Origin: Cerasicoccus maritimus | GTDB lineage: Bacteria; Verrucomicrobiota; Verrucomicrobiia; Opitutales; Cerasicoccaceae | Reading direction: 5' to 3' | Assembly: GCA_031296935.1 (NCBI GenBank) | Contig: JAVDPD010000008.1 | Coordinates: 106,216 to 170,215 of the forward strand | Length of the DNA stretch: 64,000 nucleotides | Shown: positions 1-64,000 of the stretch, one piece after another | Layout: every line of letters starts with the position of its first letter | Numbering within the stretch: the stretch's first letter is position 1 | Position numbers and translations under genes: made by a program | The notes under the pieces: generated by a model | The model's input: only the letters and a program-made list of their open reading frames with translations | What the model was told of the DNA's origin: nothing | Databases searched by the model: none

Positions 1-1208
1 CGGCTGCCTCGGGCGGTGTTGAGACGCTTGATATCGGGGTCTTTCTGGGTGCGCTCGCTGAAGTCGTAAATTTCCTTAACATAACGTTCGTCTCCAAAAT
101 CGAAATCGCCCTGCTGAAAGGGACGCGAGAGCAGCTCGATGGACTCACGATAGAGCCCGCGCAAGAGGACACGCTCCTCGGCGTTATCGCTGTCCTGAAC
201 AAGCCCTAGATCATAGAGCATTTGTTCGAAATGCGCGTTGTCGAGGACGCGATTCATGTCGAGCAATTGAAAATACTCTCTGTAGAAATCGTCTTCGAGT
301 TCTTTCACACAGCCAAAATCCAGCACGTAAAGTTGTTCGTCGGGGCAAATCAGGAAGTTGCCAGGATGGGGGTCGGCGTGAAATTCGCGCAGTTCATGCA
401 CTTGAAAATGGTAGAAATCCCACATCGCCTGGCCAATGCGGTTGCGCGTTTCCTGGCTGGGGTTTTGTTCGATAAATTTATCCAGCGGCAAACCATCTAT
501 CCACTCCATAGTGAGTATACGCTTGCTGGAAAAATCCGGGTAGTATTGGGGAAATCTAACTTCGGGCAAATGTGCGGACTTCGCGGTGAGCTCCTGTGAG
601 CGCTTCAGTTCCAGTTCGTAGTCCGTCTCTTCCAACAGCCTCTCTTCGACCTCCTCGAAATAGTAATCAATCTCCTTGGCCGTTAGCCCGATCATTTTCA
701 TCGCTATAGGTTTCACCAGGCGAAGGTCGGATTTCAGGCTCTGCGAAACGCCGGGGTATTGGATCTTCACCGCAAAAGTCTCGTTATCGAGAGTGGCTTT
801 GTGCACTTGCCCAATGGATGCAGCGTTAACGGCTGACTTGGTAAACGTGTCAAATATCTCGTTGGGGCCTTGCCCAAACTCTTGCTTGAAAGTACGGACC
901 ACGAGCGGGTAGGAGAGCGGCGGCGCTGAATATTGTGCCTGCGCAAACTGCTCCTGATACGCGGCAGGCAGGATATTCTGGTCGATGCTCAGCATTTGCG
1001 CAACTTTGAGCGGTCCGCCTTTGAGCTTGCTGAAGGCCGAGTAGGTTTCCTCTGCATTCTCCTCGTGCAACTTCGCGCGGTCATCCTGCCCGGTGGCAAT
1101 TTTCTTTCCATAGTACTTTGCGTAATTGCCGCCGATTTTTGCGCCGGTTTTTACGAGAGATGCGGCACGCGTCAGTTTGTGCTTAGGGATGGAGCGTTGT
1201 TCCTTCAT
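1..1208 (-). CDS. UbiB/AarF (ABC1/ADCK) family kinase-like protein, 3' end outside window
   Basis: About 402 residues are visible from an ATG at 1208; the C-terminus lies beyond position 1. Members of the UbiB/ABC1/ADCK family are atypical protein-kinase-like ATPases linked to isoprenoid quinone synthesis. Visible hallmarks are a KxGQ-like segment KGGPLKVAQ near residue 63, the alanine-rich loop AASIGQVHKA near 129, the ATP-binding lysine in FAVKIQYPGV (K148), the catalytic stretch HADPHPGNF near 277 and DFG near 297. The TetR-like gene lies upstream on the same strand with a 129-base gap, so the two may be co-transcribed. Family membership is clear. A direct role in ubiquinone or menaquinone synthesis is inferred from the family; no quinone biosynthesis gene is adjacent. 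Confidence 0.9.
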   Translation of the reverse strand, partial: MKEQRSIPKHKLTRAASLVKTGAKIGGNYAKYYGKKIATGQDDRAKLHEENAEETYSAFSKLKGGPLKVAQMLSIDQNILPAAYQEQFAQAQYSAPPLSYPLVVRTFKQEFGQGPNEIFDTFTKSAVNAASIGQVHKATLDNETFAVKIQYPGVSQSLKSDLRLVKPIAMKMIGLTAKEIDYYFEEVEERLLEETDYELELKRSQELTAKSAHLPEVRFPQYYPDFSSKRILTMEWIDGLPLDKFIEQNPSQETRNRIGQAMWDFYHFQVHELREFHADPHPGNFLICPDEQLYVLDFGCVKELEDDFYREYFQLLDMNRVLDNAHFEQMLYDLGLVQDSDNAEERVLLRGLYRESIELLSRPFQQGDFDFGDERYVKEIYDFSERTQKDPDIKRLNTARGS

Positions 1209-1337
1209 GCGTGAATCAACGAAAGCGTATCGCGGCGATTTCGCAAGCTGCTCAGAACGAATGCAACTCGTCCTACAATAATAAACCTTTCACCATTCCC
1301 TGATCAACGACCGGCAGTAGGCATTTGGGCGGGTAGC

Positions 1338-1991
1338 CTAGCTTGCTTTCAAGTTGCCAAGGAGGAAGCGGACCAGATCAAAGGCACTGTCTACTACCTG
1401 AGCTCCAATCAGATCAAAACCCAGAGTCACGGATTTCTCGATTAAAGCGTCTGTTCGTTGGAATTGCTCGCTCTCATCCTTGAGCCAGAAATCAACGATA
1501 AAGAGGAATTGCGCATAAACCAAACCTGGGTAAGCTTGATTGAGCTTGCCGCGAGAAGGGACTTCCTGCGTGCTTTTTGCTTCGTCTAAGAGCGGCTTAA
1601 CGTATCCCAGAAATGCGTCTCGAAATTTTGCGAGACAGCTTGGACAAACCGCGAGCTGCATACCAGGATAGCGGAGGAGCATGAAGGAACGGTAATCCAG
1701 TGCTCCTTCCAGGAAAGTATAGTAGAATGCTGCGAGCTTCTGTTGCGCTGGATACTCCTGGTAGTCGGCATCGGCTTCGAGCGCAGCGACCGTGTCGCTG
1801 ACCAGAGATTGCCACACTTCGCCCTCTAACGAATCGAAATTGGCAAAGTGGGCATAGAAATCCTTTTCGGAAACACCCTGGTTCTTGGCGAAACGACGGA
1901 TGCTGGCAGGAGGCTCGCCTTCGTCGAGCAGGTGATCGAGATATGCGTCAATCCACGCAGAACGAGATTTAGTGGCAGCTTTTTTAGGCAT
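1338..1991 (-). CDS. TetR-like transcriptional regulator
   Basis: This 217-residue protein has the TetR layout. A short N-terminal helix-turn-helix of about 60 residues (RRFAKNQGVSEKDFYAHFAN, with the usual tyrosine/phenylalanine after the recognition helix) is followed by an all-helical ligand/dimer domain. It contains a CPSC pair around residue 116, which may be structural or redox-sensitive; that is a guess. It sits directly upstream of the UbiB/AarF-family gene on the same strand and probably controls it or shares its promoter. TetR-type genes next to AarF genes are familiar from Bacteroidetes, which supports a functional pair. The ligand is unknown. Confidence 0.75.
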   Translation of the reverse strand: MPKKAATKSRSAWIDAYLDHLLDEGEPPASIRRFAKNQGVSEKDFYAHFANFDSLEGEVWQSLVSDTVAALEADADYQEYPAQQKLAAFYYTFLEGALDYRSFMLLRYPGMQLAVCPSCLAKFRDAFLGYVKPLLDEAKSTQEVPSRGKLNQAYPGLVYAQFLFIVDFWLKDESEQFQRTDALIEKSVTLGFDLIGAQVVDSAFDLVRFLLGNLKAS

Positions 1992-2209
1992 ACTGCAAAT
2001 TAGGCCAGTCTGGCAGCGAACTCAAGGCTAGCTATCGCTTTTTGCACGCAAGACACGTAAAGACGCTGCCTCAAGATGGTGTTGAATCTGTATACAAAAT
2101 CTTGTCGCGCGCTTGTATCCCATTCCTTCACTGAGGGCACTTCGATTAAGCTAATGATTAGAGCCCAACGGTCGTTTTAATATTTGGCTATTAAAAAGCT
2201 CATAACTTG

Positions 2210-2236
2210 CAATTAGGCGCAAAAGCCCACTAATTG
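2210..2236. promoter_or_regulatory. Inverted repeat upstream of the nsrR-like gene
   Basis: CAATTAG at 2210-2216 is mirrored by CTAATTG at 2230-2236, 24 bases before the ATG of the Rrf2-family gene. The region is AT-rich and lies between the divergent tetR-like and nsrR-like genes. The geometry, about two helical turns between half-site centres, fits an operator for a dimeric regulator, perhaps autoregulation. It does not match the known NsrR box closely, so the assignment is tentative. Confidence 0.35.
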
Positions 2237-2259
2237 AACATCCCTTTGCGATTATATAT

Positions 2260-2697
2260 ATGGAATTGACCGCGTTTACAGACTACTCGCTGCGTGTGCT
2301 AATGTATTTAGCACGCGAAGAGGGCCTGCAATCCTCTATTGATGAGCTTGCGGAGTACTACGGCGTTTCGCGACATCACATAGCAAAAATTAGCGGGCGT
2401 TTGGCGAAGGCTGGATATTTAAAGAACTCGCGTGGCAAAAATGGGGGAGTATCTTTGGCCTTGCCTCCAGAAGATATAAATCTAGCCGAGGTTGTGCGCT
2501 GTACTGAACCGCATTTTAATCTCGTCGAGTGTTTTTCAAGCGAAGAGAGTAGCTGCCTGTTGAACAATTGCTGCCGCTTAAAGGGTATTTTGTATGGCGC
2601 GCGTGCACAATTTTTTAAGCACTTGCAAAAATATACGCTTGCAGATGCCGTTGCGGGTGGATGGCCCAAAGATGAATTGAGCAGTCAAACACACTAA
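2260..2697 (+). CDS. nsrR: Rrf2-family regulator, NsrR-like nitric-oxide sensor
   Basis: This 145-residue protein begins MELTAFTDYSLRVLMYLA, the typical Rrf2/NsrR N-terminus, and has a winged helix-turn-helix (VSRHHIAKISGRLAKAGYL, residues about 36-54) followed by GKNGGVSLA. Cysteines C91, C99 and C104/C105 match in number and place the three iron-sulfur ligands of NsrR, which binds a [Fe-S] cluster and loses DNA affinity on nitrosylation. That the neighbours downstream are a Tll0287-like heme lipoprotein, a cytochrome, a group 1 truncated hemoglobin and a NirB-like protein strengthens NsrR over IscR or RsrR. It is probably the local regulator of this island. Length is normal for the family. 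Confidence 0.8.
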   Translation: MELTAFTDYSLRVLMYLAREEGLQSSIDELAEYYGVSRHHIAKISGRLAKAGYLKNSRGKNGGVSLALPPEDINLAEVVRCTEPHFNLVECFSSEESSCLLNNCCRLKGILYGARAQFFKHLQKYTLADAVAGGWPKDELSSQTH

Positions 2698-2797
2698 GTC
2701 CCCTGCGTTAGCCACCATAGATATAGGAGCATGAAGTCGATTCATGCCCTGTATGCAGGATTTACGCATTAAAAATAGTGATGAACGTTGATCGTTT

Positions 2798-2830
2798 CCT
2801 TAAAATGGCACCACGAGTGCTATTTTAAGG
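2798..2830. promoter_or_regulatory. Long inverted repeat between nsrR-like gene and heme lipoprotein gene
   Basis: Arms of 14 bases (CCTTAAAATGGCAC at 2798-2811 and its near-complement at 2817-2830, one mismatch) surround a 5-base loop, 39 bases before the ATG of the downstream lipoprotein gene. There is no T-run after it. Either it terminates the nsrR-like transcript weakly or it is an operator in front of the heme-protein genes. A second small inverted repeat (TTAGCC/GGCTAA, 2832-2852) follows immediately. Confidence 0.45.
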
Positions 2831-2869
2831 ATTAGCCATTTCTTGCGGCTAAACATCATCTGACGTATC

Positions 2870-3472
2870 ATGAAGAAAACGATCATCATCACCATTGCGC
2901 TCGGCTTGAGCGCAATTACCGGCTGGCTCGCTACCGGCTGCTCCAAAACAGAAATCGTGGAAGTTGCCCCTCCGGGTGTTTCCTTTGAAAAGCTAACCGA
3001 CGCACTTCACATGGTGCTCGAAAACGACCGCACGGTTTACACTCAGAAAGTGGTGAATCGACTGGTCAAAGAAGATAAGGTTATTAAGGCAAGTGAACAC
3101 TGGAGTGAAGACCAAGCTCTGCCATTGCCGGCGCAAATGTTCCGTATGGGCGCAGAGTTGACAGCCAGCAAGGACGCCTGGTTTAGCTATTCGCTGCAAT
3201 CTCTCTGGCCAATCAACAAGTCGAATGCCGCTGGGCAAACGGAAGTCGAAAAGAAGGGCCTTGAGTTTGTGGCTGCTAACGGTGGGGCTGAGCCATTCTA
3301 TGGCCAGGAAACCCTGGGCGGTCAGAATTACTTCACCGCAGTGTATGCCGATGTCGCTGTAGCGCCCGTTTGCGTATCTTGCCACAATGAGCATAAAGAC
3401 AGTCCTAAGACTGACTTCAAGCTCGGTGACGTAATGGGTGGCGTTGTGATCCGCATTCCGATGGATTCCTAG
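2870..3472 (+). CDS. Tll0287-like (DUF3365) heme-binding lipoprotein
   Basis: This 200-residue protein starts with a lipoprotein signal peptide (lipobox LATGC, C24) and so is probably anchored facing the periplasm. The body fits the Tll0287-like/DUF3365 family: the single c-type heme motif CVSCH (C168, C171, H172) is near the C-terminus, followed by a segment ending in GDVMGGVVIRIPM. Family members are small heme domains thought to sense redox state or gases, often as the sensory part of larger receptors; here the domain stands alone. It lies 9 bases before a mono-heme cytochrome c lipoprotein and is probably co-transcribed with it. Its role as an NO or redox sensor versus an electron carrier cannot be decided from sequence. 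Confidence 0.75.
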   Translation: MKKTIIITIALGLSAITGWLATGCSKTEIVEVAPPGVSFEKLTDALHMVLENDRTVYTQKVVNRLVKEDKVIKASEHWSEDQALPLPAQMFRMGAELTASKDAWFSYSLQSLWPINKSNAAGQTEVEKKGLEFVAANGGAEPFYGQETLGGQNYFTAVYADVAVAPVCVSCHNEHKDSPKTDFKLGDVMGGVVIRIPMDS

Positions 3473-3480
3473 TTGCCGCA

Positions 3481-3906
3481 ATGAACTTTGCGAAGCATAG
3501 CCTGCTTCTCACTGGATGTTTGATCCTGGTCGCTCTGTTCTCTTTGAATGGATGCGGCCAGGAGAGGACACCAGTGGTGGAGTCACCGGCAACAGTAGAG
3601 AAGCCCAAGCCATTCGATCCGATGGCGCTTACCCTTAGTGATCCTAAGCTAATCGAAGGGCGCGAACTATGGGTTCCGCGCTGCGGGCAATGCCATACAT
3701 CCGGACTCGGCGGCGCGCCTAAAATCGGTGACAAGGCCGCTTGGGCCTCGCGCATCGCACAAGGCAAAGAGGTGCTTTATGAGCACGCGATTAACGGATT
3801 TTCCGGCCCGCAAATGCTGATCATGCCAGCCAAGGGCGGCTTCACCGAATTAACTGATGAACAAGTCAAACTGTGCGTGGATTTTGTGGTCCATGCCAGC
3901 CAGTAA
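3481..3906 (+). CDS. Mono-heme cytochrome c lipoprotein (class I, c5-like)
   Basis: This 141-residue protein has a lipoprotein signal (SLNGC, C25), a short proline-rich linker, and a class I cytochrome c domain with CGQCH (C68, C71, H72). A likely distal methionine lies in the MLIMPAKGG stretch. The motif TDEQVKLCVDFVV near the C-terminus matches the last helix of small cytochromes such as c5. It is expected to shuttle electrons in the periplasm while tethered to a membrane. Only 8 bases separate it from the heme lipoprotein upstream and 29 bases from the truncated hemoglobin downstream, so the three probably form one transcript. Confidence 0.85.
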   Translation: MNFAKHSLLLTGCLILVALFSLNGCGQERTPVVESPATVEKPKPFDPMALTLSDPKLIEGRELWVPRCGQCHTSGLGGAPKIGDKAAWASRIAQGKEVLYEHAINGFSGPQMLIMPAKGGFTELTDEQVKLCVDFVVHASQ

Positions 3907-3935
3907 CCAAAACAACCTAAGCTGATAAATTACCA

Positions 3936-4313
3936 ATGAGCACTATCTATGATAAACTTGGCGGCGAGCCCGCCATCGATGCCGCAGTGGATATCTTCTA
4001 CGTGAAGGTTCTCGCGGATGACCGCATCAAGCACTTCTTCGTAGGTGTGGACATGGACAAGCAACGTGACCACCAAAAGAAATTCCTTACCTTCGCATTT
4101 GGCGGGCCTAGTAACTATTCTGGTCGCAGCATGGGCCCAGCCCACGCTAAGTTGGTTCAGGACATGGGCCTCAACGACACCCACTTCGACGCAGTGGTGG
4201 AAAACCTTGCTGCAACCCTTACTGAACTAGGCGTGCCGGATGAGCTCATCGGCGAAGTCGCTGCGGTCGCTGAGAGCGTTCGCGCCGACGTTTTAGGTAA
4301 GGCAACTGCTTAA
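3936..4313 (+). CDS. glbN: Group 1 truncated hemoglobin (trHbN)
   Basis: This 125-residue cytosolic globin matches group 1 truncated hemoglobins. It starts with STIYDKLGGEPAIDAAVDIFY, places a tyrosine at the B10 position (Y22), phenylalanines at the CD1 region (F34/F35), the double-glycine FGGPSNYSGRSM segment, and the proximal F8 histidine in PAHAKL (H70), followed by HFDAVVENL. trHbN proteins oxidise NO to nitrate with bound O2 or handle nitrite. Position after an NsrR-like regulator fits NO detoxification. The 195 bases that follow carry two hairpins and no gene, so this probably ends the first transcript of the island. Confidence 0.9.
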   Translation: MSTIYDKLGGEPAIDAAVDIFYVKVLADDRIKHFFVGVDMDKQRDHQKKFLTFAFGGPSNYSGRSMGPAHAKLVQDMGLNDTHFDAVVENLAATLTELGVPDELIGEVAAVAESVRADVLGKATA

Positions 4314-4345
4314 ATCGAATCGACATTTTTCCCGCCGCGCCCTTC

Positions 4346-4366
4346 ACCGCCATGAATGGTGGCGGT
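4346..4366 (+). terminator. Hairpin after the truncated hemoglobin gene
   Basis: ACCGCCA (4346-4352) pairs with TGGCGGT (4360-4366) around a 7-base loop, followed by TGTTAATTGT. Position 33 bases after the stop fits a rho-independent terminator, although the T-tract is weak. Confidence 0.5.
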
Positions 4367-4389
4367 TGTTAATTGTAGTCAGCATTTGG

Positions 4390-4413
4390 CCCGGGGCGTT
4401 TATGCGCTCCGGG
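4390..4413 (+). terminator. Strong GC-rich hairpin before the NirB-like fusion gene
   Basis: CCCGGGGCG (4390-4398) pairs with CGCTCCGGG (4405-4413), nine pairs including one G-T, with a 6-base loop. No T-run follows. It may be a second terminator or a leader structure upstream of the fusion gene at 4509. Confidence 0.45.
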
Positions 4414-4508
4414 TCATAGATGCCATGTTGCCATATGCATTCCACCCACAACTCTAGCATTTCACTGAACGCGACCGTCTTTGCCGGTTTTGCGGTTTTT
4501 GGGCTGTA

Positions 4509-6479
4509 ATGGATATAAAACCGCCAGCGGAAGACCCCATTGTAATTATTGGCAATGGCATGGCGGGCTGGCGGCTGTGTCAGCAGTTAGTCGAGCGCGG
4601 GGTTAATCAGAAGCGCCGCATTATTATTTTCGGTGAAGAACCCCGCCCGGCGTATGACCGCGTCAACCTGACCAAAGCATTTTACCTCGACGACCCAGAC
4701 GAATTACTCTTGGCCAAGGCGGAATGGTATGAGAGTAACGGCATCGAACGCCGTCCAACGCGACACATCATCTCGATCGATCGCCAAGCTAAAACCCTGC
4801 ATGACAATCAAGGCGATTTAACGGCTTACGGGGATTGTATTCTGGCAACCGGCAGTCGGCCGTTCATTCCCAATGCGGAAGGCGTGAAGTCGCCAAAAGT
4901 CTTTGTTTATCGGACATTGCAGGACATTCAAAGCATCAAGGCGGTTGCAAAAAAGGGGCAGAGCTGCCTCGTGATTGGCGGTGGGCTGCTCGGGCTGGAA
5001 GCAGCCGACACGATGCGCCGCATGGGCTTGGAAACGTGCATTGTCCACAGCGCGAACTGCTTGATGAGCCGTCAGCTCACGCCCGACAGCTCGAGCTATT
5101 TGCTGCGCGAAGTAGCTCAGCGTGGCATCAGCGTGCGACTGATCACTCGAACTAAGGAGATTCAGCCAACCGAAGGCAGGCTCCGCGTCAGCTTTGACCA
5201 AGGTGAGCCTATGGACGTGGACCTCGTGGTGCTGGCGGCAGGCATACGCCCACGCGATGAGCTCGCGGTGCAGGCGGGTTTGGCAGTCGGCGTGCGCGGT
5301 GGGGGCGTTATAATTGACGATGCGCTGGCGACGGCGGATCCCAACATTTTTGCGATTGGCGAGTGCGTATCGCATCATGGCGTTATTTACGGTATCGTAG
5401 CACCTGCCTATCAACAAGCTGATGTTTTGGCGGCCAGGCTTGCGGGTAAAAAAGAATTTTACCGCGGCAGTGACCATTCTTGCCGACTCAAACTGCTAGG
5501 TATCGAAGTCAGCGTGTTTGGCGACTTCATGGGAGAAGGTACGACGCATGTTTATCGTAGTGAAAACTGTTACCGCGCCCTCGTCACCCGCTTGGGGCAC
5601 ATCGTCGGCGCGACGATTGTTGGCCCTTGGGACAAGGCGATGCTGGTCGAACGTGCGGTTCGCGAAAAGCGCTCTATTTCCCAGCGAGTCGCTGAGGCCT
5701 TTGTTCGCGACGGTGAAATTTTCAACGATCCAGCGGAAAGCTCGGTGCTCAATTGGCCGGATAGCGCGCTGATCTGCCACTGCACGAACACCAACTGCGG
5801 CTCACTACGCAAGGCAGTGGCGGGTGGCTGCTCAACGGTCAAGGCCTTGGGGGCGGAAACCGGGGCAGGGCGGGTCTGCGGCTCTTGTCTGCCACAGCTC
5901 GCGGAGTTTGTAGGGGAAGACGCGCAGGCATTGGCTGCGGCTGGCGCGCCACGCGGCAAGTGGCTGCTGATCATTTCGGCGGTTCTTGGCTTGGTGTTGG
6001 CATTGACGATTTTTTGTGCACCAGGGCTCCCCGCAGCACAGAGCGTGCAGGGCAGCTACTATCAATTGACACAGATTTGGACCGACTCGCTGACGAAGCA
6101 AATCACCGGCTACAGCTTGGCGGGCGTCTCGGCCATTGCGCTGCTGCTCTCGGCGCGCAAGCGGATTAAGTTTCTGTCCTTTGGGAACTACGGTTTCTGG
6201 CGTGCTGCGCATTCCTGGCTGGGAGTGACCACCATCGCCATCCTCTTTTTCCATACCGGAATGCACCTGGGAGAGAACCTGAATTTGTGGCTGATGATTT
6301 GTTTCCTCGGGTTGAATCTGGCAGGCGCACTGGCAGCAATTGCGGTGGCTGCCGAGAAGCGCATCGACGGCTACCTTGGCATGCGCATGCGACGATGGGC
6401 TCTCAAATCACACCTTTTGTTTTTTGCACCATACCCGATCCTGCTCGGGTTTCACATCGCTAAGGTTTACATCTATTGA
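4509..6479 (+). CDS. NirB-like FAD/NAD(P)H oxidoreductase with BFD [2Fe-2S] domain fused to a bis-heme b membrane domain
   Basis: The 656 residues fall into three parts. Residues 1 to about 410 are a pyridine nucleotide-disulfide oxidoreductase like the N-terminal half of NirB: FAD motif IIGNGMAGWRL near 12 and NAD(P)H motif VIGGGLLGLEAAD near 155. Residues 420-470 are a BFD-type domain with four cysteines placed for a [2Fe-2S] cluster (C423, C425, C457, C460). Residues about 485-656 form roughly five membrane helices. Two of them each carry a histidine pair spaced H-x13-H (H568/H582 and H635/H649), the arrangement that holds two stacked b hemes in ferric reductase, NOX and cytochrome b. The siroheme/[4Fe-4S] catalytic half of NirB is absent, so this is not a nitrite reductase by itself. 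It overlaps the start of the eleven-heme cytochrome gene. The inferred role is electron transfer between cytosolic NAD(P)H and the periplasm. Confidence 0.85.
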   Translation: MDIKPPAEDPIVIIGNGMAGWRLCQQLVERGVNQKRRIIIFGEEPRPAYDRVNLTKAFYLDDPDELLLAKAEWYESNGIERRPTRHIISIDRQAKTLHDNQGDLTAYGDCILATGSRPFIPNAEGVKSPKVFVYRTLQDIQSIKAVAKKGQSCLVIGGGLLGLEAADTMRRMGLETCIVHSANCLMSRQLTPDSSSYLLREVAQRGISVRLITRTKEIQPTEGRLRVSFDQGEPMDVDLVVLAAGIRPRDELAVQAGLAVGVRGGGVIIDDALATADPNIFAIGECVSHHGVIYGIVAPAYQQADVLAARLAGKKEFYRGSDHSCRLKLLGIEVSVFGDFMGEGTTHVYRSENCYRALVTRLGHIVGATIVGPWDKAMLVERAVREKRSISQRVAEAFVRDGEIFNDPAESSVLNWPDSALICHCTNTNCGSLRKAVAGGCSTVKALGAETGAGRVCGSCLPQLAEFVGEDAQALAAAGAPRGKWLLIISAVLGLVLALTIFCAPGLPAAQSVQGSYYQLTQIWTDSLTKQITGYSLAGVSAIALLLSARKRIKFLSFGNYGFWRAAHSWLGVTTIAILFFHTGMHLGENLNLWLMICFLGLNLAGALAAIAVAAEKRIDGYLGMRMRRWALKSHLLFFAPYPILLGFHIAKVYIY

Positions 6480-7825
6480 TGCTCAACTTCCTCAAAGGTA
6501 ATTGGTATTGGATGCTCGGAGTCACCGCGCTGGCGGGCTATCTGGGCTTTGCGTTGCAAGGGGGCGCTGAGCAGGTCCTGATGCCGGGCATAACCACGCA
6601 TGGGCATTATCAAATTGAACTCGATTGCGCAGCCTGCCACACGCCCAATATGGGCGTAAAACAGGAGTCTTGTAACGAATGTCATGCCGAGGAACTGGAG
6701 CGCGTGGATGACTCGCATCCGGTCATTAAATTCAAAGACCCGCGCAACGCCGAGCGTTTAGCGCACCTGGACGCCCGCTACTGCATTACCTGTCACCGTG
6801 AACATCAGCCAGAGCTCACGACACCAATGGGCCTCACGTTGCCAGCTGACTACTGCTACCACTGCCACCAGAATATCGCTGAGGAACGGCCGACCCACGT
6901 TGGTTTGGATTTTGACTCATGCGCCACTTCCGGCTGCCATAATTTTCATGATAACACTGGCCTTTATGAGCGTTTTCTGGTCGAGCACCTAGACGAGCCC
7001 GACTTCAAGCCCGATGCCTATCTGCGTGTGCGTGACTACTACCTGACGCACTTTGGGGAACGCGGTGAAGCCCTGGAGCAAGCCCGCGCGGAATATCCTC
7101 ATGAGTTAAAAGTTAGCCAGGATATTCTACATGACTGGTCGGCAACTTCGCATGCCGCCGCCGGGGTGAATTGCCGCGCTTGCCATGACATGCCCGACGC
7201 TGAGACCGGGGTAATGGTGTGGGTCGACAAGCCCAATTATGAGTCCTGCCAGAAGTGCCACGATTACGAGGTAAAGGGCTTTCTGGAGGGCAAGCACGGC
7301 ATGCGATTGGCGCACGGAATGAGCCCGATGACGCCCGGCATGGCGCGTCTGCCGATGAAGCCTGAGTCTGCGCATTTCGAACTCTCATGCATGTCTTGCC
7401 ACAGCAGCCATGAGTTCAACACCACCTTCGCAGCGGTGGACGCCTGTCTGCAATGCCACGACGACCAGCACTCAACCGCCTACAAGAATTCACCACACTT
7501 CCAGCTGTTCACGCAAGCCGAGGATGGCCTGCGCACACCTGATGAAGCCGTTTCCTGCGCCACTTGTCACTTGCCGCGCGTTGAGGTGTCGAAGTTTGGT
7601 GAAACGCTGGTCCGCGTGGACCATAATCAGAATAACAGCCTGCGGCCGAACGATAAAATGATCCGCGCGGCCTGCATCAATTGCCACGGGCTTCAATTCT
7701 CACTCGACGCCTTGGCCGATCCTCAGCTGATCCGCAATAACTTCAACGGACAGCCTAAGGTTCACGTCGAAAGCCTCGACATGGCGCGCGAAGAGCAAGA
7801 ACGGACTGAAGCCAGCCGCCGCTAA
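6479..7825 (+). CDS. Membrane-anchored eleven-heme c-type cytochrome
   Basis: About 448 residues from the ATG at 6479, which overlaps the TGA of the preceding gene by one base (an alternative TTG lies one codon earlier). An uncleaved-looking N-terminal hydrophobic helix (WMLGVTALAGYLGFAL) should anchor it with the heme domain in the periplasm. Ten CxxCH motifs are seen (CAACH, CNECH, CITCH, CYHCH, CRACH, CQKCH, CMSCH, CLQCH, CATCH, CINCH) plus one CxxxCH (CATSGCH), giving eleven predicted hemes. The segment from GKHGMRLAHG to CLQCHDDQHSTAYKNSPH recalls the spacing in hydroxylamine-oxidoreductase-type multiheme proteins, but this is only a resemblance. It is translationally coupled to the flavin/cytochrome b protein and is its obvious redox partner. 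The substrate is unknown: nitrite, NO, hydroxylamine or simply electron storage are possible. Confidence 0.88.
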   Translation: MLNFLKGNWYWMLGVTALAGYLGFALQGGAEQVLMPGITTHGHYQIELDCAACHTPNMGVKQESCNECHAEELERVDDSHPVIKFKDPRNAERLAHLDARYCITCHREHQPELTTPMGLTLPADYCYHCHQNIAEERPTHVGLDFDSCATSGCHNFHDNTGLYERFLVEHLDEPDFKPDAYLRVRDYYLTHFGERGEALEQARAEYPHELKVSQDILHDWSATSHAAAGVNCRACHDMPDAETGVMVWVDKPNYESCQKCHDYEVKGFLEGKHGMRLAHGMSPMTPGMARLPMKPESAHFELSCMSCHSSHEFNTTFAAVDACLQCHDDQHSTAYKNSPHFQLFTQAEDGLRTPDEAVSCATCHLPRVEVSKFGETLVRVDHNQNNSLRPNDKMIRAACINCHGLQFSLDALADPQLIRNNFNGQPKVHVESLDMAREEQERTEASRR

Positions 7826-7852
7826 ACCTAATTTTCTAGGCGAGAATGGCGT

Positions 7853-9106
7853 TTAACTGTGCCTCTTGAGCGCGAGCGTGACATTGGCTCCGCCGAAACC
7901 ACTGCTATTCTTGAGCGCGATATTGGGAGCGCCTTCGCGGTTTTCGGTGAGGATTTCCACGCCTTCGATCTTCGGATCAATCTCGGTGACATGCGCCGAG
8001 CCGATCGTGAAATCTTCGTGCATCGAAAGGGCGGTGAACGCCGCTTCCATTGCGCTGGCTTGAGACAGCGCATGGCCGGTGAGCGCCTTGGTGCTGCTGA
8101 CTAGCGGACGGCTATCGGGGAATGCCTTGTTGAGCGCCTTGACCTCGGAGAGGTCGCCAATCGAAGTAGAGGTCGCGTGCGCGTTAACGTAGTCGACGTC
8201 TTCCGGATTAATCTGTGCGCTGTTCATCGCGATCTTCATCGACTCCGCCAAGCCGAAGCCTTCCGGGTGGGAAATGGCGACATTGTAGCCGTCTGAGGCT
8301 TGGCCCCAGCCGATCATTTCGGCGTAAATCTTGGCTCCGCGAGCCTTGGCCGTTTCCAGCTCTTCAAGCACCATGACCACTCCGCCACCGGTGCCGACGA
8401 AGCCGTTGCGGGCTTTGTCGAATGGGCGGGAAGCGATATCTGGATCCTTGGTTAGCGAAAGCGCGCGCATACCGGCAAATGGGAGAATGGCTTCGCGGTT
8501 GCCGTCTTCAGCGCCCACGACAAACATCCGCTTTTGGCGGCCCAGGGCAATCTCGTCATAGGCGAAACCTGCAGCATGGCCAGAGGAGGCGCAGGCCGAG
8601 GCGAAGCCGCAGGAGGACCCTAAAATCTTGAAACTGGCCACCATATTGAACGACAAAGCGCCCACTACAGACGAAACCACGGCCATCGGCGACACGCGGC
8701 CAACGCCCACTTGGTTCATGCGGGCTATGTTGTAGTGCATACCGCGGGCCGAGCCGGCGGAGGCGGTAAACATACCCGTTTCGCGGTTGGAAACTTCCTC
8801 TTCGGAAAGCCCGGCGTCTTCGATGGCCTGAAGCAAAGCGCAGTGTGCATACAGGACGTGCGGCGACATGCTGCGCAAGTGCTCGCGGCGAATCTTATAG
8901 GGCTCCGGAATGGTCCAGTCTTCGACGTCCATCGAGGAGCAGTCGAAGCCCTTGATGGTTCCGAGGACGCTGACCGGATCTTTCTCCAGAAATTCGTCAG
9001 TGAGGGCGATGCCGTGCTTGAGGCCCCGAAGACTCTCGGTGACGGTGGCGCGGTCATTCCCAATGCTGGTGATAAATCCTAGTCCAGTGATGGCTACTCT
9101 TGGCAT
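7853..9106 (-). CDS. Beta-ketoacyl-ACP synthase, FabF-like
   Basis: This 417-residue ketosynthase performs decarboxylative condensation of an acyl thioester with malonyl-ACP. The full KAS II-type catalytic set is present: nucleophile C172 in SACASSGHA, H310 in VNAHATSTSIGD, K340 and H345 in STKALTGHA, and the C-terminal glycine-rich SSGFGGANVTL. It is the last gene of a three-gene minus-strand set, acyl carrier protein, dehydratase, ketosynthase, separated from the dehydratase by 85 bases. There is no ketoreductase or enoyl reductase beside it, and fabD lies 9 kb away. Whether this is the housekeeping FAS ketosynthase or belongs to a special lipid or polyene path cannot be told from sequence alone. 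Confidence 0.9.
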   Translation of the reverse strand: MPRVAITGLGFITSIGNDRATVTESLRGLKHGIALTDEFLEKDPVSVLGTIKGFDCSSMDVEDWTIPEPYKIRREHLRSMSPHVLYAHCALLQAIEDAGLSEEEVSNRETGMFTASAGSARGMHYNIARMNQVGVGRVSPMAVVSSVVGALSFNMVASFKILGSSCGFASACASSGHAAGFAYDEIALGRQKRMFVVGAEDGNREAILPFAGMRALSLTKDPDIASRPFDKARNGFVGTGGGVVMVLEELETAKARGAKIYAEMIGWGQASDGYNVAISHPEGFGLAESMKIAMNSAQINPEDVDYVNAHATSTSIGDLSEVKALNKAFPDSRPLVSSTKALTGHALSQASAMEAAFTALSMHEDFTIGSAHVTEIDPKIEGVEILTENREGAPNIALKNSSGFGGANVTLALKRHS

Positions 9107-9191
9107 GATCGAAAAATATGGACGCTGAATTACGTCCTGACAATGGCTCTTTTCAGGTGTGAGGCGTCCGTCGGAAGATTATTCCAATGCG

Positions 9192-9662
9192 TTAAGCGTC
9201 CGTTTCCGCAGCGTAATCAAACTTGAGCGAGATCTCCTCGGCGAAGACGGCTTTTTCGCCGTTGACGAGGATCTTGCCCTCAAAGGTCGCCCCGGGGTGG
9301 CGGATGCGGCGGGCCTTGACTTGCATTTCCAGCTTATCGCCGGGCTTGCAAACGCGGGAGCAGCGCACGCCATCGCAGGCGGTAAAGAGGATGCGGCCCG
9401 GGTCTACTTTGGCGGTCAGGGAGTCGTCTCCCTCGGCTGTCAGCAGGTAAACGACTGCCAATTGCCCCAGCGCCTCCAGCATGATGGAAGCCGGAAAAAC
9501 CGGGTTGCCCTTAAAGTGTCCGCGGAGGAAATCTTCCTCGCCAGTAATGTGGTAGCTGCCAGTGATGAGTTTACCGTCGATCACCGCTTCCTGTACAAAC
9601 AGGAATGGATCGGCGTGGGGCAGGGCGTCTGCAATCGCGCCTCCGTCGATGTTAATCGCCAT
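9192..9662 (-). CDS. 3-hydroxyacyl-ACP dehydratase, FabZ-like hotdog protein
   Basis: This 156-residue hotdog-fold protein carries the FabZ signature: LPHADPFLFVQEAV at the N-terminus, and the catalytic pair H49 in GHFKGNPVFPASIMLEALGQ and E63, with the 14-residue separation seen in FabZ. The usual HFPGxPxxPG is altered to HFKGNPVFPAS, so it is a divergent member. It removes water from 3-hydroxyacyl-ACP. It lies 9 bases after the acyl carrier protein gene and 85 bases before the ketosynthase, in one probable operon. A role in standard fatty acid synthesis or in a dedicated acyl chain path are both open. Confidence 0.8.
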   Translation of the reverse strand: MAINIDGGAIADALPHADPFLFVQEAVIDGKLITGSYHITGEEDFLRGHFKGNPVFPASIMLEALGQLAVVYLLTAEGDDSLTAKVDPGRILFTACDGVRCSRVCKPGDKLEMQVKARRIRHPGATFEGKILVNGEKAVFAEEISLKFDYAAETDA

Positions 9663-9671
9663 TAGATGCGC

Positions 9672-10046
9672 TTAGGCGGAGAGCTTGGCGCTCACAAACT
9701 TCTTAACGTCGCCAATGGTCTGGAGATCAGCGAGTTCGGAATTATCGATGGTGATATCGAGGGATTCCTCTACCAGCATCACGACGTCGACCATCGTAAG
9801 CGAGTCTAAGCCAAGATCATCCATGATCTGCAAGTCGTCGGCGCCAGCTTCCTTGAGCTTGGGGCGCACTTCCGGTTCGCAGAAGCGTTGAATGATGCCA
9901 ATGATGACTACTGGAGCCTGGCTGACATCCCCTTCGTTGCGAAAAGCAATTGCCGCCTCGATTGTTTCGGGCGTGCAGCGTTTTAGGGAGTCACGCAGGT
10001 TCTCTTCCTGTTCAGGCGTAAGCGGGTTGTTCGATTCGGAACTCAT
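9672..10046 (-). CDS. Acyl carrier protein with N-terminal extension
   Basis: The second half of this about 124-residue protein is an acyl carrier domain with the phosphopantetheine serine in DDLGLDSLTMVDVVML, followed by helix II/III sequence. The first 45 or so residues (PLTPEQEENLRDSLKRCTPETI and on) are an extra charged helical segment not found in the usual 75-80 residue AcpP. The start is taken as the ATG at 10046 (MSSESNN); an ATG three codons earlier at 10055 is also possible, and neither has a clear Shine-Dalgarno. It leads the dehydratase and ketosynthase genes and is presumably their carrier. The extension may dock a specific partner. Confidence 0.8.
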   Translation of the reverse strand: MSSESNNPLTPEQEENLRDSLKRCTPETIEAAIAFRNEGDVSQAPVVIIGIIQRFCEPEVRPKLKEAGADDLQIMDDLGLDSLTMVDVVMLVEESLDITIDNSELADLQTIGDVKKFVSAKLSA

Positions 10047-10143
10047 AAGCCGCATTGATAAAGCGGTGCGGACGACCTTTTGTAAATCCTATTTTTCAAT
10101 GTGATTTCTGGAGAACCAATTCTTCGTCCTGCGGTCGTAAAAA

Positions 10144-11271
10144 ATGCTAGGCGGTTTGCTATTGCCCTTAGCTTGGGGGAGTCTTTTCCTCACCATCTCT
10201 GTTTTCATGGCGAAACCTCAAAATAATACCTCCGACAAGCCGGCGGGCCTCTGGGCCGACCTGCAAAGCTTTGATGCCATTACGCGCTTCAGCATTTTCC
10301 TCGTAGTGGCAATGGCTGGCGTGGTGGTTTTCGATCAATACTTTTATTGGTCAACGATCCCAGACTACAGCTTTGGTTACTTGGTGCCGATGTTTGCGGC
10401 CTACGTGGTCTATGACCGCTGGCCCAAGATCAGCGCTTACTTGCGCGGCGACAATGATGAAGCCAAAGGCAAGACGGACAACCCGCTGGCTTGGTTCTTT
10501 AACGTCTGTTTCGCGCTGGGCCTGCTGGCCTCCTTGCTGGTTTTCCTAATGGGCGCGCTGATTCGCGCGGGGCAGGGGCCATCCAACCAAGGTAGCTTAG
10601 CCATTGCGATGGGCTTTGGCGGTATCGTGATTGGGTTCGCCTACTTAATCGGCCAAAACGACGCCAAGGGCCGCGATTACGACCTGAAGCACCGCCTGAC
10701 GTTTACTCTGTGGTTCCTTTTTCCGGCTTGGGTCTGGCTGATCTCTGCGCCGATGGTCATGTATTTAGACTCCACGGTGAAGCTCTACCTCCTCGAATGG
10801 GTGACGATCATTGTTTACCACGTGTTCGACTTCCTCGGCTTCTCCCTGGTCCGCGAAGGCAATGTGCTGCTGATGCCGAAAGGCAAGGTGGGCGTGGCTG
10901 ACGCCTGCTCGGGCATCCGTTCGCTGACTGGCTGCATCTTTGCCGGCACGTTCCTGGCGTCGGTCTTCCTCGATAAGTTCTGGAAGAAGGTGCTGCTCTT
11001 TGTGGCGGCCTGCGTCCTCGCGTTTATCATGAACATTTTCCGCAGCTTGTTCCTGACAGGCTGGGCCTACCATTATGGCGCGGGCGCGATCGACGAAGAG
11101 GTGCCGATGATCGGCATGAGCGTGCACGACATTGCGGGCTTCTCGGTCTTGGGCTTGACGGTTGTTTTCCTGCTCGCTCTGCTCCCCATCTTCACCATTA
11201 CTTTTGAAGACGAAGATGAAGAACATGGGGACGACAATCCGCTCCCTGACCCGGAAGCTGCTACACATTGA
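10144..11271 (+). CDS. Exosortase (EpsH-family transpeptidase)
   Basis: This 375-residue multi-pass membrane protein has the exosortase catalytic triad: Cys255 in VADACSGIRSLTG, Arg300 in NIFRSLFLTGW and His328 in MSVHDIAGF, each at the end of a membrane helix. Exosortases cut PEP-CTERM proteins at the inner membrane and help deliver them to the surface or exopolysaccharide. A PEP-CTERM protein is encoded at 36657 in this window. The C-terminus is a very acidic cytosolic tail (EDEDEEHGDD). The start at 10144 has no clear ribosome site; an alternative ATG lies at 10207 (MAKPQNN). It is 10 bases upstream of glycogen synthase and divergent from the acyl carrier gene. Confidence 0.88.
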   Translation: MLGGLLLPLAWGSLFLTISVFMAKPQNNTSDKPAGLWADLQSFDAITRFSIFLVVAMAGVVVFDQYFYWSTIPDYSFGYLVPMFAAYVVYDRWPKISAYLRGDNDEAKGKTDNPLAWFFNVCFALGLLASLLVFLMGALIRAGQGPSNQGSLAIAMGFGGIVIGFAYLIGQNDAKGRDYDLKHRLTFTLWFLFPAWVWLISAPMVMYLDSTVKLYLLEWVTIIVYHVFDFLGFSLVREGNVLLMPKGKVGVADACSGIRSLTGCIFAGTFLASVFLDKFWKKVLLFVAACVLAFIMNIFRSLFLTGWAYHYGAGAIDEEVPMIGMSVHDIAGFSVLGLTVVFLLALLPIFTITFEDEDEEHGDDNPLPDPEAATH

Positions 11272-11281
11272 TAAGATAAAG

Positions 11282-12799
11282 ATGGAGAATCGCCGACTGA
11301 AAATCCTGCAAGTCGCGCCGGAATTGGCGCCTTATGCGAAAGTTGGGGGATTGGCCGATGTTGCTGGCGCCATCACCAAGGAAATGAGCCGCTGCGGGCA
11401 CGATGTGAAAACGCTCTGCCCGAAATACGGCATTCTCGACGCCGAAAAAGAAGGCTGGGAAAAGCTACCCGAGGCCTTCGGAGTCCACCTCGGTTGGGGT
11501 CGCAGTGAATACACTCAACTCTGGAAAACGACTTATCCCGGCTCCAAGGCCGAGGTCTATTTCATTGAGTTCAACGAATACTTTGGCGGCGGCATCTACG
11601 ACGGCGGCGCAAGTAATCCTGAGCGCTTTACCTTCCTCTGCCGGGCAGCAATTGACTTCTGCCACGCCTTCCAATGGTGGCCGGATGTGATCCATTGCCA
11701 TGACTGGGGAGTCGGCTTGCTGCCGGTTTTCCTCAATACCACGGAGGCCCAGACACCGCTGCACCACGCGGCCAGCGTCTTCACAATCCACAATTTGCAA
11801 CACCAGGGCCGGGCAGGGCGCGAGCTACTGGACTTTGCCGGCTTACCACAATCGCTCTACACTCCGGACAACCTTGAGCATCAGGGCGCGGTCAACATGA
11901 TGAAAGCCGCGTTGTACCACTCGACCAAGCTCACCACCGTGAGCCCGCATTACTCGCGTGAAATACAAGGGCCGGACTACGGCTGCGGGCTCGACGGCGT
12001 GCTCCGCTATCGCTCGGGCGATTTGATTGGCATCCTCAATGGCATCGATACCGATGCGTGGAATCCCGCGACGGACCCCTTTATTCCGGCTAATTTTTCC
12101 GCCGACAACATGGCGGGCAAGGACAAGTGCAAACAGGCGCTGCAGGAATCCTTTGGCTTGGAGCAAGACCCGGAAATCCCGATTTTCGGTGCCGTTGCGC
12201 GTCTCTTCGACCAGAAGGGGCTCGATCTCTTTGCCGAGATCATTCCCGGCCTCATGAACGACATGAAGCTGCAAGTCGTGTTACTCGGCTCAGGTGATCC
12301 CGGCGTCGAAGGTTGGTTCAACGAGCTTGCCGCACGTTATCCGGGCCGAGTCGGCGTCTACATCGGCTACAACAACGAGCGCTCACACCTCATCGAGGCT
12401 GGTAGCGACTTCTTTGTCATGCCAAGCCGTTTTGAGCCCTGCGGCCTGAACCAAATGTATTCCATGGCCTATGGCACGCTGCCCATCGTCCGCGAAACCG
12501 GCGGGCTAGTCGACAGCGTGAAGCAATACGTGCCTGGCCGCGGCGAAGGCACCGGCTTCCGTTTCCACGAATCTAGCGCCCACGCGCTCTATTATACGAT
12601 CGGCTGGGCCAATGCCACTTGGTGGGACCACCGCGACGAGATTCACAAGCTGCGCCACAACGCCATGACCCAGGACCTCGGTTGGGAGCAATCCGCCGCC
12701 AAATACGAAGAGGTCTTCCAGTGGGCGGTGCAAACGCGACTGCGCGGCCTTGGCTTGGCATCCGGCCTCACCCTCACGCCCTGGAAGACGCCGGTCTGA
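11282..12799 (+). CDS. glgA: Glycogen/starch synthase
   Basis: The 505-residue GT5 enzyme extends alpha-1,4-glucan using an ADP- or UDP-glucose donor. The N-terminus MENRRLKILQVAPELAPYAK leads to the nucleotide-sugar motif KVGGLADV (K20), and the C-terminal half contains PSRFEPCGLNQMYSMAYGT and RETGGLVDSV, the standard GT5 donor-binding region. The start is set at 11282 because the family begins just before KILQVAPE; the same frame is open further upstream but that stretch lies inside the exosortase gene. Ten bases separate it from the exosortase stop, so the pair is probably one transcript, although no functional link is obvious. Confidence 0.93.
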   Translation: MENRRLKILQVAPELAPYAKVGGLADVAGAITKEMSRCGHDVKTLCPKYGILDAEKEGWEKLPEAFGVHLGWGRSEYTQLWKTTYPGSKAEVYFIEFNEYFGGGIYDGGASNPERFTFLCRAAIDFCHAFQWWPDVIHCHDWGVGLLPVFLNTTEAQTPLHHAASVFTIHNLQHQGRAGRELLDFAGLPQSLYTPDNLEHQGAVNMMKAALYHSTKLTTVSPHYSREIQGPDYGCGLDGVLRYRSGDLIGILNGIDTDAWNPATDPFIPANFSADNMAGKDKCKQALQESFGLEQDPEIPIFGAVARLFDQKGLDLFAEIIPGLMNDMKLQVVLLGSGDPGVEGWFNELAARYPGRVGVYIGYNNERSHLIEAGSDFFVMPSRFEPCGLNQMYSMAYGTLPIVRETGGLVDSVKQYVPGRGEGTGFRFHESSAHALYYTIGWANATWWDHRDEIHKLRHNAMTQDLGWEQSAAKYEEVFQWAVQTRLRGLGLASGLTLTPWKTPV

Positions 12800-12802
12800 T
12801 TT

Positions 12803-12950
12803 GAGTGCGGATTGCGGAATGCAAAGTGCGGAATTGAGATAATCTACTCAAACCCTCGATGCGCATTGCTTGATTTTGGCAGGCAATCAATTCTGCCTCG
12901 CAAATTCAACGCAACCACATTCTGCATTCCGAAATCCACACTCCGCACTC
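12803..12950. repeat. Inverted repeat with GAGTGCGGA ends
   Basis: The left arm at 12803-12834 starts GAGTGCGGATTGCGGAATG, and the right arm at 12919-12950 reads, on the other strand, GAGTGCGGAGTGTGGATTT. The arms are imperfect, about 32 bases each, and enclose about 84 bases without coding sequence. It starts 3 bases after the glgA stop, so it could also act in transcript ending. The arms themselves contain the unit TGCGGA repeated. Confidence 0.55.
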
Positions 12951-13591
12951 CTAGGGGGGGGGATCCCCGCGTAAAAATCCTGACTGTCAGAGAACAAGGT
13001 TCCCGCCCGCTGGCGGAAATTTCCGCACGGGTAGGGTGAACTGCGAAACTCTCGCTTCGCAGGCCTGACGCCGTGCGGCGCATTGCTCGGCGTCTTCACG
13101 TCGCTGCCCTGGACGACACACTGGCATAAGACGCATCCTTCGCAGCCTGCTATTTGGCAACGTGCCAGTCTTGCCCACAGCATTTCGCGTAGCGAAATCC
13201 ATGGATGCAACGGCACGTTGCTCCCTGGGAGCGTCGCGTCACCGAATGTCTACACCAAGCGGTGGGCGAATGGGCTCCGTCGTAACGGGGGCGGCGAAGG
13301 GGCTGTCTGAATGCCTCAGCGGCAACGACTAAACTAGCCGGCGCGATGCTAATCGTCGGGCCGGCGGGCAAATGTCTGGAGAAATGATAACATGGCGGTG
13401 GATGGTTTACGTTCGATTGTAAGTGAACGTGCATATACTAACAGGCCATGCTGCTTTTGCCAGCAAAAATAGTGAACGCACGAATATTAATAGTAGGTAG
13501 CTCTGACTATTAACTCGCGTTGGTAATCAAGGAGTTACCAGCGTCCCGCTGGACCGATAGATTTGCCCATTGTGCAAATGCGGACTCCAAC

Positions 13592-13656
13592 GTAGAAGCG
13601 GCATCTTGCCGCTTTAGTTTCATGGAATCGGTAAAGCGGCTGGAAGCCGCTTCTAC
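13592..13656. repeat. REP-like hairpin with GTAGAAGCGGC arms
   Basis: GTAGAAGCGGC at 13592-13602 is perfectly complementary to GCCGCTTCTAC at 13646-13656. Inner copies of GCGGC/GCCGC allow alternative pairings. It is surrounded by a partial inverted copy of the palindrome module described at 13673 (CAGCGTCCCGCTG near 13540 and ATTTGCCCATTGTGCAAAT at 13561-13579). Confidence 0.6.
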
Positions 13657-13672
13657 GCCAGCGTGGCAATAC

Positions 13673-13777
13673 GGCGGCTTGTCTGGAGACTGCGCCCTAC
13701 CTTTGGCCAGTTCGCTTCGCCATTTGCGCAATGCGCAAATCCGGATGCAAGGCATCCGACGGTGCAGCGGGACGCTG
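13673..13777. repeat. 105-base palindrome-module repeat, copy A, at the ruvA 3' end
   Basis: This block matches 15233-15337 over 105 bases with about seven mismatches. Read from the ruvA side it holds three consecutive palindromes: CAGCGTCCCGCTG-like, CGGATGC/GCATCCG with a CTT loop, and ATTTGCGCA/TGCGCAAAT. It begins 2 bases after the ruvA stop codon. The structure and the placement resemble REP/BIME elements that sit in 3' untranslated regions. Confidence 0.75.
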
Positions 13778-13779
13778 CC

Positions 13780-14388
13780 TTAGTTGAGGGCGGCGCGGAT
13801 GAGCTCTTCGGTGGAGGCTGAGTCGCCGAGCTTGCTCGCGGCTTTGCTAACGGATTTGTCGGCGGTTTCGGCCTTGTAGCCGAGGGCCATGAGCGCGGAG
13901 ACGGCGTCGGTGATGGTGGTGGAGGCCGTTGGTGCCTGCGAGGTTGTGCCGGTGGCTACTACCGTTTGGGACGGTACCCCGATCGCACCGACCTTGTCCT
14001 TGAGCTCTACAATCAGCCGCTCAGCGGTCTTTTTGCCAATGCCGGGGCACTTGGAGAGCAGGGCGACGTCACCGTTGGCAATTGTTTGGGTGAGCATCGG
14101 CACGCTAAGTTTGCTTAAAATACTAATCGCCGTCTTCGGGCCGATGCCAGAAACCTTTTCCATCAGCAGGCGGAAGAAATCACGCTCCTCGGTGCTGGCA
14201 AAGCCATAGAGCGAGGCCGAGTCTTCCCGGTAGACAGCCACCGTCCAGATGCGGACTTCCTGGCCGACAGCGGGCAGCTTTTCAGCGGTGGTCACGGGGA
14301 CCATCACCGCGTAGCCGACGCCGTTTACGTCGATAATAGCGCTCAGCGGCGTAGCGTCCGCAACTTTCCCTTGGAGGTAGGCAATCAT
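13780..14388 (-). CDS. ruvA: Holliday junction branch migration protein RuvA
   Basis: RuvA binds Holliday junctions as a tetramer and loads the RuvB motor. The protein opens MIAYLQGKVADATPLSAIIDVNGVGYAV, the classic OB-fold N-terminus, continues with LYGFASTEERDFFRLLMEKVSGIGPKTAISIL and CPGIGKKTAERLIVELKDK, the two helix-hairpin-helix motifs, and ends with a small three-helix domain after a Thr/Ala-rich linker. The start is set at 14388 because RuvA proteins begin there; the frame stays open to 14442. About 202 residues is normal. ruvB and ruvC are not adjacent in the window. Confidence 0.95.
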   Translation of the reverse strand: MIAYLQGKVADATPLSAIIDVNGVGYAVMVPVTTAEKLPAVGQEVRIWTVAVYREDSASLYGFASTEERDFFRLLMEKVSGIGPKTAISILSKLSVPMLTQTIANGDVALLSKCPGIGKKTAERLIVELKDKVGAIGVPSQTVVATGTTSQAPTASTTITDAVSALMALGYKAETADKSVSKAASKLGDSASTEELIRAALN

Positions 14389-14442
14389 TGGCGACATTGC
14401 CGCAAAAAGGCGCAGAAGACACAAAGCAAAAGTTGTTAGCAA

Positions 14443-14682
14443 ATGAAGATCAACGCTCGCGGATTTTCTTGCGATCAGGCGTACGTGGCTTTACTTTGTT
14501 TGTATCACATGGCCCAGCAACTTGCCAAACTCGAAACGTGGAACCAGCGATGTAACCTGAAGCAGGCAGTTTTCACTGCGCTGATAGTGATTTGCATGGG
14601 TTCATGGCTGATTTACATTCTGTGCCTGGCGCTCTGGTTTCTCCTTGGAGCTTTTGACGTAATGATCTGTAGCCATGCCTAG
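14443..14682 (+). CDS. Small predicted membrane protein, unknown function
   Basis: Up to 79 residues, with one long hydrophobic stretch (VFTALIVICMGSWLIYILCL and on, about 25-30 residues) that could be one or two membrane helices. It overlaps the start of the next small membrane gene by 8 bases, which suggests translational coupling. An ATG at 14509 would give a more ordinary 57-residue protein and leave room for a promoter divergent from ruvA. No family is recognised. Coding status is supported only by the overlap with its neighbour and by the hydrophobic pattern. Confidence 0.4.
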   Translation: MKINARGFSCDQAYVALLCLYHMAQQLAKLETWNQRCNLKQAVFTALIVICMGSWLIYILCLALWFLLGAFDVMICSHA

Positions 14683-14965
14683 ATCCCTCTACAAAGAGCC
14701 CGAGAAAGCCTCGCCATTTATCATCGTGCTGCATGCCGCGGTGGCGGTGATTATTATCATGGGGACGTATTTATTGCACCGGCACGAGGTATTCAAAGGC
14801 CAGTCATGGCTGGCGATACCCGCCGCGTTCATGGCTTGGGCGTTGTTTGAATGTGGCTACCTTGTGCTTTGCGACGGTCAAAGCAACAAGATGAAATTCT
14901 GGTCGCTGCTGTCGTTCGGGCTCTTCGGAATGTTTATGCTTTGGATGATCAAGCAGAACATTTGA
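14675..14965 (+). CDS. Small membrane protein with three predicted helices
   Basis: This 96-residue protein has a short basic N-terminus (MPRSLYKEPEKAS) and three hydrophobic segments: HAAVAVIIIMGTYLL, LAIPAAFMAWALFECGYLVL and WSLLSFGLFGMFMLWMI. No family is recognised. It overlaps the small open frame upstream by 8 bases and is followed by a repeat-only region. The function is unknown. Confidence 0.55.
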   Translation: MPRSLYKEPEKASPFIIVLHAAVAVIIIMGTYLLHRHEVFKGQSWLAIPAAFMAWALFECGYLVLCDGQSNKMKFWSLLSFGLFGMFMLWMIKQNI

Positions 14966-15055
14966 AGGGTGGCGGCCACCCCAATGGGGTGCAGCCAACT
15001 CCAATGGGGTGCGGCGCGTGGACGCGCCTACGCTACCTCAGATTGATTGTTCAAT

Positions 15056-15223
15056 CTAAGAGGTCGTCTAAAACTCAAGTGGTCTTCCCCGGAGAGCATC
15101 TTCGGGGTCAAAATATCATTTCTTCATCTCGACGAAACTGGTTTCGCCTCGATTCAGAAGCCGAAATTTTGCCTCCCGAATACATCTCGCCGACTCGATC
15201 AGACTTTTTAGACGCCCTCTAAG
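15056..15223. mobile_element. Possible MITE: 168-base element with terminal inverted repeats
   Basis: The left end CTAAGAGGTCGTCTAAAA (15056-15073) is matched on the opposite strand at the right end by CTTAGAGGGCGTCTAAAA (15206-15223), 16 of 18 bases. The interior has no transposase and contains a small hairpin (GACGAAAC/GTTTCGCC region near 15138). The left end overlaps another hairpin (AGATTGA/TCAATCT, 15040-15057). No clear target duplication is seen. Size and structure fit a non-autonomous element mobilised by a transposase elsewhere. Confidence 0.5.
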
Positions 15224-15232
15224 AGGCATCGT

Positions 15233-15337
15233 GGCGGCTTGTCTGGAGACTGCGCCCTACCTTTGGTCAGCTTGATTGGCCATTTGCGCAATGCGCAAAT
15301 CCGGATGCAACGCATCCGACGGTCCAGCGGGACGCTG
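15233..15337. repeat. 105-base palindrome-module repeat, copy B, at the dapB 3' end
   Basis: Second copy of the block at 13673-13777, in the same orientation, beginning 5 bases after the dapB stop codon. It keeps the palindrome ATTTGCGCA/TGCGCAAAT and the CGGATGC/GCATCCG stem. The differences from copy A cluster between the modules, which suggests that the stems are under selection or were copied recently. Confidence 0.75.
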
Positions 15338-15342
15338 GGGGG

Positions 15343-16077
15343 TTAGGAGCGGAGGCCGAGGACGTCTTCCATATTGTAGACGCCGGGTTCCTTGCCGAGG
15401 ACCCAGTGGCCGGCGCGGATGGCGCCGCGGGCGAAGATGCCGCGGTCTTCGGCGTGGTGGCTCAGCGAAATGCGCTCATGCGGGCCAGCAAAGAGGACCT
15501 CGTGGTCGCCCACAATGCTGCCGCCACGGACGGCGTGCACGCCGACTTCGTTTTGCGGACGCGCGCCGATATTGCCTTCACGGCCATGCTGGAGGTTGTC
15601 GCGGGTCAGGCCACGGGCATCGATGACTTGCTCGATCAGGCGCTCCGCGGTGCCGCTGGGCGCATCGATCTTGCTGTGGTGGTGCATCTCGATGATCTCG
15701 GCTTCGTATTCGGCGGAGAGTAACTTCGCGGCCTTGCCAACCAAGTGAAACAACACGTTGACGCCGATGGAGAAATTACCAGCCCAAACCATAGGGATCG
15801 ACTTTGCGGCCTCAAGAATGGTTTCGCGTTCTTCGGCGGTGTGGCCGGTTGCACCAATGACCATCGGCTTGCCGTGCTCGGCGGCGAGCTTGGCCACGAC
15901 GGGCGTCACTTCGTGGAACGAGAAGTCGATGACGACATCGCAGTCGGCAATGCAGCCAGTGGGGTTGTCGCCTTGATCGCAGGCCGCGAGGATGACGGCG
16001 TCGCTCTCGGGAGCAGCCTTGGAGATAGCCTGGCCCATGCGGCCATTGGCTCCGACTAGTAATACTTTAAGCGCCAT
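15343..16077 (-). CDS. dapB: 4-hydroxy-tetrahydrodipicolinate reductase
   Basis: DapB reduces 4-hydroxy-tetrahydrodipicolinate to tetrahydrodipicolinate with NAD(P)H in lysine and meso-diaminopimelate synthesis. The 244-residue protein starts with the Rossmann motif VLLVGANGRMGQAI, and has the catalytic/substrate segment EIIEMHHHSKIDAPSGTA and the end motif AIRAGHWVLGKEPGVYNMEDVLGL. It is 110 bases downstream of dapA on the same strand, with an inverted repeat between them. The length is slightly shorter than E. coli DapB but normal for the family. Confidence 0.95.
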   Translation of the reverse strand: MALKVLLVGANGRMGQAISKAAPESDAVILAACDQGDNPTGCIADCDVVIDFSFHEVTPVVAKLAAEHGKPMVIGATGHTAEERETILEAAKSIPMVWAGNFSIGVNVLFHLVGKAAKLLSAEYEAEIIEMHHHSKIDAPSGTAERLIEQVIDARGLTRDNLQHGREGNIGARPQNEVGVHAVRGGSIVGDHEVLFAGPHERISLSHHAEDRGIFARGAIRAGHWVLGKEPGVYNMEDVLGLRS

Positions 16078-16111
16078 GATGCTGAATAATTTTCAATTTT
16101 CAGTGGTCAGT

Positions 16112-16172
16112 GGTCGATTATCAATTGGATCGGGCTTGCCCAAATCGAAAAACTGAAAATCGATAATCGACC
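16112..16172. repeat. Inverted repeat between dapA and dapB
   Basis: GGTCGATTATC (16112-16122) is perfectly complementary to GATAATCGACC (16162-16172). Outer TTTTCAGT/ACTGAAAA segments and a TTATCAATT/AATTATCAA pair allow other pairings. It lies in the 110-base gap inside a probable operon, so it may attenuate dapB or be a repeat insertion. Confidence 0.5.
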
Positions 16173-16187
16173 TTTGATAATTAACTT

Positions 16188-17081
16188 TTAATAGCCGACT
16201 TCCTTGAGCGTCGCCAGGAGTTGGGCCTCGGTTTCGGCGGTCATTTCGCAGAGCGGCAGGCGGACGGCCGACGACGAGATGATGCCCAGCTTTTGCATCG
16301 CCACCTTGCAGGGGACGGGATTGGGCTGGATGAAGAGGTCGCCAAAGAGCGGCTGGAAGCGGCGGTTGATCTTGTCAGCGGCGGCGAAATCGTTCTTCAG
16401 GCAGAGCTGGACCATTTCGACGAGCTCCTTGACCACGAAATTCGAGGCCACGCTAATGACGCCCTTCGCGCCAAAGGACATGAAGGGCAGGGTGAGGCCG
16501 TCGTCGCCGGAGAGGATCAGGTAGTCGTCGCCAAGCTTTTGCGCCAGAGCGGCTACGCGGCTGGATGCGCCGCCAGCTTCCTTGATGCCGCAAACGTGCG
16601 GATACTTCTCGAACAGGCGAGCACAGACGTCGACCGGGATGTCGATGCCGCAGCGGCCGGGAATCGAGTAAAGGATGATCGGCTTTTCGGTCGATTCCGC
16701 AATCGCGCTGAAGTGGCGGAAGAGGCCCTCGGCGCTCGGCTTATTGTAATACGGCGCGACGACGAGCATACCGGTAACCCCGTCGTTGGCGGCGGCGCGC
16801 TTGGTCAGCGAGACGGCCTCGGTCGTGGAATTGGAGCCCGTGCCAGCGAGGACGGGGACTTTGCCCGCTGCCGCGTCGGCCACGGTTTGAATGACCTGGC
16901 TGTGCTCGTCGTGATCGAGAGTGGGGGACTCGCCAGTCGTGCCGACGGCGACGAGGCCATTGATTCCTTCGGCGACCTGCTTTTCCACCAGCGCGGAGAG
17001 CTCGTCGTATGCGACAGAGCCATCGTTATGCATCGGCGTAACGAGCGCAGTGTGAACGCCATAGAATTGGGTTGTGTTCAT
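16188..17081 (-). CDS. dapA: 4-hydroxy-tetrahydrodipicolinate synthase
   Basis: DapA condenses pyruvate with aspartate semialdehyde, the first committed step to lysine and diaminopimelate. The 297-residue TIM-barrel protein shows FYGVHTALVTPMHNDGSVAY at the start, the VAVGTTGESPTL loop, YNKPSAEG, YSIPGRCGIDIP, and the Schiff-base lysine in CGIKEAGGAS. All match the DapA/N-acetylneuraminate lyase superfamily, and the pairing with dapB fixes the substrate. It is the first gene of the dapA-dapB pair; upstream, at 17082-17182, is a promoter-sized gap shared with the divergent pilT-like gene. Confidence 0.95.
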   Translation of the reverse strand: MNTTQFYGVHTALVTPMHNDGSVAYDELSALVEKQVAEGINGLVAVGTTGESPTLDHDEHSQVIQTVADAAAGKVPVLAGTGSNSTTEAVSLTKRAAANDGVTGMLVVAPYYNKPSAEGLFRHFSAIAESTEKPIILYSIPGRCGIDIPVDVCARLFEKYPHVCGIKEAGGASSRVAALAQKLGDDYLILSGDDGLTLPFMSFGAKGVISVASNFVVKELVEMVQLCLKNDFAAADKINRRFQPLFGDLFIQPNPVPCKVAMQKLGIISSSAVRLPLCEMTAETEAQLLATLKEVGY

Positions 17082-17182
17082 TCGAGGTTCTTTTAAGCTA
17101 AATTTCAGTTATCTAAAGCGGCTACTTATTGCGAAGGCGCCGCCCATGACAACGGTATTTTGCAAACACTCAAACCTGCGCC

Positions 17183-18289
17183 ATGTCCGAGTCCATCGAA
17201 TTATTTAACAGTCTTCTACAACTTGCTGTCGAGAACGGCGCGAGTGATATTCACATCAAGACGGAAAAGCCGGCGTTTCTGCGCCTTCACGGACACCTGG
17301 AGCCGGTCGATATGGACCCACTGGGCCACGAGCAGATCCTCGAGTTTATCGAGCAAAGCGTGCCTGAGCAATTTTACGAAAGCTGGAAGAATGACAACCA
17401 GGTCGACTACTGTTACGACCTCGAAGAACTCGGCCTTGGACGTTTTCGTGTCAATGGCTTCTACCAGCGCGGCGTGCCGAGCATTGTTTTCCGTCACGTT
17501 AAGGACACCCCGCCGACCTTTGAGGACCTGAACCACGACCCGGACCAGTTTAAGAAGTTCTGCACCCACCGCGATGGCATTGTGCTCGTTTGCGGCGCGA
17601 CCGGTTCCGGTAAGAGCTCCACGCTCGCGGCGATGCTAGACTTTATCAACGAGAATTACGACAAGCACATTGTCACCCTCGAAGACCCGATTGAATTCAA
17701 CTACACCGACAAGAAATCAGTGTTCAATCAGCGCGAAATCGGGATCGACGCGCCGACCTTTCACCACGGCCTCAAGGCGGTGCTTCGTCAGGATCCGGAC
17801 GTGATTCTGATCGGGGAAATGCGTGATAAGTCGACCTTTGAAACCGCACTTCACGCTGCGGAAACCGGTCACTTGGTCTTCGGCACCTTGCACGCCGGTA
17901 GCGCGCAGCAGGCGATTCAGCGTTTGTTTGAATTCTTCCCGGTCGAGCAGCAGCACTCCATGCGCCGCCAGATTGCAAGCACGCTGCGTGGCACCGTTAC
18001 GCAAAAGCTGATTCCTGGCATCGAGGGCGGGCGCGTGCCTTGTGTGGAGGTGTTCGTGATCGACAGCTTGGGGCGCACGGTCATTGAGGACGGCGAATTC
18101 CAGAAGATCAACGGCGTCATCGACGGCAACGACGAGTCTGGCTCGAAGTCATTCAACAAGGACCTTTACCGCCTCATCAAGGCGGGCCTCGTCTCGAAGG
18201 CGGACGGTCTCGAAGCTTCGCCAAACCCGAAGGCGCTGGAAATGAACTTGAAGGGCATCTTCCTGAGCACCGGCGGCCTGGTTGGGTAA
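17183..18289 (+). CDS. PilT-type twitching/retraction ATPase
   Basis: This 368-residue hexameric ATPase would power retraction of type IV pili. It carries Walker A GATGSGKSS near residue 138, the Asp box (TLEDPIEFNY), the Walker B region LRQDPDVILIGEMRD and the His box LVFGTLHAGSAQQAIQRLFEFFP, all in PilT/PilU order. The N-terminal PAS-like domain (SDIHIKTEKPAFLRLHGHL) is also present. PilT and PilU cannot be separated with confidence. No other pilus machinery gene lies next to it, though a prepilin-like protein is encoded at 30970. The 162 bases after it precede fabD. Confidence 0.9.
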   Translation: MSESIELFNSLLQLAVENGASDIHIKTEKPAFLRLHGHLEPVDMDPLGHEQILEFIEQSVPEQFYESWKNDNQVDYCYDLEELGLGRFRVNGFYQRGVPSIVFRHVKDTPPTFEDLNHDPDQFKKFCTHRDGIVLVCGATGSGKSSTLAAMLDFINENYDKHIVTLEDPIEFNYTDKKSVFNQREIGIDAPTFHHGLKAVLRQDPDVILIGEMRDKSTFETALHAAETGHLVFGTLHAGSAQQAIQRLFEFFPVEQQHSMRRQIASTLRGTVTQKLIPGIEGGRVPCVEVFVIDSLGRTVIEDGEFQKINGVIDGNDESGSKSFNKDLYRLIKAGLVSKADGLEASPNPKALEMNLKGIFLSTGGLVG

Positions 18290-18302
18290 AGGTAGCCAGC
18301 TA

Positions 18303-18370
18303 ATTTTGGCCCACGCGCACGCAATCTATTAGAAATTGGCCCGCGAACACAAATTTGGCGCCAATTTGGC
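18303..18370 (+). promoter_or_regulatory. Four TTGGC boxes upstream of fabD
   Basis: TTGGC occurs in the same orientation at 18306, 18336, 18355 and 18366, each after an AT-rich lead. Intervals are 30, 19 and 11 bases, close to three, two and one helical turns. The last two sit around the palindrome TTGGCGCCAA (18355-18364). It lies about 80 bases before the fabD start and may bind a regulator. Confidence 0.3.
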
Positions 18371-18451
18371 ATTCATAAGACGTATTTCCGAGGGCAAATT
18401 GGTTTTTAATCTTTTCATGCGCCGGGATTTCCGTGAAATGCTCTTCCCCTT

Positions 18452-19357
18452 ATGGCAGTAGCATTCATTTTTTCGGGTCAAGGCGCGCAAGCGGTCGGCA
18501 TGGGCAAGTCCCTGTGCGAAAACAGCGGCGCAGCCAAGCAAGTATTCGACCAGGCCAACGAAGTGTTGGGCTGGGATTTGAAGTCCCTTTGCTTTGACGG
18601 CCCCACCGAAAAGTTGACCGAAACCCGCGTGTGCCAACCGGCGCTTTACGTGCACGGCATCGCCGTAGTCGCCGCTCTTCGTGAGCTGGGCAAAGTCCCG
18701 GAAATCGGCGGTGCCGCAGGCCTCAGCCTCGGTGAATTGACCGCGCTGCACCTCGCAGGCGTGTTTGATTTCGCAACCGGGCTCGAGGTCGTAGCCAAGC
18801 GTGGCGCGCTGATGCAGGAAGCCTGCGAAGCAACCAATGGCGGCATGACCAGCCTTCTCGGTGGCGACCTCCGGGCAGCCTACGACCTGGCCACTGCGCA
18901 CGATGTCGACGTGGCGAATTTGAATTGCCCGGGCCAAACCGTGCTTTCCGGCGACAAGGACAAGGTGGCCAACGCCACTGCCGCTGCGCAAGACGCTGGC
19001 TTTAAGCGCGCGATTCCGCTCAACGTGGCCGGCGCGTATCACAGCCGCCTCATGCAGCCCGCCGCTGACGCGTTCGCCGAGTTCCTCGCGGGTAAGGATT
19101 TTGCCGCGCCGATCATGCCGGTCTTCACCAACACGACTGGCCAGCAGATCAGCGAACCTCAGGCGATCAAGGATGCGCTCGTCCAGCAGGTGGTTTCTGC
19201 CGTGCGCTGGGAAGATTGCTTCCGTGGCCTGATGTCTCTCGGCATGACTGAGTTTTACGAATGCGGCCCCGGCGGCACCTTGGCCGGGTTGGCCAAACGC
19301 ATTGATCGCGACGCGACGGTTAAGTCGCTGAGCGAGTTCGCCGATTTGCCGCAATAA
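18452..19357 (+). CDS. fabD: Malonyl-CoA:ACP transacylase
   Basis: FabD moves malonyl from CoA to acyl carrier protein to feed fatty acid elongation. The 301 residues include FIFSGQGAQAVGMG at the start, the nucleophile S92, R117 in VAKRGALMQ and H197 in GAYHSRLM, at the spacing of E. coli FabD. The nucleophile elbow reads GLSLGE instead of the usual GHSxGE, so the histidine before the serine is replaced by leucine. This may tune activity but does not remove the catalytic dyad. It is 7 bases upstream of lepA. The FAS genes at 7.8-10.1 kb are the only other fatty acid genes in the window. Confidence 0.93.
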   Translation: MAVAFIFSGQGAQAVGMGKSLCENSGAAKQVFDQANEVLGWDLKSLCFDGPTEKLTETRVCQPALYVHGIAVVAALRELGKVPEIGGAAGLSLGELTALHLAGVFDFATGLEVVAKRGALMQEACEATNGGMTSLLGGDLRAAYDLATAHDVDVANLNCPGQTVLSGDKDKVANATAAAQDAGFKRAIPLNVAGAYHSRLMQPAADAFAEFLAGKDFAAPIMPVFTNTTGQQISEPQAIKDALVQQVVSAVRWEDCFRGLMSLGMTEFYECGPGGTLAGLAKRIDRDATVKSLSEFADLPQ

Positions 19358-19364
19358 GGCCTAT

Positions 19365-21164
19365 ATGAGTTCTACGGACCACATCCGCAATTTCTGTATC
19401 ATTGCGCACGTCGACCACGGCAAAACTACTTTGTCTGACCGGTTGCTGGAGCATACCCGCACCGTTGAGCGACGTGACATGAAGGCGCAGTTGCTTGACT
19501 CGATGGACCTCGAGCGCGAGCGCGGCATCACCATTAAGAGCCATCCCGTTTCGATGCTTTATCAGCACAACGGGAAGGATTATCTCTTCAACCTGATCGA
19601 CACCCCCGGGCACGTGGACTTCTCCTACGAAGTCTCGCGCAGTCTCGCCGCCTGTGAGGGCGCGCTGCTGCTCGTGGACGCCGCGCAGGGCATTGAGGCG
19701 CAAACCGTCGCCAACGCCCACCTGGCGCTCGATCAGGGGCTGGAGATCATCCCGGTAATCAATAAGGTCGACCTGCCTGGCGCGCAGCCGGAAATCATCG
19801 AGCAGCAGATTGAGGACGTGCTGGCGATTCCGCGCGAAGACGCCATCCACGCCAGTGGCAAGTCCGGCATCGGCATTGAAGACATTCTTGAAGCCGTGGC
19901 AACGCGCTTGCCCGCTCCGCGCTGGGTGGATTATCCGCAAGCGCGCTGCCTGATTTTTGACAGCGTTTACGATACCTACAAGGGCGTGATTTGCTTCGTG
20001 CGGGTGTTCTCGGGCACGATTAAGGCGGGCGATGAGGTCATCATGATGGGCACCGGCGAAAAGACACTGGTGAAGGAAGTTGGCCGTTTCTCGCCGCGTA
20101 TGCTGCCAGAAAAGGAACTCTCTGCCGGCCGTACTGGCTACATCGTCACCGCGATTAAGGAGCTGACGGAAATTAAGATCGGCGACACCATTACGCACGC
20201 TGCTAATCCCTCCAAGGACATGCTACCGGGCTACAAGGAAGTGCGCCCGATGGTCTTCAGCGGCATCTATCCGCTCGACACCAATGACTACGGCAAGCTC
20301 AAGTCCAGCATGGCCAAGCTTCAGCTCAACGACGCCGCGCTCGACTTCCAGTCGGAAAGCTCGGTGGCCCTGGGCTTCGGTTTCCGCTGCGGTTTCCTCG
20401 GCCTACTGCACATGGAAATCGTGCAGGAGCGTCTACGCCGCGAATACGACCTGGACATCATTTCGACGTACCCGAGCGTTGTTTACAAGGTCGGCCTGAC
20501 CGACGGCGAAGAAATGGAAGTTCACAACCCGGTCTTCATGCCGGAGCCCGCGGAAATCGATTACATCGAAGAGCCAACCATCAAGGCGACCATCCACACG
20601 CCAAGCGATAACATTGGCGATATTCTGGCCTTGGTTTCGGAAAAACGCGGTTTCTGCGAGCATACGGAAACCATTGATGGAACGCGTGTTATGCTCGTTT
20701 GCATCCTGCCGCTTAACGAGATCCTGATCGACTTCAATGACCGCCTAAAATCTGTCACTAAGGGCTACGGCTCGATGGACTACGAAATCGGCGACTATCA
20801 GCGCAGCGACCTCGTGAAGATGGATATCATGGTGCACGGCGAAATCGTGGACGCGTTTTCCTCGATCGTTCACCGCGAAAAGGCGGAAACGCGGGGTAGG
20901 GCGCTTTGCGAGCGACTCAAAGAGATCTTGCCTTCGCAAATGTTCAAGGTCCCAATCCAGGCGACCATTGGCTCGAAGGTGATCGCGCGTGAAACGCTGA
21001 GCGCCTTCCGCAAGGACGTGACCGCGAAGTGCTACGGCGGCGACATTACCCGTAAGCGTAAGCTGCTCGAAAAGCAGAAAAAGGGTAAGGAGCGCATGAA
21101 GCAAATCGGCAAGGTGTCGATTCCGCAGGACGCATTCATCAAGATTCTCAAAACCTCCAACTAG
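19365..21164 (+). CDS. lepA: Elongation factor 4
   Basis: LepA/EF4 is a ribosome-associated GTPase that acts in translation initiation and back-translocation. At 599 residues it is full length. G1 AHVDHGKTTLSDRLLEHT, G2 ERERGITI, G3 DTPGHVDFSYEVSRSL, G4 NKVDLPGA, and the LepA-specific C-terminal region from SVALGFGFRCGFLGLLHMEI to KQKKGKERMKQIG are all visible. It begins 7 bases after the fabD stop and is followed by lepB 18 bases downstream, the classical lepA-lepB pair. Confidence 0.97.
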   Translation: MSSTDHIRNFCIIAHVDHGKTTLSDRLLEHTRTVERRDMKAQLLDSMDLERERGITIKSHPVSMLYQHNGKDYLFNLIDTPGHVDFSYEVSRSLAACEGALLLVDAAQGIEAQTVANAHLALDQGLEIIPVINKVDLPGAQPEIIEQQIEDVLAIPREDAIHASGKSGIGIEDILEAVATRLPAPRWVDYPQARCLIFDSVYDTYKGVICFVRVFSGTIKAGDEVIMMGTGEKTLVKEVGRFSPRMLPEKELSAGRTGYIVTAIKELTEIKIGDTITHAANPSKDMLPGYKEVRPMVFSGIYPLDTNDYGKLKSSMAKLQLNDAALDFQSESSVALGFGFRCGFLGLLHMEIVQERLRREYDLDIISTYPSVVYKVGLTDGEEMEVHNPVFMPEPAEIDYIEEPTIKATIHTPSDNIGDILALVSEKRGFCEHTETIDGTRVMLVCILPLNEILIDFNDRLKSVTKGYGSMDYEIGDYQRSDLVKMDIMVHGEIVDAFSSIVHREKAETRGRALCERLKEILPSQMFKVPIQATIGSKVIARETLSAFRKDVTAKCYGGDITRKRKLLEKQKKGKERMKQIGKVSIPQDAFIKILKTSN

Positions 21165-21182
21165 ACACCAGCAACAATCCGC

Positions 21183-22610
21183 ATGGGGCTATTCGGCAAC
21201 AAACAAAAGAAACTGCGCAAAGAATGCCGCATGCTGCTCAGCTATGCGCACAAGGTGGTCAACTATCGCCGCGACGAGCTGAGTGAAGAGGCCCTGGCGC
21301 AGATTGCCCAAGCCCGCGGCATGCTCGAGGAAAAGCTGGTCGAAAAAGCTCCTGAGAAAGAGCTCACCCGGGAGCGCGACACGCTGGACAAGGTCCTGAA
21401 GCGGCATGGTGGCGCGATTTATCCGGTGACCTTTGGCAACGAAAACGTCGAAATGGTGATCATCGCGGTCATTCTCGCAATCGGCGTCCGGACGTATTTC
21501 TTCCAGCCGTTTAAGATTCCAACCAATTCAATGTGGCCGACTTATGCGGGGCTCAATGCCACGGTTTACCCACCGGATGAGCCACGCCCGTCGTTCCCGA
21601 AGCGATTTTTTCTCGGCGCCACACAGGGCTTGCTAGGCTCGGCCTTTGGTAATTTTAACCATTACATCACTGCGCCGGTCAGCGGTGAGTTGGTGCTTCC
21701 AGTTTATGTTCAGCAAACTGATGCTGGGCTGGATGGGCTCCGTGTAATGCCGTTTTATTTGCCAGAGCAGCGTCCATTTGCTGGAGGAAAAATTCCGCTG
21801 TTGAACAAGATTCAGACCAGTCAGCGCGTATACCGCATAGTTGTAGGTGGCGAGATCGTTAGCTTCGATACACCGGGAGAGTTTGAGCTGGAAGACGTTA
21901 TCCTGCAAAGCTGGTTCCCCGAGGAGTCGTGGTTGGACTACGGCCTAACCAAGGTCTTCATGGACTACCAGGCCAAGGGCAAGGTGTCGCAATATGCCGG
22001 ACAACGCGGCGCTTATTTGATCCACACGGGCATTCAGATTGGCGAGGGTAACGCGATTCTGGACTTCAATATCAACAGCGGCGATATGCTCTTCGTGGAC
22101 CGCTTTAGCTACAATTTCGTTGAACCCAAAGTCGGTTCGCCAATTGTATTCCGCACGGAGAACATCCCTGGGGCACGCCGTCGTGATCCACAAACTGGAA
22201 TCCTGCATCCCGAAGAGCTTTACTACATTAAACGGCTCGTGGGCGCGCCCGGAGATACACTGGAAATCAAGGGTAACACGCTTTACAGCAATGGTGCGCC
22301 AGTTGAGGGTGCCGACGCTTTTGATCTCAACTCCAAGCGCGAAGAAGGCTATCCAGGCTACCGGGCAATTCGTTGGCTTGGCGAAGGCAATACGCTCACC
22401 ATTCCCGAAGATTACTTCTTTGCCATGGGCGACAATTCGCCACACAGCTCGGACGGCCGTTTCTGGGGCTACGGCGAGGAAAGCTCCGTGCTGACGCCGG
22501 CGGAAAAGGCAGCTGGTGTTCCGGTCAACATGGTGCCGGAAGATGACGTGATTGGCCGCGCATCCTTTATTTTCTACCCATTTTCACACCGCTGGGGGCC
22601 TGCGAAGTAA
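21183..22610 (+). CDS. lepB: Signal peptidase I with large insertion
   Basis: Signal peptidase I removes Sec/Tat signal peptides outside the inner membrane. The 475-residue protein is much longer than usual. An N-terminal 85-residue charged coiled region precedes a membrane helix (VEMVIIAVILAIGVRTYFF); the catalytic serine S116 lies in IPTNSMWPT and the general base K350 in YYIKRLVGAPGDTLEIKG, followed by the GDNSPHSSDGRFWG box. The serine-lysine separation of about 234 residues compares with about 55 in E. coli LepB, so an extra domain of some 180 residues is inserted between them. It follows lepA by 18 bases. Confidence 0.93.
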   Translation: MGLFGNKQKKLRKECRMLLSYAHKVVNYRRDELSEEALAQIAQARGMLEEKLVEKAPEKELTRERDTLDKVLKRHGGAIYPVTFGNENVEMVIIAVILAIGVRTYFFQPFKIPTNSMWPTYAGLNATVYPPDEPRPSFPKRFFLGATQGLLGSAFGNFNHYITAPVSGELVLPVYVQQTDAGLDGLRVMPFYLPEQRPFAGGKIPLLNKIQTSQRVYRIVVGGEIVSFDTPGEFELEDVILQSWFPEESWLDYGLTKVFMDYQAKGKVSQYAGQRGAYLIHTGIQIGEGNAILDFNINSGDMLFVDRFSYNFVEPKVGSPIVFRTENIPGARRRDPQTGILHPEELYYIKRLVGAPGDTLEIKGNTLYSNGAPVEGADAFDLNSKREEGYPGYRAIRWLGEGNTLTIPEDYFFAMGDNSPHSSDGRFWGYGEESSVLTPAEKAAGVPVNMVPEDDVIGRASFIFYPFSHRWGPAK

Positions 22611-22649
22611 GCCTATTGAATCGTTCTTTACGACGGACGGGAAGGGCGT

Positions 22650-23396
22650 TTACTCCGGTTTTTCTGAGGTTTTCGATGTGGTTTCGGCCTCATTTAGGTC
22701 AAATCCTACTAATACCTCACGTAGCCAAGTGCTGAAGCGTCCATTGATGTATTCATCCCATTCGAAGGCTACGAGCCCAACGCCAGGAGTCATATAAAAG
22801 CGAAAACGGCTCGAATCTTCGGGGTTTTCGGCGTCCATTTCGGTCAGTTGATATACAACGCATTCGTAGACGCCGATCGATGTTTTGACCTTGGCTCCGG
22901 TGCTTAGGATCTTCCAGTCTTTGCCTGAGCTCGATTGGTAGCGAAAGCCCGACTTGACCGGATACGGGAGTGTCAGGTTGAACTCATCCAGAGATTTTGG
23001 ACTGATGGATTTGTCTATTGTATCGTAATCGCTGAAGTCGTAGCTGCCATTGCGATTATGGTATTCCCAGAAATACGTAACGCTGCCGGATTCCATGGGC
23101 TCATTGGCTGCGCGTTGCTCTGCCGTGCGATAGTCGTTGGTGATCTCAATCTGGTAGCATGTAACGCCGTCGATGACCTTGGTCGCAATAACTTCCTCGG
23201 TCGTCACGCCCATGCGTGCAGTCAGAAGGCCTTGCACAAAGAAAGCATCAGATTTCCATTTGGCGCCCAGCGTTCGTGGTTGAATCTGCTCAGCAGTCGG
23301 CAACTCGGAAATCGGCGCCTTCGGAGAGGTCGCCAGCAACGAGCATTGCGCTAGCAGAAAAGAAAAACAAAATAGTAGAATCTGCCATTTCTTCAT
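22650..23396 (-). CDS. Exported hypothetical protein
   Basis: This 248-residue protein has a signal peptide (MKKWQILLFCFSFLLAQCSLLA); the cysteine at 18 does not sit in a canonical lipobox, so export to the periplasm or outer membrane is likely but lipidation is unsure. The rest is beta-rich with no recognised family and reads like a substrate-free beta barrel or Lol-type fold: GVTCYQIEI, RYQSSSGKDWKILSTGAKVKTSIGVYECVVYQL, FRFYMTPGVGLVAFEWDEY. This pattern recalls uncharacterised DUF3108-type proteins. It is convergent with lepB. Confidence 0.6.
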   Translation of the reverse strand: MKKWQILLFCFSFLLAQCSLLATSPKAPISELPTAEQIQPRTLGAKWKSDAFFVQGLLTARMGVTTEEVIATKVIDGVTCYQIEITNDYRTAEQRAANEPMESGSVTYFWEYHNRNGSYDFSDYDTIDKSISPKSLDEFNLTLPYPVKSGFRYQSSSGKDWKILSTGAKVKTSIGVYECVVYQLTEMDAENPEDSSRFRFYMTPGVGLVAFEWDEYINGRFSTWLREVLVGFDLNEAETTSKTSEKPE

Positions 23397-23529
23397 AACA
23401 TAGGCATTACAATTAAATCATACCGCGCAAACAAGCCCGCAATCCTCCTTTTTCCAAATATACAGCTAAATGCGCACAATATATATTATGTCTAATTTCT
23501 AAATGGAGTGCAAATTGTGATCTCTCCCC

Positions 23530-24180
23530 TTATTTTTCGCGCAACCAAGACAGCAGCTCGTTTGGTCTGTCGACTACCGTTGCTGGCGATTGTTTGACTA
23601 ATACGTTTCGTACATTGAAGCCCCAGCTGACTCCGACTGCAAGGACCTCTGCCTTGGCTGCCGCTTTGAGGTCTCGGCATTCATCGCCGATGAAGATGAT
23701 TTCCTCCGGCTTAAGCGTGAAAGTCTTCATGATGGCTTTCAGGTTTTTGGCTTTGCCACCGAGCTTGGTCGTGGTGCTGATAAAATCGAAGAACGCCAAG
23801 TCTTCCTTTTCAAGAAATGCGCGCACGTTGGCTTTAGCATTCGAAGTCAGGATGCCGAGCACCTCTACCTGTGGGCGCAGCTCGCGCAAGACCTCCGGCA
23901 TACCGGCAATCGGCTGAATCTCGCCCATGCGTTTGCCAAAAATCCGCCGCCCCTCGCGCACCATCGACGGAATTTTCATGCGCGGTATGTCATATTCGCG
24001 GATGAACTGCTTAAGCGTTAGGTTGCGTGCATGCGGCAATTCCTTCTCGGTCACAGGCTTGTAACCATAGACAGGAGCCAGACGATTGTAGAGCTTCACC
24101 GCGTCGTTGAAGGTATCGGCGAGAGTCCCGTCGAAATCGAAAACGACAGCAGAAGGTAAACTCTTGATCTTAGCAGGCAT
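23530..24180 (-). CDS. HAD-family phosphatase, phosphoglycolate phosphatase-like
   Basis: About 216 residues in the HAD superfamily. Motif I is VVFDFDGTLADTFNDAV, motif II LGILTSNAKANVRAFLEK, motif III lies in the KAKNLKAIMK region, and motif IV is IIFIGDECRDLKAAAKAEV. The cap domain is the helical C1 type of Gph-like enzymes. The ATG at 24180 (MPAKIKSLPS) is chosen because motif I follows directly; the frame stays open 23 codons upstream. The substrate is not determinable: phosphoglycolate, pyrophosphate or sugar phosphates are possible. It is divergent from hemN across a short intergenic stretch. Confidence 0.8.
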   Translation of the reverse strand: MPAKIKSLPSAVVFDFDGTLADTFNDAVKLYNRLAPVYGYKPVTEKELPHARNLTLKQFIREYDIPRMKIPSMVREGRRIFGKRMGEIQPIAGMPEVLRELRPQVEVLGILTSNAKANVRAFLEKEDLAFFDFISTTTKLGGKAKNLKAIMKTFTLKPEEIIFIGDECRDLKAAAKAEVLAVGVSWGFNVRNVLVKQSPATVVDRPNELLSWLREK

Positions 24181-24386
24181 ATTAGGTTGTAGCATCCAAA
24201 CCGCCACCCAGATGGCAAATGCAAAGAACGCCGCCCTGCCCGATTTCACAAAAACGTGTCATCGTTTCAGCTGAGAGTATTCTTCGCCCACAGTGACAGC
24301 GGCCGGATCGGCCATTATCGGAATGATTACTACGGGTTTGGACGTGCAATCCATCCGCATACCCCTTATATTTGGGTGTTTACGAA

Positions 24387-25751
24387 ATGGAATTCAGCGA
24401 TGCAGACCTAGCCTTGATCGAGAAATACCAGCGCCCCGGGCCGCGCTACACCAGCTACCCGCCAGCAAATCACTTTGCCGAGGTGAGTGACCTCGCGCCC
24501 GTGCTCGCCTCGACTGAGGAGTCCACCGCGCCTCTCTCGCTGTATTTCCACCTGCCCTTTTGCGAGACGCTGTGCTGGTTTTGCGGCTGCCACACGATCA
24601 CCACTCTCAAGCGCGATCGCGCTGACGACTACTTGGACCTGATCGAAAAGGAGCTGGCGCTCTTTGCCACACACCTCAAGCCGGACCGCGAAGTCGTGCA
24701 AATGCACTTCGGCGGCGGCACGCCCAATTTCTTCACTGGCGCGCAACTCGACCGTCTCGGCGAGCTCATCCATCGCCACTTTAAATTTGCCTACGGTGCG
24801 GAGGTCTCCGTGGAGCTCGACCCCCGCCGCCTTTACGAGGAGCACATCGCCGCCTTTGCCCGCATGGGTGCCACCCGCGCCTCCTTTGGCGTGCAGGACT
24901 GCGACCCCCAGGTGCAAAAAGCCATCCACCGCGAGCAACCGCATGAGCAAAACATCGCCGCGATGAAGCTGCTCCGCGCGCATGGTTTTACCTCGGCCAA
25001 CATCGACCTCATTTACGGCCTGCCGCTGCAAAACCGCGACAGTTTCAACCGCACACTCGACGCCGTGCTCGACCTGAAGCCCGATCGCTTGGCCATCTTC
25101 AACTACGCCCACGTGCCGTGGATGAAGCCCGCGCAAAAACTTCTGGAGCGCCACCCCCTGCCCACTCCACGCGAGAAGATCGGCCTGCTCCAACTTTGCA
25201 TTACAAAGCTAACTGGCGCCGGCTATGAATACATCGGCCTGGATCACTTTGCCCTGCCCGACGACGAGCTAGTCATCGCGCAAAAATGCAAAACGCTACA
25301 GCGCAATTTTCAGGGCTACAGCACACGCGCCGGCGTAGAAATTTGCGGCTTCGGCATCTCGTCGATCTCGCAAGCCGCTGGCGCGTATCGTCAAAACGTG
25401 AAGGACCTCGAAACCTACCGCGCGTCGCTCAATGCCGACCGTTTGCCCATCGACCGCGGCTACGTATTAACCAAAGAAGACAAGCTGCGTAGCGCCGTAA
25501 TCATGCGCCTCATGTGCAACCTCTCGCTCAATTTCGACGAGCTCTCGGATGAATGGAAGATCGACTTCCGCGAACACTTTGCCGACTCCCTGGAGCAGCT
25601 GAAAGGCCCCGCCGAAGACGGCCTCATCATCTGGACGCGCTACGGCTTCGAGGTCACCGCGATTGGCCGGTTGTTCATCCGCAACTTAGCCATGATCTTC
25701 GACGCCTACTTCAAGCCATCTCCCGGGAAGCGCTACTCGTCGACGGTTTAA
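24387..25751 (+). CDS. hemN: Oxygen-independent coproporphyrinogen III oxidase
   Basis: HemN is the radical SAM enzyme that decarboxylates coproporphyrinogen III during anaerobic heme synthesis. From the ATG at 24387 (MEFSDADLALIEKYQRPGPRY) it has about 454 residues. The cluster motif YFHLPFCETLCWFCGC places C59, C63 and C66 plus the extra C68, as in HemN of E. coli. GGGTPNFF, the SVELDPRR and ADLIYGLP-like NIDLIYGLPLQNRDSF motifs also match true HemN rather than HemW. A GTG/ATG five codons earlier (24372) is possible. It agrees with the nrdDG pair in this window in pointing to anaerobic growth, and it supplies heme to the cytochromes of the left island. Confidence 0.95.
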   Translation: MEFSDADLALIEKYQRPGPRYTSYPPANHFAEVSDLAPVLASTEESTAPLSLYFHLPFCETLCWFCGCHTITTLKRDRADDYLDLIEKELALFATHLKPDREVVQMHFGGGTPNFFTGAQLDRLGELIHRHFKFAYGAEVSVELDPRRLYEEHIAAFARMGATRASFGVQDCDPQVQKAIHREQPHEQNIAAMKLLRAHGFTSANIDLIYGLPLQNRDSFNRTLDAVLDLKPDRLAIFNYAHVPWMKPAQKLLERHPLPTPREKIGLLQLCITKLTGAGYEYIGLDHFALPDDELVIAQKCKTLQRNFQGYSTRAGVEICGFGISSISQAAGAYRQNVKDLETYRASLNADRLPIDRGYVLTKEDKLRSAVIMRLMCNLSLNFDELSDEWKIDFREHFADSLEQLKGPAEDGLIIWTRYGFEVTAIGRLFIRNLAMIFDAYFKPSPGKRYSSTV

Positions 25752-25755
25752 AAAA

Positions 25756-25785
25756 GCTGCCGACAGAGTTTCCTCCGTCGGCAGC
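25756..25785. terminator. Bidirectional terminator between hemN and xylA
   Basis: GCTGCCGAC (25756-25764) pairs perfectly with GTCGGCAGC (25777-25785). A run of A before the stem acts as a T-tract for the minus-strand xylA, and CATCTTATTT follows on the + strand for hemN. It lies between two convergent genes. Confidence 0.8.
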
Positions 25786-25812
25786 CATCTTATTTCCTAG
25801 AATCCCCCGACT

Positions 25813-27120
25813 CTAGATAAATTCGTTAACGAGGTTTTCGAGCATCTCCTGGCGACCACTGGCCAGCGCGGGTTCGCCGTTGGCGAGCGCAACCTGCTCC
25901 AGCTCTTCGAAGCTACATTGACCCGTCTCGATCTTCGCGCCGAGCTCGCTGTCGAAGGTACTGTAGCGCTCCTTAACGAAGTTCGCCAGGCGGCCATCGT
26001 TACGGATCGCGGAGGCAATTTTCAGGCCGCGGGCAAAGGCGTCCATGCCGCCAATATGCGCATGCATGAGATCCATCGGCTCGTGGGATTCGCGACGACG
26101 CTTAGCGTCAAAGTTGAGGCCCCCGGTCGTGAAGCCGCCCATTTCCAGCACCTTGAGCATGACCTGCGTCGTGCCGTAAATATCGGTCGGGAACTGGTCG
26201 GTGTCCCAGCCAATGAGCGTGTCGCCGCGGTTGGCGTCGATGCTGCCGAGCATACCAGCGTTGATCGCGACGGTCATTTCGTGCTCCATCGTATGGCCGG
26301 CGAGCGTGGCGTGGTTGGTTTCCAGATTGAGTCGGAACTTCTCCATCAGCCCGTACTCGCGGAGGAAGTTCAGGCACGCGGCGGCATCGCTGTCGTATTG
26401 GTGGGTGGAGGGCTCACGCGGCTTGGGCTCGATGTAGAATGGGCCGTCGAAGCCAATTTTTTTTGCGTGGTCGACTGCCATGTGCAGGAGCGCGGCCAGG
26501 TGGTCGAGCTCGCGCTTCATGTTCGTATTGAGCAAGCTCGCGTAGCCTTCGCGGCCACCCCAGAAAGTGTAGCCGAGGCCGTCGAGTTCCTTGGTGCATT
26601 CGAGCGCTTTTTTGACCTGCGCGGCGGCATAAGTGAAGACATTCAAGTCCGGCGAAGTCGCCCCACCCTGGGAATAACGCGCGTGGCTGAACAGACATGC
26701 GGTGCCCCAAAGCAGTTTCACGCCAGTCTCCGCTTGCTTCTCCTTGAGCTTGGCGACTACGGCGTCGAGCGCCTGGTTTGAGGCCGCCAGGTTGCCAAGC
26801 TCCGGCGCGATATCGCGGTCGTGCCAGCAATAAAATTCAATGCCGATCTTGTTGAGGAATTCGAAGAACACATCGACTCGCTTCAGGGCGTTGTCGACGG
26901 AGTCCGAACCGTCGTCCCACGGCATTTGTGCGGTGCCGCCGCCAAAGGGATCACCGAGCACATTGCGCATCACATGCCAGTACGGCGCGGCGAAGCGGAG
27001 GTGCTCTTTCATCGGTTTACCGTCGACGAGCTCTTCGGCATTGTAGTGCTTGAACGCGAGTGGATTCTTGGACTTCGGGCCTTCGTAGGCAATTCGGTCG
27101 CAATCGAAATATTGAGACAT
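25813..27120 (-). CDS. xylA: Xylose isomerase
   Basis: XylA converts D-xylose to D-xylulose. The 435-residue protein has [12 protein letters not shown] (catalytic histidine and aspartate), [14 protein letters not shown], the metal-binding lysine/glutamate stretch [28 protein letters not shown] and the metal-aspartate region [17 protein letters not shown]. Length is normal for class II enzymes. The PAS-AraC regulator begins 110 bases away in the opposite direction, which is a typical place for a xylose-responsive controller. No xylulokinase follows on this strand. Confidence 0.96.
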
Positions 27121-27230
27121 GTGCGGGTGGGTTGGGATTTAAGGGTTTGGTAACAATTACTGATCACAGTATAGCAGATTGCGGCAAAATTAGAATTGCA
27201 TATGAGGGCAAAAACTTTGCATTTTCAGTC

Positions 27231-27983
27231 ATGCCACCAAAGACGCCATCGATGCCCAAAAAACTGGGAGTTGACGCCCTGGATACCGTGATGTCCCTTT
27301 TCAACGCAGTCCCGGACGTGCTTTTCTGGTTTAAGGATCGTGAGCTGCGTATCCAGCGATTGAATCGCGCATTTGCCGATCGCGTCAAGCTACAGAACAA
27401 TGAGATAATCGGTAAAACCGACGCCGACCTGTATTTTCCGGAGATGGCGCGCGTGTTCATTGCCGACGATAAGCAGGTCATGCGGACCGGTCATCCGATC
27501 TGGCGCAAAGTTGAATTGCTCACCAATCGCTGGGGAGGTGTCGAATGGCGCTCTACGACCAAACTGCCTGTCTTTAATAACAGTGGCGAGATCGTCGGCA
27601 CGACTGGCATCTCCCAGCCACTGACCGAATCCACCGAGCTGCTGCCGCCAGAATACCGCGCGTTCAGCCACATCATTGAATACTGTCGCGCCAAGCTGTC
27701 CGAGGGTGTCGATGTCGAGCAAATGGCCAACCATACGGGCATGTCGCTGGCTACATTGACTCGGCGTTTTCGCAAGCACCTACAAATCAGCCCAGGAGAA
27801 TTTCTTTCGCAGCTTCGCCTGTCACGCGCGTGTCAGCTACTCGGCGACTCGCCACTCAATGTAACCGAGATAGCGCTCGAATGCGGCTACGAAAGCCCGG
27901 CCGCGTTTTCGCGCGCCTTCCGCCGACAAATGCAGCAGTCTCCTCGCGACTACCAGCAGTCACACCGCGGCGTAGCGAATTGA
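27231..27983 (+). CDS. AraC-family regulator with N-terminal PAS domain
   Basis: About 250 residues from the ATG at 27231 (MPPKTPSMPKKLG); an ATG at 27252 is also plausible. Residues about 20-130 form a PAS domain (VPDVLFWFKDRELRIQRLNR, GKTDADLYFPEM, VGTTGISQPLT). Residues about 155-245 form two AraC helix-turn-helix motifs (MSLATLTRRFRKHLQISPGEFL, ECGYESPAAFSRAFRRQMQQSPRDY). It is divergent from xylA and probably controls it. PAS in place of the usual cupin arabinose-binding domain or periplasmic-binding-like domain is unusual for a sugar regulator, so the signal may be small or redox-related. The DNA site is not identified. Confidence 0.85.
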   Translation: MPPKTPSMPKKLGVDALDTVMSLFNAVPDVLFWFKDRELRIQRLNRAFADRVKLQNNEIIGKTDADLYFPEMARVFIADDKQVMRTGHPIWRKVELLTNRWGGVEWRSTTKLPVFNNSGEIVGTTGISQPLTESTELLPPEYRAFSHIIEYCRAKLSEGVDVEQMANHTGMSLATLTRRFRKHLQISPGEFLSQLRLSRACQLLGDSPLNVTEIALECGYESPAAFSRAFRRQMQQSPRDYQQSHRGVAN

Positions 27984-27994
27984 TCTGACGGACT

Positions 27995-28246
27995 TTACTC
28001 TGCAATGCAAAGTAAGTCTAGCGACGGAAAGGCACCCTCTGAAAATGTGAAGTCGCCTGCCACCGTCGGGTGTAGCCAGTCGTGCGCCACCAAGCTCCGG
28101 ACAACGCGGTAGCGCATCATCTGAGAGATGGACAACTGGCTCGCCGGATGTTGCGCGCAGGTCATGTGACCTTCGTCACCCGCTGCGAGCACGTGGAGCA
28201 GCTTCACCGACTTCTCAACCGCTGGAATAGCGCTTTTCGCACACAT
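27995..28246 (-). pseudogene. Remnant of an IclR-family regulator
   Basis: Eighty-three residues resemble only the N-terminal winged helix of IclR proteins: SAIPAVEKSVKLLHVLAAGD, then LASQLSISQ-like HPASQLSISQMMRYRVVRSL. The effector-binding domain of about 170 residues is missing, and the sequence ends shortly after the wing. Odd substitutions in the helix-turn-helix (CAQHPASQL) suggest decay. It lies between the convergent AraC regulator and the esterase gene, probably a former regulator of this polysaccharide locus. It could also be a rare stand-alone DNA-binding fragment. Confidence 0.5.
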
Positions 28247-28330
28247 TTATATTGGAATAAAAAAATTCACATATGAGTGTTAGGCGCAATTTGGCTTCAA
28301 AGCGTAAATCGCAAAAAACGCTGGTGTCGG

Positions 28331-29155
28331 CTATTCAGAGTCGCGGTGAACCAGATCGAGGTAAGCCTTCGCGTAGCGATGCCCGAACTCCCGCTGAGAT
28401 TCGGCATTAATGTGGACCATGTCCGGGTTGCTCGTCAGGCCATCGCTGGGCACGAACACCACGTTGGGCGTGCTCTCAGCAACAGCGCGCTGCGCTTGAT
28501 CAACCTCGCGCCGTTGTGCGTTCCATTGGCGAGCAGGAAATTGGCCAAGCTGTCCAATCACGATCGGCAAATTGGGGTCATTGAACTCAGCCCGAAAACG
28601 CTCGATCAGCTGCGTAAGGTTTTCCTGATACTGGCTGGAGAGTGGCTCTTTGCAATCCGACTCTCCCTGATGCCAAAGCACGCCCTTCAAGGTCCCCTGC
28701 TCCATCGCTTGGTGTGTCCGCACCAAGGCGTCGTCATAGGGGTGGCTCTTGGTTTGGTCGTGGTAGCCTCCCGGAACCCATTTCGTAATCGAAGAGCCGC
28801 CGCAGGCAGTCGGGATCAGCCCGATGACGACTGTGTCATCCTCCGCAGCCAGCACCTCGGCAAAGGTGCGACCGGGCCCGACACCAGCAGCTTTTTTATC
28901 ATAATGAACCGGGTCCACTGCCGGAACCCAATGCCCTTCCTTGTCCAGCATGACTACGCGCGGATGTGGCGTATTGTCGGCTTCATCCACAAAACCACGG
29001 CCAGCCATATTCGACTGACCGGCGAGAAGATACAGATGGAAATGCTCCTTGTCCGGCAGCGGGACGGAGTCATCCGCAGCGTGCACTTGAACAACGGCCA
29101 ACAGGCCGAGGAGCAACGTGAATACATTAAAGTTTGAGAAGATTTTGCGAGACAT
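28331..29155 (-). CDS. SASA/CE6-like carbohydrate acetyl esterase, exported
   Basis: This 274-residue protein has a signal peptide (VFTLLLGLLAVVQVHA) and the sialate O-acetylesterase/acetylxylan esterase fold. The nucleophile serine is S48 in LYLLAGQSNMAGRG, an oxyanion asparagine/glycine lies in IPTACGGSSI, and the catalytic pair sits in WHQGESD (H162, E165 region). It would remove acetyl groups from xylan or another polysaccharide in the periplasm. It is the last gene of a minus-strand operon with a sulfatase, lyase-like protein, prepilin-like protein and Na+ symporter; 25 bases separate it from the symporter. The link to xylA nearby supports xylan, but the operon partners suggest a sulfated polysaccharide. 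Confidence 0.85.
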   Translation of the reverse strand: MSRKIFSNFNVFTLLLGLLAVVQVHAADDSVPLPDKEHFHLYLLAGQSNMAGRGFVDEADNTPHPRVVMLDKEGHWVPAVDPVHYDKKAAGVGPGRTFAEVLAAEDDTVVIGLIPTACGGSSITKWVPGGYHDQTKSHPYDDALVRTHQAMEQGTLKGVLWHQGESDCKEPLSSQYQENLTQLIERFRAEFNDPNLPIVIGQLGQFPARQWNAQRREVDQAQRAVAESTPNVVFVPSDGLTSNPDMVHINAESQREFGHRYAKAYLDLVHRDSE

Positions 29156-29180
29156 TCAGGTCAGCGATTTGAGATGAAAT

Positions 29181-30899
29181 CTACCGGAAACGCCGTCCAA
29201 CACGAATCAACCCAGCGCCAATGCTAATGATCACCAAGGCCAAGCCCAGTATTTGCAAGCGCGCTGAAAGCGTGTTGGGGACAAACAGGTAAAACAGGAT
29301 CATGCACCCTATGCTGAGCGCCGTCCAACCCAGAATTTTGTATTGGGCATTGTCGCGCGACTCACCAATCTCAGCGGCAAAGTCCACCGGCTTATGCATC
29401 TTCTCGTAGAACTTCGCCACCTGCTCCTTGTAAATTTCGCTGGCGCCTCTCCACAACGGCAGCGAAAGGATCACTCCGATCAGACTAAAGCCGTAAATCC
29501 ACACGAGACGGTCCTGGATTGGCCAGTTTTCATCCCACATTGCGCTGCGCACCACAAAGTAAATCGAAGGTAACAACGATGCGCCGACTATGACGAAATA
29601 GGACTTCCAATGCAGTCGCTTGATCCACAAGCCGAGGAAAATCGGCATGCTCAATGGCAGTCCGACTACGGCGGCAATCATTAGGTATGCATCAAACAGC
29701 GCCAGCTCCTTTTGGAAGGCAAGCAATAGGCTGACCATGATGATGTAAATGCCCAGCATGACCGTAAACACACGGCAGAGCAGCAGGTTGACACTGTCGC
29801 TAAGCTCGGCCTTTTTCTGACGCCCGCGAATGCGCGGAATGATGTTATTCACGATGACACCTGTGGTGCCGTTGAGTCCGGTGTCCATACTGCTCATCGT
29901 AGCCGCAAGCATCGCCGCGAGCATGAGCCCCAGCAATCCATTGGGGAGCAGCTCCGCCGAGATAACCGCATAGCTGGCCGTGGCCGGCTCCTTCATGCCC
30001 ATCGCCATGACTTCCGGCTCGAAAAGGAAGCGCGCCACCATCGGCGGCACAAACCAGACCACCGTTCCAATCGCCATCAACACGCAAGCCCAGGCTGCCG
30101 CCCAGCGGGCATTGCGGCTATCCTTCACCGACAAAAAGCGCCCGGCCGTCCCCAAGTTTATGTAGCCCTGAAGCTGCAAGATGAAGACCACGAAAATCCA
30201 TTTCCAGGTAAACTTATCATCGGGGAACTGGCCTGGGTCTTTGACGAATTTGAAGTCCTCGGCAAACCGTGGATCCTGAAAATACGAAAAGAATGCATCG
30301 ATGCCCCCGATTTTGTGGAGGGCGAGAAAGAACATCAATACCGTCAGCGAAAAGAGAACCAGCCCTTGAACGAAGTCAGTTGCCATCACAGCCCAGCGTC
30401 CACCCGTCGTAGAATAAAAGACGACAATAAAGCCCAGCACCACAATCACCCACGGCGTCGGCACACCCAGAATCGCCGAGATAAAAATCGACAACGCATA
30501 AAGCTGCGTCGCCGAACTGATGGGCTGAATGATCAGTGAGAAATAAACGCTAAACTGCTCAACACTTACATGGAAACGCTCGCGCAAAACGTCCGCCCAT
30601 GTCGTGGCGCGTGTTTGTCGAAACCACGGGCCGAGAAAAATGCACAACGCTAACCCCACGCAATTTGCCAAATAGATCACCAGGAAAGTCGGCCCGGATG
30701 AATAGGCCGCAGAGGCGTTTCCCGTAAATGTGAAGGCGCTGATTCCGCCCATGAACATGCTCGTACCGACCATCCACCAAGTGCCTTGCGCCCCGCCGCG
30801 GGCGAAGTCGCTGAGGTTCTTGTTCATCTTCGAGAAGAGTGAACCGACCACCATCAGAATGATGAGATAAACGCCGAGCGTACAGTATTCGAGAATCAT
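29181..30899 (-). CDS. Sodium:solute symporter (SSS family)
   Basis: The 572-residue protein has about 13 to 14 membrane helices and the SSS signature, with FARGGAQGTWWMVGTSMFMGGISAFTFTGN near the N-terminus (Na2 site region) and GLLGLMLAAMLAATMSSMDTGLNG in helix 8. SSS transporters use the Na+ gradient to import sugars, sialic acid or acids. In this operon a sugar or uronic acid derived from the sulfated polysaccharide is the likely cargo. It is followed after 25 bases by the esterase gene and preceded by the prepilin-like gene. The long soluble loop near the C-terminus (KEQVAKFYEKMHKPVDF) is typical of SGLT-like bacterial members. Confidence 0.9.
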   Translation of the reverse strand: MILEYCTLGVYLIILMVVGSLFSKMNKNLSDFARGGAQGTWWMVGTSMFMGGISAFTFTGNASAAYSSGPTFLVIYLANCVGLALCIFLGPWFRQTRATTWADVLRERFHVSVEQFSVYFSLIIQPISSATQLYALSIFISAILGVPTPWVIVVLGFIVVFYSTTGGRWAVMATDFVQGLVLFSLTVLMFFLALHKIGGIDAFFSYFQDPRFAEDFKFVKDPGQFPDDKFTWKWIFVVFILQLQGYINLGTAGRFLSVKDSRNARWAAAWACVLMAIGTVVWFVPPMVARFLFEPEVMAMGMKEPATASYAVISAELLPNGLLGLMLAAMLAATMSSMDTGLNGTTGVIVNNIIPRIRGRQKKAELSDSVNLLLCRVFTVMLGIYIIMVSLLLAFQKELALFDAYLMIAAVVGLPLSMPIFLGLWIKRLHWKSYFVIVGASLLPSIYFVVRSAMWDENWPIQDRLVWIYGFSLIGVILSLPLWRGASEIYKEQVAKFYEKMHKPVDFAAEIGESRDNAQYKILGWTALSIGCMILFYLFVPNTLSARLQILGLALVIISIGAGLIRVGRRFR

Positions 30900-30969
30900 G
30901 TTTTAAGAGACAGCGATGCCCGCCGAACACGCCATGCGCGCCCGTTGGAATCAGGATTTTGAGGAAGCA

Positions 30970-31662
30970 TTAATCCGCTGACACAAACTCAACGTGCCAA
31001 TCAAAGTATAGGTAGAGCCGTTCGTTGCCAAAGAGCGGCTCAGGCAAAAGCTTGGAAGCCCAACCCGCCTGCGGAGATCGGTTGGAGCCAGCATCTGCAG
31101 CACACATTGCCCAAGTGCTTTCATTGTTCTCCATCTGGATGACGTTGATTAATTGTGGCTTGGAGCCCTCATCTTTGGTTTGGTCATTGCGGCGATAGCC
31201 CCAAGGGTTGCGATTGCCAACAGGCATTTTCACCGTCTGCTGCATGAAGTATGCAGGCGCTCCATCGACGGTTAAATCTTCGAAGAGCTCGCAGGTTAAT
31301 GGAGTAAATGGCTCACGGTTTTTCGAGGGCTCAGGCAGCTCCAGATAAGACCATAAATGATACCCCAGCAGACGATCATCCTGAGCGTAGCGTGCGGCTT
31401 GGCCGCCATAGAGCGGCCCCGGCAAGTAGCCATCATGCTCTTGTGAATACATCGTCATCGCCATGCCAACATCCCGCAGGCCCGACATAGCCACAGATTT
31501 CTGTGCGCTCATGTAGGCGCGGTTGCCAACCGAATAAACAATCGCCGCCAGTATGCTGACGATAGCAAGCACGGCCAGCAACTCAACCAGCGTGAAAGCG
31601 CGCATCGGCCGTGGGGATCGGTTCTTTAGGGAAGGAGTGCTTAAAGAGCGAGGGGTAAACAT
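30970..31662 (-). CDS. Prepilin-like (type II pseudopilin) protein in the polysaccharide operon
   Basis: The 230-residue protein has a type IV prepilin N-terminus: a basic leader ending RPMRA, then FTLVELLAVLAIVSILAAIV with glutamate at position +5. The residue before the cleavage site is alanine rather than glycine. An ATG at 31605 would give a three-residue leader. The C-terminal part (FDWHVEFV) recalls the DUF1559/WHVDF-tailed pseudopilins abundant in Planctomycetes and Verrucomicrobia. It sits 8 bases downstream of the heparinase-like gene and upstream of the symporter, an unusual place for a pilin, and may help present or bind polysaccharide at the surface. Confidence 0.8.
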   Translation of the reverse strand: MFTPRSLSTPSLKNRSPRPMRAFTLVELLAVLAIVSILAAIVYSVGNRAYMSAQKSVAMSGLRDVGMAMTMYSQEHDGYLPGPLYGGQAARYAQDDRLLGYHLWSYLELPEPSKNREPFTPLTCELFEDLTVDGAPAYFMQQTVKMPVGNRNPWGYRRNDQTKDEGSKPQLINVIQMENNESTWAMCAADAGSNRSPQAGWASKLLPEPLFGNERLYLYFDWHVEFVSAD

Positions 31663-31670
31663 ATCGGCAA

Positions 31671-33779
31671 CTAAGCTTGAGGTTCTTCGGGGGTGATGTT
31701 GATCGTGATGGTAGCTTCATCAACAGGATCAGTGAGGTAGATGCCCAGGCGGCGGGCCAAAGATTTCTCAGGGTTGGAAAAGCCGGTAACTGGACTTTCC
31801 GCAAGGGTGTATGCTTTTCCTTTGGTCTCGATGGACACGTATAAGCTCACGCCTTTGTCGCTCACGCGGATAACGCCTGAGTCCAAAAGCTCATAGCTCC
31901 CACGCGTCACAATCGCGGTCGAGAATGCCTGCGGGTTCGCAAATGAAACCGAATCAGCAATAGAAATAGCGCCCTCCTTCCCCTGGGCTGCGCGTTCATA
32001 AATCAACGTGCGCGTAAGCTTCTCCAGATCAGGGGCGCGGTAGGCCTCAGTCATGTCCAACTCCACCACGTCCGCTTGGTCGGCGCTCTGAGTTTGAACG
32101 ATTTCACCCATTGCTTCCGCGCCGTTCTTTTGCATGCGATTGGCAACGAGTGGCACCGCGTGGCCAAAAGAATTATTCAAGCTAGCCTCATAGCGGCGCG
32201 GACTGAAAGACGCCGCCGTATAACGCTCCATGCCGGGGTCGACCAACACCGGCTTGCCTTTGTAGGCGACCACATAACTGCCGATGTCATTGTGGTTGTG
32301 CGACTCACCATTGTTACCGCTACGGATGGCAACACTCATAGCGGGCTCAGAGACACTGCCCGGGCGGCAAATAAATAATTCGCTAGCGGGGAACCAGCTG
32401 CGCATCGCGAAATCATGGCCTGCATCGGAGTTTAATCCAACGCCATTCACTCGAGGTGCATCCTGACCAAAGCTGCGCATGATCAGCGAATATGGCAACG
32501 GGCCCAATGGGTGACGCGCCCCTGCATCGATGCGACCAAATTGCTCCGTTTCAATGCCAGGCATGCCATAACGCATTGCCGCGAAATCAACCAATCGCCG
32601 CTCCGGCTTGGCATTCACGGACTGGTCGCCAAAGGCGCCATACACGCCTTCTACCAATTCCAAAGTACGTGGCGACTGACTAACCTGCATCACCTTGTCA
32701 TCAGCCAGGAGATCTATCCCGCCTTGAGTCGTCCGGCGGATCATTTCACTGGCGTATAAGAAGTGAGAAAATCCGTAGCCCCAGTAGCCGACTCCTTCCT
32801 CACTGATGCCATCGCTGGCAAAACTGTCAATGTAGCGCCCCATGAGGACTTCGGCGTCCGCAATGAACTCGGCGCGTACCTGCGGGTCCTGCTCCAGCGT
32901 CAATGCAGCACTCGTCACTGCACCGCAGCAAACGGCCGTCCAGTTATTCGGCCGGCTCATCCACCAGATCGGCTTGCCTTCGCGAATGGAAGTCAAGTAA
33001 GGCGTAAGCACGCGCTCGCGCACATTGTCTTTAATCTCTGCGCGCAAATCGGCTGGCAATACATCAGCTAGCCAGAAGTCAACGGTCGCCAATGCCCCAG
33101 CTACTTGCGTCGCTGCAAGATCAACTTTTCGCACTTCGCCACGAAAGACAGTCAGCTCTTTACCATGCGCTGGAACGCTCCAAGCGCCTTGCGCCAGAAT
33201 CTCACGGATTGTTTTCTCAATCTCGGGCAAGTAGCGACCTTTGTATTGCAAAGCTTCCCCCAACGCCATGTCCACCAAGCGATTGTAGCGAGCCGACGAA
33301 GCGTCCTGGTATTTCTTACGATCCCCCGTCATTTCAAAGAGCTCCCACAGCTCCTGCGTCAGCTCAGGCGTCTTGGTTTTGAGCGCAATGTTCGCTTGGG
33401 CAATCAGCGCCCGCGCATCAGGCTGAGCGGCGAATGCGTCCCACACAGCGCGATCACTTGCCGGCGCGCCAATGCCGACTGCATACGGCGTAACCATCGT
33501 GGCAATGCGGTCAATCTCTTGCTTGGTGGGCGCGGGTGGCGGGGGCAATACCTTGGTTGAGCGACTCGCTTTCTTCGGCGTCTCATCCCCCAAAGAAGGT
33601 AAGACCTCCGGTGAATCAATCTGCTCGATGGTCATCGCAACACCGACTTGCTCTTCAGCAACCGATGGCGCCGGAACAGCTTCTTTCTGCGCGGTAATCT
33701 TAGGAGCGCTTTCGTCATCACAGCTCTGGCAAAGCAGCGCAATCAGAGCGAAGGCGAGGATACGGGAAATAACTTTCAT
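31671..33779 (-). CDS. Heparinase II/III-like polysaccharide lyase
   Basis: About 702 residues from the ATG at 33779 (MKVISRILAF). The N-terminus is a signal peptide ending LCQSC, so it may be a lipoprotein (C20), although the lipobox is not classical. Then comes an alpha-helical toroid and a C-terminal beta domain with the heparinase II/III motif ESHNHNDIGSYVVAYKGKPVLVDPGMERYT. Family members eliminate uronic acid-containing polysaccharides such as heparin or alginate. The frame extends 17 codons upstream to 33830, but the shorter start fits the signal peptide. It lies 20 bases after the sulfatase and before the prepilin-like gene. Confidence 0.85.
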   Translation of the reverse strand: MKVISRILAFALIALLCQSCDDESAPKITAQKEAVPAPSVAEEQVGVAMTIEQIDSPEVLPSLGDETPKKASRSTKVLPPPPAPTKQEIDRIATMVTPYAVGIGAPASDRAVWDAFAAQPDARALIAQANIALKTKTPELTQELWELFEMTGDRKKYQDASSARYNRLVDMALGEALQYKGRYLPEIEKTIREILAQGAWSVPAHGKELTVFRGEVRKVDLAATQVAGALATVDFWLADVLPADLRAEIKDNVRERVLTPYLTSIREGKPIWWMSRPNNWTAVCCGAVTSAALTLEQDPQVRAEFIADAEVLMGRYIDSFASDGISEEGVGYWGYGFSHFLYASEMIRRTTQGGIDLLADDKVMQVSQSPRTLELVEGVYGAFGDQSVNAKPERRLVDFAAMRYGMPGIETEQFGRIDAGARHPLGPLPYSLIMRSFGQDAPRVNGVGLNSDAGHDFAMRSWFPASELFICRPGSVSEPAMSVAIRSGNNGESHNHNDIGSYVVAYKGKPVLVDPGMERYTAASFSPRRYEASLNNSFGHAVPLVANRMQKNGAEAMGEIVQTQSADQADVVELDMTEAYRAPDLEKLTRTLIYERAAQGKEGAISIADSVSFANPQAFSTAIVTRGSYELLDSGVIRVSDKGVSLYVSIETKGKAYTLAESPVTGFSNPEKSLARRLGIYLTDPVDEATITINITPEEPQA

Positions 33780-33799
33780 GGGGAAACGTTGTAAATATT

Positions 33800-35257
33800 C
33801 TAAAGCTTCGACGGCGTATTCAGTGGCCACTGGTCATTGATTTTCGCCAGCAGACTTTGCTGAACTTCAGCATATGCGGGATCATTCGCGAGGTTGCGTT
33901 TTTCGGGCTCAGGCAGGGAAAAATCATAAAGCTCCAGGCCAAGCACTTCGCCGGTATGTGCATCCCACCAGCGTGTCATGCGATAGTTGCCTGAACGCAA
34001 GCTACGGCCTTCAATGCTGCCATCCCAGTTCATCGCGGCATTCTTTCCACCAGCGCTACGCAACACTTCGGTGTAGGCTTCGCCGGCAGACTCCGGCTGC
34101 TTGCCCTCCATCAACGGAAGCAAACTTTTGCCCGCCAGCTGTGGCGGATATTCCAAGCCGAGGAAGTCGAGCACCGTCGGATAAATGTCGAGCAGTTCGA
34201 CCGGTTGGTTGATCACGAGCGGCTGTTTCACATCACCCGGCACATGGATAATCAACGGCACCGCGCAGCCCGTTTCAAAAAGCGTCGATTTATCCCACTG
34301 ACCGTTTTCACCGATGTGGAAACCGTGGTCGGCCGAGAAGATTACGAGCGTCTCGTCTTTGAGCTCCAGTTCTTCCAGTGCGTCCATCAGTTGTCCGACC
34401 AACGCATCAGTATAGGATGCCGCAGCGTAGTGGCCAACCATCTGGTTGTAATCGCGCTCATAGCGTTTATCGCCCGGCTTGAGCGCCTCGGTTCGATGGC
34501 TTTTTAAGGCCAGCTCCGGAGCGCCTTTCGGATAGCCCGCCGGCTCGGGGAAAGCAAGCGTGTCGCTTGCATACAGATCAAAGTATTTTTTCGGCGCGGT
34601 AAACGGACGATGCGGACGCTGAAAGCCAATGTATAGAAAGAACGGCTGGTCCTTGAGCTCGCGCATGATCTCAATCGCGCGCTCAGTCACACGTCCATCG
34701 GGGTAGGCATTATCCGGCACATCGGCAGCCTCGGTAATCGCCCCACGGTTGATCCAGCCCCGCTTAGTCTTGTCCTTCGAATTAGCTTCAAAGTCAGCTC
34801 GATTTTCCGGCAAGGCATATTGCTCCACCATCTTGGCCTCTGCGAGATCATCACGCGACCAGGATGGCGGGTCGCTCGGACCGTAAGTTTTCCCGAGTCC
34901 AATTGATGTATAGCCAAAGCTCTGCAGATATTGCGGCAAGGTCTGCACGTCGGGATGAAAATTACGGAAGCGCGACTTGCGGTAATTGTTATCGCGCGAA
35001 CCGACAACATCCGGACGCATGCCCGTCATGATGCTGGCCCGTGATGGCGTGCAGATGGTCGCCTGCGCATAGGCGTGTTGAAACAGGCAGCTCTCGTCGG
35101 CGAGCTCATCCAAGTTCGGCGAAACCACTTGACCGTCGTAGCAACCCAAACGCGGACTCAGGTCGTCAACTAAAACGAAGATCACGTTTTTCGCCAACAG
35201 CGCGGGAGCCGCAAGGCATGTGATCAGGGCAAGGAATGAGGAAAATCTGGGCAACAT
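33800..35257 (-). CDS. Sulfatase, iduronate-2-sulfatase-like, exported
   Basis: Formylglycine-dependent sulfatase of about 485 residues starting at the ATG at 35257 (MLPRFSSFLALITCLAAPALLA, a signal peptide). The formylglycine cysteine is C69 in CTPSRASIMTG, with metal-binding VLVDDL upstream and SADHGFHIGENGQWDKSTLFE downstream; these match the iduronate-2-sulfatase-like S1_7 type. It should remove sulfate esters from a polysaccharide in the periplasm. It is the first gene of the five-gene minus-strand operon. A palindrome at 35348-35365 lies upstream. The frame is open 28 codons further but without a signal peptide. Confidence 0.93.
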   Translation of the reverse strand: MLPRFSSFLALITCLAAPALLAKNVIFVLVDDLSPRLGCYDGQVVSPNLDELADESCLFQHAYAQATICTPSRASIMTGMRPDVVGSRDNNYRKSRFRNFHPDVQTLPQYLQSFGYTSIGLGKTYGPSDPPSWSRDDLAEAKMVEQYALPENRADFEANSKDKTKRGWINRGAITEAADVPDNAYPDGRVTERAIEIMRELKDQPFFLYIGFQRPHRPFTAPKKYFDLYASDTLAFPEPAGYPKGAPELALKSHRTEALKPGDKRYERDYNQMVGHYAAASYTDALVGQLMDALEELELKDETLVIFSADHGFHIGENGQWDKSTLFETGCAVPLIIHVPGDVKQPLVINQPVELLDIYPTVLDFLGLEYPPQLAGKSLLPLMEGKQPESAGEAYTEVLRSAGGKNAAMNWDGSIEGRSLRSGNYRMTRWWDAHTGEVLGLELYDFSLPEPEKRNLANDPAYAEVQQSLLAKINDQWPLNTPSKL

Positions 35258-35347
35258 GGGTATGTTTGTATTCGGCGCGGCCGGGGAAGTAACACGAATC
35301 TGGAACTGAGCTAATACGCTCACGGAAGAAAGCTCAACCAAGCTGCG

Positions 35348-35365
35348 ATTCCATACTTATGGAAT
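35348..35365. promoter_or_regulatory. Palindrome in front of the sulfatase operon
   Basis: ATTCCAT (35348-35354) and ATGGAAT (35359-35365) form a perfect inverted repeat with a 4-base centre, about 90 bases before the sulfatase start and 21 bases from the stop of the LacI-type gene. The next bases, ATGCATAC, also occur in reverse complement (GTATGCAT) near 36543, upstream of the LacI gene. These are candidate sites for the neighbouring LacI-family regulator. Confidence 0.4.
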
Positions 35366-35386
35366 ATGCATACTGAATTCGAAATG

Positions 35387-36448
35387 CTAAGCGATGCCCT
35401 GCTCCCTCACAGACTTTGCCGGCTGCCAAACGCCTTCGATTTGAAGCATACGCCGGATTTCCGGCACTCCGAATTCACGCCTTCGAATCGTGCCAACCAA
35501 GATATCCACCGCCGCTTTGCCAATGGATCGCGAGTTCTCATTGATACCCGCCAAATCCTTCATCTGTCGTTGATAAAAAAAGGACGCCACCCCAACATCA
35601 CAGGGAGCCTCGACACCAATCTCTTTCAATCCATTGAGTAAGAATTCCGCGCCTTCCTTCATGATCACCACCGCATCGGGCTGATGCTTGCGATACCAGC
35701 TATGCAAGGCGCGCAGAGATTTCTTATTCTGCGACTCCAGGTAGAGCGTCGGGATGCTTTCTTGCAGGCCAGAGCTCACGGTTTTCATCTCCACGCCATG
35801 CCCTGAGAGCCGAAAATTCAGCTTCGTCGCTTCGTTTTCGCTGACCATCAATATCGCCGCAATGCGACGGTAGCCCAACGCATGCAAATTCTTCACGATC
35901 TCGATACTGTTCTGGTAATGATTGGGACTCACCGAGTGAAAGCGCGGCTCGGTCACCGACCAACCAAACGTCACCACGGCAAAGCGCTCCCAGTCCAGCT
36001 TTAGCGCAGGCCCAGCGTGCAGCAGCGGCGGCAGGATGACGCCTTCAATGCCGCGATGGTAAATAATGTTCGAGAGCCTCTGCTGCGTAATTGTGTCGGT
36101 ATCGACCTCAAAGACTTCAAGGTTGTAGCCATGCTGCGACGCCTGCTCTTCTGCGCCTTCACGATAGAGGTGCCACACCGAGTCTTGATAGTAATCCAAA
36201 TCATAAACCTCCGGATCGCAGAGCCACGCCAAGGTGCCGCGGTAATTCGTTTCCCGCATGTTCTCGCGATAGGAAGCTAACGCCGTGAGCATGGGATCTT
36301 TGCGGTAACCGAGGTCGCGCGAAATCTTAAGGATCTTCTCTCGCGTTTCCTCGTTTACACGTGGATCACCACGCAAGGCGAGGCTGATCGTTGATTGGTT
36401 TAGGCCAGTTGCTTCGGCAATGTCTTTTTGGGTAACGTGGGGCTGCAT
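35387..36448 (-). CDS. LacI-family transcriptional regulator
   Basis: The 353-residue protein opens with a LacI helix-turn-helix (VTQKDIAEATGLNQSTISLALRGDPRVNEETREKI) and the hinge segment GYRKDPMLTALASYR, then a periplasmic-binding-like sensor domain of about 280 residues (SIGKAAVDILVGTIRRREFG near the end). It is read in the same direction as the sulfatase operon, directly upstream of it, and divergent from the PEP-CTERM gene, so it probably controls one or both. Effector is unknown; a sugar released from the polysaccharide is likely. Confidence 0.92.
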   Translation of the reverse strand: MQPHVTQKDIAEATGLNQSTISLALRGDPRVNEETREKILKISRDLGYRKDPMLTALASYRENMRETNYRGTLAWLCDPEVYDLDYYQDSVWHLYREGAEEQASQHGYNLEVFEVDTDTITQQRLSNIIYHRGIEGVILPPLLHAGPALKLDWERFAVVTFGWSVTEPRFHSVSPNHYQNSIEIVKNLHALGYRRIAAILMVSENEATKLNFRLSGHGVEMKTVSSGLQESIPTLYLESQNKKSLRALHSWYRKHQPDAVVIMKEGAEFLLNGLKEIGVEAPCDVGVASFFYQRQMKDLAGINENSRSIGKAAVDILVGTIRRREFGVPEIRRMLQIEGVWQPAKSVREQGIA

Positions 36449-36595
36449 TGATATAATTTGGGGAACGGGTAGATTTCAGGCTGCCTCCTGCTTCTTCACC
36501 ATTCTTACCAACTCAGGCAAGGCTATCAATCAAAATCCATATGTATGCATCACCAAGCGCATGGACACTTAATCGAATCAAGGCATCCTGAAGGT

Positions 36596-36611
36596 AGTAT
36601 CAGTTGATACT
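36596..36611. promoter_or_regulatory. Perfect palindrome upstream of the PEP-CTERM gene
   Basis: AGTATCA (36596-36602), GT, TGATACT (36605-36611): a perfect 16-base palindrome 46 bases before the ATG of the PEP-CTERM gene and 148 bases from the lacI start. Size and symmetry fit a LacI-family operator in the shared divergent promoter region. Confidence 0.45.
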
Positions 36612-36656
36612 GTTTTCAAACCCAACCCCTCAACCCATCATCCAATAAGATTCGAT

Positions 36657-37517
36657 ATGAAGAACAAAGCCCTATACCTCTCACTCTCCTCACTCTCTCT
36701 GGCGACTATTTGCCAAGCCCAATGGGCACCGCTAGTATCCGATAACTTCGACGAATACACGTTCGGCGATCAAGCAACCACCAATACCCAAGGCATCACT
36801 TGGCAGAACTCGAATGGCGCAACGAAAATAACCTCCAATCAGTTGGTAACCGACGAAACAGGCGGCACCAACAGCAGTGGCGCGGTGCTCCCCGCCAACG
36901 TAGCTGGCACGGGCAATGCGCTCTACTACTTCGATAACGATGGCGGCGTCGCCCGCAATGGCATTAACTTTAGCGCTACGGACGATACTTACGATGTTGC
37001 CCGTGTTGATTTTGATTTCAGCTTCGTGGATGTTGACGCTGGCAACTCAGCAGGCTTCGGTAACGTAAGCATCAATAACCCGAACAACACTGCAACTGGC
37101 AGCAGCACCAACCGGGCTGTCACCGTAAACCTGCATTACAATGGCCGTGTAAGCTGGGCTGGCGGCGGTATTGATCTGACCAACCCGAATGGTAGTCACT
37201 CGATGTCGATCGTGGCTAACGGCGGCGATTCGTCCTACAGCTATAGCGCCCTCGATGGCAGCGGCACGGTAACCCTGGCGTCTAAAAGCTTCGATGTATA
37301 TATCGATGGAGATCTCCTGGGCACATCGGTAGGCTTCGACACCGACCTGCCTTTGGGACGCTTTGGCTTCACGTCGTTCTCTACGCCCACCGGCGCCGAG
37401 TTCATGATCGACAACCTTGAGACGTTCGCCGCCGTGCCAGAGCCCGCTGAATCAGCTGCCTATGCAGCCGTGGTCGCCCTGATCTTCTGCGTCTTCCTGC
37501 GCCGCCGCTCTTCTTAA
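36657..37517 (+). CDS. PEP-CTERM sorting-domain protein
   Basis: The 286-residue protein starts with a signal peptide (LSSLSLATICQAQ) and ends with the PEP-CTERM tripartite tail: VPEP, a hydrophobic helix (AYAAVVALIFCVFL) and the basic end RRRSS. The body is a low-cysteine, Asn/Gly/Thr-rich beta-sandwich, with text such as NSNGATKITSNQL, GTSVGFDTDLPLGRFGF, resembling concanavalin-like lectin/LamG domains. It is therefore a predicted substrate of the exosortase at 10144. It is flanked by the LacI-type regulator and by two sulfatases, so it may bind polysaccharide at the cell surface. Two strong hairpins follow the stop. Confidence 0.9.
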   Translation: MKNKALYLSLSSLSLATICQAQWAPLVSDNFDEYTFGDQATTNTQGITWQNSNGATKITSNQLVTDETGGTNSSGAVLPANVAGTGNALYYFDNDGGVARNGINFSATDDTYDVARVDFDFSFVDVDAGNSAGFGNVSINNPNNTATGSSTNRAVTVNLHYNGRVSWAGGGIDLTNPNGSHSMSIVANGGDSSYSYSALDGSGTVTLASKSFDVYIDGDLLGTSVGFDTDLPLGRFGFTSFSTPTGAEFMIDNLETFAAVPEPAESAAYAAVVALIFCVFLRRRSS

Positions 37518-37538
37518 TCCGGACGGGGGGTCCGGGTT
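37516..37538 (+). terminator. Hairpin directly at the end of the PEP-CTERM gene
   Basis: CCGGAC (37519-37524) pairs with GTCCGG (37530-37535), extended by three weaker pairs, followed by TTTG. It starts at the stop codon of the PEP-CTERM gene. Confidence 0.6.
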
Positions 37539-37546
37539 TGAATAAA

Positions 37547-37582
37547 TTGGCGTCACCGTGACTTAACTTCCGGTGACGCCAA
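37547..37582 (+). terminator. Second, stronger hairpin after the PEP-CTERM gene
   Basis: TTGGCGTCACCG (37547-37558) is perfectly complementary to CGGTGACGCCAA (37571-37582), with a 12-base loop. It is followed by GCCCGTTTCTCC. With the preceding hairpin it insulates the PEP-CTERM transcript from the sulfatases. Confidence 0.65.
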
Positions 37583-37676
37583 GCCCGTTTCTCCTGATTT
37601 TTAGCGCCGTTTAATTTTCGTTAACGCGATGACGTTAGCGGCGGGGCATGCTGTATCCATTCAACGCCAATTTCCG

Positions 37677-39191
37677 ATGAACACCCACCAGAAACCAAAC
37701 ATTGTCTTCATGATGGCGGACCAGCTCCGCTGGGATTTTTTAGGCTACGCCGGAGCCGACTTCCTCAAAACACCCAACATCGACCGACTCGCCAACGAGA
37801 GCACTTGCTACACCCGCGCCTACTCACAGCACCCCTTGTGCGTGCCCGCGCGCGCTGCGTTAATCACCAGCATGCACGGGCTCACCACCGGTGTGCTGAC
37901 CAACGGACAATGGATTCGCCCGGATTACGCAGAGCAAGGCATCCGCACTTGGCCCGAGCGTTTAAACGAGCTCGGCTACCAAACCGCTGGCGTCGGCAAA
38001 ATGCATTTCTACCCGTGGAATGAAACTATGGGCTACCAGTATCGCTCCGTCACCGAAGACAAGCGCTGGCCCTACATTCAGGACGACTACTTCAAGTATC
38101 TTTGCGGGAAAGGTTCGCGCAAATTCACCGGCATGGATCACGAAGGCTACCTGGAAAATAAAGGCGCCATCATCAGCCGCAATCCTTGGGGAGACTCCTG
38201 GGATCACTTTGTCGGCTCCGAAGCCGTTGACTACATATACCAACGCAACGAAGACAAACCGTTCGCGATGATGGTCGGGTTTACGGGCCCTCATTGCCCA
38301 TATGATCCGAACGAAGAATTCATTTCCGACATCGATCCGGCCAAGATTCCCGACCCGGCGCCCAGCGTCGCTGAAGATTGTCCGCTCGTCAAAAAGGCCA
38401 ACCACGAGGGCAACCTTTTCCCGTGGAACGGCGTTGATCACCGCGATTGGAACGACGACCACAAGCGCAAGGTCCGCCAACACTACGCAGGCCTCATCCA
38501 ACAGATCGACCGCGAGGTTGGCGACATCCTTGCCGCACTGGAAGCAACCGGTCAGCTCGACAACACCGTCATCATTTTCACCAGTGACCACGGCGACTAC
38601 GTGGGCGACCACGACATGGCCGGCAAGGGAACTTACTACGAGGGCAGTTGCCACATCCCCATGATTGTGCGCGATCCAACCATGCGCCAGCATCAAGTCT
38701 GCGATCAGCTGGTTACGCTAACGGATGTTACCTGTACCATGCTCGCCTACGCCGGAGCGGAGTTACCAAGCGTAACCGAAAGCATCCCTCTTCCAATGTT
38801 GCCATACATGGGCGAAGGTCGCCCCGACGTTCCAGAGCGCGACTCAGTGCTTGGCTGGTTGTCCAACGCCAGCATGTATCTGAAGGGCCCATGGAAATAC
38901 TCCAAGTATGACACCGGCGAGTTCACGCTCTTTAATCTGGAAGAGGATCCGTTGGAGCAGCACAATCGCATCCATGACCCTGAGTGCTTCCCAATTGCCC
39001 TCGAATACGAGCAAGCCCTGACAAAGGAATCCCTCCCCATGATCTTTGCTGGCCATCACGATCTAGTCGTCGATACTTCCAATACTCTTTGGCAAAGTGA
39101 TGAATTTGGCGGTGAAAACTTTGTGCGGACCTACCCGATGCCAGTCGGTATGAGGTCAATTCCCAAAGAAGCCCAAACTGACCCGCGATGA
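37677..39191 (+). CDS. Sulfatase without evident signal peptide
   Basis: About 504 residues from the ATG at 37677 (MNTHQKPNIVFMMADQLRWD). The formylglycine site is C55 in CVPARAALIT, with VFMMADQLRWD before it and FTSDHGDYVGDHDMAGKG after it, in the arrangement of choline-sulfatase and related S1 enzymes. Neither this start nor the earlier in-frame ATG at 37629 gives a signal peptide, so the enzyme appears cytosolic, acting on imported sulfated oligosaccharides, choline-O-sulfate or similar. Its stop overlaps the start of the next sulfatase by four bases (ATGA), so the two are translationally coupled. Confidence 0.9.
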   Translation: MNTHQKPNIVFMMADQLRWDFLGYAGADFLKTPNIDRLANESTCYTRAYSQHPLCVPARAALITSMHGLTTGVLTNGQWIRPDYAEQGIRTWPERLNELGYQTAGVGKMHFYPWNETMGYQYRSVTEDKRWPYIQDDYFKYLCGKGSRKFTGMDHEGYLENKGAIISRNPWGDSWDHFVGSEAVDYIYQRNEDKPFAMMVGFTGPHCPYDPNEEFISDIDPAKIPDPAPSVAEDCPLVKKANHEGNLFPWNGVDHRDWNDDHKRKVRQHYAGLIQQIDREVGDILAALEATGQLDNTVIIFTSDHGDYVGDHDMAGKGTYYEGSCHIPMIVRDPTMRQHQVCDQLVTLTDVTCTMLAYAGAELPSVTESIPLPMLPYMGEGRPDVPERDSVLGWLSNASMYLKGPWKYSKYDTGEFTLFNLEEDPLEQHNRIHDPECFPIALEYEQALTKESLPMIFAGHHDLVVDTSNTLWQSDEFGGENFVRTYPMPVGMRSIPKEAQTDPR

Positions 39192-40582
39192 AAACCTTTG
39201 TTGTATTATCCCTCCTGCTGGCCAGCGCCAGCCTCGTGAGTGCGGCGTCCCCCACCGCGCCCAACGTGCTCTTCATGGCCGTTGACGACATGAACGACTG
39301 GGTCGGCCCGTTGGAAGACGACGAGGCCGCGCTCACGCCCAACATGGATAAACTCGCCGCCAGTGGCGAACTCTTCACCCGCGCCTACTGCGCCTCCCCC
39401 GCGTGTAATCCATCGCGCGCCGCGATCTTGACCGGCTTCAGCGCGTCCACGACCGGCATTTACCTGAACGACCAACCGTGGCGCAAAAACATGCCCGACG
39501 TCGTTACGCTACCACAGCTCTTTCGGCAAAACGGCTACCGCTCCACCGGCCTCGGTAAGATCTACCACAACCGCTACAACGGCGACAAAGCCTCGTGGGA
39601 CAGCTATAAAAGCTTCGGCCACGGCATCTGGCCTAAGGAACCAGTCGATCCGGGATACCCCGTAAAAGGCCAGTATGATTGGGGCCCCGTGGACGCGCCG
39701 GACAACGCCTTTGGCGACTACAATTGCGCGACAGCGGCGGTGGAGTTTTTATCTCAGCCGCAGCAAACGCCCTTCTTTCTCGCAGTGGGATTCATCCGCC
39801 CGCACCTGCCCTTCTTCTGCCCGCCTCGCTTTTTTGATCTGTATCCGGACGACGAAATCATCCACCCGGAGATCAACCCAAACGACTGGGATGACTTGCC
39901 GGACGCTGGTGTTGCCACCGCCCAGAAGTTTTCCGGCCCTGGTTACAATAAAGTCAAGGCGCTCGATGGCGGCATGGACCGCATCCTGAAAGCCTACCGC
40001 GCATGTATCTCGTTTACCGATGAACAAGTCGGCCGCGTTTTAGATGCGCTGCAAAACAGCCCTTACGCGGACAACACCATTGTCGTTCTGTGGAGCGACC
40101 ACGGTTTCCACCTCGGCGAAAAACTTCGCTTCAGCAAATACACACTGTGGGAAGAAAGCACCCGCGTGCTGCTCGTCTTCCGCGTGCCCGGCGTCACGAA
40201 GTCCGGCACGGTCAGTACCCGCACCGTGAGCTTGCAGGACCTCTATCCGACGCTCGCCGAGTTGTGCAATCTGCAGAACGTGCCGCCCGTTGAAGGCCGC
40301 AGCTTGGTCCCGTTGTTAGAGTCGCCGAACCTAGATTGGCCCTACCCGGCGTTGACGACAAATTTCATGGGCAACCACGCGGTTCGATCGGAAGACTGGC
40401 GCTACATTCGCTATCAGGATGGCGGCGAGGAGCTCTATGATCACCGCAACGACGCCAACGAATGGACCAACCTCGCGAACGACCCGCAATTCGCCTCGGT
40501 CATCGCCGATTTGTCCCAATGGCTGCCCCAGCACGACGCACCTAACGCGCCGCGCGAAGAGGACTACAAGCACGCCAAATAA
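39188..40582 (+). CDS. Sulfatase, iduronate-2-sulfatase-like, exported
   Basis: The 464-residue protein has a clear signal peptide (VVLSLLLASASLVSAA), formylglycine cysteine C73 in CNPSRAAILTGF, metal-binding LFMAVDDMNDWVG, and WSDHGFHLGEKLRFSKYTLWEE. These match the S1_7 iduronate-2-sulfatase-like group also seen for the sulfatase at 33800. It overlaps the stop of the upstream sulfatase by four bases. One of the pair is exported and the other seems cytosolic, which suggests two steps on one substrate, one outside and one inside. Confidence 0.93.
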   Translation: MKTFVVLSLLLASASLVSAASPTAPNVLFMAVDDMNDWVGPLEDDEAALTPNMDKLAASGELFTRAYCASPACNPSRAAILTGFSASTTGIYLNDQPWRKNMPDVVTLPQLFRQNGYRSTGLGKIYHNRYNGDKASWDSYKSFGHGIWPKEPVDPGYPVKGQYDWGPVDAPDNAFGDYNCATAAVEFLSQPQQTPFFLAVGFIRPHLPFFCPPRFFDLYPDDEIIHPEINPNDWDDLPDAGVATAQKFSGPGYNKVKALDGGMDRILKAYRACISFTDEQVGRVLDALQNSPYADNTIVVLWSDHGFHLGEKLRFSKYTLWEESTRVLLVFRVPGVTKSGTVSTRTVSLQDLYPTLAELCNLQNVPPVEGRSLVPLLESPNLDWPYPALTTNFMGNHAVRSEDWRYIRYQDGGEELYDHRNDANEWTNLANDPQFASVIADLSQWLPQHDAPNAPREEDYKHAK

Positions 40583-40738
40583 GGCCTTAAAGCAGCGCGT
40601 TTTTGGCATCTTCCTAGGCGGCAAACACTTGCCGCCCGACACCGTCATTGGCACCTCTGCCAAACGGATTAGCTATGCTCTATTCGCAAAAAACGAAGGC
40701 TTATTCCTGAGTGCGATTTTTAGAATAATCTACACAAA

Positions 40739-40754
40739 ACACTAAATGTAGTAT
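40739..40754 (+). promoter_or_regulatory. Candidate NrdR box upstream of nrdD
   Basis: The 16 bases ACACTAAATGTAGTAT agree with the NrdR consensus ACACTATATATAGTGT at 13 positions and end 12 bases before the nrdD start. NrdR sites usually come in pairs; a second one is not obvious, so this is a candidate only. Confidence 0.45.
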
Positions 40755-40766
40755 GTATTTCGAAAT

Positions 40767-42944
<2,178 letters not shown>

Positions 42945-42959
42945 TCGGAGCCAGCGACC

Positions 42960-43451
42960 ATGAATTACCATCGCTACATCGACCTGGACGTAATCAATGG
43001 CCCCGGCAACCGCTGCACGCTGTTCGTCTCCGGCTGCGAGCACAAGTGCCCCGGCTGCTACAATGCCTCGACTTGGCCGGCGGACTCCGGGCATCCGTTT
43101 ACCGACGCGGAGGCCGACCGCATCATTGACGACTTGCAGGATACACGCATCATCCGCCGCGGGCTCTCGCTCAGCGGCGGCGACCCGCTTTTTCCGGGCA
43201 ACTGCGAGGAAGTGCTCAAGCTCGTGCGTCGCGTGAAAACCGAGTGCCCCGGCAAAGACATTTGGCTGTGGACCGGCTACCGTTTGGAAAACCTCAGCCC
43301 CGCGCAAAAAGCAGTTCTCGAATACGTAGATGTGCTGGTCGACGGCCCCTTCGTCCAAGCCAAGCGCGACCCGTCACTGCTGTTCCGCGGCTCATCCAAT
43401 CAACGCATCTTGGACCTGACGGCCGAGCACCAACTGGCCGAGTCCGCCTAG
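42960..43451 (+). CDS. nrdG: Anaerobic ribonucleotide reductase activating protein
   Basis: NrdG is the radical SAM enzyme that installs the glycyl radical on NrdD. The 163-residue protein has the cluster motif CEHKCPGCYN near residue 23, and the following LSLSGGDPLFPGN and DIWLWTGYRLE motifs. It begins 15 bases after nrdD, as expected. It is a compact class III activase with full length. Confidence 0.95.
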   Translation: MNYHRYIDLDVINGPGNRCTLFVSGCEHKCPGCYNASTWPADSGHPFTDAEADRIIDDLQDTRIIRRGLSLSGGDPLFPGNCEEVLKLVRRVKTECPGKDIWLWTGYRLENLSPAQKAVLEYVDVLVDGPFVQAKRDPSLLFRGSSNQRILDLTAEHQLAESA

Positions 43452-43520
43452 CCTTACCTGACTGCGAAATTCGCAAAGTCGGCATTGCGGTGAGCGCGGA
43501 ACTGCGCAGGCTTCCTCCGA

Positions 43521-44426
43521 ATGGATTGGGTAACACTCGGGCTGTTTTCGGCAGTCATACTTGGCTTCTATGATCTGGCCAAAAAGCATGCGGTCCGCGA
43601 CAACGCGGTTTTGCCGGTGCTCTTCTGGGCGCAGGTCGTAGCGGCCAGTATCTGGCTGCCGTGGGTCATCCTCAGCCACACCCAGCCCAACGTCATCCCA
43701 ACTGACTTCCTGCGCGTCGAGTCGCTCGACGCCATGGGCCACCTGCGACTTTTTGCGAAGTCTACCCTCGTCGGCACTTCGTGGATCTTCGCCTACTTTG
43801 CGCTCAAGCATTTGCCGATCTCACTCGTCGCACCCATTCGGGCCACAAGCCCGGTGTGGACCTTGCTCGGCGCCTTCTTCCTCCTCGGCGAGCGTTTCAA
43901 CGGCCTGCAGTGGACGGGCATTGCAGTGACGCTCGGCGGCTTTTACCTGCTGTCCGTCGCGGGTAAAAAGGAAGGCATCCGCTTCCACCGTGACCGCTGG
44001 GTGCTCTTCATCATTGCTGCAACGCTGCTTGGCGCCACGAGCTCGCTCTACGACAAATACCTGCTCAACGTGCTCGGCTACCGCACGCCGACGGTGCAGT
44101 CGTGGTTTGCGATTTACCTGGTCGTTTTCTTCTTCCCGTTCTTCTGGGGCTGGAAACGCCGCTGGTGGCCGCGAGGTGATTTCCACTGGCGCTGGTCGAT
44201 TCCCTTCGTCGGCGTCGCACTGCTCATTGCCGACTTCGCCTACTTCCGCGCACTGGAAATGGACGGCGTGCTGATCGGCGTCATGTCATGCCTGCGTCGC
44301 GGCAGCGCCCTCGTCTCCTTCGCCGGCGGCTTATGGCTTTTTAAAGAGACTAACGGCTGGCGCAAACTCCCGGCGCTGCTGACGATCCTGCTGGGGATTG
44401 TGATCCTCGTCCTCGGCAAGGGCTAA
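43521..44426 (+). CDS. EamA/DMT-superfamily transporter
   Basis: The 301-residue protein has about ten membrane helices in two EamA repeats. The first repeat includes FAYFALKHLPISLVAPIRATSPVWTLLGAFFLLGERFN and the second FAYFRALEMDGVLIGVMSCLRRGSALVSFAGG. Members export amino acids, nucleotides or other metabolites; the substrate is unknown. The N-terminal part reads GLFSAVILGFYDLAKKHAV. It follows nrdG by 69 bases and its stop overlaps by a few bases the stop of the truncated FAD gene on the other strand. Confidence 0.88.
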   Translation: MDWVTLGLFSAVILGFYDLAKKHAVRDNAVLPVLFWAQVVAASIWLPWVILSHTQPNVIPTDFLRVESLDAMGHLRLFAKSTLVGTSWIFAYFALKHLPISLVAPIRATSPVWTLLGAFFLLGERFNGLQWTGIAVTLGGFYLLSVAGKKEGIRFHRDRWVLFIIAATLLGATSSLYDKYLLNVLGYRTPTVQSWFAIYLVVFFFPFFWGWKRRWWPRGDFHWRWSIPFVGVALLIADFAYFRALEMDGVLIGVMSCLRRGSALVSFAGGLWLFKETNGWRKLPALLTILLGIVILVLGKG

Positions 44427-44806
44427 CCTGCCGCCAATGCATCCGCGCAGCGTATGCCATCCAACGCGGCGCTGACAATGCCGCCCGCATACCCTGCCCC
44501 CTCGGCGCACGGATAGAGCCCCTGCACGTCCGGGTGTTGCAACGTCTGCGGATCGCGCGGAATACGCACGGGCGAGCTGGTGCGCGTCTCGAAGCCGATC
44601 AGGTCGCAATTCTCGGTGTTGTAGCCGCGCATCTGTTTGCCAAACAGCGTGAGCCCGCGGCGCATGCGGCTGACAATCCATTCCGGCAACAGCTCGTCGA
44701 TGCGCGCCTCATGAATGCCGGGGAAATAGCTCGTCGCGGGCAGGTCTTGTGACGCCTTGCCCTTGAGGAAATCCACCACCCGATTGCCCGCCGTCACCAT
44801 CGTCAT
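44423..44806 (-). pseudogene. C-terminal fragment of an FAD-dependent dehydrogenase (COG2509-like)
   Basis: Only 127 residues remain, equal to the C-terminal part of a large FAD-dependent protein normally 450-530 residues long. They include ETRTSSPVRIPRDPQTLQHP and LYPCAEGAGYAGGIVSAALDG, the FAD-contacting end of this family. The matching sequence stops at about 44800, next to a transposase remnant at 44886-44984, which points to loss of the 5' part by insertion and decay. The N-terminal FAD-binding GxGxxG is missing, so the product cannot be functional on its own. Confidence 0.75.
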
Positions 44807-45191
44807 TGCTAAATATCCTCATACCTGCCAGACAATACTACGCGTCAAGAGGGCCGAGCGCCAGACGCTTACGATCAACCGTATCCTAGATGAAATGCTC
44901 CGGGTCGTCCTCAGCAATCCACTCACGCATATCAACCGGTAACAAAAGAGGCGTTTCCAGATCTAGCGTCACGAAATCCATCATAACAGCAAATCAACTT
45001 CAGCTCAACTAGGCCATCAAATCCGACAGGCTGCTAGGCTTTCTCCTGTCCTCAAAGAGGTTCCGTAGCAAAAATGTAGTGCATCTGCATCAGGAATGAC
45101 AACGAATCCGCATTTACACGTGGCCGTTTAAAACGCAGTCCCATTTTTTTCTGGCTCTTGGCGCGACCTATGCTTCAAATGCCGCCCCAAG
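44807..45191. other. 385-base gene-poor region with mobile-element debris
   Basis: This stretch holds the transposase remnant described separately and about 200 bases of non-coding, AT-richer sequence before the Na+-dependent transporter. A T-run (CCCATTTTTTTCTGG) at 45141-45155 is visible, with no convincing stem in front of it. No tRNA or other RNA gene was recognised. Confidence 0.5.
44838..44984 (-). pseudogene. N-terminal remnant of an IS1182-like transposase
   Basis: From an ATG at 44984 a 32-residue frame reads DLETPLLLPVDMREWIAEDD then PEHFI and a stop (TAG, 44886-44888). This matches the start of DUF772-type transposases (pattern LLPxDLREWLPEDHLxHFI). The frame continues after the stop as DTVDRKRLALGPLDA to about 44838, also resembling the family, before a second stop. 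No DDE catalytic region is left. It lies next to the truncated FAD gene and probably marks the event that broke it. Confidence 0.55.
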
Positions 45192-46949
45192 GTGGCATCA
45201 TCTACTAAAGAACAATGGAACTCCCGACTAGGCGTGATTCTGGCAGTGGCCGGTAGCGCAGTGGGCCTTGGCAACTTCCTCCGTTTCCCGGGGCAAGTCG
45301 CGCAAAACGGAGGCGGTGCATTCATGATCGCCTACTTCATTTCCTTCCTACTGATCGGCCTGCCGATTTGCTGGGCAGAGTGGACAATGGGGCGACATGG
45401 TGGGCAGCGCGGCTTTAATTCGAGCCCGGGCATTTTCAATGTCCTGTGGCGAAGCCCAGCGGCGAAATACGTAGGCATCATTGGAGTCATCATCCCGGTG
45501 GTTATCTACATGTATTACGTCTACATCGAGGCATGGTGCCTAGGCTATGCGGTAAACTTTGCACTCGGCCATATGGACTTTTCTACGATTCAGGAGTCCA
45601 ATGCATGGTGGGCTTCATTTATAGGCATTGAAGAAAATGGTCAGGCCTTCAAAGGCTTAGGCATCTCTCACGTAGGGATCTATTTGTTCTTTGTATTCAT
45701 CCTGAATTTTGTACTCATCTTTCGCGGAATTTCCGGTGGCATCGAGTTCTTCTGCAAAATTGCAGTTCCGACACTGGTTGTGATCGCCTTCATCGTGCTT
45801 ATCCGCGTGATGACGCTCTCCACCGACGTCACCGCGCCGGAGGAAAACGTGAATAATGGCTTGGGCTTCCTCTGGAATCCCGTAAAAACGTTCGTGGTCG
45901 AAACTGATGTAGCCACCGGTAATTCCACGCGCCGCGAGATCGTCGATAAAGGATTTAAGCAGAAATACGGCGCACTCGATGGCCAGACCGTTGATGGTGT
46001 GAAATACGAAGTCGATAAGGTGGGCGTTATCAAGCAGCTCCAGAGCCCGAAGCTCTGGCTGGCGGCGGCAGGACAAATTTTCTTCTCACTCTCGGTCGGA
46101 TTCGGGGTGATCATCACCTATTCCAGCTACATGCGGAAAGACGATGATGTCGTGCTTAGTGGGCTGGCAGCCACCAGCGCAAACGAGTTTTGCGAAGTGG
46201 CCCTCGGCGGTTTGATCACCATTCCGGCGGCTGTGGCGTTTATTGGCGTAGCTGGCTTAGCGGGCGCAGGCCTGGGCACGTTTGACTTAGGCTTCAAGGT
46301 GCTGCCACTGGTGTTCTCTGAGATGCCGTTTGGCAACGCTTTTGGCGCTCTCTGGTTCTTCCTGCTTTTCCTGGCGGCAATGACAAGCTCCATTTCGATG
46401 CTCCAGCCAGGCATATCGTTCATTGAAGAAGTCATGAAGGCCGACCGCAAACGCTCGTGCGCGATTCTGGGGATCATCACTGCACTGGGCTGCGGCTTCG
46501 TGGTTTACTTCAGCGCAGGCATCAAAGCGCTTGACACACTTGACTTCTGGGTCGGGACTTTCCTCATCTTTATTTTGGCGACGATTCAGATCATCATCTT
46601 TGGCTGGGCATTTGGCGTAGATCGCGGTATGAATGAGGCGCATGAAGGCGCGGCCATTCGCATTCCAGGCTTCTATAAGTTTATCATGAAGTACGTGAGC
46701 CCATTGTTCCTGATCGTTATTTTCATTTTCTATATTTTGATGAATGTTTTGGGCATTAGTTTTTCGGGTGGTGAGGCGCATCTGGATTATCACGTGACCG
46801 ACCTTATCGGTGGAGATGGCAGTAGCCCCAATATGGCTGCCTGGCTCAGCATTGGCCTCGTCGGAATATTATTTGCATTTTTCGCAATTCTGGTCTCCGG
46901 CGTGAAGCGATACCAGAAAGTTCAACAAAATTGGGAGGAGAGAGTATGA
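45192..46949 (+). CDS. Neurotransmitter:sodium symporter (NSS/SNF family)
   Basis: The 585-residue protein begins at a GTG (45192) and reads STKEQWNSRLGVILAVAGSAVGLGNFLRFP, the canonical NSS helix 1 with the Na+ and substrate site. GLGFLWNPVKT, GFGVIITYSSYMRKDDDVV and AMTSSISMLQPGISFIEE are also typical. NSS proteins take up amino acids such as methionine or alanine, or other small molecules, with Na+. It carries about 12 helices plus an extra periplasmic loop (residues about 220-280). Its stop overlaps the start of a 50-residue MetS-like subunit, so it forms a two-component transporter. Substrate is not determined. Confidence 0.9.
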   Translation: MASSTKEQWNSRLGVILAVAGSAVGLGNFLRFPGQVAQNGGGAFMIAYFISFLLIGLPICWAEWTMGRHGGQRGFNSSPGIFNVLWRSPAAKYVGIIGVIIPVVIYMYYVYIEAWCLGYAVNFALGHMDFSTIQESNAWWASFIGIEENGQAFKGLGISHVGIYLFFVFILNFVLIFRGISGGIEFFCKIAVPTLVVIAFIVLIRVMTLSTDVTAPEENVNNGLGFLWNPVKTFVVETDVATGNSTRREIVDKGFKQKYGALDGQTVDGVKYEVDKVGVIKQLQSPKLWLAAAGQIFFSLSVGFGVIITYSSYMRKDDDVVLSGLAATSANEFCEVALGGLITIPAAVAFIGVAGLAGAGLGTFDLGFKVLPLVFSEMPFGNAFGALWFFLLFLAAMTSSISMLQPGISFIEEVMKADRKRSCAILGIITALGCGFVVYFSAGIKALDTLDFWVGTFLIFILATIQIIIFGWAFGVDRGMNEAHEGAAIRIPGFYKFIMKYVSPLFLIVIFIFYILMNVLGISFSGGEAHLDYHVTDLIGGDGSSPNMAAWLSIGLVGILFAFFAILVSGVKRYQKVQQNWEERV

Positions 46950-47098
46950 CCGCAGGAGGTTGGCTATTTATGTCCGTTTCCGTCGGGGGCGTCTGCGCCC
47001 TTTTCAGTTGGTGTATGTGGAAAGTAATGACCACACCCGGCGAATCCGAGCACATGCACGGTTTCAGCGCCGACGAAGAAACTCCGGACAAGGACTGA
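46946..47098 (+). CDS. MetS-like small subunit of the NSS transporter
   Basis: A 50-residue protein starting at the ATG at 46946, overlapping the transporter stop by four bases (ATGA). A very good Shine-Dalgarno (GGGAGGAGAG) lies in the end of the transporter gene. It has a single membrane helix (GGWLFMSVSVGGVCALFSWC) and a short acidic C-terminus (EETPDKD). Its position and build match the small subunit of MetPS-type NSS transporters, needed for full activity of the large subunit. It is too short to be found by most length cut-offs. Confidence 0.8.
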   Translation: MTAGGWLFMSVSVGGVCALFSWCMWKVMTTPGESEHMHGFSADEETPDKD

Positions 47099-47116
47099 AA
47101 GTCTTTTATACGACAA

Positions 47117-47632
47117 ATGAGGCAGATGAACGCAGGGCCACTCAGACGAGATATCCTTAGGAATTTATTTCAGCTGATCCGCGCAATTCGTAGTTTCATC
47201 ATCGTCGGAGTGGTCACCATGCTGGCGGGTTGCGGCTCCACGCAGGAGCACCGCGCGCGGCAGTATTCTGAGGCATATGGCCGGTTGAGTCCCGCCGAAC
47301 AAGAGCGAGCGCTCGCAGGCGGCATCAGCCAAGGAGACTCCATGCAAGCCGTCTACATTGCGCTCGGCTCTCCGCAGGCGCACAGAAAGATTGAGAACAT
47401 CACCATCTGGGAATACACTGCCCGCCCCGTCCCCGCAGAGACGCCGTTTACCGACAGCGCGACGGAATACTTCATCACTCCCAATAGCGGCGCTTGGTCC
47501 CCGCAATGGAACGATAATTCTGGCTACCTCTACATGGAATTCGAAGACGGCAAGCTCGATTTATGGGACTTTCAAGAGGCTGGTTTCTCCTTTAAAATGC
47601 AGCACGGCGGCGAAATCAAAATGCCGGAATAG
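47117..47632 (+). CDS. Predicted lipoprotein, BamE/SmpA-like region
   Basis: This 171-residue protein has a long hydrophobic signal with lipobox VTMLAGCGSTQ (C about 38), so it is probably lipidated. After that the text YGRLSPAEQERALAGGISQGDSMQAVYIALGSPQ followed by NITIWEYT matches the pattern of small BamE/SmpA-like domains (glycine-rich turn, GxSMxxVxxxLGxP, then WxY). Function is unknown; outer-membrane or cell-envelope maintenance is inferred from the fold. The start is uncertain: ATG codons at 47117 and 47129 both precede the signal. Confidence 0.65.
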   Translation: MRQMNAGPLRRDILRNLFQLIRAIRSFIIVGVVTMLAGCGSTQEHRARQYSEAYGRLSPAEQERALAGGISQGDSMQAVYIALGSPQAHRKIENITIWEYTARPVPAETPFTDSATEYFITPNSGAWSPQWNDNSGYLYMEFEDGKLDLWDFQEAGFSFKMQHGGEIKMPE

Positions 47633-47720
47633 ACGCTATCGCACGGGTATTCAGTTTTCCTGAACGCCGCTTCAAGCATCACTCATGGCCAAGTAGCGCA
47701 CTTTGAGCTATCATACGTGC

Positions 47721-47840
47721 ATGAGACATCGCATCATTTCCTGGATCCGCGCCTGTTTTCCGACCAGCACTACGTTTAACAACCGGCAGTTGCCCCGCGG
47801 GCGCAAAGTGTTTATCAATGGAAGAATCATCACACTATGA
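47721..47840 (+). CDS. Possible 39-residue ORF coupled to the LysR gene
   Basis: ATG at 47721 to TGA at 47838-47840 encodes 39 residues (MRHRIISWIRACFPTSTTF, then NNRQLPRGRKVFINGRIITL). It is basic, with no membrane helix. Its stop overlaps the LysR start (ATGA at 47837), the usual sign of translational coupling. No family is recognised, and no clear ribosome site was checked as decisive, so it could be a leader peptide or a chance frame. Confidence 0.35.
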   Translation: MRHRIISWIRACFPTSTTFNNRQLPRGRKVFINGRIITL

Positions 47841-48766
47841 GTCTGGATTTACATTTGCTGCGCACATTCTGCGTGGTGGCCGAAGAGGAAAACGTGACGC
47901 GCGCCGCTAACCGGCTTTTTCTCAGCGCACCATCCATTAGCGCCCACCTCAAGACGTTGGAGGACGAGTTGGGAGTACGGCTATTTACGCGTAGTGCGCG
48001 CGGTATGGCGCTGACCAAGGCTGGCTCGGTGCTCTGGGAAGACGCCGAGCAAATCCTCAAGCAAACCGCCCAACTGCGACGTAAGGCGCAAAACCTCAGC
48101 GAAGACGTCAGCGGAATGCTCCGCATAGGCATCAACAATCCGCCCGAAACGCTCTTTGTCGAAGACATCATTGACCGCCTTAGCCAACAGTTCCCCACCC
48201 TGCGCTTCGACTGTGGTTTTGGGGCCAGTCAAATAATCCTCAACGGGCTACGATCGGACCTGTATGACGTCGGGTTCTTTGAAGGTCCTCGCGGCAGCGC
48301 AGATCTGGTGGCGGTCGAACTCGAAAGACGTGAGCTCGTGCTGGTGTCGCCCATTGCCTGGGGCGAGGAGCTTCAAAAGGCGACCGTTGGCCAGCTCCAG
48401 GAGTATCCCTGGATATTCGCGAGCGAAGGCTGTTCGTATTACCGTTTCGCACATGACTGGCAGCAAACGCGGGGGCTCAAAATCGAAGAGCGCATTCGCA
48501 CAGTCAACGACGACTGGTCCACCATGAGCTTCGTCGCACGCGGCCTGGGCTTGAGTATCGTTTCAAAGAACGTCCTCACCGCATCACCTTACTCGGATCA
48601 AGTCGCCGTGCTACCTCATTTGGAGGGCAGTGTCCCGTTATCAATCGGCTTTTTGAAAGAGCGACAGGATGAAAATCTCGTGCAGCGTACCGTGGAAACC
48701 GTCCAAAGCATCTGGCAAGAAAAGACAACACTAGGCGTTACAAACGGGCCCAGCATATCGCGATAG
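47837..48766 (+). CDS. LysR-family transcriptional regulator
   Basis: The 309-residue protein has a standard LysR N-terminal helix-turn-helix (LRTFCVVAEEENVTRAANRL, then FLSAPSISAHLKTLEDELGVRLFTRSARGMALTKAG) and a C-terminal type 2 periplasmic-binding effector domain (LRIGINNPPETLFVEDIIDRLSQQFP). LysR genes commonly control a neighbour; the MFS transporter begins 118 bases downstream in the same direction. No effector can be named. Confidence 0.92.
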   Translation: MSLDLHLLRTFCVVAEEENVTRAANRLFLSAPSISAHLKTLEDELGVRLFTRSARGMALTKAGSVLWEDAEQILKQTAQLRRKAQNLSEDVSGMLRIGINNPPETLFVEDIIDRLSQQFPTLRFDCGFGASQIILNGLRSDLYDVGFFEGPRGSADLVAVELERRELVLVSPIAWGEELQKATVGQLQEYPWIFASEGCSYYRFAHDWQQTRGLKIEERIRTVNDDWSTMSFVARGLGLSIVSKNVLTASPYSDQVAVLPHLEGSVPLSIGFLKERQDENLVQRTVETVQSIWQEKTTLGVTNGPSISR

Positions 48767-48884
48767 AGTTTTGCGATATTGCAGTTGAATTAAGGGCGAG
48801 TGGCGCTCAATGTCGTTGTTTGATGCCCACTCTCAAGCACAGTATGCCACGCCGCCCAGCCGGGTCTACCGGTGATGCCGCACA

Positions 48885-50120
48885 GTGAACCGCGACCGTA
48901 AAAACTACTTTGCCCACGCACTTGAAGGTGGCCTGTTCATGGGCGGCATGGCCTTTCTTGCCGCCGATACGGTGCTCACCGTGATGGCGCAACAGCTCGG
49001 AGCTCCCAATTGGCTGATTGCACTCTTGCCCACAGCGATGTTTGCTGGGCTGGTCATGGCCCCAATCATGACGGCCTCATTTATCGAGCGTAGTCGCAGC
49101 ATGAAGCGCATCACGCTGTTTACGGGCGTTCCGCAACGCGCTGTTTTCCTCGTGGCGGGAATCGTCATTATCGTTTGGGGGGATGATCATCCGGGCTATG
49201 CCTTGGCTGCGCTTGCACTAGCGCCCGTTCTGTCCGGAGTCTTTGGTGGGATCGGTCAGGGCGCCTGGGTGCAGCTCGTGGCGCGAACTGTCCCGGCGAA
49301 CCGGCGCTCATCACTCACTGCAACGCGTAACTTGATCGCCGCCTGCATTGGGCTTGGTGCCGGTTTGGTGATCAAGAGGGTGCTCGACGAGCATGATGGG
49401 GCCATCGGATTCGGTATCCTGCACCTCATTGCATTTGGCTTTTTGGCTGCGTCTTACATCGCCTTTTTGTCTATCCAAGAAAACATCGTGGAACCTGTGA
49501 AAACGACGCGTCAGCGCAGCTTGAAGGCTTATTTCATCGAGCTGATTGACATCCTGCGCGTGGACCGCGATTTCCGCTATTTTGCATTGATGCGGGTCAC
49601 TGGTCCGGCTGCAAGTTTCCTGATCCCCTTCATGACCATCTACGCCATTCGTGTGCTGGGTGCCAGCGAAGGCTTTGCGGGGGATGCGCTCGTCGCCGCC
49701 ACTCTAGGGCAATTTGTGGGTAATATCGGCGCGGGCTACATGGGCGACCGTCTGGGAGGCAAAGCGCTTTTGGTCTGGGCGCGCGTACTTTTCCTCGGAG
49801 CATTTTTGTTTGCAGCCTTTGCGCAAAGCTATGCGGCATTCATGGCTTATTTCTTCATTATCAGCGCCACCAATTTCGTAAACATCATCGGCAATATGAC
49901 CCTAATGATGGAAATCGCGCCCGATCATAAACGCCCCACTTATGGCGCTTTGGCGGGCCTGCTCAACGGCCCATCCATGATTCTGTTTGCACTGGCGGGT
50001 TCCTTCTTGTGGACGAAATTTGACTCAATGCAATTGCAGGCACTAATCGCATCCATAGGCATGTTGTTTTCGCTTTTTTTCATCTGCCAGGTTAAAGATC
50101 CGCGTAACGCTAAGGGTTAA
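48885..50120 (+). CDS. Major facilitator superfamily transporter
   Basis: The 411-residue protein has 11 to 12 membrane helices and the MFS layout, including a short cytosolic GDRLGGK-type motif (GYMGDRLGGKALLVW) in the second half. It starts at a GTG (48885). No specific drug or sugar motif is seen and the substrate is unknown. The start text YFAHALEGGLFMGGMAFL is typical of uncharacterised MFS proteins in this phylum. It lies between the LysR gene and the beta-galactosidase, in the same direction; only 73 bases separate it from the latter, so it might carry a galactoside, which is an inference. Confidence 0.85.
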   Translation: MNRDRKNYFAHALEGGLFMGGMAFLAADTVLTVMAQQLGAPNWLIALLPTAMFAGLVMAPIMTASFIERSRSMKRITLFTGVPQRAVFLVAGIVIIVWGDDHPGYALAALALAPVLSGVFGGIGQGAWVQLVARTVPANRRSSLTATRNLIAACIGLGAGLVIKRVLDEHDGAIGFGILHLIAFGFLAASYIAFLSIQENIVEPVKTTRQRSLKAYFIELIDILRVDRDFRYFALMRVTGPAASFLIPFMTIYAIRVLGASEGFAGDALVAATLGQFVGNIGAGYMGDRLGGKALLVWARVLFLGAFLFAAFAQSYAAFMAYFFIISATNFVNIIGNMTLMMEIAPDHKRPTYGALAGLLNGPSMILFALAGSFLWTKFDSMQLQALIASIGMLFSLFFICQVKDPRNAKG

Positions 50121-50193
50121 CTCGCCTTTTATCTTGCCCGCGCAAACACACTGCATGAAGTTCCTGCTTCGCCCCCCGCCAATCTAGAACGAC

Positions 50194-53100
50194 ATGCAAT
50201 TCCCGATCCGTAACTCTAAGAACCTCTGGGAAATCCCCGAGCTAACCCACATCAATCGCCTGGACATGCACTCCGGCCTCCTGCCCTACCCAAGTGTAGA
50301 GGAAGCGCTGGCCGCAGAATGCTCTCCCCGTGTGCGATGCCTCAACGGTGAATGGCAATTCTCACTCCTCTCGAAGCCCGACGAAGTCAGTGAGGACATG
50401 CTTACGAGTGACTATGATGACTCCGCCTGGGGCCAGCAAACTGTTCCATCGCTCTGGACACTTCAAGGCCTTTGGGATCAGCCCATCTACACCAATGTGC
50501 AGATGCCCTACGAGAACACTCCGCCGATCGTTCCAGAGGAGAATCCCACCGGTGTTTATCGACGCACTTTTGAGCTCGACGAAGGCTGGACCGAACGCCG
50601 GACGGTGCTGCACTTTGGTGGCGTAGAAAGCTACTTTGAAGTCTATGTAAACGACATCTTTGTCGGAATGTCTAAGGATAACCGTCTGCCCTCAGAATTC
50701 GACGTAACATCCGTTGTCAAAACAGGCGTCAACACCCTCGCCGTCAAGGTCCTCAAGTGGTGTGATGCAAACTACATCGAAGATCAGGACCAGTTTTGGC
50801 ATGCTGGAATTTACCGTCGTGTATTTCTCTACTCGACCGGACCTGCGTGGTTACAGGATATCTTTGCCGAAACGGACTACGACAGCTTAACCCAGGAAGG
50901 TGAGCTGGACCTTCAGATAAAGCTCGGGTTCGCTCTCCGCGCCTACCTTCCAGAAGGTCCACAATCAAACTTCACCGTCGAGGCCGAACTCCGCGATCCA
51001 GCCGGCGAGCTCATTTATGAAGACAGCGAAGAGATCGACTATCGCTTCCGCATGAGCAACTACGCTGCGAATATTTACGCACTCATTCCCGATTGCGCCG
51101 CGTGGTCCGCTGAGCAACCGCAGCTCTACACTCTCACCGTTTCGCTCTACAACGATGAGGGTGATTTGCTCGAAGCCAAGTCGACCAAGATTGGCTTTAA
51201 AAAGGTAGTCGTCGAAGGCCGCGAGCTGCTGATCAATGGTAAGGCGGTGATGATTCGCGGCGTCAATCGCCACGAATTTAATATGCGCACCGGACGCACA
51301 TTGACGCGCGAAGATATGATCGAGGATATCCTGATTCTCAAGCAGCATAACTTCAACGCCGTCCGCACCGCCCACTATCCGAACGATGAGCTGTGGTATG
51401 ACTTGTGCGACGAATACGGCCTCTACATCATGGATGAGGCGAACCTCGAAACCCATGCCAACTACCCAACGATGTGCCGCGATCCGCGCTGGCGCAGTCA
51501 ATTCGTGGAGCGCGGCGTGCGCATGATCCTGCGAGACCGTAACCATGCGTGTATTTTCAGTTGGTCACTGGGGAATGAGTCGGGCAACGGCGAGAACCAT
51601 GACGCCATGGGAGCCGCCATGCAAGCGCTCGACACCAGCCGTATTTTCCATCACGAGGGCGAGCTACATCTTTACTGGTGCCAAGGCCCCAAGGACTACG
51701 CCGAAACGCAGCCTTACCACAATGAGCTCATCGGCCCGATGTATCCAAGCGCAGAGGAGCTCAAGAAGTGGGCAGAAACCACCACCGACCACCGTCCCTA
51801 CATCTTCTGCGAATACTCCCATGCAATGGGCAACAGCTGCGGCGGCCTCAAGGACTACTGGGAGCTGTTTGATAACTACCACGGCCTCCAAGGCGGCTTC
51901 ATCTGGGAGTGGGTCGATCATGGCATCCTGACTACCGATGATCAGGGCCGCGAATTCTGGGGCTACGGCGGAGACTTCGGCGAAACCACTCACGACTCAA
52001 ATTTCTGCGTCGATGGCATGATTGCGCCCGACCGCACAATTCGCCCCGCTGTCTATGAGTTTAAAAAGCTTGCGCAGCCGATCGGCATTAACCAGCTCGA
52101 TCTCACCCAAGGCAAGATCCGCATAGCCAACAAAAACTACTTCACCACGCTCAGCCAATACATTGGCAAGTGGGCCATTGAAACCGCGGGGAAAGTTGTG
52201 GCCGAAGGTGAAATCCCCGCGCTCAACACCATGCCGGAAGCGTCTGACGTAGTCACGCTTCCCTTGCCTGCCATTAGCCGTCGCGCTGATGAGGAGAGCT
52301 TCCTCAAGGTCAGCTTTTGTCTGCGCGAAGCCACACAATGGGCTAACGCTGGCCACGAAGTCGCCTGGGAGCAATTTGCCATGCCGGCTTCGGAAATCAC
52401 TCCCGTCAAACACCAGCCAACCTATGACGTGAGCACCACCAACGAAGGTTCTTTGACAAAAATCGCCTGCGGTGAGCTGGAGCTCATTGCCGATACAGAC
52501 TCTCAGAGTATCACATCGGTAAATTTCGCCGGGCAGAAGTTACTCAACGGCTTTGCCGACCTCTGCGCTTGGCGCGCCACCATCGACAACGACGGCATCC
52601 GACAATGGACCGGCCAGGATGAAAAACCGATGGGCATGTGGCTCAATGCCGGACTCAATGCGCTGGAAATCAAGGACCGCAGCTTGTCCATCAACGGTGC
52701 AAAGGTCACTCAGCGAACGGTTTGGGTGGGTGCAGATGAGGCCCTGGAAATCATCCACGAACAAAAAATCGAAGTGCTGCCGACCGGCCAAATTGTGGTC
52801 GAAAACATCTGCAACTATGCCGACGGGCTCCCCACTCTACCCCGTGTGGGGGTCGTTCTGGAAACCCCTGCTGGCTTCGAAAACCTCACCTGGTATGGTA
52901 AGGGTCCGTGGGAAAACCATATCGACCGCGACGCCGGAACCCCCGTAGGCCTCTACAGTGGGACCGTTGACGAACAGTATGTGAAGTATTCCATGCCACA
53001 GGAAAACGGCAGCAAATCCGCCGTGCGTTGGTTCACGCTGAACAACGGCCAGATCGGCCTGAAGTTCTCCGGAGCCCCGACTTTCGAGTTCTCGGTGCGC

Positions 53101-53304
53101 CACTTAACCGATGAGGACCTCTTCACCAGCTTTCATCCCAATGAGCTGGAAGACAAGCGACGCGCTGAAACGATCATCCACATCGACCACAAACAGCGAG
53201 GCTTGGGCAGCGGTAGTTGCGGTCCGCAGACCTCAGAACCCTATTGCGTCCATCCTGGCCAGTACCAGTTTAACTACACGATTACAGCCTTCCACCATGA
53301 CTAG
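50194..53304 (+). CDS. lacZ: Beta-galactosidase, glycoside hydrolase family 2
   Basis: This 1036-residue enzyme matches LacZ in length and order: sugar-binding, jelly-roll and barrel domains plus the C-terminal beta domain. The acid/base is E462 in SLGNESGNGENH and the nucleophile E540 in FCEYSHAMGNSCGG, almost the same numbers as E. coli LacZ (461 and 537). RGVNRHEFNMRTGRTL and HYPNDELWYDLCDEYGLY are also conserved. No signal peptide is seen, so it is cytosolic and needs an imported galactoside. It ends with a strong hairpin at 53315-53356. Galactan or porphyran degradation in algae is a plausible context. Confidence 0.95.
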   Translation: MQFPIRNSKNLWEIPELTHINRLDMHSGLLPYPSVEEALAAECSPRVRCLNGEWQFSLLSKPDEVSEDMLTSDYDDSAWGQQTVPSLWTLQGLWDQPIYTNVQMPYENTPPIVPEENPTGVYRRTFELDEGWTERRTVLHFGGVESYFEVYVNDIFVGMSKDNRLPSEFDVTSVVKTGVNTLAVKVLKWCDANYIEDQDQFWHAGIYRRVFLYSTGPAWLQDIFAETDYDSLTQEGELDLQIKLGFALRAYLPEGPQSNFTVEAELRDPAGELIYEDSEEIDYRFRMSNYAANIYALIPDCAAWSAEQPQLYTLTVSLYNDEGDLLEAKSTKIGFKKVVVEGRELLINGKAVMIRGVNRHEFNMRTGRTLTREDMIEDILILKQHNFNAVRTAHYPNDELWYDLCDEYGLYIMDEANLETHANYPTMCRDPRWRSQFVERGVRMILRDRNHACIFSWSLGNESGNGENHDAMGAAMQALDTSRIFHHEGELHLYWCQGPKDYAETQPYHNELIGPMYPSAEELKKWAETTTDHRPYIFCEYSHAMGNSCGGLKDYWELFDNYHGLQGGFIWEWVDHGILTTDDQGREFWGYGGDFGETTHDSNFCVDGMIAPDRTIRPAVYEFKKLAQPIGINQLDLTQGKIRIANKNYFTTLSQYIGKWAIETAGKVVAEGEIPALNTMPEASDVVTLPLPAISRRADEESFLKVSFCLREATQWANAGHEVAWEQFAMPASEITPVKHQPTYDVSTTNEGSLTKIACGELELIADTDSQSITSVNFAGQKLLNGFADLCAWRATIDNDGIRQWTGQDEKPMGMWLNAGLNALEIKDRSLSINGAKVTQRTVWVGADEALEIIHEQKIEVLPTGQIVVENICNYADGLPTLPRVGVVLETPAGFENLTWYGKGPWENHIDRDAGTPVGLYSGTVDEQYVKYSMPQENGSKSAVRWFTLNNGQIGLKFSGAPTFEFSVRHLTDEDLFTSFHPNELEDKRRAETIIHIDHKQRGLGSGSCGPQTSEPYCVHPGQYQFNYTITAFHHD

Positions 53305-53314
53305 GCTCAAAGCT

Positions 53315-53356
53315 TCAATTCCAGACCGTGCTTAAGTTAGGTCGGTCTGGAATTGA
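53315..53356 (+). terminator. Hairpin after the beta-galactosidase gene
   Basis: TCAATTCCAGACCG (53315-53328) is perfectly complementary to CGGTCTGGAATTGA (53343-53356), 14 pairs with a 14-base loop, 11 bases after the stop. It has no clear T-tract, so it may be an intrinsic terminator or a stabiliser. Confidence 0.6.
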
Positions 53357-53364
53357 GACTCCTA

Positions 53365-53412
53365 ATACTCTGACAGCCGGATTGACATTATGTCACCTAA
53401 GTGTCAGAGTAT
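53365..53412. promoter_or_regulatory. Inverted repeat at the start of the triple-repeat protein gene
   Basis: ATACTCTGACA (53365-53375) is perfectly complementary to TGTCAGAGTAT (53402-53412). The right arm ends four bases before the most likely ATG at 53417. This would be either an operator or a leader hairpin that hides the ribosome site. Confidence 0.45.
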
Positions 53413-53416
53413 CAAC

Positions 53417-54910
53417 ATGATGTTATACAATAGGACTGTCACTTACCTAACCTGCTTCCTTCCTATAACTTGTGTCTTCGCAGATGACGTTGCCGATCTA
53501 GCCGGCAACTGGGTTGATCATAGCGTGGAAACGCCATCCTACCTCGTCGAAACCTACTACAACACTGACACCCAAGAAACGCGCACGTCGTCTAATTCCC
53601 AGGACTACGCGCAAACTGGCGAAATAATTGTAGACACCTACTTCATTAATCAGTTTGACGCTGGCCAAACCTTGATGACGATATCAACCGAGGGCGTTTA
53701 CACTGGTAGCGACTTTTCTGGACAAATTCTCGACTTTAGCCGCGGTCGTGTGCTCGCCAAGGACAGCGATGAAACCTTGAGTGAATCTGTCCCTGTATTC
53801 GTCAATAACGCCCAAGATGTGCTCATCACGTCAGATGGCTTTGATGGCGGCCATGAACTCAATATCCTGATCCGTAAACCAGATTCGCTGAGTGAGGCAG
53901 ATCTGGACGGCGCTTGGACAATTGGCACTGCAACGATTCCAGCTGTTTTGTATGAGAGTTACTATAACAGCGATTCAGACAGCAATCGCAGCGCCACCAA
54001 TGATGACTTCGCCCAAAATGGCGAGCAACTGGTCGACCTACATCGCTCCAGTGAATTTGAAAGCTTTTGGGGCGGATTAACCATCAGCAGCGGCTCATTC
54101 AGTGGATTATTCTCCGGCTCCATCACGCCATCCAGCCTCATGGCGATTGTGACGCCCGACGATGAAGACGCTTCGCCAATGACATTCTCCATCAACCAGA
54201 ACAAGGATGTAATGGTCTACACAGACACAGACGAAGATAGTGAAAGCATCGAGCTGGTTATCCTCGCCCGCAAGCCCTCGACTCTCAACCTGGCTGATCT
54301 GGAAGGCACATGGCGGGTCGCTTCGTTACTCATTCCAGTCGAGCTGAAAGAGTCCTACTACAATAGCGATTCGGGGGTCAGTCGCACCGGCGACATTAAT
54401 GACTTTGCGACCACCGGCGAACAATTCGTCGACATTTATTATACCTCTGAATTCGAAACTGAACAGGGCAGCATGGAAATTGATGCCTCCGGCAATGCTA
54501 CTGGCTTAATTGCGGGAGCCTTCACTGTAGAGTCGGACAATACACTTACCTTTACCGACAGCGAAGGCTCGGCTCCAGTATTCATCAATGCATCAAAGAA
54601 TTTCGCCTACAATATTTCTCTCGATAGCCAGGAGATGAACATTCACGTGCTCACTAAGGTGTCGTCCAACATTCCCGACACCTTCGAAGAGAAAGTCGAT
54701 GTCCGCTTGGTGGAAGTCGATGGCGAGACGGTCATTACCCTCAATGGCGGCGACAACTTGAAGGTCGTCGAAAGCAGTACGCTCGGTGACTCCCCGACCA
54801 CTTGGAGCGAAGTTGATTCCCCCCAAGGAACAAGCATCGTTACCCCCAGCACTTCAGGCCAAAGCGCGAAATTCTACAGCGTGACGCCACGCACCGACGA
54901 GACCGATTAA
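53417..54910 (+). CDS. Exported protein with three tandem about 130-residue repeats
   Basis: About 497 residues from an ATG at 53417 (MMLYNRTVTYLTCFLPITCVFA, a signal peptide); the frame also opens at 53390. Three repeats follow, each starting DLxGxW (DLAGNWVDH, DLDGAWTIG, DLEGTWRVA) and continuing with YYNxDS and a segment DFAxxGEQxVDxxxxSEF. They end with weaker beta-rich stretches. No known domain is recognised. The C-terminal part SGQSAKFYSVTPR may be a separate beta domain and recalls discoidin-like tails of the phylum. It follows the beta-galactosidase and is presumably surface-located or periplasmic. Repeats suggest binding to a repetitive ligand. Confidence 0.75.
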   Translation: MMLYNRTVTYLTCFLPITCVFADDVADLAGNWVDHSVETPSYLVETYYNTDTQETRTSSNSQDYAQTGEIIVDTYFINQFDAGQTLMTISTEGVYTGSDFSGQILDFSRGRVLAKDSDETLSESVPVFVNNAQDVLITSDGFDGGHELNILIRKPDSLSEADLDGAWTIGTATIPAVLYESYYNSDSDSNRSATNDDFAQNGEQLVDLHRSSEFESFWGGLTISSGSFSGLFSGSITPSSLMAIVTPDDEDASPMTFSINQNKDVMVYTDTDEDSESIELVILARKPSTLNLADLEGTWRVASLLIPVELKESYYNSDSGVSRTGDINDFATTGEQFVDIYYTSEFETEQGSMEIDASGNATGLIAGAFTVESDNTLTFTDSEGSAPVFINASKNFAYNISLDSQEMNIHVLTKVSSNIPDTFEEKVDVRLVEVDGETVITLNGGDNLKVVESSTLGDSPTTWSEVDSPQGTSIVTPSTSGQSAKFYSVTPRTDETD

Positions 54911-54978
54911 GCCTTTGGTAAAAGAGCGGGAGTTGCACATTTTTTTAATTTCAATCCACATCAGGCTGGCCTAAAGTC

Positions 54979-55911
54979 ATGCGCATGCAACCCCGCATGC
55001 CTACCTTTGCCTGCATCCTGACTTTACTCTCCCTGGTCACGATCTCCCTGGCACAAACCGAATCCAGTTTAGCCCCCAGCGGAATACGACTGCGCGGGGA
55101 AAATGGAGCAGAAATCGTCGCTGCTGGCGTGCTTGAGGCCCGTCCCGAAGGCGCAGTAATTCTACTTTACGGACGCAGCACGCCGATCCTCGCAGCATGG
55201 GATAAGTTTGACCTGGAGCTACTGAAAGAAGATCAGCCCAAAATTTACTTCGGCTACCTGGACGCCAAGCGATTTAACCGGCCCTTCTTGCTCAAGCTTG
55301 GTGTTTACGCCGATATCGTCAGCTTTGAGGAAACCATTATTGAGCTCAACCGTGAGTTACTCAAGCCACGCTTCTATCCACTTCCTCAAAACATCAACTA
55401 CCTCATCGAGCAGGAGCCCGACGTCATTCGCTGGAAAGTCCGCGACACCAATCGATACGCCAAAATAATGCGGGATTACCAACAACAGTTGGAGGACTTC
55501 TTTCGCCGTATCTTTCCCAAGGAATCCGTGATCATTGACGACCAGGGAAACGTCCACTTTAAAGACCGCCCCACGCGAGTGGACTTAAACCGAGCCGAAA
55601 CCACCACCGGCAAAGTCTTATCCGTCTTGGCGGACACCCGTCGCACCCCGTCCCGCATAGGGATTGAATACCTGAATGAGGTAACCACTTTTCGCGAAGA
55701 CGTCACCAAGCTCTGGCTAGAAATGCGCGCAAAAATCCCCAATGCCGCCTTTAATCAAGGTAACCTCAACCATCAGAAACTCCCGTCGCTCATGGATGAA
55801 GCAACCATAGCGCTTACGGCGCTGCTCAATGAGGAGCACCTGCATCAAAGCAATCAGCAGCGGCTGAGCGATTTCTACCTATTCGTTTACAGTCATACCC
55901 CTAGTTTTTGA
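54979..55911 (+). CDS. Exported hypothetical protein
   Basis: The 310-residue protein has a signal peptide (ILTLLSLVTISLAQ), then a beta-rich segment (IRLRGENGAEIVAAGVLEAR) and a long alpha-helical part with YRDYQQQLEDFFRRIFPK and VTKLWLEMRAKIPNAAF. No family is recognised; the first segment recalls SHD1-like repeats common in Planctomycetes/Verrucomicrobia, with text AVILLYGRSTPILAAWDKFD. The start at 54979 is the earliest ATG that leaves the signal peptide complete (a second ATG is at 54985). Function unknown. Confidence 0.6.
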   Translation: MRMQPRMPTFACILTLLSLVTISLAQTESSLAPSGIRLRGENGAEIVAAGVLEARPEGAVILLYGRSTPILAAWDKFDLELLKEDQPKIYFGYLDAKRFNRPFLLKLGVYADIVSFEETIIELNRELLKPRFYPLPQNINYLIEQEPDVIRWKVRDTNRYAKIMRDYQQQLEDFFRRIFPKESVIIDDQGNVHFKDRPTRVDLNRAETTTGKVLSVLADTRRTPSRIGIEYLNEVTTFREDVTKLWLEMRAKIPNAAFNQGNLNHQKLPSLMDEATIALTALLNEEHLHQSNQQRLSDFYLFVYSHTPSF

Positions 55912-56043
55912 GGGGAATGAATACAAAAAAAGTGTCGCTTATCGAACTCAAAGCATGAAAAATGCTAAACTTTCATCAAAGTTTTGCTACTGCGAGGACG
56001 TTCTTGACTCTAAATACAATACTGAAAAATCTTTGTAACGACT

Positions 56044-56334
56044 ATGGGTAACCGGCGATTTCTTCCTAGTTTTGAACAAGTAAAAAGCGCGATTGAGGAG
56101 CTGCCAGATCCGGCAAGCTACGAATCGAGCGAGTGCTCAGTGGCCATCAAAACCGGTAGTTCAACTAGCGAAATAGATTTTAAGCGTGTGAAATTCAATG
56201 CCGGAGATGGCAATAGTATCTTTCGTTGGGTTTACGAAGGTAAGATCATGATTCGCAGCAGCGACATGGGTAAGAAGCGTAAGAAATCCAAGGACAAAGA
56301 CGATGGAGTCGTCTTTAGCGTATCGATGCGATAA
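56044..56334 (+). CDS. Small hypothetical protein
   Basis: A 96-residue protein without signal peptide. It has a charged, mixed alpha/beta N-terminal part (SFEQVKSAIEELPDPASYES), a beta stretch and a lysine-rich segment (GKKRKKSKDKDDG) close to the end. No family is recognised. Its last 20 bases overlap, on the opposite strand, the end of the CrtI-like gene. The 132 bases before it are AT-rich and hold no gene. Confidence 0.5.
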   Translation: MGNRRFLPSFEQVKSAIEELPDPASYESSECSVAIKTGSSTSEIDFKRVKFNAGDGNSIFRWVYEGKIMIRSSDMGKKRKKSKDKDDGVVFSVSMR

Positions 56335-57862
56335 ATTTATCGAGCACCTTGGCTGAGCTGATTACGCCCGGCAAGCCTGCTCCGGGATGCGTCCCGGCAC
56401 CCACAAAATACAGCCCGTCCACGTCCTCGCTCTTGTTGTGTGGGCGGAACCAAGCGCTCTGCGTCAAGAGCGGTTCTGTCTGGAATGCACTACCCTGGAA
56501 GGCATCCAAGCGGTCGTGGAAATCCTGCGGCGTAAAGATGAGCTTCGACTTCAGGTGTTTACGTAAATCCGGCACGAGATGGTCCTTCTCTAGCGAGGCA
56601 AAGATGCGGTCCGCGTATTCCTCCTTGATCTCGGCCCAATTCTGGCCGCCCTTCAAATTGGGCACTGGGCTCAACACGTAGAAGCATTCGCACCCGGGAG
56701 GCGCCAAGCTCGGGTCCGTCCGCGTTGGCGCGTGTAGGTAGAGCGAGAAGTCTTCCGCGACCACTCGCTTGTCAAAAATGTCTCCCAGTAGTCCCTCATA
56801 CCGAGGCCCGAGCACGATGCTGTGATGAGGCAGGTGCTCGTAGGTCCGATCCGTACCGAAGTAGATGACAAACAAGCTCATCGCGTAGCGCATGCGCTCG
56901 ATACGCGGATTCGTCCACTTGCGGCGATGCTCGGGTTTTACGAGCTTACGGTAGGTGTTGGCCACGTCGCCATTGCTGATCACCACGTCGGCTTCGAAAT
57001 ATTCCTCACCAGTCTTGTTGAAGCGATAGCCCGGCTTACGAGTCGAGTCGGCCAGATCTTCTTCCTGCGAGCCCAGCGCCACGCGAACTCCTTTAACGCG
57101 GCCGTTCTCCACGACGATTTCTTCCGCCCTAGCGCCAAGAATCAGTTTGCCTCCGATGTCCTCAAACAGCTTCACCAAGCCACGCACAAGCGCGTTGGTC
57201 CCCCCCATCGCGAAGTGCACGCCCCAATGCTTTTCGAGGTAGTGAATCATCGCGTAAATCGCAGACGAACGCAGCGGATTACCGCCAATCAAGAGTGGCT
57301 CAAAACTGAACACCTGCCGCAGTTGCGGGTCCTTGATATAGTGGCTGACACGCTTGTAAACCGATTGCTCCGCGCGCAGGCGCACGAGATCGGGCGCGAC
57401 CTTGATCATCTCCCAAAATGAATGGAATGAATGGTCGGCCAAGTCCGTAAAGGCGCGATCAAAAATCTGTTCGCTGTAGGCTAGAAACTGACGGTAGCCC
57501 TCGACGTCGTCAGGATTGAATTTAGCGATTTCAGACTCAAGCGATGCCTGCTCGCCACGATAGTCAAAGACTTTTCCGTCGTTGAAATAGATGCGATAAA
57601 ATGGGTCGCAGGGCACGATGTCCACGTAGTCGGCAATCTTCTTGCCCGCGACTGTGGCTAGCTCGTCGAGCACGAAAGGCACGGTGATGATCGTCGGGCC
57701 GGCGTCATAAGTGAAGCCCTGGTCCTTGTAAACATAGGCACGGCCGCCGGGCTTGTCCCGCATTTCGAGCAGCGTCACGTCATAGCCCTTTGCCTGCGTG
57801 CGGATCGCCGCCGCCAGTCCGCCAAAACCACTACCAATGACTACTGCCTTCTGCTTGTGCAT
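56315..57862 (-). CDS. crtI: CrtI-like phytoene desaturase / FAD-dependent oxidoreductase
   Basis: The 515-residue protein begins KAVVIGSGFGGLAAAIRTQAKGYDVTLLE (FAD motif GxGxxG), followed by KPGGRAYVYKDQGFTYDAGPTIIT, the hallmark of the CrtI family, and the C-terminal FAD-binding segment VGAGTHPGAGLPGVISSAKVLDKFI. It would desaturate phytoene or a related C30 polyene in the membrane. It is the third gene of a minus-strand set after the HpnG-like nucleosidase and the methyltransferase, close to squalene-hopene cyclase, so a C30 substrate (HpnE-like role) is possible too. The 59-base gap to the methyltransferase fits co-transcription. Confidence 0.85.
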   Translation of the reverse strand: MHKQKAVVIGSGFGGLAAAIRTQAKGYDVTLLEMRDKPGGRAYVYKDQGFTYDAGPTIITVPFVLDELATVAGKKIADYVDIVPCDPFYRIYFNDGKVFDYRGEQASLESEIAKFNPDDVEGYRQFLAYSEQIFDRAFTDLADHSFHSFWEMIKVAPDLVRLRAEQSVYKRVSHYIKDPQLRQVFSFEPLLIGGNPLRSSAIYAMIHYLEKHWGVHFAMGGTNALVRGLVKLFEDIGGKLILGARAEEIVVENGRVKGVRVALGSQEEDLADSTRKPGYRFNKTGEEYFEADVVISNGDVANTYRKLVKPEHRRKWTNPRIERMRYAMSLFVIYFGTDRTYEHLPHHSIVLGPRYEGLLGDIFDKRVVAEDFSLYLHAPTRTDPSLAPPGCECFYVLSPVPNLKGGQNWAEIKEEYADRIFASLEKDHLVPDLRKHLKSKLIFTPQDFHDRLDAFQGSAFQTEPLLTQSAWFRPHNKSEDVDGLYFVGAGTHPGAGLPGVISSAKVLDKFIASIR

Positions 57863-57921
57863 AAATGAGATAAGAAACAGCTTACGCGCTTTGACAAGCT
57901 CCAGAGTAATTTTCTACGCTA

Positions 57922-58680
57922 TCAAGCTTTGAAAGCCTCAATCATGAAAGCCAGCGGATATTGGACGAAGTCATCCCAAAACGCCGGTTCCTCGGCTTCT
58001 GGCGAGACTTCCAAGCCGTGAAAAATGACCTCATCGAAGCCCGCCTTGAGCAACGCGTCGCGGTAGGCTTCTTTGGGCAGGTAGTAATTATCCACCACGC
58101 ATTCTTCTCCGCCATTGAGCAGATGGAAGCGGATCAGTGCTCCTTCGCGTGCCTCGTCTTCCAACTCGAGGTGGATGTCGTATTTCCGGTAGTCCTGCTT
58201 CTCGTGGAAGTAGACGTCCGGGTCCGTCGTAAAAGTCACAAAGCGCCCACCCGGCGCTACACGACGCGCGACGCCGGCGCAAAATTGGTCCAGCTCCACC
58301 AGCGTCTGCGCATAGACCAGCAGCCAAGCCGACACCGCTAATTCAAACTGCTCGGCCTCACCCGTAGTGCAAACATCCTCTACTGCATAGCGAATATCCA
58401 GCGGAGCGGAAGCCTCCTCCTGCTGCGCAATGTGGATCATCGCCTCGGACAAATCAACGCCGAACACCTCGGCGGCACCTCGCTCTTTCACCTTGCGAGT
58501 GAAGTGCCCCGCCCCACACGCAAGGTCGATCACGCGCTTGCCCGACACATCTCCAATCAGACGTAGAAAGGAATAATCCTCCACGTATTTGCGCCAAGGC
58601 TTCTTCTTGCTCTCAACGTAGTCAGCGGCGATCTGGTTGTAGTCAGTCTTCTCAGTAGGCGGCATGCCATCAGCCAACAC
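57922..58680 (-). CDS. Class I SAM-dependent methyltransferase
   Basis: The 252-residue protein has methyltransferase motif I (VIDLACGAGHFTRKV) near residue 50, an acidic residue-containing motif II (EVFGVDLSEAMI) and motif III (ELAVSAWLLVYAQTLVEL). An in-frame ATG lies at 58665 (MPPTEKTDYNQIA) and may be the start. It sits between HpnG-like and CrtI-like genes on one strand, which suggests a substrate in terpenoid lipids, but there is no direct sequence evidence for one. It lies 34 bases after the HpnG-like gene and is probably co-transcribed. Confidence 0.85.
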   Translation of the reverse strand: MLADGMPPTEKTDYNQIAADYVESKKKPWRKYVEDYSFLRLIGDVSGKRVIDLACGAGHFTRKVKERGAAEVFGVDLSEAMIHIAQQEEASAPLDIRYAVEDVCTTGEAEQFELAVSAWLLVYAQTLVELDQFCAGVARRVAPGGRFVTFTTDPDVYFHEKQDYRKYDIHLELEDEAREGALIRFHLLNGGEECVVDNYYLPKEAYRDALLKAGFDEVIFHGLEVSPEAEEPAFWDDFVQYPLAFMIEAFKA

Positions 58681-58714
58681 ACTTCACCGCAATTCTACGA
58701 GTTAAAAACCCTCA

Positions 58715-59377
58715 TCAGTTCTCTTCGTTCGGCAACTTGGTGATCTCTGACACGAGCACACTCGTCAACCCGCGCCGGACGCCAGACAGCGGCTTCAGGA
58801 ACCGCATCAGGCGCCCGAGATCCCCCCAATGCCACGCCAAATAGAGCCCAAGCTTGACCGGCGTGGTGACGCCCTGCTCCTGGTCATAACTACGGCTTAA
58901 AATGTCCACCGGCACGTCTTCGCTTGCGGTGTCGCTCACCGCGCGTACCACGATGAGTGGCGTCTGGTGTTTTTGGGCAACCGCTTCGACGTGGGCGCTT
59001 TCCATGTCCACCAGTGGCGCGCCACTTTCGGCGAGCAAACGTGCCTTATCAGAAGCGGTTGCAATCACGTCGTCGGCAGTGGCGATTTTACCTTCGCCGC
59101 GATTGATAATCACCTCGCCCCGCTTCAGTGTTGGGTCCAGCGCGCCAGCAAAACCAGCCAACATCAGTGTTTTAACTGGGTAAAAATCGAGAAATTTCTC
59201 CGTCCGCAACGCGCAGTGCGGCGGCCCCATTCCGACCACGCCCACCGCAATTTCCCGGTCGTTAATATTACCGCGCCAAGTGGGCAGATGCCTCTCCAGC
59301 TTAGCAGGTGCCTTGTTTTTCAGGCGAACTACAAACTCTGAGGCTTCAAAATGACTAGGAAAGACAACGCCGATCAT
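58715..59377 (-). CDS. HpnG-like phosphorylase-family nucleosidase
   Basis: The 220-residue protein is in the purine nucleoside phosphorylase/MTAN family. It has VVGMGPPHCALRTEKFLDFY, TLMLAGFAGALDPTLKRGEVII and the substrate motif LVDMESAHVEAVAQ, followed by VRAVSDTASED, with the D/E pair seen in nucleosidases. In hopanoid producers HpnG removes adenine from adenosylhopane. Squalene-hopene cyclase is 1 kb away and no other nucleoside pathway gene is near, which supports HpnG. MTA/SAH nucleosidase remains an alternative. It is the first gene of the set that continues with the methyltransferase and desaturase. Confidence 0.75.
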   Translation of the reverse strand: MIGVVFPSHFEASEFVVRLKNKAPAKLERHLPTWRGNINDREIAVGVVGMGPPHCALRTEKFLDFYPVKTLMLAGFAGALDPTLKRGEVIINRGEGKIATADDVIATASDKARLLAESGAPLVDMESAHVEAVAQKHQTPLIVVRAVSDTASEDVPVDILSRSYDQEQGVTTPVKLGLYLAWHWGDLGRLMRFLKPLSGVRRGLTSVLVSEITKLPNEEN

Positions 59378-59483
59378 CGCGACGTTCTGGCGTCTATTCC
59401 ACCGTAGCGCAAACGATTTTATAGCCGCTTACGGCTCGCCAAGATCATTACGACCTGTTTTTATCCAGCAAAACACTACAGGC

Positions 59484-60317
59484 ATGTCTGACTCCAAAGA
59501 GAAAATCTGGTATTACGCCGAAAATGGTCAACAAGTTGGCCCTTTCACCACTGATGAAATTATGGTCTTTGTGCAGAGCGGAAACATTTCTGCCGAAACC
59601 CACGTATGGAAAAATGGCATGGACGCCTGGAAACCCATCCAACACGTCCCCGAATTACTCGATTCACAAGCGCCAACTCCACCTCCCAGCCCAGAAGACA
59701 ATGCGCCAGCCAGCCTCAAACTCGGTGCTGGACGGGAATTCCAATCGGTCAATGAGGCTGATTCCGACCCCAACGCAGGAGTGCAGATCACCGACATGCT
59801 CGCCGCCACCCCTGAAGGCATGCCCGCCAAACACCAGGAACCACGCATCGTCGCCCAGTCGAAAGTCGGTTTCTTCGAAAGCTTTGGCCTGGCCTCGTTT
59901 GAATCCGCCTTTTTTGCTGTCACCTTGATTCTTGGGGGCATTGCCTGTGCAATCATGCTCAAGTATTGGCACGCCATCGTGATTGGCGTCAGTTGCCTGT
60001 GGATGTTCGTGGCGGGCATCGCGCTGATCGTCCGGGCGTTCATGAAACATTGGGGCTGGGGCCTCGCCTACTTGTTTATACCCTTTGCCGCGCTGGTATA
60101 CATCGTCGTGGATCTCAAGAACGCATACAAACCGGTCGTCCTCTACATCGTCGGCTTGGCTGCCTTCTTTACCACGATTCAGTCCCCTAGCTTTCAGGAA
60201 AGTCCTCTCTTCGAGTATGTCGAAGAATACCAACAGATGATCGATGAGGAAATCCAGAAACAGCAACAAGAAATGGAAGAGCGCCGACAAGAGCGCACGA
60301 AAGAATTCGACCAGTAG
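59484..60317 (+). CDS. GYF_2-domain membrane protein
   Basis: The 277-residue protein starts with a GYF_2 domain, residues about 5-55 (WYYAENGQQVGPFTTDEI, then ETHVWKNGMDAWKPIQHV), a fold thought to bind proline-rich or short peptides. A proline-rich linker (QAPTPPPSPEDNAP) follows, then about four membrane helices (LILGGIACAIMLKYW, VSCLWMFVAGIALIV, YLFIPFAALVYIVVDL, LYIVGLAAFFTTI). The end is a charged coiled-coil tail (QKQQQEMEERRQERTKEFD). Function unknown. It is divergent from the HpnG-like gene and upstream of shc, with a 55-base gap to the latter, so it might share its transcript. Confidence 0.8.
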   Translation: MSDSKEKIWYYAENGQQVGPFTTDEIMVFVQSGNISAETHVWKNGMDAWKPIQHVPELLDSQAPTPPPSPEDNAPASLKLGAGREFQSVNEADSDPNAGVQITDMLAATPEGMPAKHQEPRIVAQSKVGFFESFGLASFESAFFAVTLILGGIACAIMLKYWHAIVIGVSCLWMFVAGIALIVRAFMKHWGWGLAYLFIPFAALVYIVVDLKNAYKPVVLYIVGLAAFFTTIQSPSFQESPLFEYVEEYQQMIDEEIQKQQQEMEERRQERTKEFDQ

Positions 60318-60372
60318 TAGGCAGAACGCTTTTTCCTTGGTCTTAGCTTAAATTTCACTATCCCAACTACTT

Positions 60373-62367
60373 ATGGCGGATTCCGTTTCTTCTTCCACCG
60401 GCCCCACGATTGAGGGCGTCGATGAGTCCATTGAGCGCATCAAGGAGTTCCTCTTTTCCATTCAGGAAAAAGGTGGCTACTGGAATTGCGAGCTCCCCAT
60501 CGACATAACCGTCGCCTGCGACTACGTCCTGTATTTCTACTGGGCCGGCCTACAGGACCAACTGCCCAAGGAAAAGATTCTCGCTCACATCAAAAAGCGC
60601 CAAAACGAAGACGGCGGCTGGTCGCAATTTCAGGACGGTCCGAGCGAGATCGGCGCAACTGTCAAGGGCTACTACGCCCTCAAGATGCTCGGCGAAAGCC
60701 CGAACTCGGAGATCATGACCAAGGCACGCGACCAAGCGCTGGAGCTCGGCGGCATTCCTGCCCTTTGCACCTGGTATAAGCTCACCCTCGCACTCATCGG
60801 CTGCTTCCCGTGGAAGGATTGCCCGCTGATCCCTGTCGAGGTGATGATTCTTCCGAAGTGGTTCCCGATCAACATTTATCGCGTCAGCAGTTGGACCCGC
60901 AATATGCTCGTTCCTTTGGCAGTGATCAACCACTACAAACCCACACGCATCATCGAGAGCTGCCCGGACCTCAACGAGCTCTACCCAGGCGGCACGATGG
61001 AAGGCGAATGGGGCCTGCCGTGGAGCAAAAAGATTTTCTCCTGGAAGAACTTCTTCCTGGGCTGCGACAAGACTTTCCGCTTCGTCAACCACCTGCCCGG
61101 CGGCCTGTTCCGCAACCGCTCGCTCAAGGCGGCGGAAGGCTGGATCAACGATCGCGTCACCCACGGCTCCGACGGCATGGGCGCGATCTTCCCAGCCATG
61201 ATGAACGTCCTGCTGGCGCTGGAATGCCTGGGCTACTCCAAGGACCATTGGATCTTCGAAAAGAACCTCAAGCACTTCGTTGACCTCACCACCGACGGCG
61301 ACTCTTGGGCCACCTACGGCAAGACACAGGGCAACACCACTGACGGCCCGGATGAGTGGCGCATCGCGCCGTGCTTCTCCCCCGTCTGGGACACCGCCAT
61401 CGCCACGATGGCCATCGCCGAGAGCGACCACGATCCCGCCGACCCACGCCTTCAGGCGGCAGCAGACTGGCTCATCCAACGCGAGATATCCTTCCGCGGC
61501 GACTGGAAGGAAAACTGCGATTTTCCCGAAGCCACCGGCTGGGCATTTGAGTTCAACAACGATTTTTACCCGGATGTCGACGACACCTTCCAGGTCGTGC
61601 TCGGCCTCAAGCCGCTGCTCGCGACCAACGTTAAATCCCAGCAAATCACGCTGGACCGCGCCATCCGCTGGTGCCGCGCCATGCAGTGTAAGGAAGGCGG
61701 CTTTGCGGCCTTCGACAAGGACATCACTGACGCCTGGCTGGAGGAAGTTCCCTTCGCCGACCACAATGCGATCCTCGACCCACCCTGCTCAGATATCACT
61801 GGCCGCGCACTCGAAACCCTCGCGCTCATGGGCTACGATCAGGATGACGACGTGGTCCAGCGCGCCCGCAAGTTCCTCGTCGATACGCAACTCGAAGACG
61901 GCTCGTGGTTTGGCCGCTGGGGAGTGAACTACATTTACGGCACCGGTCACGCCCTGCGCGGCCTGCACGCCATCGGCGAAGATATGTCCCAAGGCTATAT
62001 CCAGCGCGCCCGCAACTGGCTGGAAAACTGTCAAAACGAAGATGGCGGCTGGGGCGAATCCATCTGGACCTACCACGACGAGACGACCAAGGGCGAAGGC
62101 GAATCCACGCCATCGCAAACCGCTTGGGCGCTCCTCGGCCTCTTGACTTTTGGCAACCCGAATCGCCCGTCGATTCAGCGCGGCGTTGAGTATTTGCTCA
62201 AAAACCAGAAGGACGACGGTTCCTGGCGCACCCGCCTCTTCACCGGGACCGGCTTCCCCCGCATTTACTACCTGAAGTACGACAGCTACGAATGGAGCTG
62301 GCCGCTCTACGCGCTCTCCAAGTATCGCAAGCTGGTGAATAGCCGAAACTTCTCTAACACTAACTAA
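60373..62367 (+). CDS. shc: Squalene-hopene cyclase
   Basis: The enzyme folds squalene into hopene, the hopanoid skeleton, in the inner membrane. The 664-residue protein carries the catalytic acid motif DVDD (D401-D404) in YPDVDDTFQV, many QW repeats (such as QNEDGGWSQF, QLEDGSWFGRWGVNYIYGTGH, QNEDGGWGES, QKDDGSWRTRLFTGTGFPRIYYLKYDSY), and the end YDSYEWSWPLYAL. Length is close to the A. acidocaldarius enzyme. With the HpnG-like gene and desaturase nearby, a full hopanoid path is likely, though squalene synthase genes are not in the window. Confidence 0.97.
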   Translation: MADSVSSSTGPTIEGVDESIERIKEFLFSIQEKGGYWNCELPIDITVACDYVLYFYWAGLQDQLPKEKILAHIKKRQNEDGGWSQFQDGPSEIGATVKGYYALKMLGESPNSEIMTKARDQALELGGIPALCTWYKLTLALIGCFPWKDCPLIPVEVMILPKWFPINIYRVSSWTRNMLVPLAVINHYKPTRIIESCPDLNELYPGGTMEGEWGLPWSKKIFSWKNFFLGCDKTFRFVNHLPGGLFRNRSLKAAEGWINDRVTHGSDGMGAIFPAMMNVLLALECLGYSKDHWIFEKNLKHFVDLTTDGDSWATYGKTQGNTTDGPDEWRIAPCFSPVWDTAIATMAIAESDHDPADPRLQAAADWLIQREISFRGDWKENCDFPEATGWAFEFNNDFYPDVDDTFQVVLGLKPLLATNVKSQQITLDRAIRWCRAMQCKEGGFAAFDKDITDAWLEEVPFADHNAILDPPCSDITGRALETLALMGYDQDDDVVQRARKFLVDTQLEDGSWFGRWGVNYIYGTGHALRGLHAIGEDMSQGYIQRARNWLENCQNEDGGWGESIWTYHDETTKGEGESTPSQTAWALLGLLTFGNPNRPSIQRGVEYLLKNQKDDGSWRTRLFTGTGFPRIYYLKYDSYEWSWPLYALSKYRKLVNSRNFSNTN

Positions 62368-62444
62368 TAATTGGATGGATTCGTTTAAGGATTGCTGTCG
62401 CTAAATCCAACCTCGGACAATTCAATATTTTTGCATCACCAACA

Positions 62445-63428
62445 ATGCTCCACAAAAGTAGTAGCATCGATCTGAAGCGAGGCGTAATCACTCTGGCTTT
62501 TGGCAAAGAAGAATATATCCGTATGGGCGTGGCACTCGGTTCTGGACTGCAAAAGTTCTGTCCAGAGTTGCCGCGTGCGGTGGTTACTGATCAGCCAAAC
62601 GGTCCTCTAGCAGAGTTGTTTGATATCGTGATTCCGCTCAATCCCGAGTATGGGAAAGATGTCATTCAAAAACTATATCTGGACCAGTATACTCCATTCG
62701 AATCGACGCTGTTCATCGATTGCGACTGCTTAATTTTTGGCAATTTGGATTATGTTTTCGAAGGAATGGCTGGAGGTGAAAACATCATACCAGATGAACT
62801 TTATTTCCATAACTTAGAGAATCCGAAAAAAGGAATCGATTTCGCCTTACTTGAAGAAAAAACAGGCCTGAAAGAACTACCTGGTTTTAACGGTGGAGTA
62901 TACTACATTGAGAAGGATACTCTTAGCGAGCGAACATTCATCTGTGCCCGGGACATCCTCCAGATTTACCCAGAATACGGAATTGGCAAATTTCGAAGCG
63001 GCCCAAATGACGAGATTGTTCTATCGATTGCGATGACATTGGTCGGCTACACACAGCGAAAATTGCCCAAGCAAGTCATGAGGGAAACCTTCGGACTTGA
63101 TGGCAAAATGCAGTTGGATTCGATCACAGGCAACGCTCGGTTAACGTGCTACGGCATAACCTATACTCCGTCTATTGTCCATTTTTGTTCCGGCTGGCGT
63201 GACCAAAAAGCATATGAGCATGAGATGGGCAAGCTCGCTATTCTCCGCTCTACAGCACCCGGGGCGTTAGCGCGTGCTCATTTGTACGAATACACACTGC
63301 CTCCGCTGCGAGCATTCCTTAGAAAACTAAATCAGATCGGGAAATCAATGTGGAGCTTGGTGCCTAGGCCAGTACGTTTGTCATACTATGCTATCACGGC
63401 GCGTTTACGGAGAGTTATCCACTCATAG
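62445..63428 (+). CDS. GT-A fold glycosyltransferase (nucleotide-sugar transferase)
   Basis: The 327-residue protein has the GT-A pattern: VITLAFGKEEYIRMGVALG, KLYLDQYTPFESTLFIDCDCLIFGNLDYVFEGM (DxD metal site in FIDCDCL) and FNGGVYYIEKDTL, ending in a basic tail that may be a membrane anchor. This resembles GT8-like sugar transferases but no acceptor is implied. Its base composition looks more AT-rich than its neighbours and it is the last complete gene before mobile-element sequence, so it may belong to a variable surface-polysaccharide region. It follows shc by 77 bases but the link may be accidental. Confidence 0.75.
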   Translation: MLHKSSSIDLKRGVITLAFGKEEYIRMGVALGSGLQKFCPELPRAVVTDQPNGPLAELFDIVIPLNPEYGKDVIQKLYLDQYTPFESTLFIDCDCLIFGNLDYVFEGMAGGENIIPDELYFHNLENPKKGIDFALLEEKTGLKELPGFNGGVYYIEKDTLSERTFICARDILQIYPEYGIGKFRSGPNDEIVLSIAMTLVGYTQRKLPKQVMRETFGLDGKMQLDSITGNARLTCYGITYTPSIVHFCSGWRDQKAYEHEMGKLAILRSTAPGALARAHLYEYTLPPLRAFLRKLNQIGKSMWSLVPRPVRLSYYAITARLRRVIHS

Positions 63429-63891
63429 AAAAACTATAGACTTAACCCCAAATTGCCAGGTATAATTTAAAATTGCCATTTTCTAGAATCTTTCATGGTT
63501 TATTATGGTGCTTGGCCACTCCCTCCCCAGCCGACAATTTCGCAAAGTCAGCGCTTCTCTGACCGCCGCGCAGCTAATCGCTCCTCATTTGGTCCGCGCT
63601 CAACCTGAAACCTACCCGATCGCTCCCCCCTTAACAGCCTGTCTGATTTGATCGCTCGCGTTGGTGCCTTTGAGAAAGCCAAAATCGAGACCACAGAACC
63701 AGAATCTGAAGAGGTACCCTTCTAGCCCGGATATTGCATGAGAGCGATTGATCGGTCAGGATTTATTCGGATTTAATATTACGATTAGTTTCCGGGGGCT
63801 GTTTTGAGCAAAATCGGTCTTTTTTGATGAATGGGAACACAGTTTCCCTCACCCCCATCGTTTCGTCGAGCCGGGGCAGCTCCGTTTTGAT
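63429..63891. other. 463-base region before the IS transposase end
   Basis: No convincing gene. A short + strand frame near 63630-63725 reads NLPDRSPLNSLSDLIARVGA and ends EESEEVPF-like (SEEVPF), resembling the tail of a larger protein but with no start or domain; it may be a remnant. The sequence AGCCCGGATATTGCATGAG at 63724-63742 could be the outer end of the IS element whose transposase runs in from the right, but its partner lies outside the window. Confidence 0.4.
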
Positions 63892-64000
63892 TTAGGTTGG
63901 CACGAGCCTGTTGACTGCTTGGCCAAAGAGCTCTTTGAGTGGATGGGCCTCGCTGAGGTGGATTCGGATTCGTCGCGTGTTGCGGGTGATGACTGCTCCG
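63892..64000 (-). CDS. C-terminal end of an IS transposase (IS1380/IS4-like), cut by the window edge
   Basis: Thirty-five residues of a minus-strand frame, entering from beyond 64000, end at the TAA at 63892-63894: GAVITRNTRRIRIHLSEAHP, then LKELFGQAVNRLVPT. This is the look of the last helix of DDE transposases in the IS1380/IS4 group (ARRIRLHLxxAYPxxxLF pattern). The rest lies outside the window. It shows that the right end of the window borders a mobile element. Confidence 0.5.
   Translation of the reverse strand, partial: GAVITRNTRRIRIHLSEAHPLKELFGQAVNRLVPT

Follow-up and report, generated by a model that had tools for sequence, protein, structure and literature searches.

NirB proteins combine an N-terminal half, made of a FAD/NAD(P)H domain and a BFD domain with four cysteine residues, with a siroheme/4Fe-4S catalytic half, and NirB-type halves of known enzymes oxidise NADH. 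In NOX enzymes, ferric reductases and MsrQ, electrons from cytosolic NAD(P)H traverse the membrane by way of two b hemes that paired histidine residues on two helices hold in place. Quinol is the usual electron source of multiheme cytochromes. Cytochromes with many hemes include the eight-heme nitrite reductase (ONR) and NrfA, as well as the conductive cytochromes MtrC, MtrF and UndA, which carry many hemes per chain.

The window analysed here, a stretch of 64,000 nucleotides from Cerasicoccus maritimus (Verrucomicrobiota), encodes a fusion protein and an undecaheme cytochrome that share features with each of these systems. Judged from their sequences, the two proteins very probably form a quinone-independent transmembrane electron wire. 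That its purpose is to handle NO or related N-oxides in nitrate-assimilating bacteria is an even bet, and the wire and this purpose taken as a whole are given a probability of roughly 0.55. If true, passing NAD(P)H electrons straight to an eleven-heme chain would be a compact alternative to quinol feeding, and the pair would be a route wiring cytosolic metabolism to periplasmic chemistry.

The fusion protein and its relatives

The fusion gene comprises the following features:
4509 to 6479, + strand: fusion protein of 656 aa, with a NirB-type FAD/NAD(P)H half, a BFD [2Fe-2S] domain and a five-helix membrane domain
4539 to 5405, + strand: FAD/NAD(P)H oxidoreductase domain, residues 11-299 (PF07992, Pyr_redox_2, 2.3e-52)
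5769 to 5909, + strand: BFD-like [2Fe-2S] domain, residues 421-467, with Cys 423/425/457/460 (PF04324, Fer2_BFD, 6.1e-9)
5964 to 6473, + strand: membrane domain, residues 486-655, recognized by its conserved histidines and a profile match to stand-alone membrane proteins

The single 656-residue chain with these three parts, described in an earlier note on this DNA, is confirmed by the open reading frame, which contains no internal stop, and by the Pfam and TIGR02374 matches; residues C423, C425, C457 and C460 and the pairs H568/H582 and H635/H649 also lie where the note had placed them. The NirB model TIGR02374 aligns residues 11-468 with profile positions 1-465 of 794, and scores 417.2 bits, below its curated cut-off of 578.35. 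As the match is restricted to this part of the profile, the siroheme half of NirB is absent, as claimed, and no NIR_SIR match (PF01077/PF03460) was found in the fusion at E ≤ 0.1; the membrane domain replaces the catalytic half. In a tree of 12 fusions and 13 NirB N-terminal halves, the fusions form one group (support 99/97) that adjoins five NirB halves from the same phylum under a midpoint root only. Given this common grouping, the fusion is not the product of a sequencing frameshift joining two genes, which had been named as a possible artefact. A separate NirB-like gene is also present in the same genome. Residue 180 occupies the place of an NADH-preferring glutamate; the window copy has H, and 14 of the 18 copies that can be read at this position have E.

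The four BFD cysteines are kept in all 19 readable copies of the fusion. In the membrane domain, H568 and H582 lie in helix 3 and H635 and H649 in or at helix 5, with 13 residues between the members of each pair. H568, H582 and H635 are present in 19/19 copies and H649 in 18/19, so that the complete set, whose loss among homologues the earlier note had proposed to look for, is conserved with the exception of G770, which has R at 649. The count of five helices is based on a crude hydropathy scale whose threshold some soluble segments pass too: exactly five are seen in the homologue G104 (85% identical), but the same threshold fails to pick up helix 3 in G210 and the window copy, and helix 4 in three others. 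An RKR sequence following helix 2 is invariant (11/11), consistent with a cytosolic loop at this point. AlphaFold models built on three close rows apiece were unusable, with mean pLDDT values of 35.6 and 44.7, the latter, for the fusion membrane domain, being too low for fold comparison, and a profile search of this domain against the PDB returned no match up to E 10. DUF4405 was rejected as an identity for the domain, with matches in 4/11 members, all below cut-off, and an hhalign probability of only 15 to DUF4405 proteins. Two of 11 members match Ni_hydr_CYTB.

By profile comparison, the membrane domain is closer to a set of unnamed stand-alone membrane proteins than to ferric reductases. 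It matches the former (L087-L093) with a probability of 98.3 (E 1.9e-14), against 43 in hhalign with 17 ferric-reductase-like proteins; PF01794 (ferric reductase) is matched by one of 11 fusion membrane domains, weakly (E 0.31). Of the likeness to NOX and ferric reductases put forward previously, the paired histidines on two of the membrane helices stand, being present and conserved, but the domain is not a clear member of the ferric reductases and its closest relatives are different proteins. The fusion would work as NOX, ferric reductases and MsrQ do, sending electrons from cytosolic NAD(P)H over a pair of b hemes; its flavin module nevertheless belongs to another family, is N-terminal, and is accompanied by an extra [2Fe-2S] cluster.

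Two H-x13-H pairs are found in six of the seven unnamed proteins, the short L088 showing one. The surrounding clusters were read for three of these seven loci (L198-L200). In all three, the membrane protein is flanked by a cNMP/4Fe-4S ferredoxin protein, which in L199 carries an FHA domain too, and by an adjoining decaheme cytochrome. The unnamed proteins therefore resemble the fusion in their paired histidines and in their multiheme neighbour, but they are separate polypeptides with, by eye, an insert ahead of the last helix, and their input has cNMP and 4Fe-4S ferredoxin domains instead of FAD and BFD domains. Their position between a ferredoxin protein and a decaheme suggests that the cytosolic inputs are interchangeable, and reveals an unnamed family of membrane protein-cytochrome pairs whose inputs can apparently be swapped. 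A broader proposal, advanced here tentatively, is that the fusion may belong to a modular, so far undescribed superfamily of diheme-b proteins of the inner membrane that join interchangeable cytosolic inputs directly to anchored multiheme cytochromes and bypass quinones, with this branch feeding a periplasmic heme-Cache acceptor (see below) for nitric-oxide defence. In line with the earlier note, which knew of no family with this fusion, a search of the open-access literature found no described family for the fusion or for the membrane-cytochrome module.

The undecaheme cytochrome and conservation of the pair

The second gene of the pair comprises:
6479 to 7825, + strand: undecaheme cytochrome c of 448 aa, with an N-terminal membrane anchor, 10 CxxCH motifs and one CX4CH motif
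6626 to 6940, + strand: N-terminal heme domain, hemes 1-5, residues 50-154 (Cytochrom_c3_2, 2e-16 over residues 43-131; heme 5 is the CX4CH motif)
7151 to 7687, + strand: C-terminal heme domain, hemes 6-11, residues 225-403 (ONR/NrfA matches in the PDB)

The start of the cytochrome is likely the ATG at 6479, with a TTG at 6476 as an alternative. With this ATG, the start overlaps the TGA of the fusion by one base, in agreement with the overlap noted before, and the cytochrome is probably translationally coupled to the fusion. The two genes adjoin in 20/20 same-phylum genomes carrying the cytochrome, which answers the earlier question of whether a multiheme gene is always adjacent and argues against a chance association. 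They lie on the same strand, and in the 19 loci measured the position of the cytochrome start codon ranges from a 4-base overlap with the fusion stop to 25 bases downstream of it. Searches of a 387-genome sample starting from the cytochrome or from the membrane domain recovered the same 9 genomes, no fusion was seen without the cytochrome, and the trees of the two proteins are nearly congruent. All 20 loci with the pair belong to one phylum. A scan of genome contigs with two short patterns, which missed more distant relatives that other searches found, gave two Opitutales relatives as full matches and ten BFD-only matches in Luteimonas, Lysobacter, Pseudoxanthomonas and Xanthomonas. No relative of the pair was confirmed on viral contigs, and no plasmid matched the cytochrome.

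The eleven heme motifs claimed for the cytochrome are found in the window copy, but three of 19 relatives have ten, heme 6 being naturally absent. By hydropathy, the N-terminal anchor passes in 11 of 12 homologues; the window copy falls below the threshold. The segment spanning this anchor and hemes 1-4 aligns with the N-terminal part of the decahemes that accompany the stand-alone membrane proteins (probability 97.9, E 6.3e-13). All 19 cytochromes share ten invariant histidines that belong to no heme motif, while H225 and H311 are missing in exactly the three homologues without heme 6. Since H225 falls within the deleted stretch, the loss of H311 is the only independent one. The eleven-heme proteins accordingly have twelve conserved candidate ligands, one above need, and in the ten-heme variants the invariant histidines equal the hemes in number, leaving no obvious open heme site. 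This pattern, together with the absence of CxxCK motifs from all 19 cytochromes, makes an all-bis-histidine wire likelier than an NrfA-like enzyme.

Neighbouring genes and the proposed electron route

Four genes precede the pair:
2260 to 2697, + strand: Rrf2-family regulator of 145 aa, NsrR/RirA-like, first gene of the cluster (PF02082, 2.1e-33)
2870 to 3472, + strand: stand-alone heme-Cache (Tll0287-like/DUF3365) protein with one CxxCH (PF11845, 8.3e-19)
3481 to 3906, + strand: monoheme cytochrome c (Cytochrome_CBB3/Cytochrom_C matches)
3936 to 4313, + strand: truncated hemoglobin (PF01152, 1.2e-19)

The regulator scores 122.6 bits with the NsrR model (cut-off 182) and 119.2 bits with RirA (cut-off 193), both below cut-off; it is found in three of the 20 clusters, with homologues in G104 and G210, and is absent from the stretch read in 17. 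A heme-Cache homologue is present in the cluster in all 20 genomes. Those read (19/19) have the CxxCH motif and no cysteine usable as an axial ligand, and the window protein, whose sole Pfam match is PF11845, has no fused signalling module. A Cys-less heme-Cache protein fused to a signalling module binds NO tightly, which favours an NO context; the same study concludes that stand-alone domains appear redox-related rather than NO-sensing, which counts against it (PMC12889525). The stand-alone example in that study carries an axial Cys, so the Cys-less stand-alone proteins described here fall between its two classes. The window heme-Cache protein, by its lipobox read by eye, and the monoheme cytochrome c, also by eye, are possible lipoproteins; the latter has homologues in 10/20 loci. 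A globin is encoded in 14 loci, as a truncated hemoglobin in three and a different Hmp-type globin in 11, with none in the stretch read in the other six; the G544 locus is among those with a globin. Nitrate-assimilation genes adjoin the pair in 9/20 loci and lie elsewhere in the genome in three others looked at. The heme-Cache and globin counts point to nitric-oxide chemistry alongside nitrate assimilation, and suggest what heme-Cache proteins and globins may do next to nitrate assimilation in a little-studied phylum.

By analogy with its family, the FAD of the NirB-type half would be reduced by NADH or NADPH, and the BFD cluster would relay single electrons. As the conserved histidines and the topology suggest, two b hemes would then carry the electrons through the inner membrane, a cytosolic-side heme on H568/H635 and a periplasmic-side heme on H582/H649. 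Entry into the anchored cytochrome may occur via its N-terminal hemes, the domain shared with the decahemes, and from the histidine count the cytochrome would be a low-spin, all-bis-histidine chain that passes electrons out to a partner in the periplasm, for which the Cys-less heme-Cache protein and the monoheme cytochrome c are the likeliest candidates. The neighbouring globin could be the cytosolic arm of N-oxide handling.

The resemblance of the C-terminal heme domain to ONR/NrfA chains makes a catalytic cytochrome possible and counts against the wire: the protein itself might be an N-oxide reductase, with a C-terminal heme reducing periplasmic nitrite, NO or hydroxylamine. We consider this rather unlikely. 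Its best PDB profile matches are the eight-heme nitrite reductase (1.9e-9 for the whole sequence, 1.5e-5 for the best stretch) and NrfA, PF02335 matches 10/11 cytochromes at E ≤ 0.01, and hhalign to NrfA reaches 94.3% over 69 columns around hemes 10-11; in the PDB matches, the likeness to ONR/NrfA is most notable along the succession heme 10, HxQ...P, heme 11. Nitrate genes lie nearby, and the G210 cluster contains ResB/CcsA-type assembly genes. The lack of CxxCK, to which CxxCH exceptions are known among NrfA/ONR catalytic hemes, the ligand count of the ten-heme variants, the extra c3-like N-terminal hemes and the membrane anchor nevertheless set the cytochrome apart. Moreover, the resemblance extends beyond the nitrite reductases, since three octaheme proteins from the same phylum (L130, L134 and L144) also align with hemes 8-11, and of 12 genomes examined five encode a separate NrfA, which in G770 is split into two pieces. 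A wholly NrfA-like cytochrome was set aside on the absence of CxxCK and the octaheme matches. An improbable alternative starts from the other end of the chain: NasB/NasC-type proteins are electron donors for cytosolic nitrate assimilation, and the FAD and BFD half alone resembles such donors, so that, with nitrate genes adjoining in nine loci, the cytochrome could be secondary. Against this, the nitrate operon of the same genome lies away from the pair with its own DmsBC-like and CysJ-like genes, and the fusion has its cytochrome wherever it was seen.

An electron wire is reversible in principle, and its direction is fixed by none of the present tests, so a periplasmic donor might be oxidised and NAD(P)+ reduced through the same chain. 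We regard such inward flow as very improbable, as it would be uphill unless the donor were very reducing, and the NADH oxidation known for NirB-type halves speaks against it. A conduit reducing external metals or other extracellular acceptors, a quite improbable reading, would account for the MtrC/MtrF domain match in 10/11 cytochromes (above the Pfam cut-off in the window copy) and for porin-like genes near the pair in 5/20 loci; in two loci these are strong Alginate_exp matches or close homologues, and in three the matches are weaker. Unlike MtrC, MtrF and UndA, however, the cytochrome has an N-terminal inner-membrane anchor and is coupled to a membrane flavoprotein of the NAD(P)H type; no second multiheme cytochrome appears among the ORFs listed for the stretches surrounding the pair, and the globin and heme-Cache neighbours would be left unexplained. 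For the proposed quinone-independent wire, N-oxide chemistry is now preferred to Fe(III) as the context.

Domain anatomy of the fusion and its membrane relatives

The proposal that the fusion and the adjoining multiheme cytochrome would together form an electron wire from NAD(P)H to the periplasm is well supported by the anatomy of the two proteins and by their co-inheritance. The two ORFs, and a further row of ORFs noticed beside them, lie as follows:

4509-6479: fusion, intact ORF of 656 residues
ending at 7825: cytochrome, intact ORF directly after the fusion
7853-10055, minus strand: consecutive ketosynthase-like, FabZ-like and acyl-carrier-like ORFs (labels by eye)

Pfam places Pyr_redox_2 at residues 11-299 and Fer2_BFD at 421-467 of the fusion, with no match above cut-off in the C-terminal membrane part. 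The NirB model aligns only over residues 11-468 (417 bits, cut-off 578), so that this part of the fusion corresponds to the electron-input half of NirB without its catalytic half, confirming the earlier note's single chain of NirB-type half and BFD domain lacking the siroheme half. All four BFD cysteines are found in 19/19 fusion copies. Residue 180 closes the second strand of the NAD site, a position at which Glu marks NADH use; it is E in 14 of 18 readable copies, while the window copy shares H with G104 and G786, and G210 has Q. The window protein may thus prefer either NADH or NADPH.

The five helices ascribed to the membrane domain are all present in homologue G104 by crude hydropathy (486-504, 531-549, 567-585, 595-613 and 637-655). 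The same threshold, which some soluble segments also exceed, misses helix 3 in the window copy and G210, and helix 4 in G542, G447 and G433. The membrane histidines are almost fully retained, H568, H582 and H635 each in 19/19 copies and H649 in 18/19. The exception, G770 (locus L202, genome contamination 6%), has R at position 649, which may reflect true divergence or faulty assembly. Helix 2 is followed by RKR without exception; taken with a cytosolic N-terminal half, this makes helices 3 and 5 probably parallel, which would put the H568/H635 pair on the cytosolic side and H582/H649 on the periplasmic side.

The membrane-domain profile has no match among PDB sequences, and profile comparison gives a probability of 15 against 30 DUF4405 matches and of 43 against 17 ferric-reductase-like proteins. 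The closest functional comparison is transmembrane reduction of the NOX/MsrQ type, the likeness being one of function, with membership in that family no more than possible. A probability of 98.3 (E 1.9e-14, 125 columns) was obtained against seven stand-alone membrane proteins, themselves collected by the membrane-domain profile search of 387 genomes. Six of the seven carry both H-x13-H pairs, the short L088 having one, and a gene for a 10-CxxCH cytochrome adjoins the two-pair membrane protein in each of the three loci covered over a longer stretch (L198 from G283, L199 from G380 and L200 from G180). The other neighbour carries cNMP-binding and 4Fe-4S ferredoxin domains in the two loci run on Pfam (L198 and L199), with an FHA domain too in L199. 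Pfam and NCBIfam give no family name for the two stand-alone proteins searched against them. This profile kinship, together with the histidine pairs, the cytochrome neighbours and the differing input proteins, makes the window's membrane domain look like one offshoot of a larger conduit family that has no name and whose inputs can be exchanged. L199 also encodes, nearby, an FNR-type FAD/NAD protein that carries FHA and Fer2 domains.

The cytochrome: electron chain or enzyme

The cytochrome carries 10 CxxCH motifs and one CX4CH, and its likely start codon shares one base with the stop of the fusion, in agreement with the earlier note; a TTG three bases upstream is an alternative start. An N-terminal membrane anchor exceeds the hydropathy threshold in 11/12 homologues and falls below it in the window copy. 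The anchor plus hemes 1-4 match the N-termini of the decaheme cytochromes from the stand-alone membrane-protein loci (probability 97.9, E 6.3e-13), a similarity that would fit a role in docking towards the b hemes.

In the C-terminal region, profile matches fall on eight-heme nitrite reductase (whole sequence 1.9e-9, best stretch 1.5e-5) and on NrfA chains, so that the cytochrome may be catalytic, but octahemes of Verrucomicrobiota match as well, over hemes 8-11. No CxxCK was found in any of 19 cytochromes. Ten non-motif histidines are invariant across these 19 (43, 80, 109, 140, 157, 273, 299, 331, 340 and 382). H225 and H311 are present in 16/19 and absent from exactly the three members without heme 6, where H225 falls in the deleted stretch and position 311 holds D or E; these natural ten-heme variants are L226 (G851), L227 (G833) and L228 (G879). 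H170 (16/19) and H41 (13/19) vary without loss of a heme. The candidate ligands therefore number ten, all invariant, in the ten-heme members, and twelve, one beyond the heme count, in the eleven-heme members. The simplest reading is that all hemes would be bis-histidine ligated and the cytochrome an electron chain, and the count favours a wire over an enzyme. An NrfA-like active site can, however, hold a conserved non-ligand histidine, and the count therefore falls short of proof.

Distribution and co-inheritance

When the whole fusion protein was searched against 273 genomes from the order, full-length matches numbered three: the window copy, one in G104 at 86% identity and one in G210 at 58%. 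Among 387 Verrucomicrobiota genomes, the cytochrome profile matched in 9; the membrane-domain profile matched strongly (E <1e-60) in the same 9 and weakly (1e-6 to 1e-10) in 7 others. Further cytochrome searches matched in 5/6, 9/165 and 3/68 genomes, in sets overlapping the earlier ones. In total 20 genomes encode the cytochrome, and in 20/20 of them the fusion adjoins it, so that the adjacency which the earlier note asked about is conserved; they include G789, whose fusion is cut by a contig end, and G922, whose cytochrome lies in two pieces on separate contigs. Where measured (19 loci), the cytochrome start ranges from a 4-base overlap to 25 bases downstream of the fusion stop. No full-length fusion without the cytochrome was seen in searches that included the 273 genomes of the order and 387 of the phylum. 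All 20 genomes belong to one phylum, since the genome-wide searches centred there and the one scan that reached further had a narrow scope.

In a midpoint-rooted tree that also held 13 NirB N-terminal halves, a single group unites the 12 fusions (support 99/97). The fusion and cytochrome trees are congruent apart from small rearrangements among near relatives; long branches, including G544 and G474, drew a warning from the program.

Neighbouring genes

A purpose for the pair in NO or N-oxide chemistry would rest on its neighbours. A heme-Cache protein (PF11845) is encoded within the cluster in 20/20 loci, with no candidate axial-ligand Cys in the 19 read. A preprint (PMC12889525) reports tight NO binding by a heme-Cache protein that has a signalling domain but lacks the axial Cys, whereas a stand-alone one ligated by Cys/His showed weak NO binding and an apparent redox role; those of the clusters resemble the redox type in being stand-alone and the NO-binding type in lacking the Cys. 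A globin gene occurs in 14/20 clusters (truncated hemoglobin in 3, Hmp-type in 11), none being found in those of G469, G770, G542, G447, G433 and G793. Clusters also hold a monoheme cytochrome c (10/20) and an NsrR/RirA-like regulator (3/20). The G210 cluster contains ResB and CcsA-type genes for the assembly of cytochrome c (L041 4071-7006), as if it carried a maturation system of its own. Porin-like outer-membrane genes lie close to the pair in 5/20 loci: Alginate_exp in L037, a close homologue of it in L036, and genes of weaker similarity in L032, L202 and L227.

Nitrate-assimilation genes adjoin the pair in 9/20 genomes (G469, G542, G447, G433, G429, G426, G474, G833 and G879) and lie elsewhere in all three others inspected (G000, the window's own genome, G210 and G544); the remaining 8 were judged from the cluster alone. 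For the G426 cluster the labels come from models of the NirA family, CysJ and the nitrate-ABC ATPase; the rest are labelled by similarity to it, and substrate-binding and permease genes by eye. The own-genome gene of substrate-binding/permease type has a single match, to a model for sulfonate binding, and this falls below cut-off. All 12/12 genomes examined have siroheme reductase domains. In the window genome's own nitrate operon (L201, contig G000:C18), a molybdopterin enzyme adjoins a membrane protein that fuses 4Fe-4S and DmsC-like parts; NirA-like and CysJ-like genes follow, and the operon apparently encodes a membrane-linked assimilatory nitrate reductase. The same genome encodes a NirB-like protein of 993 residues (L205 5382-8363, G000:C6), whose C-terminus resembles, by eye, a fused NirD/Rieske domain.
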